Positions 1 through 49,441 of a DNA stretch of 49,441 nucleotides are shown piece by piece (the first letter of the stretch is position 1; every line of letters begins with the position of its first letter). Origin of the DNA: Methanobacteriota archaeon (GTDB lineage Archaea; Halobacteriota; Methanosarcinia; Methanosarcinales; Methanosarcinaceae); NCBI GenBank assembly GCA_030054735.1, contig JASGVX010000091.1:1-49441 (forward strand). The letters are read 5' to 3'. The notes under the pieces are model-generated. The model saw only the letters and a list, made by a program, of their open reading frames with translations, was not told the origin of the DNA and did not search any database. A program made the translations under genes and the position numbers.

Positions 1-1019
1 TTCATCTCTTTAGCCCATATCTGTTTATAATTTTCTTCGATTCCAGTAGGTTCTCTCTGCAAATGAGCATTGCAAAGAGCATGGTCACACTCATAACCGT
101 TATAGGATTTCCATCCATCATGAACTGCTATTCCTTTAAACTCTGGAAGAATTCCCATTGCATTAAATGCTTCTGTTCCTCTTTTTGGGTGAGCAAAATA
201 ACATGTGTATTTGTTATTTGAAGCTACATGAAGCCAATGCCTTACTCCATTAACTTTCATCCCAGTTTCATCAAAATTGCTTACAGGAGAAGTTATTATC
301 TTCTCCCTTATCATTTTCAAAACCCTCTAAATTCTGGAAACAATCCTTTTCTGCTCTTATTACGGTAGCAGGACAAATTTTTATTCCCATAAGATCATCA
401 AAAAACTCTGAAATTCGTTTATATGGGATTAACTGGTAGTTTTTACAGTAAATAGCTGAAGCTAAGATATTAGGACCATATTGAACTGGATATTTCACAG
501 TTTCAGGGAAATCGTCTTTATTTAATTTCCCGCAATGAGGACAACTCTTTATCTGGCTTCGATGTTCTGTAACAATTAGGTTTACAGGTGGAATGTCAAA
601 GACCTGCCTTCTCTCATAAGCTTCAACTTCAACATTCTCAAGAGTATGCCACATTCTTTGCAGCAGGTCAAAGAATGTTCGATTACCTAATCAGGCTCAT
701 TAACCCTTTCAAGAGTTGTGCCGGGATGACCTTCTTGACCTCCAGGTTTCTTACCACTCTTTTTACGGTGACTCTGAGGATTGGGTTTAGATTTAACAAA
801 ATCAGTAGAAGGAGGCCTACTTCTGTCATGGCTATTTTGATTTAAGCGAGCTTCTAATACCTTTACACGTTCTTCGAGTTTAGCAATAAGAATAGATTGT
901 TCTTCTATGATAGCTTCGAGTCTCTGGATGACAGAAATTACAGCTTCAGGGCCAGTTTCATAAATGGAAAGAATCTCTTCACGTGTAAGCATAATAACGA
1001 GAAACAAATAGGGATTCAA
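1..1019 (-). pseudogene. IS66-family transposase, frameshifted and partial
   Basis: Read on the minus strand, the N-terminal part (687-1019) has a leucine-zipper-like helix and then a basic stretch with PPSTD and GKKPGGQEGHPG, typical of IS66 TnpC. Translation stops at an in-frame TAG (687-689), shifts frame near 650, continues through a zinc-binding CPHC segment (271-654), and shifts again near 318. It then runs to the left edge with FDETGMKVNG and HDGWKSY, the region of the second catalytic acid. At least two frameshifts plus one TAG make it non-functional as read. Methanosarcina can decode UAG as pyrrolysine, so the TAG alone would not be fatal, but the frameshifts are. The C-terminus is outside the window. 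Confidence 0.85.
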
Positions 1020-1086
1020 ATAATATCCAATTTTCCCTCGAAAATAGGGGAAATTGTAGCCATTTAAAGGATACCTGAATAGTTAC
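1..1086 (-). mobile_element. IS66-family insertion sequence remnant, left part outside window
   Basis: The stretch holds the broken IS66-type transposase described separately plus its 5' flank. It ends at 1075-1086 in CTGAATAGTTAC, which read inward is GTAACTATTCAG. IS66 elements characteristically end in GTAA, and the same 12 bases recur at 28784 and 49316, so I take 1086 as the element's outer end. The other end lies beyond the left edge. Seen: the shared terminus and the transposase fragments. Inferred: the exact boundary. Confidence 0.7.
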
Positions 1087-1361
1087 GTTAATTCTACAAT
1101 TGTGTTAATTTTTTCTACTATAAGGTTAATTCACATCTAAATCTCTCTGTTTTAAGGTCATATTTTTAAAGTTAACGGTTCTCATTATCCAATTGTAGAA
1201 TTGCTTTGAGTTTTGAGACGGCCTCTATTTGCTTGTTTTCTTTGGGGCTATAGATAGATCCTGTATGATTTGTTGCAGTTGGACGAAAGTATGACTCAGA
1301 AAGCCGCAATGTCTTAAAAAGAGACTTCTAAAAAGGACTCCTGGATTTTTTCAGCAATACA

Positions 1362-2357
1362 TTATTTGTCCTTTATTGCCGAATTTATAGCTATTTCAGC
1401 TATATTAGAGCCGAGCTCTCCTATTCTAAAGAGGCTGTCTACTATAATCCCAAGAGCTATCATGGTTTCATGAGACTCAAGCTTAAGAAAGGATACAAGC
1501 AGTTCTGTTACACGTAAGCGCATATCATCTATGCTGTCTATTACCTGGTTTGCAAGTGAGGTATCAGAGTTGTACAGGGCATCAACTGCCTGCTTAACCA
1601 GCCCCATATATGTACTGCTGAGGTCTTCTATGACTTCCATTATATCTTCGCTGACAGGCTCCTGCATTTTTGATGCAACCATTGCTATCCTCTGGGAGTG
1701 GTCTGCTATTCTCTCAATAGGTCCTGCTGCCATTCTGAAATCATGGTATTCCTCTATACTTGTTTCCGAAGAGTCAGGCATTCTCCCCCCGCAGAGAGTG
1801 GAACGGAACTGTTTGGAAATAAGGAGGAATATCCTGTCTACCTCATCGTCCCTCTGGCTTACATCAAGAGCAAGGTCGTGGTCAGCAGTTTTTAGGGCTC
1901 GTATGGCATCTTTTTGCATGGAAGATGCAATCAGAAACATTCTTTGTATGCCTTTTTTTATGTGGAGTTCATTTGGGTTGAGAATATCCTGAATGACAAC
2001 ACAGTTTGAGCTTTCTTCGATGATTTCAGGTCCTATAAGCTTGTAACATGCCTTGCGAATAACCTGTTTATGCTCGCTAAGTATTCTTTTTGAGGTAAAC
2101 TCTATCCTGTCGTAACCATAGAGATACGCAGCAATAATATCTCTTTCAAGAGCTTTTGCTTTATACCCCGTCACATTAATTCTTTTTGTTTTTATTGTAT
2201 GCCCTTCCAGAATAGGATCAATTAGCAGTTTTCCATCTGGTTGAGCCTGAATGGAGACTCTTGTCCCTGTTTCAATTCCCACTTTTTCGGCCCACTGTTT
2301 TGGGAGGGAAATAATATAAGTGGATCCGCCTGTTTGCTGTACTTTTCTCGTTTCTAT
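1362..2357 (-). CDS. PhoU-domain protein with N-terminal AbrB-type DNA-binding domain
   Basis: Archaeal PhoU-like regulator, expected to act in phosphate sensing or transport control. The first ~50 residues form a SpoVT/AbrB-like fold (QTGGSTYIISLPKQWAEKVG, then a short beta segment), followed by two helical PhoU-like repeats with acidic metal-binding stretches such as RDDEVDR and DHSQRIA. The first usable start, GTG at 2282, would cut the AbrB domain in half. The same frame stays open upstream to about 2430, but with no ATG, GTG or TTG. Family resemblance suggests the protein begins near the ATA codon at 2355-2357, preceded by a purine-rich GGGGGAT. The call extends to that point; the true start codon is unresolved. 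No phosphate transporter genes are adjacent. Confidence 0.75.
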   Translation of the reverse strand: METRKVQQTGGSTYIISLPKQWAEKVGIETGTRVSIQAQPDGKLLIDPILEGHTIKTKRINVTGYKAKALERDIIAAYLYGYDRIEFTSKRILSEHKQVIRKACYKLIGPEIIEESSNCVVIQDILNPNELHIKKGIQRMFLIASSMQKDAIRALKTADHDLALDVSQRDDEVDRIFLLISKQFRSTLCGGRMPDSSETSIEEYHDFRMAAGPIERIADHSQRIAMVASKMQEPVSEDIMEVIEDLSSTYMGLVKQAVDALYNSDTSLANQVIDSIDDMRLRVTELLVSFLKLESHETMIALGIIVDSLFRIGELGSNIAEIAINSAIKDK

Positions 2358-2414
2358 ATAGATCCCCCGTTTTTGCTTCTCAGGCCAGGCCCGGAAGTGG
2401 ATAGAAATTCTAAC

Positions 2415-2475
2415 TTGAGAGGTATATTATATATAATGTTTATATAAGGCAGTAATATATATATTATTCGGATTT
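2415..2475. promoter_or_regulatory. AT-rich divergent promoter region between the PhoU-like gene and shikimate kinase
   Basis: The interval is almost pure A/T, with several overlapping TATA-box-like stretches (TATATTATATATAA, TTTATATAAGG, AATATATATATT). It lies between the 5' ends of two divergent genes, so it plausibly carries both promoters. Individual TATA boxes cannot be assigned by eye. Confidence 0.4.
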
Positions 2476-2599
2476 ACTATTTGTATCCTTGTGAGTCTTC
2501 TTTTTTGAGGAAAAAATCCGGAGTCCTTATTTAAGCTTACTCCATTCGTTACTCTGAATAGTGATAAAAAATATTAAAGAGCAGAGCATTCTGGAAATA

Positions 2600-3481
2600 A
2601 TGACACTTAAAGGGCATGCCTGCGCTTTTGGGGCTGGAACCATAATAAATGCCATAGCTACCTGGAAAGGTGCAGCATTCGGGATCGATTTAAAGACCTT
2701 TGCAGAGGTGAAACTCTCGGAAGGTGAATCTGCAATTACTGCTTCAATTGAAGAGATGCCTGAAGGAGATACCCGCCTTATAGAACGCTGCGTTGAACTC
2801 GTCCTTGAGCGATTTGAGCTAGAACTCGGAGGTACGATAAAGACAGGGAGTGAAATCCCCCTTGCAGGAGGGCTCAAGAGCAGCAGTGCTGCAGCAAACG
2901 CTTCGGTCCTTGCAACTCTCAGGGCAGTTGGGGAAACCCTTCCTCCTTTTGAGATCATAAAACTGGGTGTAAGGGCTGCAAAGGAAGTAGGAGTTACTGT
3001 AACTGGAGCCTTTGATGATGCATGTGCCTCTTTTTTGGGTGGAATTGTAATTACTGATAACAAAAAAATGGAACTTATCAGGCGCGAAGAAGTCGATTCA
3101 AAAGTTCTGATATTTGCCCCGGCAAAAAAGGCTTTTAGTGCGGACACGAATGTAAAACGCTCGCAGTTGATCGCCCCATATGTGGAAATGGCATATGAAC
3201 TTGCTCTTGCAGGTGAGTACGAACGAGCAATGACGCTTAATGGTTTTCTCTACTGCGGGGCGCTCAGGTTTGATACGGAACATATGCTCAGAGCTCTGGA
3301 ATGCGGGATAAAAGGAGTCAGCCTTTCCGGAACAGGTCCCTCTTACACAGCCCTGGTAAAAGAAGATCAAGTAAAAGAACTTAAATCTGCCTGGGAAAGC
3401 TGCGGCATGGAAGGAAGAGTCATAGAAACCAGTATAAATAACATTGGTGCGATATCATGTAACATGGAGGGGTCCTCTTGA
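2600..3481 (+). CDS. aroK: Shikimate kinase, archaeal GHMP type
   Basis: Phosphorylates shikimate to shikimate-3-phosphate in chorismate synthesis. Archaea use a GHMP-superfamily enzyme unrelated to bacterial AroK/AroL. The 293-residue product has the GHMP ATP loop PLAGGLKSSSAAANA near residue 90, GAFDDACASFLGG near 150, and the C-terminal glycine motif GVSLSGTGPSYTAL. I chose ATG 2600 (MTLKGHACAFGAG) over the GTG at 2561, because family members begin right at this strand and the extra residues look like leader. Its stop overlaps the TTG start of chorismate mutase, so the two are translationally coupled, both supplying chorismate. Confidence 0.92.
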   Translation: MTLKGHACAFGAGTIINAIATWKGAAFGIDLKTFAEVKLSEGESAITASIEEMPEGDTRLIERCVELVLERFELELGGTIKTGSEIPLAGGLKSSSAAANASVLATLRAVGETLPPFEIIKLGVRAAKEVGVTVTGAFDDACASFLGGIVITDNKKMELIRREEVDSKVLIFAPAKKAFSADTNVKRSQLIAPYVEMAYELALAGEYERAMTLNGFLYCGALRFDTEHMLRALECGIKGVSLSGTGPSYTALVKEDQVKELKSAWESCGMEGRVIETSINNIGAISCNMEGSS

Positions 3482-3765
3482 GTGAACTTGAAGCTGTCCG
3501 CAAAGAAATAGAGGAGATTGACAGGGAAATCCTTTCCCTGATCGACAAAAGAGTTGACCTTGCTGAAAAAGTTCTTGAGTCAAAAAGAATAAATGGAACT
3601 TCTATAAATGACCATAAGCAAAATGAGGTTGTAATCAATAGGGCATTAAACACTGCAACCGAACTCAACCTTGATTTAAGATCAGTAAAAGAAATTTTTG
3701 AGATTCTAATCAGGATGAGTATCGAACGCCAGAATGAGTTAAGTGGAAAGAGAAGCTTGCCCTGA
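3478..3765 (+). CDS. Chorismate mutase, AroQ type
   Basis: Converts chorismate to prephenate for phenylalanine and tyrosine synthesis. The product is a 95-residue all-helical single-domain AroQ-class protein: helix 1 has the conserved arginine/glutamate pattern (RKEIEEIDREIL), followed by DKRVDLAEKV, and a C-terminal helix IRMSIERQNEL carries the usual active-site glutamate or glutamine side. Translation starts at TTG 3478, which overlaps the shikimate kinase stop by four bases and follows a good GGAGGGG ribosome-binding site. No prephenate dehydratase or dehydrogenase domain is fused. Confidence 0.9.
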   Translation: MSELEAVRKEIEEIDREILSLIDKRVDLAEKVLESKRINGTSINDHKQNEVVINRALNTATELNLDLRSVKEIFEILIRMSIERQNELSGKRSLP

Positions 3766-3786
3766 CTTGCCTTAAAGGAGCAAAAA

Positions 3787-4182
3787 ATGGTTGATATTTC
3801 ACTGATTATGGGTTCTGAGTCTGACAGGGCAATAGCCAACCGCGCGGTTTCAGTTATGGAAAAAAGCAAGTACAGTTATGAAGTGATGGTCATTTCTGCC
3901 CACAGAAACCCTGACGAGCTTGACAGTTATATCTCAAATACAGATGCAAAAGTCTTTATTACAATAGCAGGTTTATCAGCAGCCCTGCCTGGTGTTGTTG
4001 CCTCCAAAACGAAAAGGCCTGTAATAGGTGTGCCTGTAAGCGCAAAACTCGGCGGGCTTGACGCCCTTCTATCCATAGCACAGATGCCACCCGGAGTACC
4101 AGTAGGTAGTGTAGGAATTGACAACGGGGCAAACGGGGCATATCTTGCCCTGAGGATCCTGGATTTAATTGAAAAACCTTGA
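3787..4182 (+). CDS. purE: PurE-type carboxyaminoimidazole ribonucleotide mutase/carboxylase
   Basis: Acts in purine synthesis at the AIR-to-CAIR step. The 131-residue product carries the PurE signature: [10 protein letters not shown] near the N-terminus, then [13 protein letters not shown] with the substrate histidine, then the glycine/alanine stretch ([20 protein letters not shown]). It is somewhat shorter than the ~160 residues of bacterial PurE. It follows chorismate mutase by 21 bases with an AAAGGAG ribosome-binding site, so it is probably cotranscribed with the aromatic genes although its pathway differs. Whether it uses CO2 directly or N5-CAIR cannot be told here; no purK is visible. 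Confidence 0.9.
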
Positions 4183-4299
4183 AAACGCTAAGGATTCCAG
4201 TTTTTAACTTGTTTTTTCGGGAGTAAAATTCCTGAAACGTTTTTGATTCTTCATCTTTGCAGAATGATTCAAAAAGGTGTGGAATGAAACTGAATTAAG

Positions 4300-4398
4300 G
4301 ATAGGGCATCTGAGTATTGGGAGTGTGGGAATAGAGGGATAAAAAGAGTTGACTGATGTTTACAGCAAGAAGAGCCTTTTCTCCTCAGATGCCCTATC
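4300..4398. repeat. 15-bp perfect inverted repeat with 69-base spacer downstream of purE
   Basis: GATAGGGCATCTGAG at 4300-4314 is exactly reverse-complementary to CTCAGATGCCCTATC at 4384-4398. It lies in the 328-base gap between the convergent ends of purE and the dph6-like gene. It could fold as a long-loop hairpin in RNA, mark ends of a small decayed element, or help end transcription. No T-run follows immediately. Confidence 0.6.
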
Positions 4399-4510
4399 TA
4401 TCAATATAATAGATAATATAAAAATTTCTGGAATACTGCTGCTTTTCCGGATATAGAATTACTGGCTGCTTTCGGTTTCTGGCAATATGGGAACAAGTTC
4501 ATGTCATAAA

Positions 4511-5182
4511 TCAGTTTTTGTCAAGCAGTATTGCGTCCATGATCTTTAAAGAACCAGAGTTCCCTTCCCATTCGATTTCACTTTTCACAATTTCTATTCG
4601 CTTTTTGAAGAAAGGAGCGTCAAGGACTACAGTTTCATATTCTCCCCCCTCCCCTGCCATATGGACCATATGCCTGCGGTTCAGTGCTTTGAGGTTCTCA
4701 ATTGAATTCACATTAATAGGGCGCCCAAGCCAGGACTCATCCAGGCCATCGGCTGAAACCTGCACAATCCTGATATCAAGAACTTTAGACATTTCATTTA
4801 ATAGTTCCTCGGGATCCCTGTGCCATAGGGGTGCATAGACTTTAAGCCCGAGGGAATCGCAGATCTTCTGTACCCTGCTTACCTGGTATTGCGACTCAAT
4901 AGAACCTACAGACACCCCATCAACGTCCACTTTTCTCAGGGCAAGGGCAAGGTCGTCCAGCTCAAGTTCTTTGATTCCGCTGGACTGTTGCTGGATCAGC
5001 GGGATTTCACTGGCGGCAGAGATTAGCTCTACCATGTGGAGGTTAATTGAGTGGTACATATAGGAGTCGTCCCTTTCGGGAACAATATTAATGAGGTGGG
5101 TGACCTCATGCCCCTCTTCAAGGGCTTTATGGATAGCAAAAACTGAGTCTTTGCCGCCAGAAATCAGTGCTGCGAGTTTCAT
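4511..5182 (-). CDS. Diphthine-ammonia ligase (Dph6-like ATP-pyrophosphatase)
   Basis: Catalyses the last step of diphthamide formation on elongation factor 2, amidating diphthine with ammonia and ATP. The 223-residue protein starts with the PP-loop ATP motif SGGKDS at residues ~9-14 and contains the family blocks GVSVGSIESQYQ, YAPLWHRDP and GEGGEYETVVLDAP. This is the archaeal single-domain form, without the C-terminal YjgF domains found in yeast. I prefer ATG 5182 over ATG 5188 because GGAAGAGG then sits six bases upstream; with the earlier ATG there is no spacing. DphB, another diphthamide enzyme, lies 2.3 kb away on the same strand. Confidence 0.88.
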   Translation of the reverse strand: MKLAALISGGKDSVFAIHKALEEGHEVTHLINIVPERDDSYMYHSINLHMVELISAASEIPLIQQQSSGIKELELDDLALALRKVDVDGVSVGSIESQYQVSRVQKICDSLGLKVYAPLWHRDPEELLNEMSKVLDIRIVQVSADGLDESWLGRPINVNSIENLKALNRRHMVHMAGEGGEYETVVLDAPFFKKRIEIVKSEIEWEGNSGSLKIMDAILLDKN

Positions 5183-5316
5183 CTGCATCCTCTTCCATAA
5201 TACTATTTTTTTCGTACTTCCAGGTTAATTCACAAACTATAGTCTGTGGACCATTATAATATTTTATATATTTTTTTCTTTCTCAGCAGCCCACTTCATT
5301 GGGGTATTTGCGAGCT

Positions 5317-6216
5317 TCAGCTCTCTGCTTCCAGCTTATCAAAATTGGCTTCATAACGGGATTTCATTTCTTCCCAGGTCGGAAGGCTGGTCTGACCGCC
5401 CCTTGACTGTACTGCAAAAGAAGCTACGGTTGACCCTATTTTCCCACATGTGCTAATGGAATAGCCTCTTGTGTACGCCAGCAGAAAACCTGCCCTGTAA
5501 GCATCTCCTGCTCCAGTGGGGTCTACTGCTTTTACTGAAACTACAGGAATTTCCCATTCTTCATTGCCTTTGTAGATTCTGCTGCCTTTCGAATCATAAG
5601 TAACAACAATAACATCAATCATGGCCCTGAGTTCAGAAAAGCTCTTTCCGGTCATCTCGGACACACGTCTGATTTCATGCCTGTTTGCAAAGAGGATGTC
5701 AGTATGGGCAAGAATTGTCTCAAGGTTTTCTTTAGAGTAAGTAACCAGGTCCTGTCCAGGGTCAAAGGATACAAAACCGGATATCTGTGCTATCTTTGCA
5801 TTGTAGACACTATCTGCTGTTGCGAGGTGGACAAAATCAGCAGGTTCAGGTTCCAGCTCTTTAAATTTTGAGGAGGCTCCCCAGTAAAAATAGGTAGTCT
5901 GGTTATCTTTCCTGTCCGTAAAAATGAAAGCTTTGGGTATTTTTCGGTCTTTTATAATGTAGAGGAGGGAAAGATCAACGCATTCATCCTTAAGAAGCTT
6001 CTCATATCCCGAGCTTGAAAAATCCGTACCTACAGGAGATATTAGCTGGCTTTTTCCTCCCAGCTTTGCAATGGCAACTGCAATGTTTGCAGCCCCTCCC
6101 CCAGGATATTCTTCATAGTCAATTACAGGGGAAGACTCGTTTTTTCCTGCGATATTTTCAACATCTACGATATAATCAAGGGCAGTATGCCCCACTACGG
6201 AGATAATTCTGTCCAT
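5317..6216 (-). CDS. PfkB-family carbohydrate/nucleoside kinase
   Basis: Ribokinase-superfamily sugar or nucleoside kinase; archaeal relatives include broad-specificity nucleoside kinases and ribokinases. The 299-residue product has the N-terminal substrate-binding GGGAANIAVAIAKLGG and the second PfkB signature DPTGAGDAYRAGFL at about residues 231-244, with the catalytic aspartate in GAGD. Length and motif order are complete. The substrate cannot be read from sequence. It is a single gene on the minus strand, about 130 bases upstream of dph6 and reading toward it. Confidence 0.85.
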   Translation of the reverse strand: MDRIISVVGHTALDYIVDVENIAGKNESSPVIDYEEYPGGGAANIAVAIAKLGGKSQLISPVGTDFSSSGYEKLLKDECVDLSLLYIIKDRKIPKAFIFTDRKDNQTTYFYWGASSKFKELEPEPADFVHLATADSVYNAKIAQISGFVSFDPGQDLVTYSKENLETILAHTDILFANRHEIRRVSEMTGKSFSELRAMIDVIVVTYDSKGSRIYKGNEEWEIPVVSVKAVDPTGAGDAYRAGFLLAYTRGYSISTCGKIGSTVASFAVQSRGGQTSLPTWEEMKSRYEANFDKLEAES

Positions 6217-6394
6217 GCAGTTTCCTCTTGTTCAGGGCTGGGAGGAGCCCGGAAATTTGTTTTTGGGATTGGATATATTCTTAAAAGATAAGTGAAGTAA
6301 ATACTCAGAAAAAGATAAAATTACTGATTTTATCCTTTTCTGCCTTGCAGACATCAGGACAGATTCTCCATCAGGACAGATTCTTCATTTCCAG

Positions 6395-6482
6395 CTAGTG
6401 TCGAGTCAGTAATCAAGGATTATACTATTTTGAATCATTGCAATCTTTTATATGCGACATATTAACGCTGACATGACACTAG
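6395..6482 (+). repeat. 88-bp miniature inverted-repeat element, copy 1
   Basis: Begins CTAGTGTCGAGTCA and ends TGACATGACACTAG, i.e. imperfect terminal inverted repeats. The same 88-base element recurs at 18304-18391 (opposite orientation) and 26085-26172. It lies between the PfkB kinase gene start and the end of the DUF555 gene. It has no coding capacity; if mobile it must depend on a transposase elsewhere. Confidence 0.85.
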
Positions 6483-6512
6483 GGATTCATCGAGCCCTGG
6501 CGATGTGAAGCT

Positions 6513-6536
6513 GCCTGTATAAGAAGCCGTACAGGC
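6513..6536. other. Short hairpin downstream of the DUF555 gene
   Basis: GCCTGTA (6513-6519) and TACAGGC (6530-6536) form a perfect seven-base stem with a ten-base loop. It lies about 50 bases past the stop of the minus-strand DUF555 gene, next to the 88-bp element. No T-run follows on the minus strand, so a terminator role is only a guess. Confidence 0.35.
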
Positions 6537-6584
6537 ACGCCTTCTTCTGCCCACATTTCAACATATTAAAGGAAAGAAACATGT

Positions 6585-6974
6585 TTATTTATTTGTTTTG
6601 CCTTTTTGCTGCGGTTCTCCTTTTTCACCTGACCGTTCGAATTCCGTGACTTCGACAACTGTCAAGGGAACATCGCGGAGAGACTTTCCTATCACAGATT
6701 TTGCAATCCTTTCTGCATGTTCTGCAGATTCGGCATCAAAAACCTTCATTTCAAAAATAAGCCCTACAAGTGCGGTGTTTGCTGCTATGAAAACACTACT
6801 AAAAGGCTCGTCGCATGCAGGGCAGTATGTGCTTCCCACATCCACCTCCACAAAATCAAGTTTGGGGTTCAGGCGCTTTCCAGCCTCAGAAATCGCAACC
6901 CCTATTGCATCATCAGCTGTTTTTACATCTCTAACCAACCAAGCTGCTTCAAGTACCACATGAAAGTTCTTCAT
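6585..6974 (-). CDS. DUF555 (UPF0212) family protein
   Basis: A short protein conserved in euryarchaea, of unknown function. The 129-residue product has the family's N-terminal [25 protein letters not shown], a single CPAC pair with the surrounding [12 protein letters not shown] near residue 50 that suggests metal or redox chemistry, and a hydrophilic C-terminal tail rich in Lys, Gln and Gly. The tail looks disordered. It stands alone on the minus strand, with about 215 bases to the next gene upstream. No function is proposed. Confidence 0.85.
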
Positions 6975-7190
6975 AATCGTCCACCGTAGTTGTAGTATAC
7001 GTTTTCAGTATTATCCCAAAAATAGGGAAAAATTATTGAATTAAAGAATAGAGTAAAGTATGTTAATTATTAGGCTTCGAATACGTGTTTGTATTTATAA
7101 GGTTTACGTATTATATGGTTTTTCAGTTTAAGCTTTTGGATTCTTAATCTGGCATATAAGTCTTAATCTCTTGTAATAAGTCTTAATTTT

Positions 7191-7472
7191 TTATATTGTA
7201 AAAAGAGTCTCGTCGTCCACTGCAAAGACCCCGAGTTTTGCCCCTGCATCAAGCCAGGCATGTCCATAACTGAAGGACGCCAGGGCATTTACAGGGTCCC
7301 CGTTTTCAAGAAAGTAAATTCCGTCCTTATAGTAAGCTTCTGCCATTGTGTAATAATCCTCTGCTACCGAATGCATATGAGAGTTAGGGATCGGGGCATA
7401 CTTTGCTTTCTGCAGTGCTCTTTTTAACATATTCTCGTACCGGTTAACCTTTTCATTCAAATCTGCAGGCAT
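7191..7472 (-). CDS. DUF357 family protein
   Basis: A 93-residue all-helical archaeal protein of unknown function. The conserved core is DYYTMAEAYYKDGIYFLEN, GDPVNALASFSYGHAWLDAG and a short LGVF end, the DUF357 pattern. ATG 7472 has a GGTGATC ribosome-binding site four bases upstream. The gene starts 55 bases after the dphB stop on the same strand, so the two probably share a transcript. The tetratricopeptide-like helix pair suggests protein binding, but that is inference only. Confidence 0.85.
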   Translation of the reverse strand: MPADLNEKVNRYENMLKRALQKAKYAPIPNSHMHSVAEDYYTMAEAYYKDGIYFLENGDPVNALASFSYGHAWLDAGAKLGVFAVDDETLFTI

Positions 7473-7527
7473 TTTTGATCACCAGAGAGCCTATTCAGCA
7501 TCATTTGTTCAACTGGTCTTTACCCAG

Positions 7528-8328
7528 TCACTCTATATTTTCCATAATTTCTTCAGGCCCAGCTGCAAGCTTCACAAGAGCTTCAGCTTCAAGAAAATGA
7601 AGTTTTCCCGGAACTACAAGGATATGAAGAGGCTTTCCAAAATCAAAACTCTTCAGGTTTTCTGCGTAGTCGGCTTTTACTGCAGGCTTTTCCGAGCCTG
7701 CCCTTGCTATTCCAACAGCGATAGCCCTGTCCATCACTCCTTCTCCCCTTTTCCTCTCAACCTCAAGGAGAAGTTCAAGAGCAAGGTTAACGGTCATATA
7801 TCCTTTTTCTTTATCGATATCCAGAAAAACAAGAGTGTGAAGTCCATGTGCGGAATTTTGTTTTATGGTATCGTAAGGGGTTTCTGAAATGACTTTTTTC
7901 CCTCGCCTGCTTTCGTATGGATAGGGGATACTCGCAGACTTGCCAAAGCGATAGTTCTGGAGCCCTGTTAGCCCTGAGACGGCTGAAGCAATGGATGCCC
8001 CGTGAATCAGGCGAGTTTCTATCCCGAGCTTTTCAGCCCTGAGGCGCAGGTCAACGTGAGTTGTGGAGACCATTGTATCCCCGCCTGTGAGGAAAGCAAC
8101 TTTTTTGTCTTTTGCATTATCGAGCCAGTTGGGTTGTTGTTCTACATCTTCCCTTGTGAGTAAATGAACTTTCTTTCCGTAAAGTTTTTCCATTTCCTCA
8201 GGATTTGTTCCCATTAGATAAGACGTATAAAATTCAGCGTATACCAGGTCAGCTTCCTTGACAGCTTCAAGTCCTTTTAAGGAAATATCGTATTCATCAA
8301 AAAGACCCAACCCTATAAATGTGAGCAT
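7528..8328 (-). CDS. dphB: Diphthine synthase (SAM-dependent methyltransferase)
   Basis: Adds methyl groups from S-adenosylmethionine to the modified histidine of EF-2 in diphthamide synthesis. The tetrapyrrole-methylase-like fold is visible as TFIGLGLFDEYDIS at the N-terminus, FLTGGDTMVSTTHVDLR near residue 85 (SAM site), HGASIASAVSGLTGLQNYRFGK near 115, and AVGIARAGSEKPAVKADY near 210. I chose ATG 8328 (MLTFIGLG), where homologues start; an ATG three codons upstream (8337) is possible, and neither has a clear ribosome-binding site. It is cotranscribed with the DUF357 gene downstream. Confidence 0.9.
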   Translation of the reverse strand: MLTFIGLGLFDEYDISLKGLEAVKEADLVYAEFYTSYLMGTNPEEMEKLYGKKVHLLTREDVEQQPNWLDNAKDKKVAFLTGGDTMVSTTHVDLRLRAEKLGIETRLIHGASIASAVSGLTGLQNYRFGKSASIPYPYESRRGKKVISETPYDTIKQNSAHGLHTLVFLDIDKEKGYMTVNLALELLLEVERKRGEGVMDRAIAVGIARAGSEKPAVKADYAENLKSFDFGKPLHILVVPGKLHFLEAEALVKLAAGPEEIMENIE

Positions 8329-8493
8329 ACCCCGCATTAAGGGCTTATTGGCTTAAAACTTTTGGCGCCACAGCTTAACAGGGGGACTTTTAGTATTATT
8401 TTAGAGTTTTTTTCTGATATTTTGTGCTTCCAATTCTCAGGTGTGAAAGAAGTACCGCAGGATTTCGATAGAAATTTGCAGTAGTGACCAGAA

Positions 8494-8575
8494 TTTATAT
8501 ATCTCATCAATACAACATATGTAGCATATCCACTACATATGGTGTGAGAAACTGTTTACTGGACATATGTAAACA
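8494..8575 (+). promoter_or_regulatory. Promoter with paired inverted repeats ahead of the secreted protein gene
   Basis: A TATA-like TTTATATATC lies at about 8494-8503. Downstream are CATATGTAG (8516-8524) facing CTACATATG (8533-8541), and TGTTTAC (8553-8559) facing GTAAACA (8569-8575) around a further ACATATGT. If transcription starts about 25 bases after the TATA box, the first repeat covers the start site, a typical archaeal repressor position. No regulator is identified. Confidence 0.5.
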
Positions 8576-8611
8576 GAAAGAAAACAAAAAACTAAAATTG
8601 AAGGTGAATAA

Positions 8612-9088
8612 ATGAAGAAAAGCATAACAGCAATTTTCCTGGGCCTGCTCCTCTTAGGCACATTCGGAGCAGCAGTTGTAAGCGCAGTTGCTTCGGATGA
8701 TGCAAGAGGAAACTACGGCTTAGGGCACATGCATAGATGGGCTGCCAGATCTACAGGCTCTTGTGAGGGAAATTATACTTCTTGCCCATACTACAATGGA
8801 AATGAAACCGTAAAACTTGAAGTTGAAACCATAGACGAGGCTTTTGAAATCGCCAGGGAAAAAATTGATGATGGCGTCTCAAGAGACGACATATATCAGA
8901 AGAACCGCTGGTGGATTGTCAACTATGAAGATGAAGATGGAGTCTACAAGCAGGCAAGAATCGATGCAGTAACTGGTGATGTATTCACAAGAAACAGTGT
9001 TCCCGCAGGAGCTCAGACAGGCGGCAAAAATGGCCGTAGTTCTGGATACGCCCGCGGACAGGGATGTTGCATGGGGTGTAGAAACTAA
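8612..9088 (+). CDS. Secreted PepSY-like small protein
   Basis: A 158-residue exported protein of unknown role. Residues 1-26 form a signal peptide (two lysines, a hydrophobic leucine/glycine stretch, and an alanine/valine cleavage region). The middle (ETIDEAFEIAREKID, then WWIVNYEDEDGVYKQARIDAVTGDVF) resembles a PepSY/YpeB-like fold, whose last strand typically reads DA.TG. The mature part has a CEGNYTSCPYY pair and ends in a CCMGC cluster, suggesting metal binding or disulphides. The ribosome-binding site AAGGTGA is well placed before ATG 8612. A hairpin repeat with a T-run lies just after the stop. Confidence 0.7.
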   Translation: MKKSITAIFLGLLLLGTFGAAVVSAVASDDARGNYGLGHMHRWAARSTGSCEGNYTSCPYYNGNETVKLEVETIDEAFEIAREKIDDGVSRDDIYQKNRWWIVNYEDEDGVYKQARIDAVTGDVFTRNSVPAGAQTGGKNGRSSGYARGQGCCMGCRN

Positions 9089-9111
9089 ACTCCTGCAACA
9101 AACCATCTTTT

Positions 9112-9187
9112 TTTATTTAGCATGAAAGTGCTTCCAGGTACTTTCATTTTTTGTGCCTGTTATTCGAAGAATTTCATATGTGTTTGT
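9112..9187 (+). repeat. Dispersed hairpin repeat, copy 1 (terminator-like)
   Basis: GCATGAAAGT, a short loop, then ACTTTCAT followed by a T-run forms an intrinsic-terminator-like hairpin 35-60 bases after the secreted protein's stop. The repeat continues with TTGTGCCTGTTATT and a shared AT-rich tail ending near 9187. A nearly identical copy lies at 9955-10026, and related copies at 16434, 17781 and 44148. Confidence 0.8.
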
Positions 9188-9355
9188 ATAATTCTCTGGT
9201 TAATTCTTCTTGTTTTTTTTATATTCAACTCCCTCTACCGGATATTTTTTATATTTATGGTTGAAATCAGTAAGTGAAGAAAAACCGAAAGGATAAGGAA
9301 AAACGGATAAAAAAGCGGATAAAACAAAAAATCTGGTATTTTCGAGGTGAACAAC

Positions 9356-9571
9356 TTGAACGGTATGGGGCATGGCATCTATGGCTCTTTCTGGGGTTTT
9401 TTCCTGAACCTTCTCATTATCCTTCTAATTGTAGTCGCAGTTACTATAATGCTTAATAAGTCCGGCTACATGGCTTCAAAAGATAACGAAAGGCTTGTTA
9501 AGATTGAAAAAGACATTGAAGATATCAAAAAAACAGTTGAAGATATAAAATCCAAACTGGAAGAAATCTGA
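9356..9571 (+). CDS. Small single-pass membrane protein with coiled-coil tail
   Basis: A 71-residue protein of unknown function. Residues ~8-34 form one hydrophobic membrane segment (GFFLNLLIILLIVVAVTIML). Residues ~45-71 are a charged coiled coil (IEKDIEDIKKTVEDIKSKL). The start is taken as TTG 9356 because GAGGTGA lies six bases upstream; GTG 9347 overlaps that site and ATG 9365 is the other option. A winged-helix regulator gene follows 73 bases downstream, and both genes lie between two near-identical hairpin repeats. The pair may be a membrane sensor and its regulator, which is inference. Confidence 0.65.
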   Translation: MNGMGHGIYGSFWGFFLNLLIILLIVVAVTIMLNKSGYMASKDNERLVKIEKDIEDIKKTVEDIKSKLEEI

Positions 9572-9644
9572 AGCTTAATATGCGCTTACATGAGTGAAAG
9601 TACTTCCAGACCAAAAAATTGTATAATCTGTGAGGGTGCACCAG

Positions 9645-9938
9645 GTGGAAAAATCACTTCAGCAAATAGTTGAAATTGGCGAAGCTCTCTCCCATCCTGT
9701 AAGGCTGAAACTACTCTACCTGTTGGATGAGAGAGAGAGGTACGTATACGAACTCGCCAAGAACCTGAACCTCTCAAGGCAGGTCGTAAACCTGCATTTG
9801 AAGCGCCTGGAAAAAGCCGGATTTGTTGAAAGCGACCTCAGGCTCGAAGATGACGATATGCGGGCAAAGAAATTTTATCGATTAAAAAAGTTTGAAGTAT
9901 CCCTCGGAATGGAAGACCTGAAAAGGATTTTTGGATGA
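9645..9938 (+). CDS. ArsR-type winged-helix transcriptional regulator
   Basis: A 97-residue DNA-binding protein. Helix-turn-helix: HPVRLKLLYLLDERERYVYELAKNLNLSRQVVNLHLKRLEKAGFV, followed by a wing with LEDDDMRAKKFYRL and a short amphipathic end. No metal-binding cysteines are present, so it is not a classical metal sensor. GTG 9645 is favoured since GAGGGTG sits six bases before it; an in-frame GTG at 9630 is possible. It lies just downstream of the small coiled-coil membrane protein, and a terminator-like hairpin repeat begins shortly after its stop. Confidence 0.75.
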   Translation: MEKSLQQIVEIGEALSHPVRLKLLYLLDERERYVYELAKNLNLSRQVVNLHLKRLEKAGFVESDLRLEDDDMRAKKFYRLKKFEVSLGMEDLKRIFG

Positions 9939-9954
9939 TTAAGATTTCTGAATC

Positions 9955-10026
9955 ATTTAGCATGAAAGTGCTTCTAGGTACTTTCATTTTTTGTGCCTGT
10001 TATTTGAAGAATTTCATATGCGTTTT
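9955..10026 (+). repeat. Dispersed hairpin repeat, copy 2
   Basis: Differs from copy 1 (9112-9187) at only a handful of positions across about 70 bases, with the same hairpin, T-run, TTGTGCCTG and AATTTCATATG tail. Direct orientation. It begins about 17 bases after the winged-helix gene's stop and would serve as its terminator. Confidence 0.8.
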
Positions 10027-10050
10027 TCCTATGGTTTCATTCCCGGCACT

Positions 10051-10194
10051 TCAGTCTCCTATATCTTCAATCCAGATTTTCGGAGCCCTGTCGATGAATT
10101 CTTTCTTCATTTCCCTTCATTCTGGAAGGGCCAGGTCTATGACCTCTATCCCATGGGCTTCCATAAACACCCTGGCAGCTCCAAAAATAACCAT
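10051..10194 (-). pseudogene. Short hypothetical protein remnant with in-frame TGA
   Basis: On the minus strand an ATG at 10192-10194 opens a protein-like frame (FGAARVFMEAHGIEVIDLALPE). It meets TGA at 10117-10119 and continues in the same frame as REMKKEFIDRAPKIWIEDIGD to a second TGA at 10051. The composition of both halves looks genuinely coding and the TGA may replace a TGG. I do not recognise the family. Methanosarcina is not known to use selenocysteine, so readthrough is unlikely. Confidence 0.4.
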
Positions 10195-10228
10195 AGCCCT
10201 ATATATTGCTTATTCAAAATAGTCATTT

Positions 10229-10528
10229 GTGACCTCTGTAGATACTGTGCGGGCGGAAATATTTGTATCCGGAAGAGTGCAGGGTGTGGGCTTCCGAAGA
10301 TTTGCAAGAAATGCTGCAGATCGCTTTGGAGTAGACTGCAACCCTATAAACCTCAGGGACGGAAGAGTTTTTGTTCTTGCTGAAGGTCGGCATGAGGCTC
10401 TTGAACTTCTGATTAATGAACTTCGGAAAGGGCCGACTTTTGCTCACGTTGAAGACATTGATGTTACTTTTACGGAAGCCATGGGAAATGTGTACGAGCT
10501 TTCCAGAGATAACCCCCATTTGAGATAA
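10229..10528 (+). CDS. Acylphosphatase
   Basis: Hydrolyses carboxyl-phosphate bonds in acyl phosphates. The 99-residue product has the full AcyP signature: VSGRVQGVGFRRFARNAA, with the phosphate-binding loop and catalytic arginine. The usual second signature, a G-W/V-V-x-N block with the catalytic asparagine, is altered here to DCNPINLRDGRVFVLAEG, so the Asn is likely INL. GTG 10229 is the start; no strong ribosome-binding site is seen, so transcription may be leaderless. It stands alone and converges on the phosphatase-like gene downstream. Confidence 0.85.
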   Translation: MTSVDTVRAEIFVSGRVQGVGFRRFARNAADRFGVDCNPINLRDGRVFVLAEGRHEALELLINELRKGPTFAHVEDIDVTFTEAMGNVYELSRDNPHLR

Positions 10529-10596
10529 GCCTCACAACTATTTTTTCAGAACATATTTTTAAGAACTCTGCATCTTTTTAAGCGCCCCAGGTATTT

Positions 10597-12117
10597 TCAG
10601 TCTTTTTTCATAATTTTTATAATGATGAAAAAACCTGCAAGGTTTATTACTCCTATCAGAAGATACCCTATCAGATGCTTTGAGCTCCCGTATGATGCCG
10701 AATTTCCGCCTCCAAAAATTCCTGCCGAGCTGGTTTCGCCTTTTGCACCACCCAGAGGGGTTTCATTTATCTTTGTTTCTGCTTCTTTATTTTCGAAGTC
10801 GATCACTGAATCAGTTTTAAGAAAAACCTCTTTTTCCTTTTCCTCAAGGCTGTTTCCTGAATCAAGAACAGCCCTGACGGTATAGGAGTTGTCAGGCTCA
10901 AGTCCGAGGAAAAGGAACTGGTCATCGTTTCCAGGGGAAGAGAGAACTTTTCCGTCTCTCCTGAGTTCTACGGAGCCTTTTTCAGGAAGCTTGACTTTCA
11001 GGTTTACGTGTCCGGTAAGCAGTATTTGTTCTCCTTCTACAAACCTTGGCCGATCCGGGATATCAAGGATTCCAAGCAGGGTCGGAGCAAAATCCTCCTG
11101 CCCGAACTCTCCTCTGATAACTCCTTTCTTAACATCCTTAGCATGTACGATGAAAGGAACCAGTTGTGCCTCGTCCGAACCCGAAAACTTTTCTGACTGG
11201 TGCCCTCCTTTGGAACCATCTGCCGAAAAAGCCATTCCATGGTCTGCGGTCAGGACAAAAACAAGGTTGTTTTCTTTACACAGGTTATAAAGAGGTAAAA
11301 TTTCTGAATCAAGGCATTCGATGCAGTCTATATACCCGTAATTGTCCCTGTAGTGCCCGCTCATGTCAACTGCTCCTACATTGACCGTAAGCAGGTATTT
11401 TTGCTCTGGGCTGTTTTTTGCCATGTACTCCACAACAGCGCAGGCTGTTTCGATGCCCCATTTATTATAACCGTTATGCCTGTCCCTTGTTTCTTTTGAA
11501 GTAACATAGCCAGGAGCCCGGTCAGCCCTATCCTGCATTACCTGTAAAAGTCCGGAAGGCAGAGGAGAACCCGGAGAAAATTCATACTGCTCAAGCACTA
11601 TCTGTATATTTTTTATTGAATTATTTTTGTCCCTCAGGATCGCATCCTGTTCAGCACATATCGACCAGGAATCTCCTTTTTCCATTACTGCGATACAGAG
11701 GTAGCCTTCTTTATGCAAAATATCAAAAATGTTAGCATCTTTAAAACTAACAAATTCGCTGTCTGCGCCCTTATTCCCGGTAACAAGGACTGAGTGCCCT
11801 CCTTCGGTAAAGGTCTGAGGAGCACGAAACTTAAGTATGAGTGCACTGTTTTTTCCTATCTCAGGAATGTTTTCAATCCTTGCTTTTTCAAGGGTTGTAC
11901 CGTCAAGTGCGCGCGGCGTAAACTCAGGATAAATAAAAGGCGCGCTTAAGCCATCTATGATCAGCACGACCGCACCTGCTGGAGTATTGACCGGGCTTAC
12001 CTCAACTTCAGTAAGAGCATCTGCGGGAAGTGCTAAAGCTAAAAAAAAGGTTAATAAGGTTACTGTAAGTAAAAACAGAGTATATAATGGTTTAATATCG
12101 CGGGCTCTATGCTTCAT
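10597..12117 (-). CDS. Membrane-anchored alkaline-phosphatase-superfamily enzyme
   Basis: An extracytoplasmic metal-dependent phosphatase, phosphodiesterase or mutase-like hydrolase. The 506-residue product starts with a signal/anchor segment (residues ~10-33). The alkaline phosphatase fold follows, with the first metal-site block VVLIIDGLSAPFIYP near 50, GGHSVLVTGN near 107 and the C-terminal metal block VLTADHGMAF with GGHQS near 300. A beta-rich C-terminal domain and a second membrane helix (LIGYLLIGVINLAGFFIIIKI) at the extreme end follow. The substrate is unknown. It is close to iPGM/sulfatase-type folds but clearly surface located, perhaps trimming cell-surface glycans or lipids. Confidence 0.75.
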   Translation of the reverse strand: MKHRARDIKPLYTLFLLTVTLLTFFLALALPADALTEVEVSPVNTPAGAVVLIIDGLSAPFIYPEFTPRALDGTTLEKARIENIPEIGKNSALILKFRAPQTFTEGGHSVLVTGNKGADSEFVSFKDANIFDILHKEGYLCIAVMEKGDSWSICAEQDAILRDKNNSIKNIQIVLEQYEFSPGSPLPSGLLQVMQDRADRAPGYVTSKETRDRHNGYNKWGIETACAVVEYMAKNSPEQKYLLTVNVGAVDMSGHYRDNYGYIDCIECLDSEILPLYNLCKENNLVFVLTADHGMAFSADGSKGGHQSEKFSGSDEAQLVPFIVHAKDVKKGVIRGEFGQEDFAPTLLGILDIPDRPRFVEGEQILLTGHVNLKVKLPEKGSVELRRDGKVLSSPGNDDQFLFLGLEPDNSYTVRAVLDSGNSLEEKEKEVFLKTDSVIDFENKEAETKINETPLGGAKGETSSAGIFGGGNSASYGSSKHLIGYLLIGVINLAGFFIIIKIMKKD

Positions 12118-12332
12118 TGTAAATTATTTTACACATATACTATAAAGAATTTATCTTTTTTCTAAATAATTTCTTAAATTCTTCGTTTTATTCAGGGATT
12201 CAGGTAGCTTTTTAAAGGTTTATTTTTTTAAGGTTATTATGTCCGGAGAAGTAAATGTATAACATTTGCTGCACATATCTGCAATATCCCAAAAAATACT
12301 ATCCCTTAATCCAAAAAACAGGAAATGTTTCT

Positions 12333-13214
12333 ATGAAGATGAACCCACGCTGTGTCTACTGTCTGCTTTCCCGCGTACATTTTCAGTCAAAGCTTTCTAC
12401 TGATGATGAAGATCTTATAAGCAAAACGATTCACGAGTGCCTTGGAGTCATGAACAAACACTATAGCCCTGAGGCAGTCTCAGCATATATAGCCACAAAA
12501 ATCCACAGAAAATGCTATGAAGTCCTGGGAGATAATGACCCATATGAAGTTACAAAAAAGCTAATCAATCAGGCTGCGTTAAAAGTCCTGCCTCTAGCAA
12601 AAGAAAAAATTTACGAAAACTCTCCTGATGATGGGGAAATCTTCAGGCGGGCAGTACTGGCGTCGGTTATTGCTAATTATTTTGATTTTGGGATTATGGG
12701 GTTTGATGCCAGCGAGGACAAATTTGAAGATGCCTTTCTGAAATATTTCGAGCAGGGGCTTGATGTTGACGACACTCCAAAAATGCTTGGGCTCCTTCAG
12801 GACGTTGTCTATATTGCAGACAACTGCGGGGAGATTTTTTTTGATATGTTTGTTTTCGACGTGATAAAAAAACTCGGTGGGACTATTACCCTGGTTGTGC
12901 GTGGGGGCCCCATACTTACAGATGTAACTTTGGAAGAGGTAAAAGAGTTCGAAATAGATAAAAAGGTCGACAGGGTGATGACTACAGGTTCGAATGCAGT
13001 GGGTATTCTTGTAGAGGAAGCTCCTGCCGAATTGCTCAAAGCAATGAAGGATGCAACTTTAATAATCAGTAAAGGCATGGCAAACTACGAGACCCTCTCA
13101 GAGCACAACTTCGGCCCTATAGCTTATATGCTTCTTACAAAGTGCGAGTGTGTTGCTGAAGACCTCGGACTTGAAGAGGGCTTATCGGTTGCAAAACTGA
13201 TGAACTTCCCCTGA
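12333..13214 (+). CDS. DUF89 / ARMT1-like damage-control phosphatase family protein
   Basis: Metal-dependent phosphatase family that, in characterised members, removes harmful phosphate side products. The 293-residue product begins MKMNPRCVYCLLSR with the CxxC seen in archaeal members. It has the core metal block VVYIADNCGEIFFDMFV near residue 150 (Asp/Asn ligands) and ISKGMANYETLSE near 245. The frame is open from 12255, but ATG 12333 gives the standard N-terminus. The last codons fall inside an 18-bp tandem repeat. The substrate is not known for this archaeal branch. Confidence 0.82.
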   Translation: MKMNPRCVYCLLSRVHFQSKLSTDDEDLISKTIHECLGVMNKHYSPEAVSAYIATKIHRKCYEVLGDNDPYEVTKKLINQAALKVLPLAKEKIYENSPDDGEIFRRAVLASVIANYFDFGIMGFDASEDKFEDAFLKYFEQGLDVDDTPKMLGLLQDVVYIADNCGEIFFDMFVFDVIKKLGGTITLVVRGGPILTDVTLEEVKEFEIDKKVDRVMTTGSNAVGILVEEAPAELLKAMKDATLIISKGMANYETLSEHNFGPIAYMLLTKCECVAEDLGLEEGLSVAKLMNFP

Positions 13215-13247
13215 TAAATTCGTGCATTCTGATAAATTCGTGCATTC
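13212..13247. repeat. 18-bp tandem duplication at the DUF89 stop codon
   Basis: TGATAAATTCGTGCATTC occurs twice head-to-tail (13212-13229 and 13230-13247). The first TGA is the stop codon of the DUF89 gene, so the duplication lies just outside the coding frame and probably has no effect on the protein. Confidence 0.8.
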
Positions 13248-13363
13248 CGGATTTTTCCGGCAACTTTTTATGAGCAAAACCACAAATTATATGCATTAAT
13301 GAAAATACATTAAAGTCAACGAAGAATTTCATATAAAAATGACAGCATAAGGAGAGATTAAAA

Positions 13364-13552
13364 ATGTGTGAACTTAATGTTATTATGCTCAGTGGAGATA
13401 AGCGTGAGAAGATAATGGACTCTGTAGCAAAGATTCTGGTTGAAGGAGACTCAATCCAGCTTACTGGAATCCTCGGAGAGAAAAAGACAGTTCAGGGCTC
13501 GATCAAGGAAATCAATTTATCACGCGGAGAAGCTATAATTTTATCAAAATAA
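13364..13552 (+). CDS. CooT-family small nickel-binding protein
   Basis: A 62-residue beta-rich protein. The N-terminal MCELNVIML matches the CooT family, where the cysteine next to the start methionine binds Ni(II) at a dimer interface. The rest (ILVEGDSIQLTGILGEKK, then GSIKEINLSRGEAIIL) fits the small barrel. The ribosome-binding site AAGGAG is well placed. CooT was described with CO dehydrogenase maturation, but no cooS/cdh gene is adjacent, so a direct CODH role is inference. The gene stands alone, with a TATA-like AAATTATATG about 80 bases upstream. Confidence 0.75.
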   Translation: MCELNVIMLSGDKREKIMDSVAKILVEGDSIQLTGILGEKKTVQGSIKEINLSRGEAIILSK

Positions 13553-13683
13553 ATCCTAATATTTTTTACTTTACTGGTCCTGTACCGTTAAACGGCTTAT
13601 AGTATTGAATTGGGATCAAGACGACTCAGGTCCTATCTTTTTCTATGTTTTCTTTCTCTCATTCTCCTTTCCCAGGAGAGACC

Positions 13684-14244
13684 TCAGCTGCTTCTGTTTT
13701 TTGAGATGGCATCCTCTATATCAAACTTAACCCCACGACTCTCAAGCTCTTTAATGATCTCTTCCATAAATACCCCGGATCCCAGGGTGTGGCTGTGGTG
13801 GAATTCTTTCACTTTTCCAGGTTTTCCACCGACACTGGTAATTTTTACGCCACAGGAGGGGCTTTTCGGGACGCCAATAATCCTGATGCTCACGCCATTT
13901 GCTGCAAGGTCTTCAATCATATCTGCAAGCGGGGTGAAGATTTCTCTGCAAAAGCGCCTGTAGGCTGGGTGGTCGAGCTGGTCTTTGGTTATATCCCTTC
14001 GCCTCATTCCAAGGTATATGGACTCGGGGCAGGGGAGCTGAATAACGTTTGCACCTTTTGGGTCAAGAGTGGGAGCAGGTTTTACTCCTTTCACCCTTGA
14101 GAGGGGGTTAAGGAGGCAGTGCCCGATTACAAGTACTTCTTTCCGGGTGTCGTCTGCTTCAGGTTTATCCGGGTCTGTGAGTCTTTCGGGATTTGACGGA
14201 TCATCAGGGACTGAATGAAAACTGTAGTTTTCCAGCTTTTCCAT
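13684..14244 (-). CDS. DUF523/TudS-related putative desulfidase
   Basis: A 186-residue protein related to the TudS/DUF523 group, whose best-known members carry a [4Fe-4S] cluster that takes sulfur from thiolated substrates. Three cysteine blocks appear in the right order: GHCLLNPLSR near residue 42, LPCPESIYLGMRR near 72, and PKSPSCGVKITSVGGKPG near 127. Strict orthologues are unassigned, so substrate and reaction are inferred. The ribosome-binding site AGGTGAT sits close before ATG 14244. It diverges from the membrane protein gene to its right. Confidence 0.7.
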   Translation of the reverse strand: MEKLENYSFHSVPDDPSNPERLTDPDKPEADDTRKEVLVIGHCLLNPLSRVKGVKPAPTLDPKGANVIQLPCPESIYLGMRRRDITKDQLDHPAYRRFCREIFTPLADMIEDLAANGVSIRIIGVPKSPSCGVKITSVGGKPGKVKEFHHSHTLGSGVFMEEIIKELESRGVKFDIEDAISKNRSS

Positions 14245-14443
14245 ATGATCACCTGCTGTTTATATTATTGGTCGTCACTGCTTTTATCTATACCTGAACA
14301 AGAGATTATATATTTATCTTCTACATATGTATCCGAAAATAGATATGTGAGCCTGCAAAAGAGCCCTGTTTTTGCAGTTAGTCAGGACATGGCTGCAGAG
14401 GGAATGCAGAGCCACTACCTTTATAATTGGAAGGCCGCATCAC

Positions 14444-15349
14444 ATGTATGAAGATTTTGGAACAATACTGAATAGAGGGTTCAAGACCTGGGTTAGAAAT
14501 ATAAATATTTGTATTCCATTTGTCCTGAATTCTTTTGTTAATTTGATTCTTTTTATCTTTTTCTTTGGCATACTGGTCTCCCTGCTCTTTTCTTCGGGTT
14601 CGGGAAACGTAATCGACCCTACTACAGTTTCTAATGAGGAACTTTACTCCATACTATTGAATGGTTTTTCCAACAATATTCCAGCCTCAATAGCTTTGAT
14701 TCTTGCATTTTCCCTGCTTGGCATGTTTTTTCAGTCCTTTTTCTCAGCAGGGGCAATCGGGATGGCAAAAAAAGCTTCCGAGACCGGAGATACTGTTTTC
14801 TCTGACATGTTCAGGTCAGGTTCGAAAAACGGTTTCAGGCTGTTTCTTACAACCCTGATGATCTTCCTGATCTTTCTTGCAGGCATTGTATTTATGGTGC
14901 CTGGAGCCCTTGCAATCGGAGATCTGAACAGTTTAATAGGAAACCCTACGGAGTCTCTAAAAGGCATTGGAGTACTGGGTATAGGAATTCTTCTCTGGAC
15001 AATCTATTTACTGGCCTTAAATATCACACTTTCCCTTGTCCCTTATGCCCTCGTAATCGATGAGCTTGATCCTCTTGATTCTCTGAAAGCTGGATACAGA
15101 TTTTTCAGGGCCAATAAACTCGATGTTTTCTTTATGTGGATTATCTCTATAGGGCTTGTTTTCATCAACAGTTTTACCAGCGAGTTTTTTGCTTCCAGAA
15201 TCATTCTGGTTTCAGGCATTACATATTTCGTTCCGATGTTTATACTGCAGCCGTTAACTACTATCCTGTGGACCCGGCTCTATCTGGTAGGGGAGGAAAG
15301 GGAGCTTTATAACCCTTATGAGCTGCTTTCCGGTCCAGATGAGTTTTAA
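14444..15349 (+). CDS. Multi-pass membrane protein, DUF7847/DUF975-like
   Basis: A 301-residue integral membrane protein of unknown function with about six hydrophobic segments: roughly residues 20-45, 75-105, 125-150, 170-200, 225-250 and 250-275. It has the archaeal family's N-terminal MYEDFGTILNRGFKTW and the internal LVPYALVIDELDPLDSLKAGYRFFRANK, a cytoplasmic amphipathic loop common to these proteins. ATG 14444 is preferred to the upstream ATG at 14372 because family members begin with the short Tyr/Glu-rich segment. The upstream region carries a TATA-like stretch and a TACATATGTA palindrome at 14322-14331. Confidence 0.7.
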   Translation: MYEDFGTILNRGFKTWVRNINICIPFVLNSFVNLILFIFFFGILVSLLFSSGSGNVIDPTTVSNEELYSILLNGFSNNIPASIALILAFSLLGMFFQSFFSAGAIGMAKKASETGDTVFSDMFRSGSKNGFRLFLTTLMIFLIFLAGIVFMVPGALAIGDLNSLIGNPTESLKGIGVLGIGILLWTIYLLALNITLSLVPYALVIDELDPLDSLKAGYRFFRANKLDVFFMWIISIGLVFINSFTSEFFASRIILVSGITYFVPMFILQPLTTILWTRLYLVGEERELYNPYELLSGPDEF

Positions 15350-15381
15350 TGGCCCTGAAAGGTCCTGAATTCTACGTTTTT

Positions 15382-16290
15382 TCATGTCCTGCCGAGAAGT
15401 TTGCACACCTGGCAGATATCTTCAGTGCAGGTATCCCCGCAGATCCTGCATTTTTCTATTTTTGCAGGAGGGAGCTCCTTTACCAGGGCTACAACAAGCT
15501 TGTCAAAGCCTCTGAGGAGTGAATATTTTGTGCCCGGGTGCTTTGTTTCAAAGTTGTTTAACAGTTCCCTTATTTCCCCTCTAAGGGCTTCTCCTGCATA
15601 AGGACACTCGCTGAAGTCTACTGGCAGGGAATTTATCAGTGCGTAGAGCGCCACTTCCTTTTCAGGGATATTCCGCAGGGGCTTTGCCCGCATTACAAGT
15701 CCCTGTATGGCTACAGGAGGAGCAAGCCTGACCATGCGCTCCATATCTCCCCTGAAATGGTTGAGAAGAATGGTCTGGGCTTCATCATCCAGGTTGTGCC
15801 CTGTAACCAGTTTCGTTGCGCCTATTTCAAGCGCTACCCTGTTGAGGATGCTTTTCCTGAGAACTCCGCAGTAGCTGCATGTGCCTTTTTCACGGTCCAT
15901 TGCAGCCAGTTTGTCCATTGTTGTACCGTGTTCGTCTTTAAAGGACCTTATGATATGCCGGACTCCGAGTGATTCTGTAAGCTTTTTTGCAAGTTCAAGG
16001 GAGTGAGGGCGGTATCCATCAATGCCCTCGTCAACTGAAACTGCAACGATCTCTATATCAGGCCTGTCCCCCAGGATCTTATGCATCACATAAAGAGCGA
16101 CAGAACTGTCCTTTCCTCCACTCAGAGCAACGGCTATTACATCATTTTTCTTTATGCTGTAATCTCTCCGGACTGTAAGCTTAATTTTCCTTTCAACGTC
16201 TTCTATAAAATGTCTTTTACAGAGGTGCATCCCGGAGTATTTTTGAAAAATAATAGCTTCATGGTTACATTTTTTACATTTAATTGTCAT
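15382..16290 (-). CDS. tRNA 2-thiolation enzyme, NcsA/Ctu1/TtuA type
   Basis: PP-loop ATPase of the TtcA/TtuA/Ctu1 family, which thiolates uridine or adjacent tRNA bases using an Fe-S cluster and a ubiquitin-like sulfur carrier. The 302-residue product has an N-terminal zinc ribbon (CKKCNHEA...MHLCKRHF), the SGGKDS PP-loop near residue 57, then GTCSYCGVLRK and GHNLDDEAQTILLNHFRGD. A C-terminal zinc ribbon (CRICGDTCTEDICQVC) follows. ATG 16290 has AAAGGA six bases upstream; the longer frame from 16326 adds an unlikely leader. The sulfur-carrier gene is not in this window. Confidence 0.88.
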   Translation of the reverse strand: MTIKCKKCNHEAIIFQKYSGMHLCKRHFIEDVERKIKLTVRRDYSIKKNDVIAVALSGGKDSSVALYVMHKILGDRPDIEIVAVSVDEGIDGYRPHSLELAKKLTESLGVRHIIRSFKDEHGTTMDKLAAMDREKGTCSYCGVLRKSILNRVALEIGATKLVTGHNLDDEAQTILLNHFRGDMERMVRLAPPVAIQGLVMRAKPLRNIPEKEVALYALINSLPVDFSECPYAGEALRGEIRELLNNFETKHPGTKYSLLRGFDKLVVALVKELPPAKIEKCRICGDTCTEDICQVCKLLGRT

Positions 16291-16433
16291 TTGAAATCCT
16301 TTTGAAGTCCTTTTTTTACTTTGCACTAATAATCTGGGAAAAATAGAAATCTAAGTTGTAACAGGCTCCTTTAGGAAAGGAAGCGCTCGTATATATTGTT
16401 TTTTACGTGCATTTTGTAGAAACCGGATTTTTT

Positions 16434-16509
16434 TTATTTGGCATGAAAGTTCCTTCATATTACTTTCATTTTTTGTGCCTGCTATTTAGAAAATTTCATG
16501 TGTGTTTCA
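16434..16509 (+). repeat. Dispersed hairpin repeat, copy 3
   Basis: GGCATGAAAGTTCC, loop, TACTTTCATT and a T-run, then TTGTGCCTGCTATTTAG and an AATTTCATGTGTGTTT tail. Same family as 9112 and 9955 but about 15% diverged by eye. It lies about 145 bases upstream of the tRNA thiolase start, so here it is not placed as that gene's terminator. An inverted copy is found on the far side of the pirin gene at 17781-17857. Confidence 0.75.
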
Positions 16510-16604
16510 TAGAAGACTTTTGTAACTATGTTACCAAAATATGTACCAAACTATGTTTCCAAAGCTATATCCTCTTCAGTGATCAAACCATACTTATAAT
16601 CTTG

Positions 16605-17040
16605 CATTCGGCAGGCCGACATTAAAAATCAGAACATTTTTCTTGATGTCTTTTTATGGCTTCCTCTGACTAGAAATGAGATTGAAAGTTGGTTAACATG
16701 TGGCTCAACTATCACCACATATATAATTACTGGACCATTTTTTTCATAAAAATTTGTTATGAGATTTTATTAATTGATCATAACCTGACTTTCGCCTTTT
16801 TAAACACATAAGGTTCTCATGATATCCTATTATGTGCTTAAACTTAAGCGCATAAATAATAAGTTCTAATTTAAAATAACAACCATCTGAGATAGTAGAT
16901 TAGTGAAATTAGATTTATGCGCTTAAATTTTGGGAACTCAGGTCATAAGTAAACCTAAAAGTTGCGTACAAATACTATGTATTATTTCAAAATCGGCATC
17001 AACAAAAATTATGAAAAATTAAATATCGATCTGCCGAAAG
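16605..17040 (+). mobile_element. Miniature inverted-repeat element X, interrupted by element Y
   Basis: Starts CATTCGGCAGGCCGACATT and ends ATCGATCTGCCGAAAG, matching the intact 269-bp copy at 48663-48931 through most of its length. The body is split at 16784 by the 159-bp element Y, flanked by a TCATAA duplication. Without the insert the two copies run colinear. It has no open reading frame. The termini are more decayed than in the 48.7-kb copy. Confidence 0.85.
16784..16942 (+). repeat. 159-bp miniature element Y, copy 1, inserted into element X
   Basis: Begins CCTGACTTTCGCC and ends GGGAACTCAGG; its ends form short inverted repeats (CCTGA/TCAGG). It is flanked on both sides by TCATAA (16778-16783 and 16943-16948), a six-base target duplication. 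Related copies lie at 20375-20533 and 26793-26953. The interior contains repeated forms of AAGCGCATAA and TTATGCGCTTAA. No coding potential. Confidence 0.88.
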
Positions 17041-17094
17041 AAGGTTACTTATAATTCAAAGTCAAATAATATGTGGGAATAGAGGAGACTTTCT

Positions 17095-17673
17095 ATGATA
17101 AGAATTGTTCCGGCACAGGCCAGACATCTTGAGGATCCAGATTGGCTGAAGAATATGCTTTTTTCTTTTTCAAATTATTATGGCCCTGATAATAACCAGT
17201 TCGGAAGCCTGCGCTCCTTTAACGATGGTTCTGTCCAGCCGGGTAGATGTCTTTCGACTCACCCCCACTCTGAAATGGAAATTATCTCTGTTGTGCTTGA
17301 TGGCGAGATAAGTCAGGAAGAAAATATGGGAAACAGGGGAGCCCCTGGAAAGGGAGAAGTACAGTGCATTACTGCAGGTACAGGCATACTGCATTCCGGG
17401 TTAAACAGAGGTAAGGAAGCTCTAAACTCTGCAAGATGTGGATTTTACCTTCCAGAAGCGGCCGTGAAGATAGCGTACTCACAAAAAAAGAAAGATAGCC
17501 GCATTTCCGTTTATATGCCTGCTAATGAGCTCTGTATTAACGGTCAGAGGATAGGGAAGGGGGATCAGGCTCGCAGCGACCTGGAGCAGGAAATCCCTAT
17601 GGATCCTGTCTTTTCAGGCATGCCTGCAGAATTATCCTTATCGATCTTTCCCAGCAAGGAGCAGAAATTCTGA
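17095..17673 (+). CDS. Compact pirin-family protein
   Basis: Cupin-fold pirin, some of which act as quercetinases or transcription cofactors. The N-terminal cupin is well kept: FGSLRSFNDGSV, then THPHSEMEIISVVLDGEI with two metal histidines, and AGTGILHSGLN carrying the third histidine near residue 100. The protein is 192 residues, shorter than the usual 230-290, because the linker and part of the second cupin are missing. INGQRIGKGDQA and AELSLSIFPS still match the C-terminal barrel. It lies in an island between inverted copies of the hairpin repeat. It may still be functional, but the shortening is notable. Confidence 0.75.
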   Translation: MIRIVPAQARHLEDPDWLKNMLFSFSNYYGPDNNQFGSLRSFNDGSVQPGRCLSTHPHSEMEIISVVLDGEISQEENMGNRGAPGKGEVQCITAGTGILHSGLNRGKEALNSARCGFYLPEAAVKIAYSQKKKDSRISVYMPANELCINGQRIGKGDQARSDLEQEIPMDPVFSGMPAELSLSIFPSKEQKF

Positions 17674-17780
17674 AAAAGAGTTGAAGGTAGCTGAAATAGA
17701 GTTTTTTGAGATTAATAAAAACATTCTCTGGATAACGACAGGAATCCGGACAAACTGGTTTGAATAAAAGAAAGAATTAC

Positions 17781-17857
17781 ATGAAAAACACAGATGAAAT
17801 TTTCTAAATAGCAGGCACAAAAATGAAAGTAATTGAAGGAACTTTCATGCTAAATAG
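17781..17857 (-). repeat. Dispersed hairpin repeat, copy 4, inverted
   Basis: Read on the minus strand it gives GCATGAAAGTTCC, loop, ACTTTCATTTTTGTGCCTGCTATTTAG and the AATTTCATCTGTG tail. It is closest to copy 3 at 16434. The two face each other and enclose element X and the pirin gene. Confidence 0.75.
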
Positions 17858-18200
17858 AAGGTCACAGTAAAAAGTAAAGGAAAAAATAAAAAGAAATAAA
17901 AGAGGAGATGAGAAGAGGGATAATCGACTAGGAAGAGGAAGTGACAAAAAGAAAGAACAACCTCGGAGGGGGAGTGAAAGGAAAAAAGAGCATACTCAGA
18001 GGGAAAGTGAAAGAAAAAAAAAGCATCCTCGGAGAGGAAGTAATATAATCGAGGATCAGCCAGGGAGGGGAGAATCTAAAGAGGAAGAAATTCTGAAATC
18101 AAGATAAAAGGATAGCTAGAGAAAAGGCGGAAGTGGGGGTAAAAATAGTTTTAGAGATGGGGAGACCCCCCACTTCTCTATTGTTTCTGATATCTTAGAG
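17858..18200. other. Purine-rich low-complexity stretch
   Basis: A strongly purine-biased plus strand with imperfect repeats of about 36 bases: three versions of CTCGGAGxGGxAGT-like units with AAAGCAT or AGAGCAT between them, 17960-18060. I see no gene here. The gap to the TctA-like gene at 18780 also holds the hairpin cluster and an 88-bp element. Confidence 0.5.
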
Positions 18201-18206
18201 ATCGGG

Positions 18207-18428
18207 TGAGGAATGGCAACCTCATTTCCGGTCTTATTTCCTGATATTTCACCCTTAAAACTGACCGAGGAATGGCAAAAAACCTCGAATCAGTCTTTGT
18301 GGGCTAGTGTCGAGTCAATATTAAAATGTCGTATATAATTGACACAACTATTCAGAATCCATTTAATCCTTGATGACTGACGCGACACTAGTTATTTATA
18401 GCAGAATTGAGGAATGGCGAACCCAATT
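18207..18428 (+). repeat. Three short hairpins sharing an AATGGC loop
   Basis: GAGGAATGGC occurs at 18208, 18267 and 18409. The first sits in TGAGG-AATGGCAA-CCTCA (18207-18224), the second in CGAGG-AATGGCAAAAAA-CCTCG (18266-18287). The third is in AATTG-aGG-AATGGCGAA-CC-CAATT (18405-18428). Stems differ in sequence yet keep pairing, while the loop is constant. An 88-bp miniature element sits between the second and third. Confidence 0.5.
18304..18391 (-). repeat. 88-bp miniature inverted-repeat element, copy 2
   Basis: CTAGTGTCGAGTCA at one end and TGACGCGACACTAG at the other, 88 bases, reverse orientation relative to the copies at 6395 and 26085. The interior keeps ATCAAGGATT and the ATATACGACAT-like segments when reverse-complemented. 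Non-coding. Confidence 0.85.
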
Positions 18429-18779
18429 TGCCCTGTTGTTTTTTGCTAAATGCTCTCATGAACCCCATTCAATACTTCAATTCTCTTTGTATTTATAATC
18501 TATGTTCTCTTTTTATTTATTAATATTGTTATATTCATGGCTTTTCTATAGTTATTTTTCTGCTACCTTCCAATTTACTCTTTCTGAATCAGTTTTTTTT
18601 CATTTATTTCCCGTATTTGAGATGTTTTTGGCTTTGAATAAACACTGTAAACTTGAAATTTTTTTATATGAAAATGAAGCTGAATTCCTGTAGTAAAAGT
18701 AAATATTAATTACATATGTGGTAAATTTCTTATTAAGTTTAAGAGAATCTAATTAATTTATTTTAAGGTGTTTGGTTGA

Positions 18780-20168
18780 ATGGAAGAGGTATCTTTGTTA
18801 TTGATCCTTTTTTCAGTTTTTGCAGGCTACCTGCTTGGTATAGTTTCAGGACTATTGCCCGGCATACACACAAATAATTTTGCGCTTGCACTTGTAGCTT
18901 TTTCACCATTTCTGGCTGAGAAGGGGGTTGCCCCGCTATACATTTCACTCATAATCCTATCAAGTGCTATCTCGCAAACTTTCCATGACATAATCCCTTC
19001 AGTGTTTTTGGGCGCACCTGACGGAGACATGGCCCTTGCAGTCCTTCCAGGGCACAGGCTTTTGCTTGAAGGCTCAGGTGCGGAAGCGGTCCGCCTCTCT
19101 GCTCTGGGAAGTGCAGGCTCTGTGGTCGCATCCATGCTCTTTGTGTTGCCTTTTTCTCTTTTCTTTGGGGCTGTTTATCCCTACATGCAGAATTATATGG
19201 CATGGATTTTGATCACGATTGCATTTATCACGCTTGCGAGCGAGAAAAACGCGGAAGTAAAAGGGCAGTGGTCGCTTGCAAAATACAAATATAAAGCTAT
19301 GGCTCTCTTCATGTTTCTTATCACAGGAATTCTTGGACTCTTTTCTTTTTCCAAAGAAGAACTTCTGAACCCCATTATAACCTTCGGAGAAGCTTCTATG
19401 CTCCTCCCTCTTCTTAGCGGACTTTTTGGGGCATCTCAGCTCGTTATAAGCTTCCTTACAAGCTCCGAGATCCCCTCAGAATCGGTTTCAAAATTTGAGC
19501 TTTCCAGAAAAAGAATCCTGAGAGGGATCTTTACTGGCAGTGCTGCAGGTTCCCTTCTCGCCTGGCTACCCGGGCTTTCTTCTGCTATTGCTGCCCTTCT
19601 AGTAGGGATCTTTGTAAGGTCTGATTTTGACAGAAGGCCCATAAAAAAAGAAACATCTGAACCTGTACTGGGAGAAAGGAAGTCTTCTCTTTTTTCTGAG
19701 TCCAGTGCGGATCACCAGACTCTTGAAAGCTCAAAGGAGTTCATAGTCTCGAATTCCGGAGTAAATACCTCAAACACCATCTTCGGGCTCGTAGCTCTTT
19801 TTGTTATAGGAAAGACCAGAAGCGGAGCAACGGTTGCTATAAATGAGATCATGGGAATAGAATCACTTGATTTTCAGGTGATACTGCTTTTTTTTACCTC
19901 TATCCTCCTGACTGCCCTGTTTTCGTACTTCTCCACAATCTGGATAGGGAACAATGCCCACCATATTCTTCAAAAACTTGAATATACGAAACTCTGTACA
20001 GTGGTCCTTATAGGGCTTGCATTAATGGTCTTTCTTTTTACAGGACTTTTTGGGCTATTTATTTTTATAATTTCTACCCCAATAGGCATGCTCCCATCTT
20101 TTATGAATATCAGAAAATCCCATGCAATGGGAGTTATTCTATTACCTGTAATTCTTTACTTCCTTTAA
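18780..20168 (+). CDS. TctA-like transmembrane permease, archaeal DUF112 type
   Basis: A 462-residue polytopic membrane protein related to the TctA large permease subunit of tripartite tricarboxylate transporters. It contains the two inverted TctA signatures: GIVSGLLPGIHTNNFAL near residue 22 and AAGSLLAWLPGLSSAIAALLVG near 262. About ten membrane segments and a charged cytoplasmic loop (residues ~285-325) are visible. No periplasmic TctC or small TctB subunit gene is nearby, as is usual for archaeal members, so substrate and coupling mode are unknown. ATG 18780 follows AAGGTGTTTGG with a TACATATGTG motif about 65 bases upstream. Confidence 0.82.
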   Translation: MEEVSLLLILFSVFAGYLLGIVSGLLPGIHTNNFALALVAFSPFLAEKGVAPLYISLIILSSAISQTFHDIIPSVFLGAPDGDMALAVLPGHRLLLEGSGAEAVRLSALGSAGSVVASMLFVLPFSLFFGAVYPYMQNYMAWILITIAFITLASEKNAEVKGQWSLAKYKYKAMALFMFLITGILGLFSFSKEELLNPIITFGEASMLLPLLSGLFGASQLVISFLTSSEIPSESVSKFELSRKRILRGIFTGSAAGSLLAWLPGLSSAIAALLVGIFVRSDFDRRPIKKETSEPVLGERKSSLFSESSADHQTLESSKEFIVSNSGVNTSNTIFGLVALFVIGKTRSGATVAINEIMGIESLDFQVILLFFTSILLTALFSYFSTIWIGNNAHHILQKLEYTKLCTVVLIGLALMVFLFTGLFGLFIFIISTPIGMLPSFMNIRKSHAMGVILLPVILYFL

Positions 20169-20172
20169 AAAA

Positions 20173-20337
20173 TTATTTTTTAATATAAGGTGTTTTTACT
20201 TTAGAAAGCTGGTCAATAGATAAATTTTCTCCCGGGCTTTCTGTCGTTTCGAATGCTTCTTTCTCAACCTTAAGGATATAAGCTCCTCTACTCGCCTTGA
20301 GAGCTTCCCAGGGGACGGCAAATAATTTACATTTCAT
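20173..20337 (-). CDS. Possible truncated PRC-barrel-like protein
   Basis: A 54-codon minus-strand frame whose opening (KLFAVPWEALKASRGAYILKV, then EKEAFE) resembles the second half of an archaeal PRC-barrel domain (pattern AVPW.AL...Y.L.V.KE). A TGA lies just upstream in frame and the start has no ribosome-binding site. The usual first strands are absent, so this is probably a 5'-truncated remnant. Miniature element Y begins 38 bases upstream. Its stop is five bases from the convergent TctA-like stop. Confidence 0.4.
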   Translation of the reverse strand: MKCKLFAVPWEALKASRGAYILKVEKEAFETTESPGENLSIDQLSKVKTPYIKK

Positions 20338-20374
20338 ACAAGAAAACAATCACAAGTAAGTACTACGTATACTA

Positions 20375-20533
20375 CCTGAGTTCCCAATATTTAAGCGCAT
20401 AAATTTAATTTCACTAATCTACTATGTCAGATGATTGTTATTTTAAATTAGAACTTATTATTTATGCGCTTAAGTTTAAGCACATAATAGGATATCAGAA
20501 GAACCTTATGCGCTTAAAAAGGCGGAAGTTAGG
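20375..20533 (-). repeat. Miniature element Y, copy 2
   Basis: Begins CCTGAGTTCCC and ends GGCGGAAGTTAGG, the reverse orientation of the 16.8-kb copy. It shares the whole interior, including the TTATGCGCTTAAG blocks. I see no target duplication. The right flank continues in a coding-looking frame (KNKKKIEKPEDIENPEESD), possibly the end of a gene split by the element. Confidence 0.8.
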
Positions 20534-20771
20534 ATCAAAAATAAGAAAAAGATCGAGAAACCTGAGGACATTGAGAACCCTGAAGAGAGTGATACACCAG
20601 GGTATAATTGAGCAAATGTATAAGTCCACTTAAAAGCCACTTTCAAAGAAAATAAAAAATTGCAAAAAAGATGATTTTAGCCGTTATACCTTTCAATTCT
20701 TGAATTTGTTTTTATGGTCAGCGGCTTTTTATGGCTCAGACCTGCAGTTTCTCTGCTATTGTTAAGGTTGC

Positions 20772-21650
20772 TTACATAAGGTCTGAATATATTGGGTTTA
20801 TATCGATTGCCCTTTCGTATGCTTCCATTGCTTTCTGATGCTTTTTGACCCTATCATAAACTATTCCTTTACCAATCCAGGCTTTTGTGAAACTCGGGTT
20901 GATGTCTATAGCTTTTTCGAAAGCACCGAGCGCTTCTTCGTATTTCTCCAGGTCTCTCAGGGCAATTCCCTTGTTATACCAGAACCTTGAATTCTCAGGA
21001 TTTGCTTTAATTTTGTTGTCAAAACTCTCTACGGCTTTTTCGATATACAGTTTTGCTTCATCGTTTTTCCCAAGCCAGCGCAGTACAACTCCTTTGTTGT
21101 AAAGAGCTTGCCCGTTACTCGGATTTAGTTCAAGCGCCTTATTAAAGGCGTCAAGAGCTTCGTTATAACTCTTTATTCTACAGAGTCCCATGCCTTTTTT
21201 ACACCAATCACTTGCGCTCATGGAGCTTATGCTATAGTTCTTGGAATAGATCTGGATGGATTTCTCAAGGTCGTCCATAGCGCCTTCATATGCTCTCAGC
21301 TCCCTGAGAGCCATCCCTCTTCTGTACCATACCTCAGGGTCTTCTGGAGCAAGGGTTATAGCCCTAGAAAATGCATCCATAGCTTCTTCGTACTCCATGA
21401 GAGAGAGGAGAAGGTCAGCTTTAAAGCACCATGCTTTGGCGTCAGCAGGGTTAATCTCAAGAGATCTATCAAAAGCATAAAGGGATTCCTCGTATTTCAT
21501 GAGATTATTAAGAACAATCCCTTTGTTGAACAGGATTTTTGGGTCATCTGGGCTTATTTCCAGAGCCTTGTTGAATGCATCCAGAGCTTCTTTAAACCTT
21601 TTTGATTCTTGGAGTGCAACGCCTTTATTATACCATTCGTTCAAAGTCAT
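20772..21650 (-). CDS. Tetratricopeptide-repeat protein
   Basis: A 292-residue protein made of about eight 34-residue TPR units, each with the W-Y-N-K-G / A-L-x-A-F-x-K-A-L-E-I-x-P pattern (for example LNEWYNKGVALQE, FNKALEISPDDPKI, AFEKAIDINPSFTKA). One unit is lengthened by an insert (YSKNYSISSMSASD). TPR arrays bind other proteins; no enzymatic domain, signal peptide or membrane segment is present. It is monocistronic on the minus strand. Methanosarcina genomes carry many such proteins and the partner cannot be inferred. Confidence 0.88.
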   Translation of the reverse strand: MTLNEWYNKGVALQESKRFKEALDAFNKALEISPDDPKILFNKGIVLNNLMKYEESLYAFDRSLEINPADAKAWCFKADLLLSLMEYEEAMDAFSRAITLAPEDPEVWYRRGMALRELRAYEGAMDDLEKSIQIYSKNYSISSMSASDWCKKGMGLCRIKSYNEALDAFNKALELNPSNGQALYNKGVVLRWLGKNDEAKLYIEKAVESFDNKIKANPENSRFWYNKGIALRDLEKYEEALGAFEKAIDINPSFTKAWIGKGIVYDRVKKHQKAMEAYERAIDINPIYSDLM

Positions 21651-22828
21651 AACTCACCACACCTTTTTTGGGTTACATTTTTCCACCACTTTACCAAACC
21701 TGGACAATAATATTATATGCTTTCAGAACGTTAAATGATTTTTGTAATTTAGTTCCTTATCAAAAATAAGGACAAATAAATATTAATGTATAATAATTTA
21801 TGATTTATTCTTTTTTTAAATATTTTGAAATATTCATACACATTTTCATTTTAAAAATAGAGTTTCCTAATAATGATTTCTATATGATATTATATTTAGA
21901 AAGAATGTAAAATATTATTAAATAGTTTAATAACTTTAACATTCATCTACTAATATAATAATTATCCAAGCTCTATATTATATTAATCTTCTTTATATAA
22001 AAAACTATACTCTACTTTTCATCAGAATAACTTTTCTGAAATTCCAGATAAGGTTGCGCTAATATTTCTGGATAATGGAGTAATTTTTCTATTAGTGGCT
22101 TCTATTGGTAACATCGCCTCTTGCCACACTATCAGGGTTGCGGCAAGACTTTCAAGAAACCTCAATGATGCTATATAATTAAACCCCCATACTCCATAGT
22201 ATTTTTTTGAACATTGTTTTTGAACATTAGCACTTCTCACAATAACGTTTTTTGTAATAGGTCCTAATGATAAAAGATCTGCATAGAATCCGCTGAAGAT
22301 TTCATGCTATTGTTTTTAGCCTTCCATGTTCGCTATATATCCACTTTCTTTGTAGTAAACTCGAGAGCAGGATAAATGCGAAAATCGAGAAATTTAGTGC
22401 GCAAACTGGGTTAAATGTATCTATGGCTTTCAAATTGAAAACTAGATTATCTACTAATAACTTGATTATCTATTAATATAGTAAAATTAGCAAAAAGTGA
22501 TCTTTATTAAAATAATTATAAATTATCTCCTGTATATCTGGAAAACTGCCTAATAAATTTTAATCTTATCTGATTAAAGTGTATATCGTCTAAAATTGAT
22601 AAAATGAATTCGAAGACTTATTTATTGCATTTTAATGAGAAGATGTATCTTAAGAAATGAATAAATAATATTCTTAAGATATCTCCTATAAATCTATTGA
22701 ATTTAAACTTCAGAGCATTTTATTAAGTATACAGAACCTGAAAAGGAAAAGAAAGGAAATTTCACCTTTTAATAAGTTCTATTTTTTGTTAAAATATATT
22801 AGTTCTAGAAGGCGAATTTTTTCAGAAC
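21651..22828. other. AT-rich gene-free gap
   Basis: About 1.2 kb of very AT-rich DNA. A plus-strand run near 22023-22174 (NNFSEIPDKVALIFLDNGV, then CHTIRVAARLSRNLNDAI) reads like a protein fragment but has no start and no family I recognise. Near 22350 a minus-strand fragment YYKESGYIANMEG resembles the end of a GNAT acetyltransferase. Both are likely gene debris. No repeats or RNA genes are recognised. Confidence 0.5.
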
Positions 22829-23341
22829 TTAAATCCGGCAACGTCTCAAAACCATTCCAACCCTTGCTCTCACTTCCAGAGAATTAAACGGTGCAGCAAT
22901 GTAGTCATCGGCTCCAGACTTGAAGGCTTTAAAACTGTCTTCGGCTTTATTCCTTTCACTCAGCAACATAATTGGAATCTGCCAGCACTTAGGATTGGCC
23001 TTAATTTGCCTGCAAATTTCAAAACAGTCTGTGTCTAGAGAAGCTGCGTCAAGCAGTACAAGATCCGGTCTCTCTGAGCTTACAGTTTCAGGGGCTGATA
23101 AGGTATTTGAGATATTTACAACATTGTAGTTTTCAGCTTCGAGTTCCTTTTCAAGGTTGTGGTAGTCATTGTCCCCATTACCCATGATCAGAATTTTTTC
23201 CCTGATATCATTAAGGTTTGCAATCCGGGTTTTTACTGCATCTTCCGAAATTGAAAGAGTGCGTGCAATATTCTTTTCACTTATTTCTGGCTGTTCCTTT
23301 ATAAGTTTTAATATTTCATGGTTAAGATTGTTGTTATTCAT
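22829..23341 (-). CDS. Winged-helix/receiver-domain fusion with degenerate receiver
   Basis: A 170-residue protein: residues 1-45 form a Lrp/AsnC-like winged helix (EILKLIKEQPEISEKNIART), and residues 48-170 form a CheY-like receiver. The phosphoacceptor aspartate is kept (LVLLDAAS, D98) and so is the PIMLLSER block. The acidic pair at the start is replaced (ILIMGNGDN instead of V-D-D), and the conserved lysine before PF is alanine (IAAPF). Such receivers often fold but do not switch by phosphorylation. The ribosome-binding site GGTGGAGGG lies just before ATG 23341. No histidine kinase is adjacent. Confidence 0.8.
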   Translation of the reverse strand: MNNNNLNHEILKLIKEQPEISEKNIARTLSISEDAVKTRIANLNDIREKILIMGNGDNDYHNLEKELEAENYNVVNISNTLSAPETVSSERPDLVLLDAASLDTDCFEICRQIKANPKCWQIPIMLLSERNKAEDSFKAFKSGADDYIAAPFNSLEVRARVGMVLRRCRI

Positions 23342-23477
23342 TTCCCTCCACCTTAAACAGTATACATTTTCTTAGGTATTAAACATTTCTCAAATATTAA
23401 AACGAAGAGTGTATCTAAAAATATACACAGTGTATTGGAGGAATCCGAGATTATCTAAATAATTAGGAGGATTTCAT

Positions 23478-23576
23478 ATGAATCGCCTGACCGCCCAATC
23501 AGGAGATAAGTTTATAACCGTAAATAACAAGTTAATATTGGAAATAAGAACGCTTACGGAGAAAAGCTACCTCTGA
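23478..23576 (+). CDS. Small 32-residue protein upstream of a winged-helix gene
   Basis: An ATG at 23478 with an ideal AGGAGG (23465-23470, seven bases before) opens 32 codons: MNRLTAQSGDKF, then VNNKLILEIRTLTEKSYL, ending TGA at 23574-23576. The next ATG, of the winged-helix regulator, follows after one base. Strong ribosome binding plus one-base spacing suggests a translated leader or small protein coupled to the regulator. The frame is too short to classify; it has no membrane segment. Confidence 0.6.
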   Translation: MNRLTAQSGDKFITVNNKLILEIRTLTEKSYL

Positions 23577-23577
23577 G

Positions 23578-23868
23578 ATGATAGAAATGGATCCACTTGA
23601 AAAGATCTTTGGAAAGACAGCACAGATGACCGTCCTTAAAAACTTGATCGAGCGCCAGAATGAATCAACCTATCTATCAGGCATAGCGGAAGAAACTGGT
23701 CTTTCACACTCTAGTGTGTCAAGAGTAATTGTCCCGCTAATAGAGTCAGGTATCGTAATAGAAAAACCTCTTGGTAAACAGATCCGGACCTTCCAGCTGA
23801 ATATGGACAGCGACGCGACAAGTTTGATCATAGATTTTTACAAGAAAATTAACCAGATGTTGGAATAA
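23578..23868 (+). CDS. Winged-helix transcriptional regulator
   Basis: A 96-residue DNA-binding protein: IFGKTAQMTVLKNLIERQNESTYLSGIAEETGLSHSSVSRVIVPLIESGIVIEKPLGKQIRTFQLN, a wHTH with its wing, then a short helical end (SLIIDFYKKINQ). It belongs to a common archaeal group of small helix-turn-helix proteins; the ligand is unknown. ATG 23578 starts one base after the 32-codon ORF. ATG 23587 is possible, with GAGATGAT as ribosome-binding site. A TATA-like AAAATATACAC precedes the pair at about 23425. Confidence 0.78.
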   Translation: MIEMDPLEKIFGKTAQMTVLKNLIERQNESTYLSGIAEETGLSHSSVSRVIVPLIESGIVIEKPLGKQIRTFQLNMDSDATSLIIDFYKKINQMLE

Positions 23869-24765
23869 GCCTTAAAACGAATTCCCGAACGTCTACGTTA
23901 GGACAGAAAATTTTTCTATCCTCTTTTTGATTTTTGCATAGATAGTGTTAACTGTAGAATTTTTGGCAATTTATAACTTCTGAATTCAGGGATCACGGTT
24001 ACTACGGTTACCGCAAGACTCCTGGAACAGGACTTGCAGACAGTGAAGACTATCTGTTATTTTCGGGTAAATCAAATTGATGTAAATGAAGATTGGGTTT
24101 TTTGAGTCTTGAATTTACTGATCTCAGCAGTTATTGATCTTAGATAAGTAAGATAAATTCATAATGCATAAATACTTAACATCAGAATAATATATTGTTG
24201 AGCGGATAACTTCATGGGTTTTCCCCGCCTTCTACAAGTAAACACACCAGCCCCCTATTGGCATCTAATTTTCGTTCTGAAATAGTCCCCATATTTTCTC
24301 CCCCCTGACCGCTCAACTTCTATTTTTAGATACAGGGTACCTAAAAGCATATGCAATGATTCTTTTTACCTGAATAACCCTAATTTGACAGATTCTGTAA
24401 AATAATAGAGTATTTTATTACACAAAACACACCTCATTGACACATTAAATTTATGTAATATAGTAAATGTCAAAAAATCATAAGATTCAAGACAAAACAT
24501 TTAATTGTATGATGAAAACAGAAGCATGAAGCTTATTTAGATATTCTAAACTCTATGCTTCTGTCAAATTTGGGATAACTCTTAATTTTTCTGACTATTA
24601 ACTATTAATCGTTTCTTGATGTAGGTCTGCTTGGGTTTTGTTATTATCCAGAGCATAATCTATCCTCTAGAATTAATGGTTGTTGACTTTGAGTGGAAAA
24701 AAGATAAAATACAAAAATATATGGAGCGGTCTAATTAGAAGGAGGTCTTGAGAAAATAAAAAAAA
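23869..24765. other. Gene-free gap with debris and one long-loop inverted repeat
   Basis: No intact gene. A short protein-like tail (DHGYYGYRKTPGTGL, then EDYLLFSGKSN) is readable near 23990-24080 without a start. ACAGAAGCAT (24518-24527) pairs with ATGCTTCTGT (24555-24564). Near 24677 a 20-codon ORF (VVDFEWKKDKIQKYMERSN) ends before the esterase pseudogene; I do not treat it as a gene. Confidence 0.5.
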
Positions 24766-25916
24766 TCTTGATTTCCTAAAAGAAGTTCATACCCGGTGTA
24801 TAACCACCCTCGAAGATTGGATTCTATACGAGGATATTCCATTCTCAGTCGATTCCTCAGAAACCTGCCTCTGTTGACAGGGTTATTTCATCACTTGACG
24901 AATCGGTGGGGTTGATGTTTCGTTGTTTAGCGGTTTTAATATTGTGTTGGCAGGGTTATTGCATCACTTGACGAATCGGTAGAGTTTCTCGGTTTTGGAG
25001 AAGCACTCCACGGCGGCGAGGACATTCTGTACGCCACAACCGGCTCTACGGGCGCCTGGCGGAGGGACTTGGCTACAGCGCCATCGCCATAGAGAGCAGT
25101 TTCCTTCGGGCGTTATAGTGAACGATTACGTGGCCGGTCACGCCCCTGATCGTATGAGGTTATGCAGGATACCTGACTTAACACAGCTTTGGCCGCCTCG
25201 AAGCAAATTGGGAACTCGCAGAGTGTATGCGGCGATACAATGCCGTTCCTTCTCATCACGTCAAACTTCATTTTTACGGCTTCGATAGCCCAACTGAAAT
25301 GACATGCAGCGACCGACCACAAAAGGTCCTGAATTTTGTTCTCGATTACCCCGCCTTGGTTGATTGTGTAAGCGACAAAGAGCATCGGGAACGCATCGAC
25401 CCATTTCTTGGACAGGACTCCGGTTGGGAGAAATCAGATGCAATGGTGGATCCAACAAGTTCGATTGGCCTGTCATCAGACGAAGCTGCTTTGCGAATCG
25501 AGATTTAGGATCTGATTTCAAAGATATGCACACGCCGTCCCATTTAGTGGCTAAAAGCGACAAAAACAACTCTATGGAAGCCATGCATTATGCGGCTGTA
25601 GCACGGCAGCTATTAAACTATCATGCCGCAGTGGCACGGAAGTATTAGCATGGTGGCCAGCGGGGTCTCACCTCAATGCGATGTTCGGCCCGCACTATGC
25701 TATCATCGGTTCGGCAGTGGGAGATTCTGACGATAATAGAGTCGTCCAGCCCGAAAACGACACTCTTGAAGCGCGGTTGACTACCGTACCGGGGCCGGCA
25801 CGTTTTATCCCAACCCATAATTGCATGGGGCTTTCAACTCAGGCAATTGAAGCTCTTCCGACTCGATAGTGCAATATTAAGAACACGACTTATTTCGCAT
25901 TAACTCCACAAAAGCG
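24766..25916 (+). pseudogene. Erythromycin-esterase-family gene, heavily decayed
   Basis: Family-specific blocks appear in order but in shifting frames. They are TTLEDWILYEDIPFSVDSSE (24800s), VDRVIxSLDESV (present twice because about 71 bases are duplicated, 24880-24987), FGEALHGGEDIL (about 24990), and NRLYGRLAEGLGYSAIAIES ending in TAG near 25107. Then VNDYVAGHAP, FGRLEANWEL, HFYGFDSPTEM, DPTSSIGLSSDEAALRIE, ARQLLNYHAAVAR, WPAGSHLNAMFGPHYAIIGS and PGPARFIPTH follow, and the end KNTTYFALTP. These match the Ere/DUF clade of erythromycin esterases, which hydrolyse macrolides and related lactones. At least five frameshifts or stops occur. A gap between HAAVAR and WPAG removes the segment that should carry the catalytic second histidine. 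Higher GC than its surroundings suggests transfer from a bacterium. Confidence 0.85.
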
Positions 25917-26084
25917 TACACTTTTTTTTGAGTTAGCTATATCCAGAGGGTATAATGCGAGTTTTGAAATTCAAACTTATGAATTTTTGAGTAAGGATAA
26001 TAACCCACTCCTTGACACCTGCATTTGCCCAGTTGTTCGGGCACTAAATAGGGACTGTGGTTTTTAGATCTGCCCGCTTCTCGG

Positions 26085-26172
26085 CTGCTGTCATGTCAGT
26101 CATCAAGGATTATACAATTTTGAATCATTGTAATCGATTATATACGATATCTTAACGTTGACGAGACACTAG
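26085..26172 (+). repeat. 88-bp miniature inverted-repeat element, copy 3
   Basis: Starts near CTGCTGTCATGTCAGTCATCAAGGATT and ends TTGACGAGACACTAG. It is colinear with copy 1 (6395-6482) with about ten differences. The left terminal repeat is the most changed (CTGC instead of CTAG). Non-coding, 95 bases before the heptad-repeat protein gene. Confidence 0.8.
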
Positions 26173-26266
26173 TCTATAGCCTTCTTTGACCTTAACATAT
26201 TTATCTTTTTAAAGCATTAAATAACTTCATAAATAATAAGATGCAATAAAAGATCTTGGGGATTAC

Positions 26267-26617
26267 ATGAATAAACTTATGGAAATAGTAGTTTATATCT
26301 TGGCCGCAATAGGACTTGCTTGTGTTGTAAAACATATACGTATCACAAATTGCAAAGAAGGCTGTTGTTTTTGTAATTTGTTTGATACAAAAGTAGAAGA
26401 ATCTAAAACAAGAACAGAAGACATTAAAACAAGAGCAGAAGAGATTAAAACAAAAGTAGAAGGGATTAAAACAAAAGTAGAAGAATCTAAAACAAGAACA
26501 GAAGGGATTAAAACAAAAGTAGGCGAGATCAACACAAAAATACAAAAATTTAAAACAAAAGAAAAAGAAGAAAAAAGAACTGGTTCAAGGTATGGTTCTA
26601 ATCCGGTAAAGTATTAA
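26267..26617 (+). CDS. Single-pass membrane protein with nine-heptad charged repeat
   Basis: A 116-residue protein of unknown function. A membrane helix (IVVYILAAIGLACVVKHI) is followed by a short cysteine cluster (CKEGCCFC, residues ~29-36). Nine near-perfect seven-residue repeats follow (TKVEESK, TRTEDIK, TRAEEIK, TKVEGIK...), encoded by 21-base tandem repeats from about 26386 to 26574, and a basic tail ends the protein. The heptads should form a long charged coiled coil. The repeated DNA means length may vary between strains. The ribosome-binding site is weak (GGGGAT). The 88-bp element lies just upstream. Confidence 0.65.
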   Translation: MNKLMEIVVYILAAIGLACVVKHIRITNCKEGCCFCNLFDTKVEESKTRTEDIKTRAEEIKTKVEGIKTKVEESKTRTEGIKTKVGEINTKIQKFKTKEKEEKRTGSRYGSNPVKY

Positions 26618-26792
26618 CAAAAGATCAACAAAATATCTTAAACTTTTCTTTTTTTTAATTTATTCTTTTATACAATATTATAATAAGTATATAATTGAGG
26701 TTTTGGTTAAAACTACTTTTGAGAAAGAGCTTGTTCGTTACTCCTACAAAACAGTGTTGCTTCTTTTATATTTACAACTTCCACATATTATG

Positions 26793-26953
26793 CCTAACTT
26801 CCGCCTTTTTAAGCGCATAAGGTTCTTCTGATATCCCCTATTATGTGCTTAAACTTAATCGCATGAATAATAAGTTCTAATTTAAAATAACAATCATCTG
26901 ACATAGTAGATTAGTGAAATTAGATTTATGCGCTTAAATTTTGGGAACTCAGG
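26793..26953 (+). repeat. Miniature element Y, copy 3, with target duplication
   Basis: Begins CCTAACTTCCGCC and ends GGGAACTCAGG. The 161-bp copy is flanked by ATTATG on both sides (26787-26792 and 26954-26959), again six bases. Same orientation as the nested 16.8-kb copy, and the interiors nearly match. Located between the heptad-repeat gene and the PaaK-type ligase. Confidence 0.88.
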
Positions 26954-27181
26954 ATTATGCGGTCAATGAACTTCAAACCCACCAAATTTTCGGACCTTCA
27001 CTTCCAAAAAGTTAATTCAACAAAATTTATATGTGGAGAGGATTACAGAACAGAAAGATTTTTCCAAACGTTATACATACTCATAGATTAATTAATATAG
27101 CATGACATGTAGAGACATGGCATTCATACATTAGAATTTATGATTTGAGAATGGTGTTACAAATTAAAGAAGGTTCTTTTA

Positions 27182-28483
27182 ATGAAATACTGGCAGCCGA
27201 AATATGAAACAATGGATCCCGAAGAACTGAAGAGACTTCAGCTAAAACGTCTGCAACACAGCGCAAAGCTGGTCTACAAGAATGTTCCTTTCTATAGGCA
27301 GAAATTCAAAGAGGCAAGAGTTACTCCCGATGACATCAAAACGCTTGATGATGTCCGGAAACTGCCCTTCACGCGCAAAACAGACCTTCGGGACAATTAT
27401 CCTTTCGGCCTTTTTGCTGCAAAAAAAGAAGATATAGTGAGAATCCACGCCTCATCAGGAACCAGCGGAAAGCCCACAGTTGTTGGTTATACCGCAAAGG
27501 ATTTAGATACCTGGTCTGACTTGATAGCCCGCAGCCTTACAATGATAGCCCTTTCAAAAGGTGACGTCATCCAGAACTCCATGAACTATGGCCTCTTTAC
27601 CGGGGGCATGGGCTTCCACTACGGTGTAGAGAAAATGGGAGCCATGGTCGTGCCCGCAGCAACAGGAAACACTGCCAAGCAGCTTGAGATGATGATCGAC
27701 TTCGGGGTTACAGCAGTTCACTGCACTCCTTCTTATGCTTTTTACCTTGCTGAGACCGCTGAAGAGCTTGACCTCGTAGACAAGCTCTCTTTAAAAGCAG
27801 CCATCTTCGGCGGCGAACCCTGGTCGGAAAACACCAGAAAACAGCTTGAGAAAAGGCTCAAGCTCAAAGCCTATGACTGTTACGGCCTCTCCGAAATGAT
27901 CGGTCCCGGTGTCGGCTTCGAATGCCAGGAACAGAACAGCCTGCATGTCTGGAGCGACAACTTCCTCGTAGAAGTCCTTGACGAAAACGGAGAACAGGTT
28001 TCGGATGGCGAAAAAGGAGAACTTGTACTGACATCCCTAAATAAAGAAGGCTTCTGCAATATAAGATACCGGACAGGCGATATGACAAGACTCCTTGAGT
28101 CCGAATGTGACTGTGGTAGGACCACCACAAGGATCTCACGCTTGCTCGGCAGATCCGACGATATGTTGATCGTAAGAGGTATCAATGTCTTCCCCTCCCA
28201 GATCCAGGACGTTATTTCAAGGATACCTGAGGTCGGTGAACAGTTCCAGCTTGTCCTCGACCGAAACAGACACATGCTCGATGAACTCACAGTTGAAGTC
28301 GAACTTGAAAATAATGCCTTTACTGGCGACCTCAAAGACCTCAAAGCCATCCAGGATCACGTCCAGCACGAACTCAAAGCCGTCCTTAATATCCGCACAA
28401 ACGTTGAGCTGCTAGAGAAAGGCAGCATAGAGCGGACCGCAGGAAAGGCAAAGAGGATCATTGACAGGAGGTCACAGATCTGA
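27182..28483 (+). CDS. Phenylacetate-CoA ligase-like acyl-CoA ligase
   Basis: An AMP-forming acyl/aryl-CoA ligase of the PaaK branch. The 433-residue product has the P-loop HASSGTSGKPTVVGYT near residue 92, EPWSENTRKQLE, YGLSEMIGPGVGFECQ near 235, the YRTGDMTRL block near 298 and a C-terminal GRSDDMLIVRGINVFPSQIQ near 325. In methanogens such enzymes are thought to activate aromatic acids, for instance in aromatic amino-acid synthesis from aryl acids. No indolepyruvate oxidoreductase genes flank it here, so the substrate is unknown. Codon use is G/C-richer and ordered, typical of an expressed core gene. Confidence 0.85.
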   Translation: MKYWQPKYETMDPEELKRLQLKRLQHSAKLVYKNVPFYRQKFKEARVTPDDIKTLDDVRKLPFTRKTDLRDNYPFGLFAAKKEDIVRIHASSGTSGKPTVVGYTAKDLDTWSDLIARSLTMIALSKGDVIQNSMNYGLFTGGMGFHYGVEKMGAMVVPAATGNTAKQLEMMIDFGVTAVHCTPSYAFYLAETAEELDLVDKLSLKAAIFGGEPWSENTRKQLEKRLKLKAYDCYGLSEMIGPGVGFECQEQNSLHVWSDNFLVEVLDENGEQVSDGEKGELVLTSLNKEGFCNIRYRTGDMTRLLESECDCGRTTTRISRLLGRSDDMLIVRGINVFPSQIQDVISRIPEVGEQFQLVLDRNRHMLDELTVEVELENNAFTGDLKDLKAIQDHVQHELKAVLNIRTNVELLEKGSIERTAGKAKRIIDRRSQI

Positions 28484-28521
28484 GCACCGCGCAGCTTTGA
28501 ATTATTGTTTCATAACTTAAT

Positions 28522-28564
28522 AATCAGGGATTAATAACCAGGGAGTTTTACTCTCTGATTTTTC
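28522..28564 (+). terminator. Candidate hairpin terminator after the PaaK-like gene
   Basis: AATCAGGGA (28522-28530) can pair with TCTCTGATT (28552-28560) with one G-U pair, followed directly by TTT. It lies 40-80 bases after the stop. The loop is about 21 bases, so the case is moderate. Confidence 0.45.
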
Positions 28565-29045
28565 CTTAACTTTTTTTTGCATCCTTTAAACGAGATTTCA
28601 ATTTCTTTTTTCAAACAGCAGCCGTATTGAAAATTTGCTTTTCAGGACCTCGGGCAAGCTCCCGCTCGATGCAGAAGAGCGGCCTGTCTCATAAAGACAT
28701 AAAAGACAAAAAAGACGAGAGAAGCCAGTAAGCAAAACCACTAAAGAGCCACAGATTTGCTAAAGAAGAATTAAACATTAATTGTAACTATTCAGCCTAT
28801 GTAAAACAACATAATCGCCATCTTTATTCAAGTTCAACTAATAAATTTCAATGAATCAATTTTCTTTGATTGTCTGTGTTTGATTTCGTTTTTTCAATTC
28901 TAATTGCTTAGTTCTCTAACTCCTCTAATTAATTAAAATCCATATCAATTGACTCGTTTGGATAGGCTGGACAGTTACCATTAATTTACTAATCAAAAAA
29001 TAATGACCCCCAAAGTTGTCAAGAAAAAGGATAGTACTCTGAAGT
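28565..29045. other. Gene-poor gap with one IS66-type end
   Basis: No gene seen. GTAACTATTCAG at 28784-28795, followed by CCTATGTAA, matches the outer ends at 1086 and 49316, so a solo terminus of the same IS is left here. Nothing of a transposase is readable in this gap, which suggests a deleted copy. The rest is A/T-rich. Confidence 0.45.
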
Positions 29046-29670
29046 TTAAAAGAGGAAATGTGTCGGTGAAGAGACAAATTGGTTCGCTGTCCATAGATAG
29101 CATGCATCATTCTTGGGTGCCAGGACGCTAACTTCTCTCTAGATACCATAATTACCATCTGGAACCCACATACTGGTCGGAAGCTCCATGGCATTCGATT
29201 CGGTGTATTTATTGAGAATCGCAATAATCCTCAGCTATCAGAGTTCATCCACAAACTCAAACTCTGTTTTCCCAATTCTGTGGACTCTTTGCTCTGGCAC
29301 ATCATATTAATCCAGCTTCGTAGTGTTACTGGGAGTAATCCGGAAAACAGTTGCTGGCGTATTATTGATGTAATCGTCGCCAGCTTGCATGTCATTGAAT
29401 AGAGCTAGCCTAATAAACATCACAAAAGTATTGGAATTATTCTCTAAGCCAATATTCAATTTGCTTGACGGGATCACAAAAGTGTAATTATGCCATCTGA
29501 ATATCCTGAAGACTGTGCAGGAGCGCGGATCCGTGATCAATGCTTTTATCCGCCGTAGACCGTAGAAGTTTGATTGAAATGATTTCCAGACGATCCGTTT
29601 GAAGTCCCTTCTGTTTTAATCACTGCCAGATTCAGCGGGTCACCAGGTTGGCCCAGATCCACTTTGTTTC
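29046..29670 (-). pseudogene. Decayed surface/secreted protein gene
   Basis: On the minus strand, protein-like blocks follow each other with breaks: DLGQPGDPLNLAVIKTEGTS and HFNQTSTVYGG (stop), then RWHNYTFVIPSSKLNIG, FNDMQAGDDYINNTPATVF (TAA near 29307) and YDVPEQRVHRIGKTEFEFVDEL (TGA TAG). NAMELPTSMWVPDGNYGI (TAG) and REVSVLAPKNDACYLWTANQ follow. The aromatic and asparagine-rich style is that of archaeal extracellular proteins, but I do not recognise the family. It lies 44 bases downstream of a membrane protein gene of the same strand and may once have been in that transcript. Confidence 0.45.
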
Positions 29671-29713
29671 ATTTCCATACGTGCGAGTTGAAAAGTAAAG
29701 TGAGGTGGAGTCC

Positions 29714-30805
29714 TTAAAACCTTGCCCCACTCATTTTTACTGCCGTATCGTAACCAAGCACCCCTCCTATAAGCCCCCCGGCACAGGCAAATGCAAGCTG
29801 GAGCCCTATATACCAGGGCGCATAGGAGATTTTCCATTCAACAGGTGCATAGAGCAGGTAAAACACAAGTGTTGAGACCACTCCTCTTGATATGCCATAG
29901 ATAATTGCAGTCACACGCCTGTCTGCATAATCCATCCTGAAAAGGAAGACCAGGAGATCGACAACAACCCCTTCGGCAAGGTAAAATCCAAGCCACATGA
30001 TATGGGAACCCCAGACAACCATGCTGATGAGCAGGACACAGGTAAAGAGCAGAGTTGCAGTCCCGGGTTTTCGGACCAGCTGCAGGGCAACTATCATCAG
30101 GACAACAGTGGGGATTGCAATGACCAGCCCGTCAAACCAGCCCAGGTTGATAAGCTTGCTAAGATACCTGAAAACTACTGCGATGACGGCAGCGAGGAGG
30201 GCTATAGTTATCAGGTCAACAGTTGTAAACAGGTCAAGGACCCCGGAACGTTTTACCGCAGCTAATATTCCGACAAAAAGCAAGAGGCTTGCCAGGATCG
30301 TAAAATAGGTCAGCCAGGAAGGCGGGGGTATGATGCTGACCTTATGTTCACTCTGCACTTCCCCTCCAGTGTAAGCAGTGTGAACCATGAAAACTGCCTG
30401 TTTTTTGAACTCGATAGAGGCAGGAGGTTTTACGTCAAGGAAAACGCTTGCACTCTCTCCGGGTGCCAGGTCCCCTATTTCAGCCGTAATCTTCTGCCCT
30501 TCTTCTGTTATGGGGTAACGCTGTGGGGAGACAGTGGCTTCCAGGCTATCCGGTGCTTCAATGAGTACGGTTATGCTGTACAGGGTCTCAGTTCCAGGAT
30601 TCTCAATGTTTATCCGCGCTCTTTCCCATGAGCTCCCCGCTACAAGAACACCAGAAGCTTTGTTTTTGTCAAGGGGAATTTCCAGGCTGCATTCGAGAGG
30701 GGTGGCAGATGAACCGGAAGCTGCTCCTGCTGCAAGGGCTCCCTGGGCAAAGGAAGCTGTCAGGATAAGCGCAAGCATCACTTGAAGAATCCATCCGTAT
30801 TTCAT
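29714..30805 (-). CDS. Membrane protein: secreted CARDB-like domain plus multi-helix C-terminal domain
   Basis: A 363-residue protein. A signal peptide (MKYGWILQVMLALILTASFA) is followed by an immunoglobulin-like extracellular domain of ~130 residues (CARDB/NEW3 type: GTETLYSITVLIEAPDSL, LAPGESASVFLDVKPP). About seven membrane segments follow from residue 165 on. The last part (YLAEGVVVDLLVFLFR, then CAGGLIGGVLGYDTAV) resembles ECF-transporter substrate-binding components, though I cannot prove it. It is the last intact gene of a minus-strand set that follows a secreted protein and a MacB-like permease, so an envelope export or surface role fits. Confidence 0.55.
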   Translation of the reverse strand: MKYGWILQVMLALILTASFAQGALAAGAASGSSATPLECSLEIPLDKNKASGVLVAGSSWERARINIENPGTETLYSITVLIEAPDSLEATVSPQRYPITEEGQKITAEIGDLAPGESASVFLDVKPPASIEFKKQAVFMVHTAYTGGEVQSEHKVSIIPPPSWLTYFTILASLLLFVGILAAVKRSGVLDLFTTVDLITIALLAAVIAVVFRYLSKLINLGWFDGLVIAIPTVVLMIVALQLVRKPGTATLLFTCVLLISMVVWGSHIMWLGFYLAEGVVVDLLVFLFRMDYADRRVTAIIYGISRGVVSTLVFYLLYAPVEWKISYAPWYIGLQLAFACAGGLIGGVLGYDTAVKMSGARF

Positions 30806-30871
30806 TTTTTACCTCATCTTAATCTTCATCTTAATAAATTTCTTTTTGCTTCATGTCAGTAGAATTTTATC

Positions 30872-31810
30872 TCAAACCTTTCTCTTCCTGAACCTCAGGA
30901 AAAAAGCCGTACAGGCCAGGAGAGAGACAATAATTACTGGATAAGGGACCTCTCCACCTTTTGCAGTTTTTTGTTCATGGATTTTGAGAAACTCGCTTTC
31001 TGACTCCGGCTCGGAAACAAGGACTGCAACACAGGGATGGAGATAACCCTCATCACCTCTTTCAAAGCGGAGGGTACTTTCCGTACTTTTCGGGGAGACC
31101 GAAACCGAGTAGAGGTCAAAGTATTTGCCCTGTGAGGATCTCCCCACATCGCTTCCGATTATTTCAGAGTCAAAATAGAGTTCATCCTTTTCTCCTTCTG
31201 TTCCTGCCACGAGCAGGGTATGGAGGCTTCCATTTTTCCCGGGGGATGTGCCTTTAAAGGTGCTTACCACACTGTCTTTTTTATTCGTATATGAAAGGGC
31301 ATAGTTTCCTTCGTTTATCCAGAACCTTACAGGGGATAGAGATCTGTTTTCTGAAACAGCTGCAAGCACAATTCCATAGGGCCCCCCACCAGGGTTTTTA
31401 GATATAACTGATACTTCATTTAACCCTTCATGAATTAAAGTGCTGGCATTAAAGCAATAGAGAGCCGTACCCCAGGCAGAAACATAATCGGGCTCAAGTT
31501 TAATCGAATCTTCCTGACTGTTGACAATTAAGCGGATACTGTCCCCACTATCGTAGTTCCAGACAGGTACATAAAGCCTGGCATACTTTATCTCTCCTGG
31601 AGGGAGGTCGAAATACTGGATGTAAGGGTTCTCTCTGGTGTACCCATGCCCTCCATCAAAGTACACATTTCCCCTTACGACTCCTTCTGCTATTGTATAT
31701 GGGGGCATGCCGTCTCCCTGCCAGCCTCCGTTTCCCGAAAATAAGGAAAACAATAACAGCAGGCCGGCTCCGAGAAGCCCCGCGATAAGGATTTTTTTTC
31801 TGATATCCAG
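30872..31810 (-). CDS. Secreted DUF3344-like protein with C-terminal membrane anchor
   Basis: Extracellular protein. The mature part has the DUF3344-like beta domain (GNVYFDGGHGYTREN, YARLYVPVWNYDSGD, VSVISKNPGGGPYGIVLAAV, YSVSVSPKSTESTLRF) and a C-terminal helix (PVIIVSLLACTAFFLRF) followed by basic residues. Only TTG 31753 is a standard start, yet the frame upstream reads a textbook signal peptide (LDIRKKILIAGLLGAGLLLL) from a CTG at 31808-31810, about ten bases after AGGAG. I therefore extend it to that CTG and mark the start as unproven. It lies between the MacB-like permease and the CARDB-like membrane protein. Confidence 0.6.
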   Translation of the reverse strand: MDIRKKILIAGLLGAGLLLLFSLFSGNGGWQGDGMPPYTIAEGVVRGNVYFDGGHGYTRENPYIQYFDLPPGEIKYARLYVPVWNYDSGDSIRLIVNSQEDSIKLEPDYVSAWGTALYCFNASTLIHEGLNEVSVISKNPGGGPYGIVLAAVSENRSLSPVRFWINEGNYALSYTNKKDSVVSTFKGTSPGKNGSLHTLLVAGTEGEKDELYFDSEIIGSDVGRSSQGKYFDLYSVSVSPKSTESTLRFERGDEGYLHPCVAVLVSEPESESEFLKIHEQKTAKGGEVPYPVIIVSLLACTAFFLRFRKRKV

Positions 31811-31874
31811 GGCAGCTCAGCTCCTGAAATTATACCTTTTCCAGGGCAGTTCCTTTTGCAATTGACTCACTCCT

Positions 31875-33065
31875 TTAAAATTGCCTCAAAGCACTGACAG
31901 GGTCCAGTTTTGAAGCCCTCCAGGCAGGATAAAGCCCTGAAACTACGGACACAAGTAGTGAGATAAGAACTCCGCCTGCAAGAATTTCAAAGTTTAAGGC
32001 GGTCAGATGCTCTATATTTCCTATCTCAAGCCTTGACATAAGGAGAGCTCTTCCGATCTTATCTATGAAGGTTGCAAAGAAAACTCCAAGGAGGTCTCCT
32101 AAAACTCCGCCCAGCACTCCAATAAACATGCATTCGGCTAAAAACATCCGCAGGATGTCAGACTCTGAAGCTCCTATGGCCTTTGAAATCCCGATTTCGC
32201 GGGTCCTTTCATAGACTGAGACCACCATAGTGTTAACTACCATAAGTCCGCCTACAAGCAGGGAGATACTTGAGAAAAAGGCAAGGACAAGAGTTACTCC
32301 GTTCATGACCCGATTAACGGAGTCGATTTCGTCCTGGGCACTTGAAGAGGAAAGTCCCAGTTTTTCTATCTGCTCCCTTGATTCGTGAACCAGGGAAGAA
32401 CTTTCAACCTTTATCAGGACCCCGTCATAATACTCTTTTTTGCTGAGCTCTTTTGCTTGTTCGAGCTTCATGAAGGCTCCAGAATCAATTTCATTTCCTG
32501 AAGGCTTCAGATAACCCACCGGAATGAAGCTTATTTCCCTGTCGAGAGGTTTTCCATCCTCTCCGTAAAGGCGCAGTTTGGCTGTTATTGGGCTTCCTAT
32601 CCTGGCTCCGTCTATTTTTTCCAGCTTTTCCCAGAGGTCACTTCCAAGCACAATCTGGTTTTCTCCACCATCAAGCCAGCTCCCTTCGTCAAGCTCAAGC
32701 TCATTTGCAGTCCTGTAAACCTCCTCTACCCCGAATATTTCAAAATATGTTCCGGAAGGGCTTACATAGGCATCTTTTACGTAAGGACAGACGACTTCCC
32801 AGTACTCCTTTATTTCCTCTACTTTTGAGTCGCTTATAAGGACAAGTCCATTTTCCCTGAAACCTGGGGAGACCTCAATTAATGTAAGGTCCCGGGACTT
32901 CTGAATTTCTTCTATTGCATTAATGCGGAGCCCTTCTCCTAACGAGACAACGGCTACCACCGTAGCCACTCCTACAGCTATTCCTAGGAGAATAAGAAAG
33001 GTTCTAAGCTTTTTAAGGCGCAGCTGTCGTATTGCCATTGCCAACTCTTCAATCAAGCCGTTCAC
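31875..33065 (-). CDS. MacB/LolE-type ABC permease (FtsX-like)
   Basis: A 396-residue permease of the MacB/FtsX family with four membrane helices: one N-terminal (LRTFLILLGIAVGVATVVAVV) and three C-terminal. A large extracellular region lies between them (residues ~50-265), and the typical TREIGISKAIGASESDIL motif near 305 is where the ATPase docks. The C-terminal ends GLYPAWRASKLDPVSALR as in the family. No ABC ATPase gene is found within 500 bases upstream or in the set. Start GTG 33065 is chosen; the frame also has TTG 33089 upstream. It may use an ATPase encoded elsewhere. Confidence 0.8.
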   Translation of the reverse strand: MNGLIEELAMAIRQLRLKKLRTFLILLGIAVGVATVVAVVSLGEGLRINAIEEIQKSRDLTLIEVSPGFRENGLVLISDSKVEEIKEYWEVVCPYVKDAYVSPSGTYFEIFGVEEVYRTANELELDEGSWLDGGENQIVLGSDLWEKLEKIDGARIGSPITAKLRLYGEDGKPLDREISFIPVGYLKPSGNEIDSGAFMKLEQAKELSKKEYYDGVLIKVESSSLVHESREQIEKLGLSSSSAQDEIDSVNRVMNGVTLVLAFFSSISLLVGGLMVVNTMVVSVYERTREIGISKAIGASESDILRMFLAECMFIGVLGGVLGDLLGVFFATFIDKIGRALLMSRLEIGNIEHLTALNFEILAGGVLISLLVSVVSGLYPAWRASKLDPVSALRQF

Positions 33066-33139
33066 CAGTCCTTTTTCCAGTTCCTGCAATAGGAGCAGGA
33101 TCCAGATTAGCGCATATTAATTTATGAGTACAAAGGTGT

Positions 33140-33600
33140 TAATGAATAATGCTGAAAACTACAAGATTTCATGTTACTATATTTTAATTAAATGAGATAT
33201 ATTCAGAATTATATTAAATAACATAAATTCTCAATATATAATCTTTTTGATTTTTAGCGAAGATGATTCATTGAAGTAAACTTTGCGCCTGATAAATATG
33301 TTCCATTTTTCAAAAAAAACTAAAATCAAATTATAATGCAACCATTATAATGCAGCAAATTATATTTACTGACAAAGTCCTGAGATCTCGGGCAGGTCTT
33401 TCGATATTTCATAAACTAATAACCTTCTTTCGGCAGGTCGACATTTAATTTTTCAGCTCTTGTTTTACTTTTCAGCTCTTGTTTAACTTTTCAGTTCTTG
33501 TTTTACTTTTCAGTTCTTGTTTAACTTTTCAGTTCTTGTTTAACTTTTCAGGTTTTTCTGGGTCTTTTCTTTTCTTTTGTTTTTGCTTTTGCCTTTGCTT
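33140..33600. other. Gap with element X fragment and 19-bp tandem repeats
   Basis: An X-type end, CTTTCGGCAGGTCGACATTTAATTTTTCA, occurs at about 33426-33454 in reverse orientation, with no opposite end. It runs directly into five tandem units of about 19 bases (TTTTCAGyTCTTGTTTwAC, about 33449-33548). The rest is A/T-rich and includes the upstream promoter of surE. No gene. Confidence 0.6.
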
Positions 33601-33686
33601 TTAATTCTTAAGTCAGCAATGTGAAAACAAAATAAGTGCCGCGTTTCCATAAATTTTAAATTATCCTGCAACTTATGGGAAAGCTG

Positions 33687-34478
33687 ATGGCTCCAAAAAT
33701 ACTTGTTACAAATGATGATGGTGTTTATTCGACAGGTCTTAAAGCTGCTTTTGACAGCGTCTCAGACCTCGGGGAAGTTACGATTTCGGCTCCTGCTTTC
33801 CAGCAGAGCGGGGTAGGACGCTCGATTTCTATCTTTGAACCTCTCCGGATCACGAGAACCGAGGTAGGGGGCATACCTGCTTATGCGGTGGGTGGCACTC
33901 CTACTGATTCCATAATACTTGGCATTTTCACGATTCTCAAGGAAATGCCTGACCTGGTGCTCTCCGGCTTCAATATAGGAGAAAACATAAGTACAGATAC
34001 AATCACTACCTCAGGGACCATTGGAGGGGCCCTTGAAGCTGCAAGTTATGGAGTCCCTGCAATTGCTGCTTCCATGCAGGTGCTCGATGAAGGAAAAAAA
34101 TTTGATGACCCCAGGAATTATCATAGAGAGCACTTTGAAGCCGGAATCAAAATCGTAAACCGGGTGGCTCGAAATGTCCTCAGGCACGGCATGCCTGAAA
34201 ATGTTGACCTGTTAAACATAAATATTCCCTACCATGCTGAAGAAGACACCCCCATAGAAATAACCCGCCTTGCAAGGAAGATCTTTAAAACCGACGTTGA
34301 AGAAAGGCATGACCCCAGAGGCAGGTCCTACTACTGGATTGCAGGAGACCTTATCCGCAAAGAAGAGGAAGGGACTGATGTGCATGCCATCATGCAAAAA
34401 GGGCATGTCTCAATAACGCCTATCTCCCTGGACTCAACAGCAAGAATTGAGTTTTCGGAGATAGAAAAATACCTTTGA
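33687..34478 (+). CDS. surE: 5'-nucleotidase SurE
   Basis: Metal-dependent nucleoside monophosphate phosphatase. The 263-residue product starts at ATG 33687 (MAPKILVTNDDGVYSTG), with the catalytic VTNDDG metal loop and the LSGFNIGENIS block near residue 93. TSGTIGGALEAASYGVPA is near 110 and LLNINIPY is near 175. The upstream ATG at 33675 gives four extra residues. The stop lies inside a 12-bp tandem repeat, so replication slippage there would only alter the end. It is single, on the plus strand. Confidence 0.92.
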   Translation: MAPKILVTNDDGVYSTGLKAAFDSVSDLGEVTISAPAFQQSGVGRSISIFEPLRITRTEVGGIPAYAVGGTPTDSIILGIFTILKEMPDLVLSGFNIGENISTDTITTSGTIGGALEAASYGVPAIAASMQVLDEGKKFDDPRNYHREHFEAGIKIVNRVARNVLRHGMPENVDLLNINIPYHAEEDTPIEITRLARKIFKTDVEERHDPRGRSYYWIAGDLIRKEEEGTDVHAIMQKGHVSITPISLDSTARIEFSEIEKYL

Positions 34479-34557
34479 GAACAGCTTTGAGAACATCTTT
34501 GAGGACAGCTTTGAGAACAGATTTGAGAACAGATTTGAGAACAGATTTGAGAACAGC
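34474..34557 (+). repeat. Seven-copy 12-bp tandem repeat across the surE stop
   Basis: Seven units of TTTGAGAACAGm (variants ACATC and GGACAGC) start in the last codon of surE. The TGA stop is in the first unit. In another frame the repeat encodes a short Arg-Thr-Asp/Ala-Leu string, but a TTG start embedded in the stop and the pure repeat make a real product unlikely. Confidence 0.85.
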
Positions 34558-34691
34558 AATATCATTATGGATAACCCTGTTTCAGATAAATTCACCTGTA
34601 AAAGAGAATAGAATCCTTTGCTTGATAAACCCCGACTTTTTTATTCCTGAAAAAAGGTTTCTGTTCTCTATTCTTAGTTTTATTCTTATTT

Positions 34692-34847
34692 TTATTCATC
34701 CTGTTCTATATGAATATAAATTTCCTTCCAGTCGCTATTGATTGTGTGAAGAGATTCAACCATTGCCTTAATAACATTTCCTACTATTTTCTGGACAAAT
34801 TCATTCATCGGAATATTTCTGCCGTCTACCAGAAGTTTGATTTTCAT
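34692..34847 (-). CDS. Small conserved-looking 51-residue protein next to moaA
   Basis: A minus-strand ATG at 34845-34847 with a strong AGGAGG about seven bases before it opens 51 codons: MKIKLLVDGRNIPMNEFVQK, then IVGNVIKAMVESLHTINSDW, then KEIYIHIEQDE, ending TAA 34692-34694. It begins about 25 bases after the moaA stop, so it is almost surely cotranscribed. The alternating hydrophobic pattern suggests a compact alpha/beta fold. I do not know a family; no cysteines. Confidence 0.7.
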   Translation of the reverse strand: MKIKLLVDGRNIPMNEFVQKIVGNVIKAMVESLHTINSDWKEIYIHIEQDE

Positions 34848-34872
34848 TTTTTTCCTCCTTATTGCATGTTTT

Positions 34873-35877
34873 TTATTTTTTTACTTCCTTTAATTTTTCG
34901 ACTCTTGCAGCTGGAGTATAATAAGGCTTTCTCCGGCTTAGCGCAAGCCTGAGCAGTTTTTCTATCTCTTCGGGGCTTCTTGCTTCCCCTATATCAACAA
35001 GATTATCGTGCACAAGCAGGCAGGGCTTGAGTTTCCCATCGGCTGTGACTCTGAGCCTGCTGCAGTGGGCGCAAAACTCAGAATTGTCCATGGGACGCAC
35101 GAATTCCACTTCCACACCATCGACCACATATTTTTTTCTATGGTGCAGGTGCCGGACCCTTACCTCGCTTGCTCTTTCTTCCAGGTTTTTTTCAAGGGCT
35201 TTTGAGTCAATAGTATACTTTGAAAGCTCAGGGTCAATATTCATGAGCTCAATAAGCTGCAAGATTACTTTTCCTTTATAAGGGCGGATGAAATCCATCA
35301 TTAGATCAATTTCATTCTCGTTTATGCCTTTCAGGAGCACCATATTCAGTTTTACCGGAGTTAGCCCGGCTTCAACTGCACTGTTGATCCCTCTAATCAC
35401 TTTTTCAAGGGTCCCTGGCGGAGCTCCAGTAATTTCCTCATACTTTTTGGGGTCAAGAGTGTCAAGGCTTACATTTACTCTGTCAAGTCCGGCAGCTTTG
35501 AGGGTTTTTGCACGTTTTTCAAGCAGAATACCGTTCGTAGTTGCCGAAACCTCTTTTAAAGGAAGAAGACAGGCAAGGATGTCTTCAAAGTCCTCACGAA
35601 AAAGCGGTTCTCCTCCTGAGAATTTCACTTTACGGACTCCGAACTTCGCGGCTTCCCGGACAAGCCCAGATATCTGTTCCGGGCCCATCTCATACCCCCC
35701 GGGACTGGAAGAACAGCAGTCTGCTCCTTCGTTATGGCAGTAGATGCAGGAAAGGTTACACCTCTCAGTAATAGATATCCGAAGCCCGGTTACTTTACGC
35801 CCGTAAGGGTCAACCAGGATTTTTTCTTCTTTTTCTTCACAAAGCAGGGAATTTTTCCCTGAACTGTTGTCCTTCAT
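34873..35877 (-). CDS. moaA: GTP 3',8-cyclase MoaA (radical SAM)
   Basis: First enzyme of molybdopterin cofactor synthesis, converting GTP to 3',8-cyclo-dihydroGTP. The 334-residue product has the radical-SAM CNLSCIYCHNEG near residue 40, KFSGGEPLFREDFEDIL near 83, VNVSLDTLDPKKYEEITG, and the C-terminal second cluster CAHCSRLRVTADGKLKPCL near 270. ATG 35877 follows GGGAG. A small ORF follows it in the same direction. Methanosarcina needs the cofactor for formylmethanofuran dehydrogenase. Other moa genes are not in view. Confidence 0.92.
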   Translation of the reverse strand: MKDNSSGKNSLLCEEKEEKILVDPYGRKVTGLRISITERCNLSCIYCHNEGADCCSSSPGGYEMGPEQISGLVREAAKFGVRKVKFSGGEPLFREDFEDILACLLPLKEVSATTNGILLEKRAKTLKAAGLDRVNVSLDTLDPKKYEEITGAPPGTLEKVIRGINSAVEAGLTPVKLNMVLLKGINENEIDLMMDFIRPYKGKVILQLIELMNIDPELSKYTIDSKALEKNLEERASEVRVRHLHHRKKYVVDGVEVEFVRPMDNSEFCAHCSRLRVTADGKLKPCLLVHDNLVDIGEARSPEEIEKLLRLALSRRKPYYTPAARVEKLKEVKK

Positions 35878-36045
35878 ATTTCTCCCGCGTATTTATATTA
35901 TGGAGGTAATAATATTTTTGCCAGAGCCTTGGTCCGGTTATCTGAATAATCAAAACTCTAAATATAAAAAGAATATCCAGTAGCGTTATTTCTTTTTATT
36001 TTATTGAAATAATATAAGGGGCTGGAAACTGGCTGGTTAATAGCC

Positions 36046-36077
36046 TTATATATATTAATAATACAATAGTTACCAAA
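36046..36077 (+). promoter_or_regulatory. TATA box and probable leaderless start of cfbB/cbiA
   Basis: TATATATTAAT at about 36047-36057 lies 25-28 bases before the ATG at 36077, the archaeal TATA-to-start distance. No ribosome-binding site lies between. This arrangement indicates a leaderless transcript. Confidence 0.5.
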
Positions 36078-37396
36078 TGACAAAAGGAATACTTATTGCA
36101 GGAACCCATAGCGGAGTTGGAAAAACTACAGTCTCCATGGGTATTATGGCTGCCCTCAAGCACAGGCAGCTAAAAGTCCAGCCTTACAAGGTAGGCCCGG
36201 ATTACATTGACCCTTCCCATCACAGTGCTATTTGCGGGCGCAGCTCCAGAAATCTGGATACCTACATGATGGGTACGGAAGGCGTCAGGCAGACAGTTGC
36301 CCGCACGTCCGCAGATGCTGAAATAATTGTCGTTGAAGGAGTAATGGGGCTCTTTGACGGGATTGACTCTACGGAAATTGCAAGCTCGGCACACGTAGCA
36401 AAAACTCTGGACATTCCGGTGGTTCTGGTAATCAATGTCCACGGCATGTCCAGAAGTGCCGCAGCTCTCCTTAAAGGTTATTCCGAATTCGACCCTGAAG
36501 TCCGGGTTGCAGGCGTTATACTGAACCAGGTAGGAAGCCCACGCCATGCAGAGCTTGTAAAAAACTCGCTTCCTGGCAAGATCCCTGTTATCGGCATAAT
36601 ACCCCGAAGAAAAGATATTGAGGTCCCTTCAAGGCACCTTGGGCTTTATATGGCACATGAAAAAGACTATAACAGCGCAGAAATGGCAGCATTTATAGAA
36701 GAAAACGTTGACCTTGATGCAGTTCTTGAACTTGCTGAACCCTGCTCGGTTCCGAAACCTGAGAGAACCCAGAACCCGGGGGCAGACATCAGGATCGGAG
36801 TTGCCTGGGACCCTGCTTTCTGTTTCTACTACCGGGACATGTTTGATGCATTCGAAGATAACGGAGCAGAAGTCGTATTTTTTAGCCCAATGGAAGGGGA
36901 AGTCCCTGATGTGGACGGAATTTACCTAGGGGGTGGCTATCCTGAACTCCATGCAGAAGTCCTGGAAAATTCAGAAACTACTCGTAAATTGAAAGGACTT
37001 GCAGCTGACGGCCTTCCTATCTATGCGGAATGCGGCGGTCTGCTTTATCTATGCGGAACTTACGAGGTCGATGACCGGGTTTATAAAATGGCTGATGTCG
37101 TACCTGCAAATACGCGCATGACAAAGCGGCTGAAAGCTCTTGGATATACCGAAGCCCGCCCTCTTGACAAAAATTTCTCTTCCCGCAATATCAGGGGCCA
37201 TGAGTTCCATTACTCCCTTACGGAATGCGACAGAGATGCCAGGTTTGCATATGAGATGATCCGCGGAAAAGGTATACAGGACGGCTTTGATGGTCTTTTA
37301 GAGTATAACACCCTTGCAGGGTATATGCATTCCCATCCTGCCAGCTTCCCGGTAGAAAAATTCGTGCAAAAATGCCGGGAATACAAAAGAAAATAA
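36077..37396 (+). CDS. cfbB: Cobyrinate / Ni-sirohydrochlorin a,c-diamide synthase (CbiA/CfbB)
   Basis: ATP- and glutamine-dependent amidase that amidates acetate side chains a and c of a tetrapyrrole. In methanogens it acts in coenzyme F430 synthesis (CfbB) and, in related enzymes, cobalamin. The 439-residue product has the dethiobiotin-synthetase-like P-loop GTHSGVGKTTVSM at residue 9, PYKVGPDYIDPSHH near 36, EGVMGLFDG near 93, and the GATase class I-like domain. Its nucleophile Cys sits in YAECGGLLYLCG near 316 and its partner His in GYMHSHPAS near 415. Gene choice between cfbB and cbiA is not settled by this sequence alone. Confidence 0.8.
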   Translation: MTKGILIAGTHSGVGKTTVSMGIMAALKHRQLKVQPYKVGPDYIDPSHHSAICGRSSRNLDTYMMGTEGVRQTVARTSADAEIIVVEGVMGLFDGIDSTEIASSAHVAKTLDIPVVLVINVHGMSRSAAALLKGYSEFDPEVRVAGVILNQVGSPRHAELVKNSLPGKIPVIGIIPRRKDIEVPSRHLGLYMAHEKDYNSAEMAAFIEENVDLDAVLELAEPCSVPKPERTQNPGADIRIGVAWDPAFCFYYRDMFDAFEDNGAEVVFFSPMEGEVPDVDGIYLGGGYPELHAEVLENSETTRKLKGLAADGLPIYAECGGLLYLCGTYEVDDRVYKMADVVPANTRMTKRLKALGYTEARPLDKNFSSRNIRGHEFHYSLTECDRDARFAYEMIRGKGIQDGFDGLLEYNTLAGYMHSHPASFPVEKFVQKCREYKRK

Positions 37397-37402
37397 AATG
37401 TT

Positions 37403-37428
37403 AAGGGAGAGTTAAAAAATCCCTTTTC
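37403..37428 (+). terminator. Candidate hairpin terminator after cfbB
   Basis: AAGGGA (37403-37408) pairs with TCCCTT (37420-37425), followed by TTC. Located seven bases after the stop. Six-base stem, so moderate support. Confidence 0.4.
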
Positions 37429-37628
37429 AAATCTCCTCTTCAGATTCCCTCTTTAAATACCTTTTTTCTTTTTACCGGAGTTTATACTTTCATAATAAAA
37501 CAATATTAAGAGGCACTTTTTTTATAGGGCCTGATGAAAAATTAATTATATTGGCAAGAACCTTTATTTTACAATCTCTTTGAAACTCCGGTTTTATCAT
37601 TTTATTTCTCTATCTTTTCTCTATCACT

Positions 37629-38714
37629 TCACTTTTCTTTCTCTTTTCTTTCACTTTCATCTTCCTTTTTACTTTCCTTTTCTTTTCCCTCTTTCTCCTC
37701 TCTTTCTTTGTTTTTAATGAACACTTTTATCTCATAATACCCAAGTGGATGGCTGATTTTCTCACAGAGCCTGTCTTTTCCCACACAATTGCCATAGGTC
37801 CTCATAGTGTCGCAAGCAGGGGGTTTATATGCATTGCCTGTAGAACCCGCGATATGTTCTATCTGGTAAAGGGTTTTTTCCGCATCAAAATCAGGGGAGA
37901 TATTGAAAAGGTTGAGGATTTCATCCACTGACATGCCCACATTAAGCAGGAAAGAGGTCATAGCAAAACGCATTGAATGAGCGAGGTTAATCCCACCCTC
38001 TACATTCGCAAGAGCATGGGCGATACAGGGAGGAAAGAGTTCGGGCTCAACAGCTCCAAAATCTGTAGATCCGAATTTATTTTTCTGGACCTCGAATTGC
38101 TCTTTTATCTCAGCAACATATGGGATGCAGAAACTGGAAACTTCGGGGGGAATTTCTAGGATAGGGAAGGACTGTTCAATCCTTTCCCTGACTGCTTCTT
38201 CAAGAAGCCTTGCAAACTCTTCTCTTGTTATTTTTATCTTTCCTGCCCTGAGCTGGCGATTTGTCAGTTTCCAGGAAGGGTCTTTCAGGTAATTTGAAAA
38301 CCGGATATAATCCGTAAAATCTATGCTGAAATAGGAATCCTGATAATCTGTCAGGATTTCAAAATCTCCCCCAAATTCGATCAAAAAATCAGGGTCTTCG
38401 TTCCTCAAAAAAGTATAGGCAGCCTTGGCTTCTGCCAGAGCATAACGTCGGGTAAAAAGCTGGTCATCCACGCAGGCAACCAGCATCCTTGCAAAGGGGT
38501 ATGAAAGAAGTTCCGAAAGCACCTTAGCTTCCCCTGATAAAGGGGATTTTTTAATTTCTCCTTCAAGGGCCTCTTTTACCCTTTCTATTCCACGGACTCT
38601 TACAGCCCTGTAAGCCCGCGAATTAAGCAGGCTTTCTAATGAAATTCCCAGGTTTCCAACGTGGGTAGATGCTTCTGAAGTAAATGGGTAATATGCAAGT
38701 TTTTCTGCCCGCAT
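37629..38714 (-). CDS. priL: DNA primase large subunit PriL
   Basis: Regulatory Fe-S subunit of archaeal/eukaryotic-type primase, which with PriS makes RNA primers at replication forks. The 361-residue protein has the N-terminal helical domain (LAYYPFTSEASTHV, LLSYPFARMLVACVDDQLFTRRYALAEA). The C-terminal 4Fe-4S domain has cysteines in FPPCIAHAL, KPPACDTMRTYGNC and DRLCEKISHPLGYY. A lysine/glutamate-rich low-complexity tail ends it. ATG 38714 lies eight bases after the PCNA stop and after AAGGAAGG, so the two are coupled. The frame extends upstream to 38786 inside pcn, but family alignment favours 38714. Confidence 0.9.
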   Translation of the reverse strand: MRAEKLAYYPFTSEASTHVGNLGISLESLLNSRAYRAVRVRGIERVKEALEGEIKKSPLSGEAKVLSELLSYPFARMLVACVDDQLFTRRYALAEAKAAYTFLRNEDPDFLIEFGGDFEILTDYQDSYFSIDFTDYIRFSNYLKDPSWKLTNRQLRAGKIKITREEFARLLEEAVRERIEQSFPILEIPPEVSSFCIPYVAEIKEQFEVQKNKFGSTDFGAVEPELFPPCIAHALANVEGGINLAHSMRFAMTSFLLNVGMSVDEILNLFNISPDFDAEKTLYQIEHIAGSTGNAYKPPACDTMRTYGNCVGKDRLCEKISHPLGYYEIKVFIKNKEREEKEGKEKESKKEDESERKEKEK

Positions 38715-38721
38715 GCCTTCC

Positions 38722-39459
38722 TTAGTCCGACTCAATTCTCGGAGCCAGCAGGTAAGAAATTCTTCCCGCACCGTTTGCAATTTCAAAATCGATCAGGATA
38801 GGAAAATCCCTTCCAAGGGAGAGAGTGACTTCATTTACCCTGTTTGTGGGCTTGACTATATCTGTCAGGTAGTCCATGGAGAAGAGGGAAGAGGCTTCAC
38901 CTGCTTTAAGGTCGATTAACTGGTCTCTGCCCATATCCAGTCGGACCTGATCGGTATCACCCTTTGCTTCCATAAAGAAAGTATCACCAGAAACTCCCAT
39001 AAGCATGTGGTCGCTGATTTTCTCTGCGGCTTTAACGGCACGTCTGAGGTCGGCACCGTTCAGGACAACTTTGGCAGGCAGTTCAAGCTGAGGAACTCTG
39101 GGCTCTGCACGGATTGTTGAAGGGTCCAGAAGAGAAAGAGTATAGGACAGCCCTCCTACATCAATAAGGAGCTTATTGTTCCCTTCCTCGAGCTGCATCT
39201 GGACTGTATCGGTCCTCTCTGCAATTCCCAGAAGGTCGGTAATCTTATTCAGGTCAATTCCTATTTCACACTCATCAGCGTTATATTCTTCAAAAGCTGA
39301 TGATCCAAGCTCAAAAATTCCCATTGCAACATTAGCAGGATCAACTGCCTTTACTGAAATACCTTCGGGTTTAATTTTGAATCTTACTTCATCTACAATT
39401 ACAGCCAGTGCGGCAATTGCGTCTTTCAGAAGCTCTGCATTAATTGCTGCCTTGAACAT
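38722..39459 (-). CDS. pcn: DNA polymerase sliding clamp (PCNA)
   Basis: Homotrimeric clamp for replicative polymerases, FEN1, ligase and RFC. The 245-residue product has two clamp halves: N-terminal MFKAAINAELLKDAIAALAV, VDEVRFKIKPEGISVKAVDPANVAM, and C-terminal LDMGRDQLIDLKAGEASSLFSMDYLTDI and ISYLLAPRIESD. Length and motifs are typical. A GGAGAA ribosome-binding site precedes ATG 39459, and a TATA-like TTTATATATCC sits upstream on the minus strand near 39510. priL follows eight bases after, an archaeal replication-gene pairing. Confidence 0.94.
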   Translation of the reverse strand: MFKAAINAELLKDAIAALAVIVDEVRFKIKPEGISVKAVDPANVAMGIFELGSSAFEEYNADECEIGIDLNKITDLLGIAERTDTVQMQLEEGNNKLLIDVGGLSYTLSLLDPSTIRAEPRVPQLELPAKVVLNGADLRRAVKAAEKISDHMLMGVSGDTFFMEAKGDTDQVRLDMGRDQLIDLKAGEASSLFSMDYLTDIVKPTNRVNEVTLSLGRDFPILIDFEIANGAGRISYLLAPRIESD

Positions 39460-39785
39460 GGTTCTTCTCCATCAAATATATTAAACCTTAAACTCCTTAT
39501 CTATCCCAGGATATATAAATTTCCTTACAATTTGAGACTTTCTATCCTTTTGAGGCAAACTTCCCAAATCGAAATAAGTAATAATATGAAATCGGGCTAA
39601 ACTATTAGGTTCAAAGTCCGGGCAACTATATAAATCTTGGTCAGAAAATCATGAGGCATCAGGCTCTGCCTGAAACATAAAAGTAGTTCTGACCTGAAAA
39701 TTCTTATCTAGAAATATATTTTTCAGAGTTATATTTCACAGAACTACGTTTTTAAGAAAGGCCCGTAAGTAAATGATATTGGAAT

Positions 39786-40100
39786 TTAGTCGTATTCTCT
39801 CCATGTAAACCCACACTTTGTACATTTGAAGAAGCGGGTCTCGGACTCGTCAGCAGACCTGAGCTGTCTGAGCCACCAGGTTGCAGTATTGTTCCCGCAC
39901 TCCGGGCATTTTGCATTCGTTGTTGGCAGGACTGAGGTCTGTTCTCCTTCAAGTACCACTACTTCGCGGTCATCAATTTTGGCTGTAGATACAAAATTTT
40001 TTGTGTCACTTTCAATCGGTATTATGTTTCCACACCTTTTGCAGTGGAAGTTACCATCTTTCGGAAACATCATACTTTTGCATTTAGTACAGAACTGCAT
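39786..40100 (-). CDS. Transcription factor S (TFS, RpoM/TFIIS-like)
   Basis: RNA polymerase transcript-cleavage factor. The 104-residue product has two zinc ribbons: N-terminal CTKCKSMMFPKDGNFHCKRCG (residues ~4-24) and C-terminal CPECGNNTATWWLRQLRSADESETRFFKCTKCG. The catalytic RSADE motif in the second ribbon is intact, so it should stimulate RNA cleavage and not be an inhibitory TFS paralogue. ATG 40100 overlaps the NUDIX gene's end by 17 bases; coupled expression is likely. Confidence 0.92.
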   Translation of the reverse strand: MQFCTKCKSMMFPKDGNFHCKRCGNIIPIESDTKNFVSTAKIDDREVVVLEGEQTSVLPTTNAKCPECGNNTATWWLRQLRSADESETRFFKCTKCGFTWREYD

Positions 40101-40494
40101 TAATATCACTTTTTGCGTCATTTATCATTTTATTATGGTCAAAAGCAAGATCAGGAACCAAATCCAGTTCAAAAAGTTCCACGGAAGCAGCATCAGAGCC
40201 TGATTTTAAATCTCCATATCCTTTCGCAAGGTAACACACTGATACTGTGTGTCTTCTTGGGTCGCGTTCAGGATTGGAATACACACCTATAAGTTTGAGG
40301 ATCTCTACAGAAAGGCCTGTTTCTTCAAAAGCTTCTCTGACAGCTGCTTTTTCTGTACTTTCCCCAATTTCGACGAAGCCGCCAGGAAGGGCAAGTTTTC
40401 CCTTATATGGTGGGTTTTTTCTCTTCACCAGAACAAGCTTGTTTTTAAAGAGAATTACAGTGTCAACGGTTAGGCTGGGGGTATTATGTTTCAT
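40084..40494 (-). CDS. NUDIX hydrolase, ADP-ribose pyrophosphatase-like
   Basis: A house-cleaning hydrolase for nucleoside diphosphate-X substrates. The 136-residue product carries the full Nudix box GGFVEIGESTEKAAVREAFEETGL (residues ~43-65), with RDPRRHTVSVCYLA downstream, typical of ADP-ribose/NADH-type members. ATG 40494 (MKHNTPSLTVD) is the preferred start; GTG 40509 is an in-frame alternative. It lies upstream of tfs with overlapping ends, both on the minus strand. Confidence 0.85.
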   Translation of the reverse strand: MKHNTPSLTVDTVILFKNKLVLVKRKNPPYKGKLALPGGFVEIGESTEKAAVREAFEETGLSVEILKLIGVYSNPERDPRRHTVSVCYLAKGYGDLKSGSDAASVELFELDLVPDLAFDHNKMINDAKSDINAVLY

Positions 40495-40599
40495 AAACTC
40501 GCTGTTCACTTTCCGTGAGCTCTTTTTTCTCTACAAATCTCCTTCCCGATTTACTTTTTCTAACATTTCGCCAGGTAAAATCACATAAATCACATATTA

Positions 40600-41379
40600 G
40601 TTTAGCCGTGTAAAATAATATATTAGTATTGTGCATATTGTAGAAATTCGTTATCATATTTCAATTATTCTTATCAACTCTTTTACTCTTCTCCATTCTG
40701 TTTTTAAGTTGGTCTCTGGTTCTCCGTGCTATAAGTCGAGTCTCCCTCAAGCAAAAAAACAAATTACGAACTAGTCTTTATTAAAGTTTTCTCTTTTTTC
40801 AGTGTTCCGTTTTGCTTTAGTTCCGAACGACTATTCCTAATCATTTCTGATTTTTTTCCCAATATTTCTGAAAAAACGATAGCATGAAAAATTGTGAATA
40901 ATTGAAGGATATCTGCGGAAAGCCGGATTAAAACTCTTGAATCTGAAAAATTTTTCTTCTAAAATATAAATGTCTTATATTCCGTTATTTTTCTATAATA
41001 GAAATTTGTCATTTATTACAGGCTAATTACAGACTATTATCATCAAATACCTGACTTTAAAAGTCCGGGCAGTATTTATTTATAATATTTTGAATTAGGT
41101 CAGATACCTGTAATCCATAATTTCAGGTAATTACCTGGATCTGTTCATGGGATGATAATCCATTCTAATTCGCTATATAAGAAAGTAAAATCCATAACCT
41201 TTGAGTCCCTTAATATTTAGATATGAAAAGTTTAAGTCCTTTGTAGAAGCTATATGGAAATCTATTAAATTATAGGGTATTTCGTGTTTTACTTACCCAA
41301 AACTTGCTCGAAATTTTCCATTACAAGGATAACACAAAATACCGAATGACTTTATCCCGGGCAAAAAGGTGCGTGAAAA
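40600..41379. other. AT-rich intergenic region upstream of artA
   Basis: About 780 bases with no gene. GGTATTTCGTGTT (41276-41288) faces AACACAAAATACC (41331-41343) with one mismatch, close to the artA start, and could be a regulator site or a hairpin in the leader. A strong ribosome-binding site AAAAGGTG precedes ATG 41380. Otherwise only AT-rich sequence is seen. Confidence 0.55.
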
Positions 41380-42249
41380 ATGATAGAAAGTGTGCTCTGG
41401 CTCGCAGTTGGATTAATGATTGCGTCATCCCTTATCCCCAAAACCTTAAAAGTTCGTAAACTTATAGGGGGAATAGGATGGGGTGTATTTTCAATACACT
41501 GGGGTTACCAGCCTTTTCATTACATTGAGATTCAGGATTATGCAAATGTGGCCCTTACATTCCTCGTTGCTCTTTTCTGCTTACTTGTGGCGTATATAAT
41601 GTTTCAGGAGTACAGAAAGGGCCCTTATATTCTAAATAACAATAGAAAAGTGATGCACTCGCCAGTCTCATCTCAGACTGAAGAAAATGCCCTTGACATA
41701 ACTTCAATGCTTACAAATGCAAGTTCGCTTGGAGCTCTTGTCTATTTCCCATTTGCAAATTTCTCTTCCCTGAATACCTGGATTATAGGAAGTGTCACAT
41801 CGCAGGTTACCTGGGTACTCCAGTACTTCGAAGTTCCGGCATATATGAAAGCCTGGAATATGATAACCCTTAACGGGTATACGGTTGAGATTATCCTTGC
41901 ATGTACCGCAATTGAAAGCATTGCTCTTTTTATGGGGCTGATAGGCTCTGTCAGAGCTCCCCTTAACCGTCTGGTTCCGGCATTCATTGTATCCGTGCCC
42001 GTGATCTATGTTCTTAACCTGATCAGGGACATCTTTGTGGTTGTAGCATATGGAGAACAGTGGTTTGGCGCTAACAGTTTTGTCATTGCACATAACTATA
42101 TTGCCAAAGCAGGGTCAGGAATAGCTCTATTCCTAATTTCATATGCTGTACTCAAGATTTTGCCTGAATTACTTGGAATGATTGATGGCCTATGGGTTCT
42201 ATTCTCCGAAGAATTGAAATATCTTCTGCATAGATTTGCTAGGGATTGA
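41380..42249 (+). CDS. artA: Archaeosortase A
   Basis: Membrane transpeptidase-like enzyme that processes PGF-CTERM surface proteins and attaches them to a lipid in the archaeal membrane. The 289-residue multi-helix protein has the invariant active-site cysteine in ILACTAIESIAL (C175), and RAPLNR. NLIRDIFVVV carries the conserved Arg (R216), and FVIAHNYIAK carries a conserved histidine (H238). Its stop overlaps the beginning of asd, and asd-pssA follow. In haloarchaea ArtA works together with the archaetidylethanolamine enzymes PssA and PssD, so this gene order matches the established pathway. Confidence 0.92.
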   Translation: MIESVLWLAVGLMIASSLIPKTLKVRKLIGGIGWGVFSIHWGYQPFHYIEIQDYANVALTFLVALFCLLVAYIMFQEYRKGPYILNNNRKVMHSPVSSQTEENALDITSMLTNASSLGALVYFPFANFSSLNTWIIGSVTSQVTWVLQYFEVPAYMKAWNMITLNGYTVEIILACTAIESIALFMGLIGSVRAPLNRLVPAFIVSVPVIYVLNLIRDIFVVVAYGEQWFGANSFVIAHNYIAKAGSGIALFLISYAVLKILPELLGMIDGLWVLFSEELKYLLHRFARD

Positions 42250-42254
42250 GATCA

Positions 42255-42881
42255 ATGATTGCAAAAGGCTCTGAAACCTGGCTTTTCACAGCTGCGGCTG
42301 TAACCTCCCTATTTGCAATTCTCTCCAAGGCAACAGATAGCCTACCACTCTTTAATCATATTGCTTATATGGGAATGGCATTAACTTTTTTTATGGCTCT
42401 CTTTTTCAGGGACCCCGAGAGAAAGATAGAGACATCTGACACTTACATGATATCCCCTGCTGATGGTACTATTATCGATATCAGAGACAGGAAAATTTGT
42501 ATTTTTATGTTTTTCCAGAACGTGCATGTTAATAGAGCTCCGATTTCAGGAGAAATTAGGGAGATTATATACAAAAAAGGTGGTTATCTCCCTGCTTATT
42601 GTAAGGACTCGGAGAGAAATGAAAGAAATGAATTTATTATCCATAGCAAATATGGGGATGTAAGAGTCACACAAATTGCAGGTACCATTGCCCGCAGGAT
42701 TGTCACATATTCAAGGGTGAATGATATTGTAGAACAGGGACAGCGTATTGGTATGATCCGTTTTGGATCAAGAGTTGATGTAACAATTCCCCATAGTTTT
42801 GACATTACAGTTGAAAAAGGGGAGCGGGTGCTTGCAGGCAAAACCATTATAGCAACAATAAAAAATGACAGGGACTTTTGA
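42255..42881 (+). CDS. asd: Archaetidylserine decarboxylase (PssD/Asd type)
   Basis: Pyruvoyl-dependent decarboxylase that turns archaetidylserine into archaetidylethanolamine. The 208-residue protein has N-terminal membrane segments (WLFTAAAVTSLFAIL, YMGMALTFFMALFFR), PADGTIIDI, FQNVHVNRAPISGEI, and the self-processing motif FGSRVDV. There the glycine-serine bond is cut and the serine becomes pyruvoyl. ATG 42255 gives the family start; a TTG at 42246 overlaps the artA stop. It is translationally close to artA and overlaps pssA. Confidence 0.9.
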   Translation: MIAKGSETWLFTAAAVTSLFAILSKATDSLPLFNHIAYMGMALTFFMALFFRDPERKIETSDTYMISPADGTIIDIRDRKICIFMFFQNVHVNRAPISGEIREIIYKKGGYLPAYCKDSERNERNEFIIHSKYGDVRVTQIAGTIARRIVTYSRVNDIVEQGQRIGMIRFGSRVDVTIPHSFDITVEKGERVLAGKTIIATIKNDRDF

Positions 42882-42883
42882 AT

Positions 42884-43627
42884 ATGAACGTATTCCAGAT
42901 GTTAAGACTCCCGGACCTGGTCTCCCTTTTGAACCTGATCTGTGGGATTGGTTCCATTGCAGTAGCTGCCCAAAGCGACTCTTTTGGATTTGCTTTGATC
43001 CTGCTCCTGCTTGCGGCAATTGCAGATGGGGCGGACGGATACATTGCCCGCAGATTCAAGGGGGGAGAACTCGGAGAGCAACTTGACTCCCTGGCAGATG
43101 CAGTTTCTTTTGGTGTTGCTCCTGCTCTCCTCATAATCCTTGAATTTGGAGCAAAAGAGCCTATTGTCGGAATATTTGCAGGCTTTTATGCTGTCTGCGG
43201 CGTTCTCAGGCTCGCCCGTTTTAATTCCACATTATCTATCCCGAAGACAGGGTTTGAAGGGCTTCCTATCACCGCAGGTTGTATAATGCTTGTTACGTAT
43301 CTTTTGCTCGGCAAAAGCTTTGTAGGGGTAGATGTTCTACTTGCTCTGACTCTTACTCTCTCAATCCTTATGGTGAGTACCATAAATTATCCGAAGATCA
43401 GAAACATCAGAATACTGGCTTTCGTAGCTTCTGTGTTCGGGATAACCATACTCCTTTACTTTATTGATGTGCAGTATATGAGGCTCTTTTCTTTCCTGCC
43501 CTTTATCCTGATGTTAAGCTACCTGTTTTCACCTTTCTTGAAGATTCCCCTGATCAGTATTGCTAACAGCAAAGATTACGGCAGCAAAAAAGGGCTAAAG
43601 GCCGAAGGAAGGAAAGGAAATCAGTAA
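42884..43627 (+). CDS. pssA: Archaetidylserine synthase (CDP-alcohol phosphatidyltransferase)
   Basis: Transfers L-serine to CDP-archaeol. The 247-residue membrane protein has the CDP-alcohol transferase signature: DGADGYIARR, then GELGEQLDSLAD with the metal-binding aspartates near residue 50-75. About seven membrane segments follow. ATG 42884 is favoured; TTG 42878 overlaps the asd stop. Together with asd it makes archaetidylethanolamine, and artA needs that lipid to finish surface proteins in haloarchaea. A hydrophilic lysine/glycine tail ends the protein. Confidence 0.9.
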   Translation: MNVFQMLRLPDLVSLLNLICGIGSIAVAAQSDSFGFALILLLLAAIADGADGYIARRFKGGELGEQLDSLADAVSFGVAPALLIILEFGAKEPIVGIFAGFYAVCGVLRLARFNSTLSIPKTGFEGLPITAGCIMLVTYLLLGKSFVGVDVLLALTLTLSILMVSTINYPKIRNIRILAFVASVFGITILLYFIDVQYMRLFSFLPFILMLSYLFSPFLKIPLISIANSKDYGSKKGLKAEGRKGNQ

Positions 43628-43706
43628 AAAAGGAAATCAGTAAAATTACTTCAGGATTATCTGATTTCAGCATACTGGCGCATCGATTTGGCAAGGAGAG
43701 GATTAT

Positions 43707-44066
43707 TTGACTAAAAATATAACAGATAGGGATAACGCACTTTTTGAAGCAGGAATAAAACTGGGAGCCCTTTATCATCAATTTACGGGCTCTCCAGTAA
43801 ACCTGAAAACAGCTTCAAGCCTTGAACAGGCTATCCAGGAAAGCATTTCAGTTCAGCCCTTTGTGGAAAATATTTCTGTGAAAATCGACCGGAACCTCTT
43901 AAAAAATAAGTTAAACAGCGAGTTCGGATACACAGAACTTCAGGGGCCCATGCTTGAAGTTAAAATCACTGTAAAATACGGCTCTTCGTGGGTGAAGGTC
44001 GCAATGGAGTATGACTCTGAACTGAATTATCCATTGATGAAAATTCAAAATATAGAAAATAAGTAG
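43707..44066 (+). CDS. mptD: Dihydroneopterin aldolase, archaeal MptD type
   Basis: Cleaves 7,8-dihydroneopterin to 6-hydroxymethyl-dihydropterin in methanopterin synthesis. The 119-residue product matches the DUF381/MptD family: RDNALFEAGIKLGALYHQFTGSPV near the N-terminus with the conserved Glu, LEQAIQESISVQPFVENISVKID, and GYTELQGPMLEVKITVKYG. TTG 43707 is the start, following AAGGAGAGG by four bases; the first ATG would lose the core. It follows pssA after 79 bases and may be transcribed separately. Confidence 0.85.
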   Translation: MTKNITDRDNALFEAGIKLGALYHQFTGSPVNLKTASSLEQAIQESISVQPFVENISVKIDRNLLKNKLNSEFGYTELQGPMLEVKITVKYGSSWVKVAMEYDSELNYPLMKIQNIENK

Positions 44067-44085
44067 GCCGGGTAATATTCAGAAT

Positions 44086-44310
44086 ATGGGGTTTTACCAT
44101 TTTCCATCAAATTCCTTATTTTTCAATAATATTTGGCTATAATATTTGGCATGAAAGTTCCTTCAATTACTTGAGGTTTTGCCATTTTCCATTAAATTCC
44201 TTATTTTTCAATTATATTTACTTATAATATTTATTTTGTAAAAAAATTTATTTAAAATAATTTAAAACCAATTTAATATGGTATTATATACTTAATTATA
44301 ATTAGGGTCT
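44086..44310 (+). repeat. Direct repeat R, left copies (one partial, one full) with hairpin fragment
   Basis: Partial copy at 44086-44147 (GGGGTTTTACCATTTTCC...) is followed by GGCATGAAAGTTCCTTC at 44148-44172, a fragment of the dispersed hairpin repeat. A full copy (GAGGTTTTGCCATTTTCC to ...TTAATTATAATTAGGGTC) runs 44173-44310. A third copy at 46880-47015 lies on the other side of the ArsR/ABC cassette in the same direction. All are AT-rich and non-coding. Confidence 0.8.
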
Positions 44311-44719
44311 TTTTTTCTCTTATAATATGAAAAAAACTCTATTTAAGTTTTTAACACATAATTAATATCTATTATATTATACGATTTATAGAAAGAGATT
44401 ATATTAAATGCTAATTTTTAAAGTATATATTATATTAATTAGATCCTCATTACGGGATCCCGTATTCATCGGCATTTAATTGTGAAAATTTAAAGGCACA
44501 GAATATAATTTTATGGCAAGATAAGCAATTTTAGGCAATTTTTTTACATTTAAAGTATTATTGTCAATTTGGGGAAAACCTCAGATAAGTTCAGATTTGA
44601 AATGTTTATATTCTCATTGAGGAATGGCTAAGAAGAAAGTTAAGGGTCAGGACAGCAGTCTGGTGTCTGAGATAATGGTGGTAGACTAAAAGTGGGGGAA
44701 AGATTTATAGCGAACTATT
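44311..44719. other. AT-rich gap upstream of the ArsR gene
   Basis: No intact gene. TACGGGATCCCGTA at 44451-44464 is a perfect 14-base palindrome. A 21-codon ORF begins at ATG 44625 after GAGGA (MAKKKVKGQDSSLV, then SEIMVVD) but ends at once; it could be a truncated transposase N-terminus or noise. Confidence 0.5.
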
Positions 44720-44745
44720 TTTAATTAGGTATATAGCTAATTAAA
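44720..44745 (+). promoter_or_regulatory. Likely ArsR operator overlapping the TATA box
   Basis: TTTAATTAG (44720-44728) and CTAATTAAA (44737-44745) are perfect inverted repeats of nine bases, eight apart, around GTATATAG. The spacer holds a TATA-like core, 19 bases ahead of the arsR start codon. Self-repression by the adjacent ArsR is expected. Confidence 0.65.
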
Positions 44746-44762
44746 TTTCAAGGGAGACTGTT

Positions 44763-45149
44763 ATGGACAAAACAAAAGTATTAAAAGCTATTGCTGATGA
44801 GTCACGCATGAGCATTTTGAAATTACTGTTAAAACACAATTACTGTGTACGTGCATTGGCAAATGAATTGGCATTGACAGAGGCAACTGTATCACAACAT
44901 CTAAAGGTATTACGTGAGGCAGGTTTACTTGTCGGAGAAAAACGTGGATATTTTATGCACTATACTGTAGAAAGAGAAGTATTGCACGAATTGGCTAAAA
45001 AGATTGATGCTCTGGCAGCTATAGAGCAGGAAGCTTGTCATCCAGAAAAACGCGATGACTGTCCTGCTAATGAAGAAAAAGAATGTCACAAAAAAGGTAA
45101 ATGCAGCGTTGAAGTTAAGGAATTCTGCCACGGCAAAATGAAAGAATAA
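44763..45149 (+). CDS. ArsR-family regulator with cysteine-rich C-terminal tail
   Basis: A 128-residue regulator. Residues 1-75 form the winged helix (KAIADESRMSILKLLLK, ALTEATVSQHLKVLREAGLLVG), close to ArsR/SmtB. The tail from residue ~90 is Cys/His-rich (EACHPEKRDDCPANE, ECHKKGKC, EFCHGK), suggesting metal or thiol binding, unlike the N-terminal sites of classical ArsR. It is cotranscribed with an ABC-2 exporter and has an inverted-repeat operator. Codon use and AT-richness look more like Bacillota than the surrounding genes, indicating transfer. Confidence 0.82.
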   Translation: MDKTKVLKAIADESRMSILKLLLKHNYCVRALANELALTEATVSQHLKVLREAGLLVGEKRGYFMHYTVEREVLHELAKKIDALAAIEQEACHPEKRDDCPANEEKECHKKGKCSVEVKEFCHGKMKE

Positions 45150-45169
45150 TAAAGATAAGGATTGTGGAA

Positions 45170-46132
45170 ATGCTCAGTGTTGCAAACTTAAAAAAAACAT
45201 ATGGTGATTTTACTGCTGTAAACAGTATTTCTTTTGAAGTTCAAAAAGGGGAGATATTCGGTTTTCTAGGACCGAACGGAGCAGGAAAAACATCTACGAT
45301 AAATATGATGATAGGTCTATCCAGACCGACATCCGGAGAAGTTATAATTGACGGCATAGATGTAAGAAAACAAACAAAAAAAGCACAATCTATTATGGGT
45401 ATTGTTGCTGATGAAAGCAATCTTTACAATGAGATGAACGGTTTTGAAAACTTGTGTTTTTGTGCCGCTTTATATGGTATGGAAAAAAGTGAAAGAGAAG
45501 CAAAAGCCCGAGATCTTTTAGAAGAGTTCAGATTGAAAGATGCCGGTAAACGACCTTTTAAAGCTTATTCTAAAGGAATGAAACGCAAACTTACAATTGC
45601 CGCAGCACTGATACATTCGCCACAAATTTTATTTTTAGATGAGCCGACAACTGGTATTGATGTTGAGAGTTCAAGGCAAATTCGAAAAATGATAAAGGCT
45701 TTGAAAGAGCAAGGAACAACAGTTTTTCTCACCACCCACTATATAGAAGAAGCCGAGCGTATATGTGACCGTATCGCTTTTATCGCAAAGGGACAAATAG
45801 TTGCTTCAGGAACTGTTCTTGAATTGATGGATAGTGTTTCTCATGGTCATTCTATTCGCTTTGTTACAAGTAAATTTGCTGAAAATCTGACTGATGAACT
45901 TCAAAGTAATTTTAAGGGAAGCAAGGTCACTATTCAATCTGACAATACTTTGATTATGGAATCGGAAGAACGAATTTCGTTACTCCCGGTTATGAATTTT
46001 CTATATGATAAAGGAATTGATGTATACGAGGCAAAAGAGCTGCGTCCTTCTTTAGAAGATGTATTCGTTAAGCTGACTGGCATAGAATCTTCTGTACTTA
46101 CAAGAGACGAGAAAAAAGGAGGTCGCAAATGA
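45170..46132 (+). CDS. ABC-2 type transporter ATP-binding protein
   Basis: Drives export by the permease encoded next. The 320-residue product has Walker A GPNGAGKTSTI near residue 38, the Q-loop, signature YSKGMKRKL near 136, Walker B ILFLDEPTTGID near 158 and the H-loop TTHYIEEAERI. A C-terminal extension (NFKGSKVTIQSDNTL, EERISLLPVMNFLYDKGID) is typical of drug/lantibiotic-type ABC-2 ATPases. ATG 45170 is preferred, with AAGGA about eight bases upstream; GTG 45164 is possible. It overlaps the permease gene by four bases (ATGA). Confidence 0.88.
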   Translation: MLSVANLKKTYGDFTAVNSISFEVQKGEIFGFLGPNGAGKTSTINMMIGLSRPTSGEVIIDGIDVRKQTKKAQSIMGIVADESNLYNEMNGFENLCFCAALYGMEKSEREAKARDLLEEFRLKDAGKRPFKAYSKGMKRKLTIAAALIHSPQILFLDEPTTGIDVESSRQIRKMIKALKEQGTTVFLTTHYIEEAERICDRIAFIAKGQIVASGTVLELMDSVSHGHSIRFVTSKFAENLTDELQSNFKGSKVTIQSDNTLIMESEERISLLPVMNFLYDKGIDVYEAKELRPSLEDVFVKLTGIESSVLTRDEKKGGRK

Positions 46133-46860
46133 AGAGTCGTATCGCTTTTTGGAATATTTTAAAAAAAGATATTAAAAATTATTATCTTAAACCGCCAAAT
46201 ATCAGCTGGGGTATCATTTTCCCCCTATCATGGACGCTAATGCAACTTATTCGTTCTCCGGGAGAAAATATTTTGGAACTACTACCGGGTCTGATGGCTA
46301 TGAGTGTCTTATTCGGGACGACATCAATGCTTTCCGTCACCATCACTTTTGAGCGTAGCGGTAGATCTTTTGAACGTCTACTGCTGGCACCTATAAGCTT
46401 AAATGTTATGGTTTTGGCAAAAATAGCGGGAACTGTTCTATTTGGGATGTTTAATGCCTTTGTTCCGATAATTTTTGCAAGTTTTTCCACAGATTTGAAA
46501 GGAGTCAACTTCGGAATAATATTACCGGCTGTTTTTATGATTGCTGTAAGTTCAGCATTAATGGGGCTAATGATTGCAGTATCTGCCAACCAGGTATTTG
46601 AGGCACAAACTTTTTCTAATTTCTTCCGCTTTCCGATGCTGTTTCTTTGCGGATTATTCATACCTATTTCAGATTTGCCGTTATTTTTACGTCCCATTTC
46701 CTACTTTTTACCACTCACTTACGGAGCTGATATGCTTAAAAGTGCCGTTACAGGAGCAAATACTCTTTCTCCGGTGTTGTCTTTCGGTATCTTGCTGTTT
46801 TTTTCGGTAACATTATTTCTAATTAGTAGACACAATATAAACCGAAAATGGATTTTGTAA
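46129..46860 (+). CDS. ABC-2 type permease
   Basis: Membrane component of the exporter, 243 residues with six hydrophobic segments: an N-terminal one (NISWGIIFPLSWTLMQ), three in the middle including VMVLAKIAGTVLFGMFNAF and FGIILPAVFMIAVSSALMG, a segment with MLFLCGLFIPISDLPLFL, and the last near the C-terminus. This is the NodJ/DrrB-like ABC-2 layout. The substrate is not known, but the neighbouring ArsR-type regulator suggests a toxic compound or metal. The start codon overlaps the ATPase stop (ATGA), so translation is coupled. Confidence 0.88.
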   Translation: MKSRIAFWNILKKDIKNYYLKPPNISWGIIFPLSWTLMQLIRSPGENILELLPGLMAMSVLFGTTSMLSVTITFERSGRSFERLLLAPISLNVMVLAKIAGTVLFGMFNAFVPIIFASFSTDLKGVNFGIILPAVFMIAVSSALMGLMIAVSANQVFEAQTFSNFFRFPMLFLCGLFIPISDLPLFLRPISYFLPLTYGADMLKSAVTGANTLSPVLSFGILLFFSVTLFLISRHNINRKWIL

Positions 46861-46879
46861 AAAATAAATTTATATATAT

Positions 46880-47015
46880 GAGGTTTTACTATTTTCCATT
46901 AAATTCCTTATTTTTCAATAATATTTGGTTATAACATTTATTTTGTAAAAAATCTATTTAAATAAATTTAAAATCAATTTAATATGATATTATATCCTTA
47001 ATTATAATTAAAGTC
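46880..47015 (+). repeat. Direct repeat R, right copy
   Basis: GAGGTTTTACTATTTTCCATT to ...CTTAATTATAATTAAAGTC, starting 20 bases after the permease stop. It aligns with 44173-44310 over its entire 136 bases with scattered changes. Non-coding. Confidence 0.85.
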
Positions 47016-47137
47016 ATTTTTACTCTCCTAATATAGAAAAAATGTAGCTCATGCTATTCTTTCGTCTGAGATATTAGATCTGGGTGATGTGCTGACTGAA
47101 ATTTTTGGAAAAAATGATTGTCTGATTCTTCCGGACC

Positions 47138-48271
47138 TCAATCAACTCGATTTTCCCCTTCATATTCTTTCCTCACTTTGACCGGTACCCTGTTAAAAGG
47201 GCATCCAAAATAGAGACAGTGAGAACACTCATACCGCCATATTGTCAGCAAAAAAATCAATATGGAAACCAGATAAGACCCCAGCAGGAACGGTACTTTC
47301 AAAAGCCAGGGAAATGGGAATAGAATTATGGTTATGAACCCAAGAGTAGTAATAATGAGATCGAGTTTGCTAGGAGGACAGTGTATTGGTTTAAAATTCC
47401 TTGGCCAGCCCCAGTTCATCATACAGCTCAAACACTTTTCACCCCTGACAAAATAAGGGCAGTGAGTACAGAAAAAGCGCTGTTCCAGAATACCAAAATG
47501 GAAGATAACTATGAAAATGTATGCAAGAAGCCACCCTGTTGAACTGATGCCGATTGCAAGCCCCGCAGAAAATAGGACAGTCAGCGTTAGAAAGTTCCAG
47601 TAAAGGAAGTCTTTAAATTCGTGCTCCATTTTAAGGGAGGCACATTTACCTGAACATTCTGCCTGAAGTTCTTTTTCTGAAAATTCAATATTCTCTGAAA
47701 GGGCACCCCTTTTCTCAAATTCTTTTTCAACGTCTGCAGGTACACGGTTCACAGGACATTCGAAGTTTATGCAGCGAACGCACTCGTACCTGCGGGCTGT
47801 AAGAAAGAACAGCGTCCATGAGACAATATAGGCTCCCAGAAGCAAAGGGTCCCTGATAAGCCAGTATACCGGGAAAAGAAAAATGAGCAGGGCTCCGAGA
47901 AGCGCCACGGTTTTTTCAAAAAAGCTGTGAAGGCCTGGGCGGGCTTTGAAAATCTTTGGCAGTCCTGGAAGCATCCTGCATTTTACGCATCCCTTGCTCA
48001 AGATGTAGTAAGGACAGTGAGTACAGACAAATCGTAATTCGAGAACCAGAAAGAAAAAGAGAGCTATTCCGATGTAAACTGCAACCAATTTAAGGGAATC
48101 CCTGGCAATTGCTATGGAGCCGACGAGGAAGGGGATCACATTTAAAAAGTTCCAGTAAAGGCGGTCTTTTGCTGAATATTCTGTTTTGAGGGAAAGCGGA
48201 ATACCTGGGGAGAACATGGAAGAAGTTTTGGAAAGGAAGAGTAAATAAGTTTGTGTTTCTCTCTCAAGCAT
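47138..48271 (-). CDS. Membrane protein with two tandem seven-cysteine modules
   Basis: A 377-residue membrane protein of unknown function with clear internal duplication. Each half has two hydrophobic pairs and the same cysteine pattern. Half 1: CTHCPYYILSKGCVKC (C83, C86, C95, C98), then RRYECVRCINFECPVNRVP (C164, C167, C172). Half 2: CTHCPYFVRGEKCLSC (C268, C271, C280, C283), then WRYECSHCLYFGCPFNRVP (C349, C352, C357). The linker has a CSGKC as well. The spacing suggests zinc ribbons or an Fe-S or redox site near the membrane. ATG 48271 lacks a ribosome-binding site; a later Met (48217) is possible. I know no named family. Confidence 0.65.
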   Translation of the reverse strand: MLERETQTYLLFLSKTSSMFSPGIPLSLKTEYSAKDRLYWNFLNVIPFLVGSIAIARDSLKLVAVYIGIALFFFLVLELRFVCTHCPYYILSKGCVKCRMLPGLPKIFKARPGLHSFFEKTVALLGALLIFLFPVYWLIRDPLLLGAYIVSWTLFFLTARRYECVRCINFECPVNRVPADVEKEFEKRGALSENIEFSEKELQAECSGKCASLKMEHEFKDFLYWNFLTLTVLFSAGLAIGISSTGWLLAYIFIVIFHFGILEQRFFCTHCPYFVRGEKCLSCMMNWGWPRNFKPIHCPPSKLDLIITTLGFITIILFPFPWLLKVPFLLGSYLVSILIFLLTIWRYECSHCLYFGCPFNRVPVKVRKEYEGENRVD

Positions 48272-48276
48272 CTATT

Positions 48277-48560
48277 TTACATTTTCAGCATCCATTTCCA
48301 GAGTGGGATGTATGTGATCCTATTTTCTGTCTTTTCGCTGTCATTCTTGAGAGCACTGACCTCTCTTTCAGCGATACTGTCGCTGTACGTGACGTTGATT
48401 GCAGTTAGAGAATTGTCCTTTTCCTTCACCACGAAATCAACTTCGCCCCCGTTTTTCCAGTAATAGACCTCTTTTTCTCGGCGCATAAGTTCGAGGAAGA
48501 CCAGGTTTTCGGAGAATGGCCTTATGGAGGGGAGAAAGCTTATCTTTTTACAAGGCAGAA
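48277..48560 (-). pseudogene. C-terminal fragment of an AAA-type ATPase (DUF4143-like)
   Basis: Minus strand: SFLPSIRPFSENLVFLELMR, then REKEVYYWKNGGEVDFVVKE and NVTYSDSIAEREVSALKND. This matches the C-terminal nuclease-like part (ENLVFLEL, YYWKxxGEVDFV) of archaeal and bacterial AAA ATPases with DUF4143. The N-terminal ATPase domain is missing and no start codon precedes the fragment; the nearest ATG (48486) lies inside it. It is therefore debris. It lies upstream of the cysteine-rich membrane gene on the same strand. Confidence 0.6.
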
Positions 48561-48662
48561 CGAGCCCCTAAAACTAAAAAAAGAAATAACTATATAACAT
48601 AATATAATACAAAATATGCAAGTTTAGTAGTTATTATATAATTAGTTGTATCTTATACCTTA

Positions 48663-48931
48663 CATTCGGCAGGTCGACATTAAAAATCAGAACATTTTTC
48701 CTGATATCGTTTTATGGTATCTCCTGGGTAGAAATGAGATTGAAAGTTGGTTAACATGTGGCTCAACTATCACCACATATATAAATATTGGATCTTTTTT
48801 TCATAAAAGTTTAGTGTGATATATTATTAATTGATCATATGTAAACCTAAAAGTTACGTACGAATACTATGTATTATTTCAAAATCGGCATCAACAAAAA
48901 TTGTGAAATTGAAATGTCGACCTGCCGAATG
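48663..48931 (+). mobile_element. Miniature inverted-repeat element X, intact copy
   Basis: CATTCGGCAGGTCGACATT at the left end is perfectly reverse-complementary to AATGTCGACCTGCCGAATG at the right end (19 bases). The 269-bp body has no ORF. TATCTTATACC is present at 48649-48659 and 48932-48942, three bases from the left end and directly at the right end, so it is probably an 11-base target duplication. The copy at 16605 is colinear apart from its insertion. Confidence 0.88.
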
Positions 48932-48993
48932 TATCTTATACCATTCATTGTTTTTTCGAAAGATTATTAAATAGGATAGTCTATTAGCTTTGA

Positions 48994-49315
48994 GTGTTAA
49001 ATGGTTATGATATTAATCGAAAAGACAATTTTTATAAGATGATGAATGTGGAAAAAGATTATTTGGAGGACTTAAAGTCCAGATTAATCACTGAAGAAAG
49101 TAACGATAATGACTATAGGTCCGAATACCTTCATGATAGAGATAGGATACTTTATTCAAGGGCTTTCAGAAGATTAGCAGGAAAAACACAGGTTGTAACT
49201 GTTTCAGGATTAAAAACAAGCGACCATCTAAGAAGCCGACTTACTCACTCTCTAGAAGTTATGCAAATAGCAACTTCCATAGGAAACTATCTAAAAAACA
49301 AAGAAGATGTAGTTA
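48994..49315 (+). pseudogene. dNTP triphosphohydrolase (dgt-like), truncated by IS insertion
   Basis: N-terminal part of an HD-domain dGTPase: RSEYLHDRDRILYSRAFRRLAG, then KTQVV, then DHLRSRLTHSLEVMQIATSIG. The first histidine of the HD metal site (LTHSLEV) is present, but the paired HD and downstream ligands are lost because at 49316 the sequence passes into GTAACTATTCAG, the end of an IS66-type element. The frame adds only NYSAY after that. The start may be GTG 48994 or ATG 49039. Element X lies 60 bases upstream. The rest of the gene, if any, lies beyond the window. Confidence 0.8.
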
Positions 49316-49441
49316 GTAACTATTCAGCCTATTGATAAAAAAATATTTTTTGAGCAAAATTTTTCCATTCTCAGTATAATAGAGGCGCTCCTTTGAGCGC
49401 CGCAAGAATAGCTTCTATAACATTGCCCCCATTCTTTATAC
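49316..49441 (-). mobile_element. IS66-type element, 3' end, inserted in the dgt-like gene
   Basis: The boundary at 49316 starts GTAACTATTCAGCCTAT, the same terminus as at 1086 and 28784. On the minus strand at 49371-49441 a frame reads NGGNVIEAILAALKGAPLLY and stops, as expected for a transposase C-terminus 55 bases from the element end. TGTAGTTA (49308-49315) would be the eight-base target duplication. The family call rests on the GTAA end and its similarity to the left-edge element; the transposase fragment is too short to classify. Confidence 0.6.

Follow-up and report, generated by a model that had tools for sequence, protein, structure and literature searches.

A three-gene operon from Clostridia was probably transferred recently into a Methanosarcina genome, where it would have been trimmed and relocated by way of IS and MITE copies and would now be read from an archaeal promoter under its retained ArsR repressor. 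The locus lies near the end of a 49,441-nt stretch of DNA (the window) from a Methanosarcina-type genome of 2.88 Mb in 149 contigs (99.4% complete, contamination estimate 0.04). The genus was named in an earlier reading of the sequence and agrees with the genes present. This genome was compared with 30 other Methanosarcina genomes (31 with the source genome) and with a wider set of 295 genomes of the phylum. The stretch 44065-47107 is a mosaic composed of a MITE fragment, a fragment of a small element, a complete MITE, the end of an ISH3 element, the clostridial operon, a truncated MITE and an IS110 fragment. The MITE is referred to here as MITE E, and its copies correspond to the repeat R of a previous, sequence-only reading. 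The features are listed below.

43707-44066, + strand: dihydroneopterin aldolase family gene (Pfam DHNA), native left flank; 96% nucleotide identity to the sister genome G005 until 44044
44087-44147, + strand: 5' 61-bp fragment of MITE E, 89% identical
44148-44171, no strand assigned: hairpin-like fragment with a weak, short match to a second small dispersed element (TTTAGCATGAAAGTGCTTTCA; GCATGAAAGTGCTTTCA type)
44172-44583, + strand: complete MITE E, 412 bp, bounded by 12-bp terminal inverted repeats (left R and a further 273 bp); ends TGAGGTTTTGCC...GGGAAAACCTCA
44584-44717, + strand: 3' end of an ISH3-family IS (IS positions 1136-1270 of 1273, the tip minus its last 3 nt), by similarity to an intact copy
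44702-44712, + strand: TATA-like GATTTATAGCG in the IS end, candidate archaeal promoter; match at chance level
44721-44744, no strand assigned: downstream operator O2 (TTAATTAG-gtatatag-CTAATTAA), which was retained; first bacterial sequence past the junction
44763-45149, + strand: ArsR/SmtB-family repressor with Cys28 and 5 Cys in the C-terminal tail; profile match
45164-46132, + strand: ABC transporter ATPase, DrrA subfamily (TIGR01188, barely above the cut-off)
46129-46860, + strand: ABC-2 type permease, by profile and tree
46861-46877, + strand: final bacterial DNA, 17 bp beyond the stop codon, by DNA homology to bacterial loci
46879-47042, + strand: right R, the first 164 bp of MITE E, truncated at the 3' side; 88% identical to the left copy
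47043-47117, + strand: IS110-family transposase gene fragment, by sequence match
47138-48271, - strand: 377-aa Cys-containing membrane protein, native right flank; linked to other genes in relatives

Clostridial origin of the operon

Three intact genes on the + strand (44763-46860) form the operon and encode an ArsR regulator, an ABC ATPase and an ABC-2 permease. The sequence-only reading had described an ArsR with a Cys-rich tail, an operator and an ABC-2 exporter, and all of these are present with intact ORFs. Based on nucleotide comparison, Bacillota-like DNA spans 44720-46877, being 83-88% identical to sequences in Bacillota MAGs, the majority of them from anaerobic digesters, with a best match of 88.5% over 2158 bp. 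The operon proteins share 86-92% amino acid identity with those of the four closest Bacillota-type MAGs. Across the 31 Methanosarcina genomes searched, the permease that comes closest after that of the window has 33-36% identity, and proteins matching at 1e-40 or better are found in only three other genomes of the 295 of the phylum, at 40-45% identity. In a permease tree of 44 rows the window sequence falls within a seven-row bacterial clade (support 100/94) on an end branch of 0.05. The bacterial-looking codon use claimed earlier is evident in the GC3 of the operon genes (0.26-0.35 versus 0.44 in native genes) and in the share of AGG among Arg codons (3% versus 37%). The codon log-odds of the operon genes lie 4.7-7.9 sd under those of 27 long ORFs of the window. 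The dN/dS of the operon ORFs against relatives (0.06-0.13) is dominated by divergence among bacteria and is silent on post-transfer selection.

Since the phylogeny is not vertical, the permease being nested inside Bacillota, and the codon use is foreign, the earlier description of the operon as acquired is right; vertical descent within Methanosarcina, which would have spoken against it, is not what the tree gives. Nearest relatives in the donor group, nothing comparable in sister genomes and foreign codons are all found here, as expected for a recent transfer from Bacteria. That 44720-46877 is clostridial DNA, recently acquired by one Methanosarcina lineage, is strongly supported by these comparisons. 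A plasmid vehicle was considered and rejected: the only match among 72,556 plasmid records had 63% identity and lay on a non-mobilizable replicon.

An assembly or binning chimera that joined clostridial and archaeal DNA at repeats is most improbable. Several of the 149 contigs end in IS or MITE copies and the habitat of the donor lineage commonly holds Methanosarcina, which would favor such an artifact, but the junctions have no long identical stretch in common with the fetched clostridial loci, the repeats at this locus are identical to other fetched copies over stretches of no more than 50 bp, and both flanks are native in a genome with a contamination estimate as low as that given above.

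The bacterial relatives of the operon have varied neighbors, as a flanking homologue is common to just 43 of 903 pairs of bacterial operon loci, and related operons also occur in MAGs labelled Chloroflexota, Atribacterota, Spirochaetota and others. The varied neighbors and the occurrence across several phyla suggest that the operon moves often among bacteria. By sequence, the ArsR-DrrA-ABC2 operon looks like a frequently transferred bacterial module and a candidate exporter. The bacterial operons collected (L061-L140), many of them from anaerobic-digester MAGs, have a double operator over the promoter and a Cys-rich ArsR tail. An anaerobic-digester Bacillota operon (e.g. L061, JAAYRL010000006.1) resembles the archaeal copy in gene order, protein identity (88-90%), position of O2 and Cys tail. 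In the census of transfers into Methanosarcina by Garushyants et al. (2015), Firmicutes and Proteobacteria were the main donors, complete operons were infrequent and regulators were seldom transferred with their targets (PMC4455057). The window operon shares with those transfers a Firmicutes/Clostridia donor and a transporter function; unlike the census pattern, it arrived whole with its regulator and operator (PMC4455057).

Mobile-element relics at a genome rearrangement breakpoint

The direct repeats reported around the operon are present and longer than claimed, 412 bp on the left (44172-44583) and 164 bp on the right (46879-47042). The second partial R on the left was likewise borne out as the 5' 61 bp of the element at 44087-44147 (89%). 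The adjoining hairpin fragment was upheld in part: 44148-44171 resembles a second small dispersed element, the match being weak and short. Copies of MITE E begin with TGAGGTTTTGCC and finish with GGCAAAACCTCA, which gives the 12-bp terminal inverted repeats. The element is non-coding, intergenic, about 412 bp long and multi-copy, and it is like known MITEs in being short, non-coding and TIR-bearing. No target-site duplication was obvious by eye. A search for an autonomous partner found none, and one candidate end pair examined in G014 showed no clear transposon. R gave 39 matches in the source genome, representing dozens of copies or fragments, and several further Methanosarcina genomes, including ones without the operon, contain MITE E with 68-79% identity; it had no match in the sister genome G005 (79% complete). 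Among 22 copies with context, both the orientation and the distance to genes are variable, and a tie of R to gene ends or strand was rejected for want of any consistent orientation or distance. R as a known RNA was also set aside, with no notable Rfam match in 40000-49441. A search of the available literature found no paper describing MITE E.

Other small elements were observed. An element of about 300 bp at 48647-48947, with 35-nt inverted ends (ATTCGGCAGGTCGACATT), is repeated in many Methanosarcina genomes and constitutes a second MITE family. A third small dispersed element (AACGCATATGAAATTCTTC...GCACTTTCATGCTAA) is seen at L163:1550-1650, L040:2178-2230 and L220 (G000:C29 near 18200); in one case it lies within a copy of ISH3, and MITE E copies are often close by.

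The segment 44584-44717 belongs to the ISH3 family: it shares the terminal sequence of an intact homologue whose transposase fits the ISH3 profile. This reference copy, in G008, is 1273 bp long, with a transposase above the NF033541 cut-off and ends CAGTACTTCGC and CAGTAGTTCGC. AAATT is read on both sides of it, a possible 5-bp target duplication. ISH3-family elements have terminal repeats; of such an element the window keeps a 134-bp end only. The ISH3 end gave 20 matches in the source genome. A 196-bp internally deleted derivative with both ends present (L165:1498-1693, G000:C131) constitutes an ISH3-derived MITE.

The two flanks of the mosaic are unlinked in relatives. G005 has counterparts of both flanks, the left one extending to 44044 (96%) and the right one beginning at 47108 (89%), but these lie on separate contigs beside different neighbors. 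The aldolase gene is followed by hisC in all relatives where it was fetched, with one 179-aa gene between them in G005. In the source genome this linkage is broken; hisC adjoins an Elp3-like gene on contig C29, with a 3' remnant of MITE E at the junction of the two. On the other side, the 377-aa gene adjoins a substrate-binding protein gene in G003, G005, G014 and G022, and the region of this gene in G005, the ancestral right neighbor, had no match in the source genome. The 377-aa protein consists of two similar Cys-containing membrane halves and is conserved in Methanosarcina, with no match in Pfam or NCBIfam. The mosaic therefore sits at a genome rearrangement breakpoint. The pattern fits a MITE/IS-mediated rearrangement, but given how numerous the MITE copies are, a single remnant at the partner junction is suggestive and not proof. 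The genome-wide dispersal of R, the two IS fragments and the synteny break all go beyond what had been noticed from the sequence alone.

The sequence-only reading had proposed a cassette moved as a unit or trapped between repeats. Mobilization of the operon by its flanking direct repeats, either as a composite MITE transposon or by recombination between R copies, is very unlikely, even though the operon has a MITE copy on either side, both oriented alike, and the right-hand copy sets in at the final base of the bacterial DNA. MITE E is scattered throughout the genome and the genus. On the left, the ISH3 end separates the MITE from the operon cargo, and the right-hand MITE is without its 3' half and the terminal repeat there. 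The pair therefore does not form a composite transposon, in which complete copies would stand directly at both cargo ends. No target duplication was found for the MITE pair, and in bacterial relatives the operon ends are free of such repeats. The earlier reading had suggested looking for a single R copy in genomes without the operon. The nearest relative has neither R nor adjacent flanks, so there is no such empty site to find, and no relative offered a clean one. The cassette carried by R repeats was rejected on these grounds; R is a dispersed MITE, present in Methanosarcina without the operon, and its distribution is unrelated to operon presence or absence, which the earlier reading itself had named as counting against a cassette.

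Both ends of the foreign DNA abut relics of native mobile elements, the ISH3 end on the left and the MITE terminal repeat on the right. For the preferred reading, a recent transfer followed by trimming and relocation, we infer that IS and MITE copies beside the foreign DNA recombined with copies elsewhere, which would have removed the rest of the foreign DNA and relocated the operon. Relics of local MITEs and ISs and foreign DNA thus meet at one breakpoint.

The junction of the IS end and the bacterial operator

How bacterial genes are expressed after entry into archaea, whose promoters differ, is an open question. The present locus offers a small case in which regulatory rewiring following a transfer can be put to the test: a repressor, its operator and the target operon came together, relatives of the donor with about 90% identity are at hand, and comparison reveals the promoter that was lost. 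In about 20 of 22 bacterial homologues inspected, an upstream palindrome of the TTAATTAG-N8-CTAATTAA type is located at about -81 with the -35 TTGAC inside it, followed by a TATAAT-like -10 box and then by a second palindrome at about -41. The archaeal copy has the second palindrome only, at -42, with nothing bacterial upstream; the ISH3 end is joined there, the last three IS bases (CTG) being absent at 44717 and the operator coming next. The left junction lies past the bacterial -10 box but ahead of the downstream operator. This position means that the sigma-factor promoter and the upstream operator O1 are gone and O2 is kept in place. Compared with the Bacillota operon, which carries two operators and a sigma-type promoter (TTGAC...TATAAT), the archaeal copy is without the promoter and O1. 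The ribosome-binding region is retained. On sequence comparison, the exact junction of an archaeal IS end with a retained bacterial operator is a new point.

The IS end in the window reads GATTTATAGCG where other IS copies read GATTTTAGCG or AATTTTAGCG, and this TATA-like stretch is placed about 25 bp ahead of the center of O2. For another methanogenic archaeon, Methanolobus psychrophilus, the distance between predicted BRE/TATA elements and the start site is about 19-22 nt (PMC5378194). The best BRE/TATA score upstream of the operator is 8, which was reached in 92% of randomized sequences, and the TATA/BRE match in the IS end does not rise above the background of shuffled sequence. We hypothesize that GATTTATAGCG could act as the TATA box of the operon. 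The spacer of the O2 operator also reads TATATA.

A natural promoter swap, in which the IS end replaced the sigma promoter so that a bacterial repressor and operator now control the archaeal transcription machinery, is a tentative proposal to which we give somewhat less than an even chance. Alternatively, the operon may be a dead passenger, captured without a working promoter and silent, with intact frames that reflect only its recent arrival. The missing bacterial promoter, the lack of a convincing archaeal signal and codons without amelioration fit this alternative, which we still consider unlikely. All three frames are intact, the operator and the ribosome-binding region were retained, and transferred genes in Methanosarcina are often expressed, 46% of them differentially (PMC4455057). 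In the preferred reading of an operon under archaeal transcription, initiation would occur from an archaeal promoter within the IS/MITE sequence, and ArsR on the retained O2 would block it by occupying the start site or its vicinity.

Repressor and exporter

The ATPase scored 313.2 against the TIGR01188 cut-off of 312.45, which places it marginally in the DrrA subfamily. The permease scored 66 against the DrrB (TIGR01247) cut-off of 223 and falls outside the DrrB subfamily. The window exporter shares with DrrAB-type ABC exporters (TIGR01188/TIGR01247) a DrrA-class ATPase followed by a single ABC-2 permease, and differs from them in a permease far under the DrrB cut-off and in its ArsR control. 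The marginal DrrA match and the permease under the DrrB profile make it unsafe to name an exported drug. The operon is, by sequence, a putative regulated pump of the drug or metal type.

The classical motif of ArsR/SmtB is CVCDL. The window ArsR passes the HTH_metalloreg subfamily profile (76 versus a cut-off of 55), which supports membership in the ArsR/SmtB family, and like other metalloregulators of the family it has a palindromic operator beside the start. In contrast to the classical motif it reads CVRAL, without the second Cys, and has five Cys in the tail instead. ArsR would probably leave the operator once its Cys residues are oxidized or take up a thiophilic metal or metalloid, and the loss of repression would switch on ATP-driven export of a toxic compound. 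Cys28 in the HTH domain and the five tail Cys are kept in nearly all close bacterial homologues.
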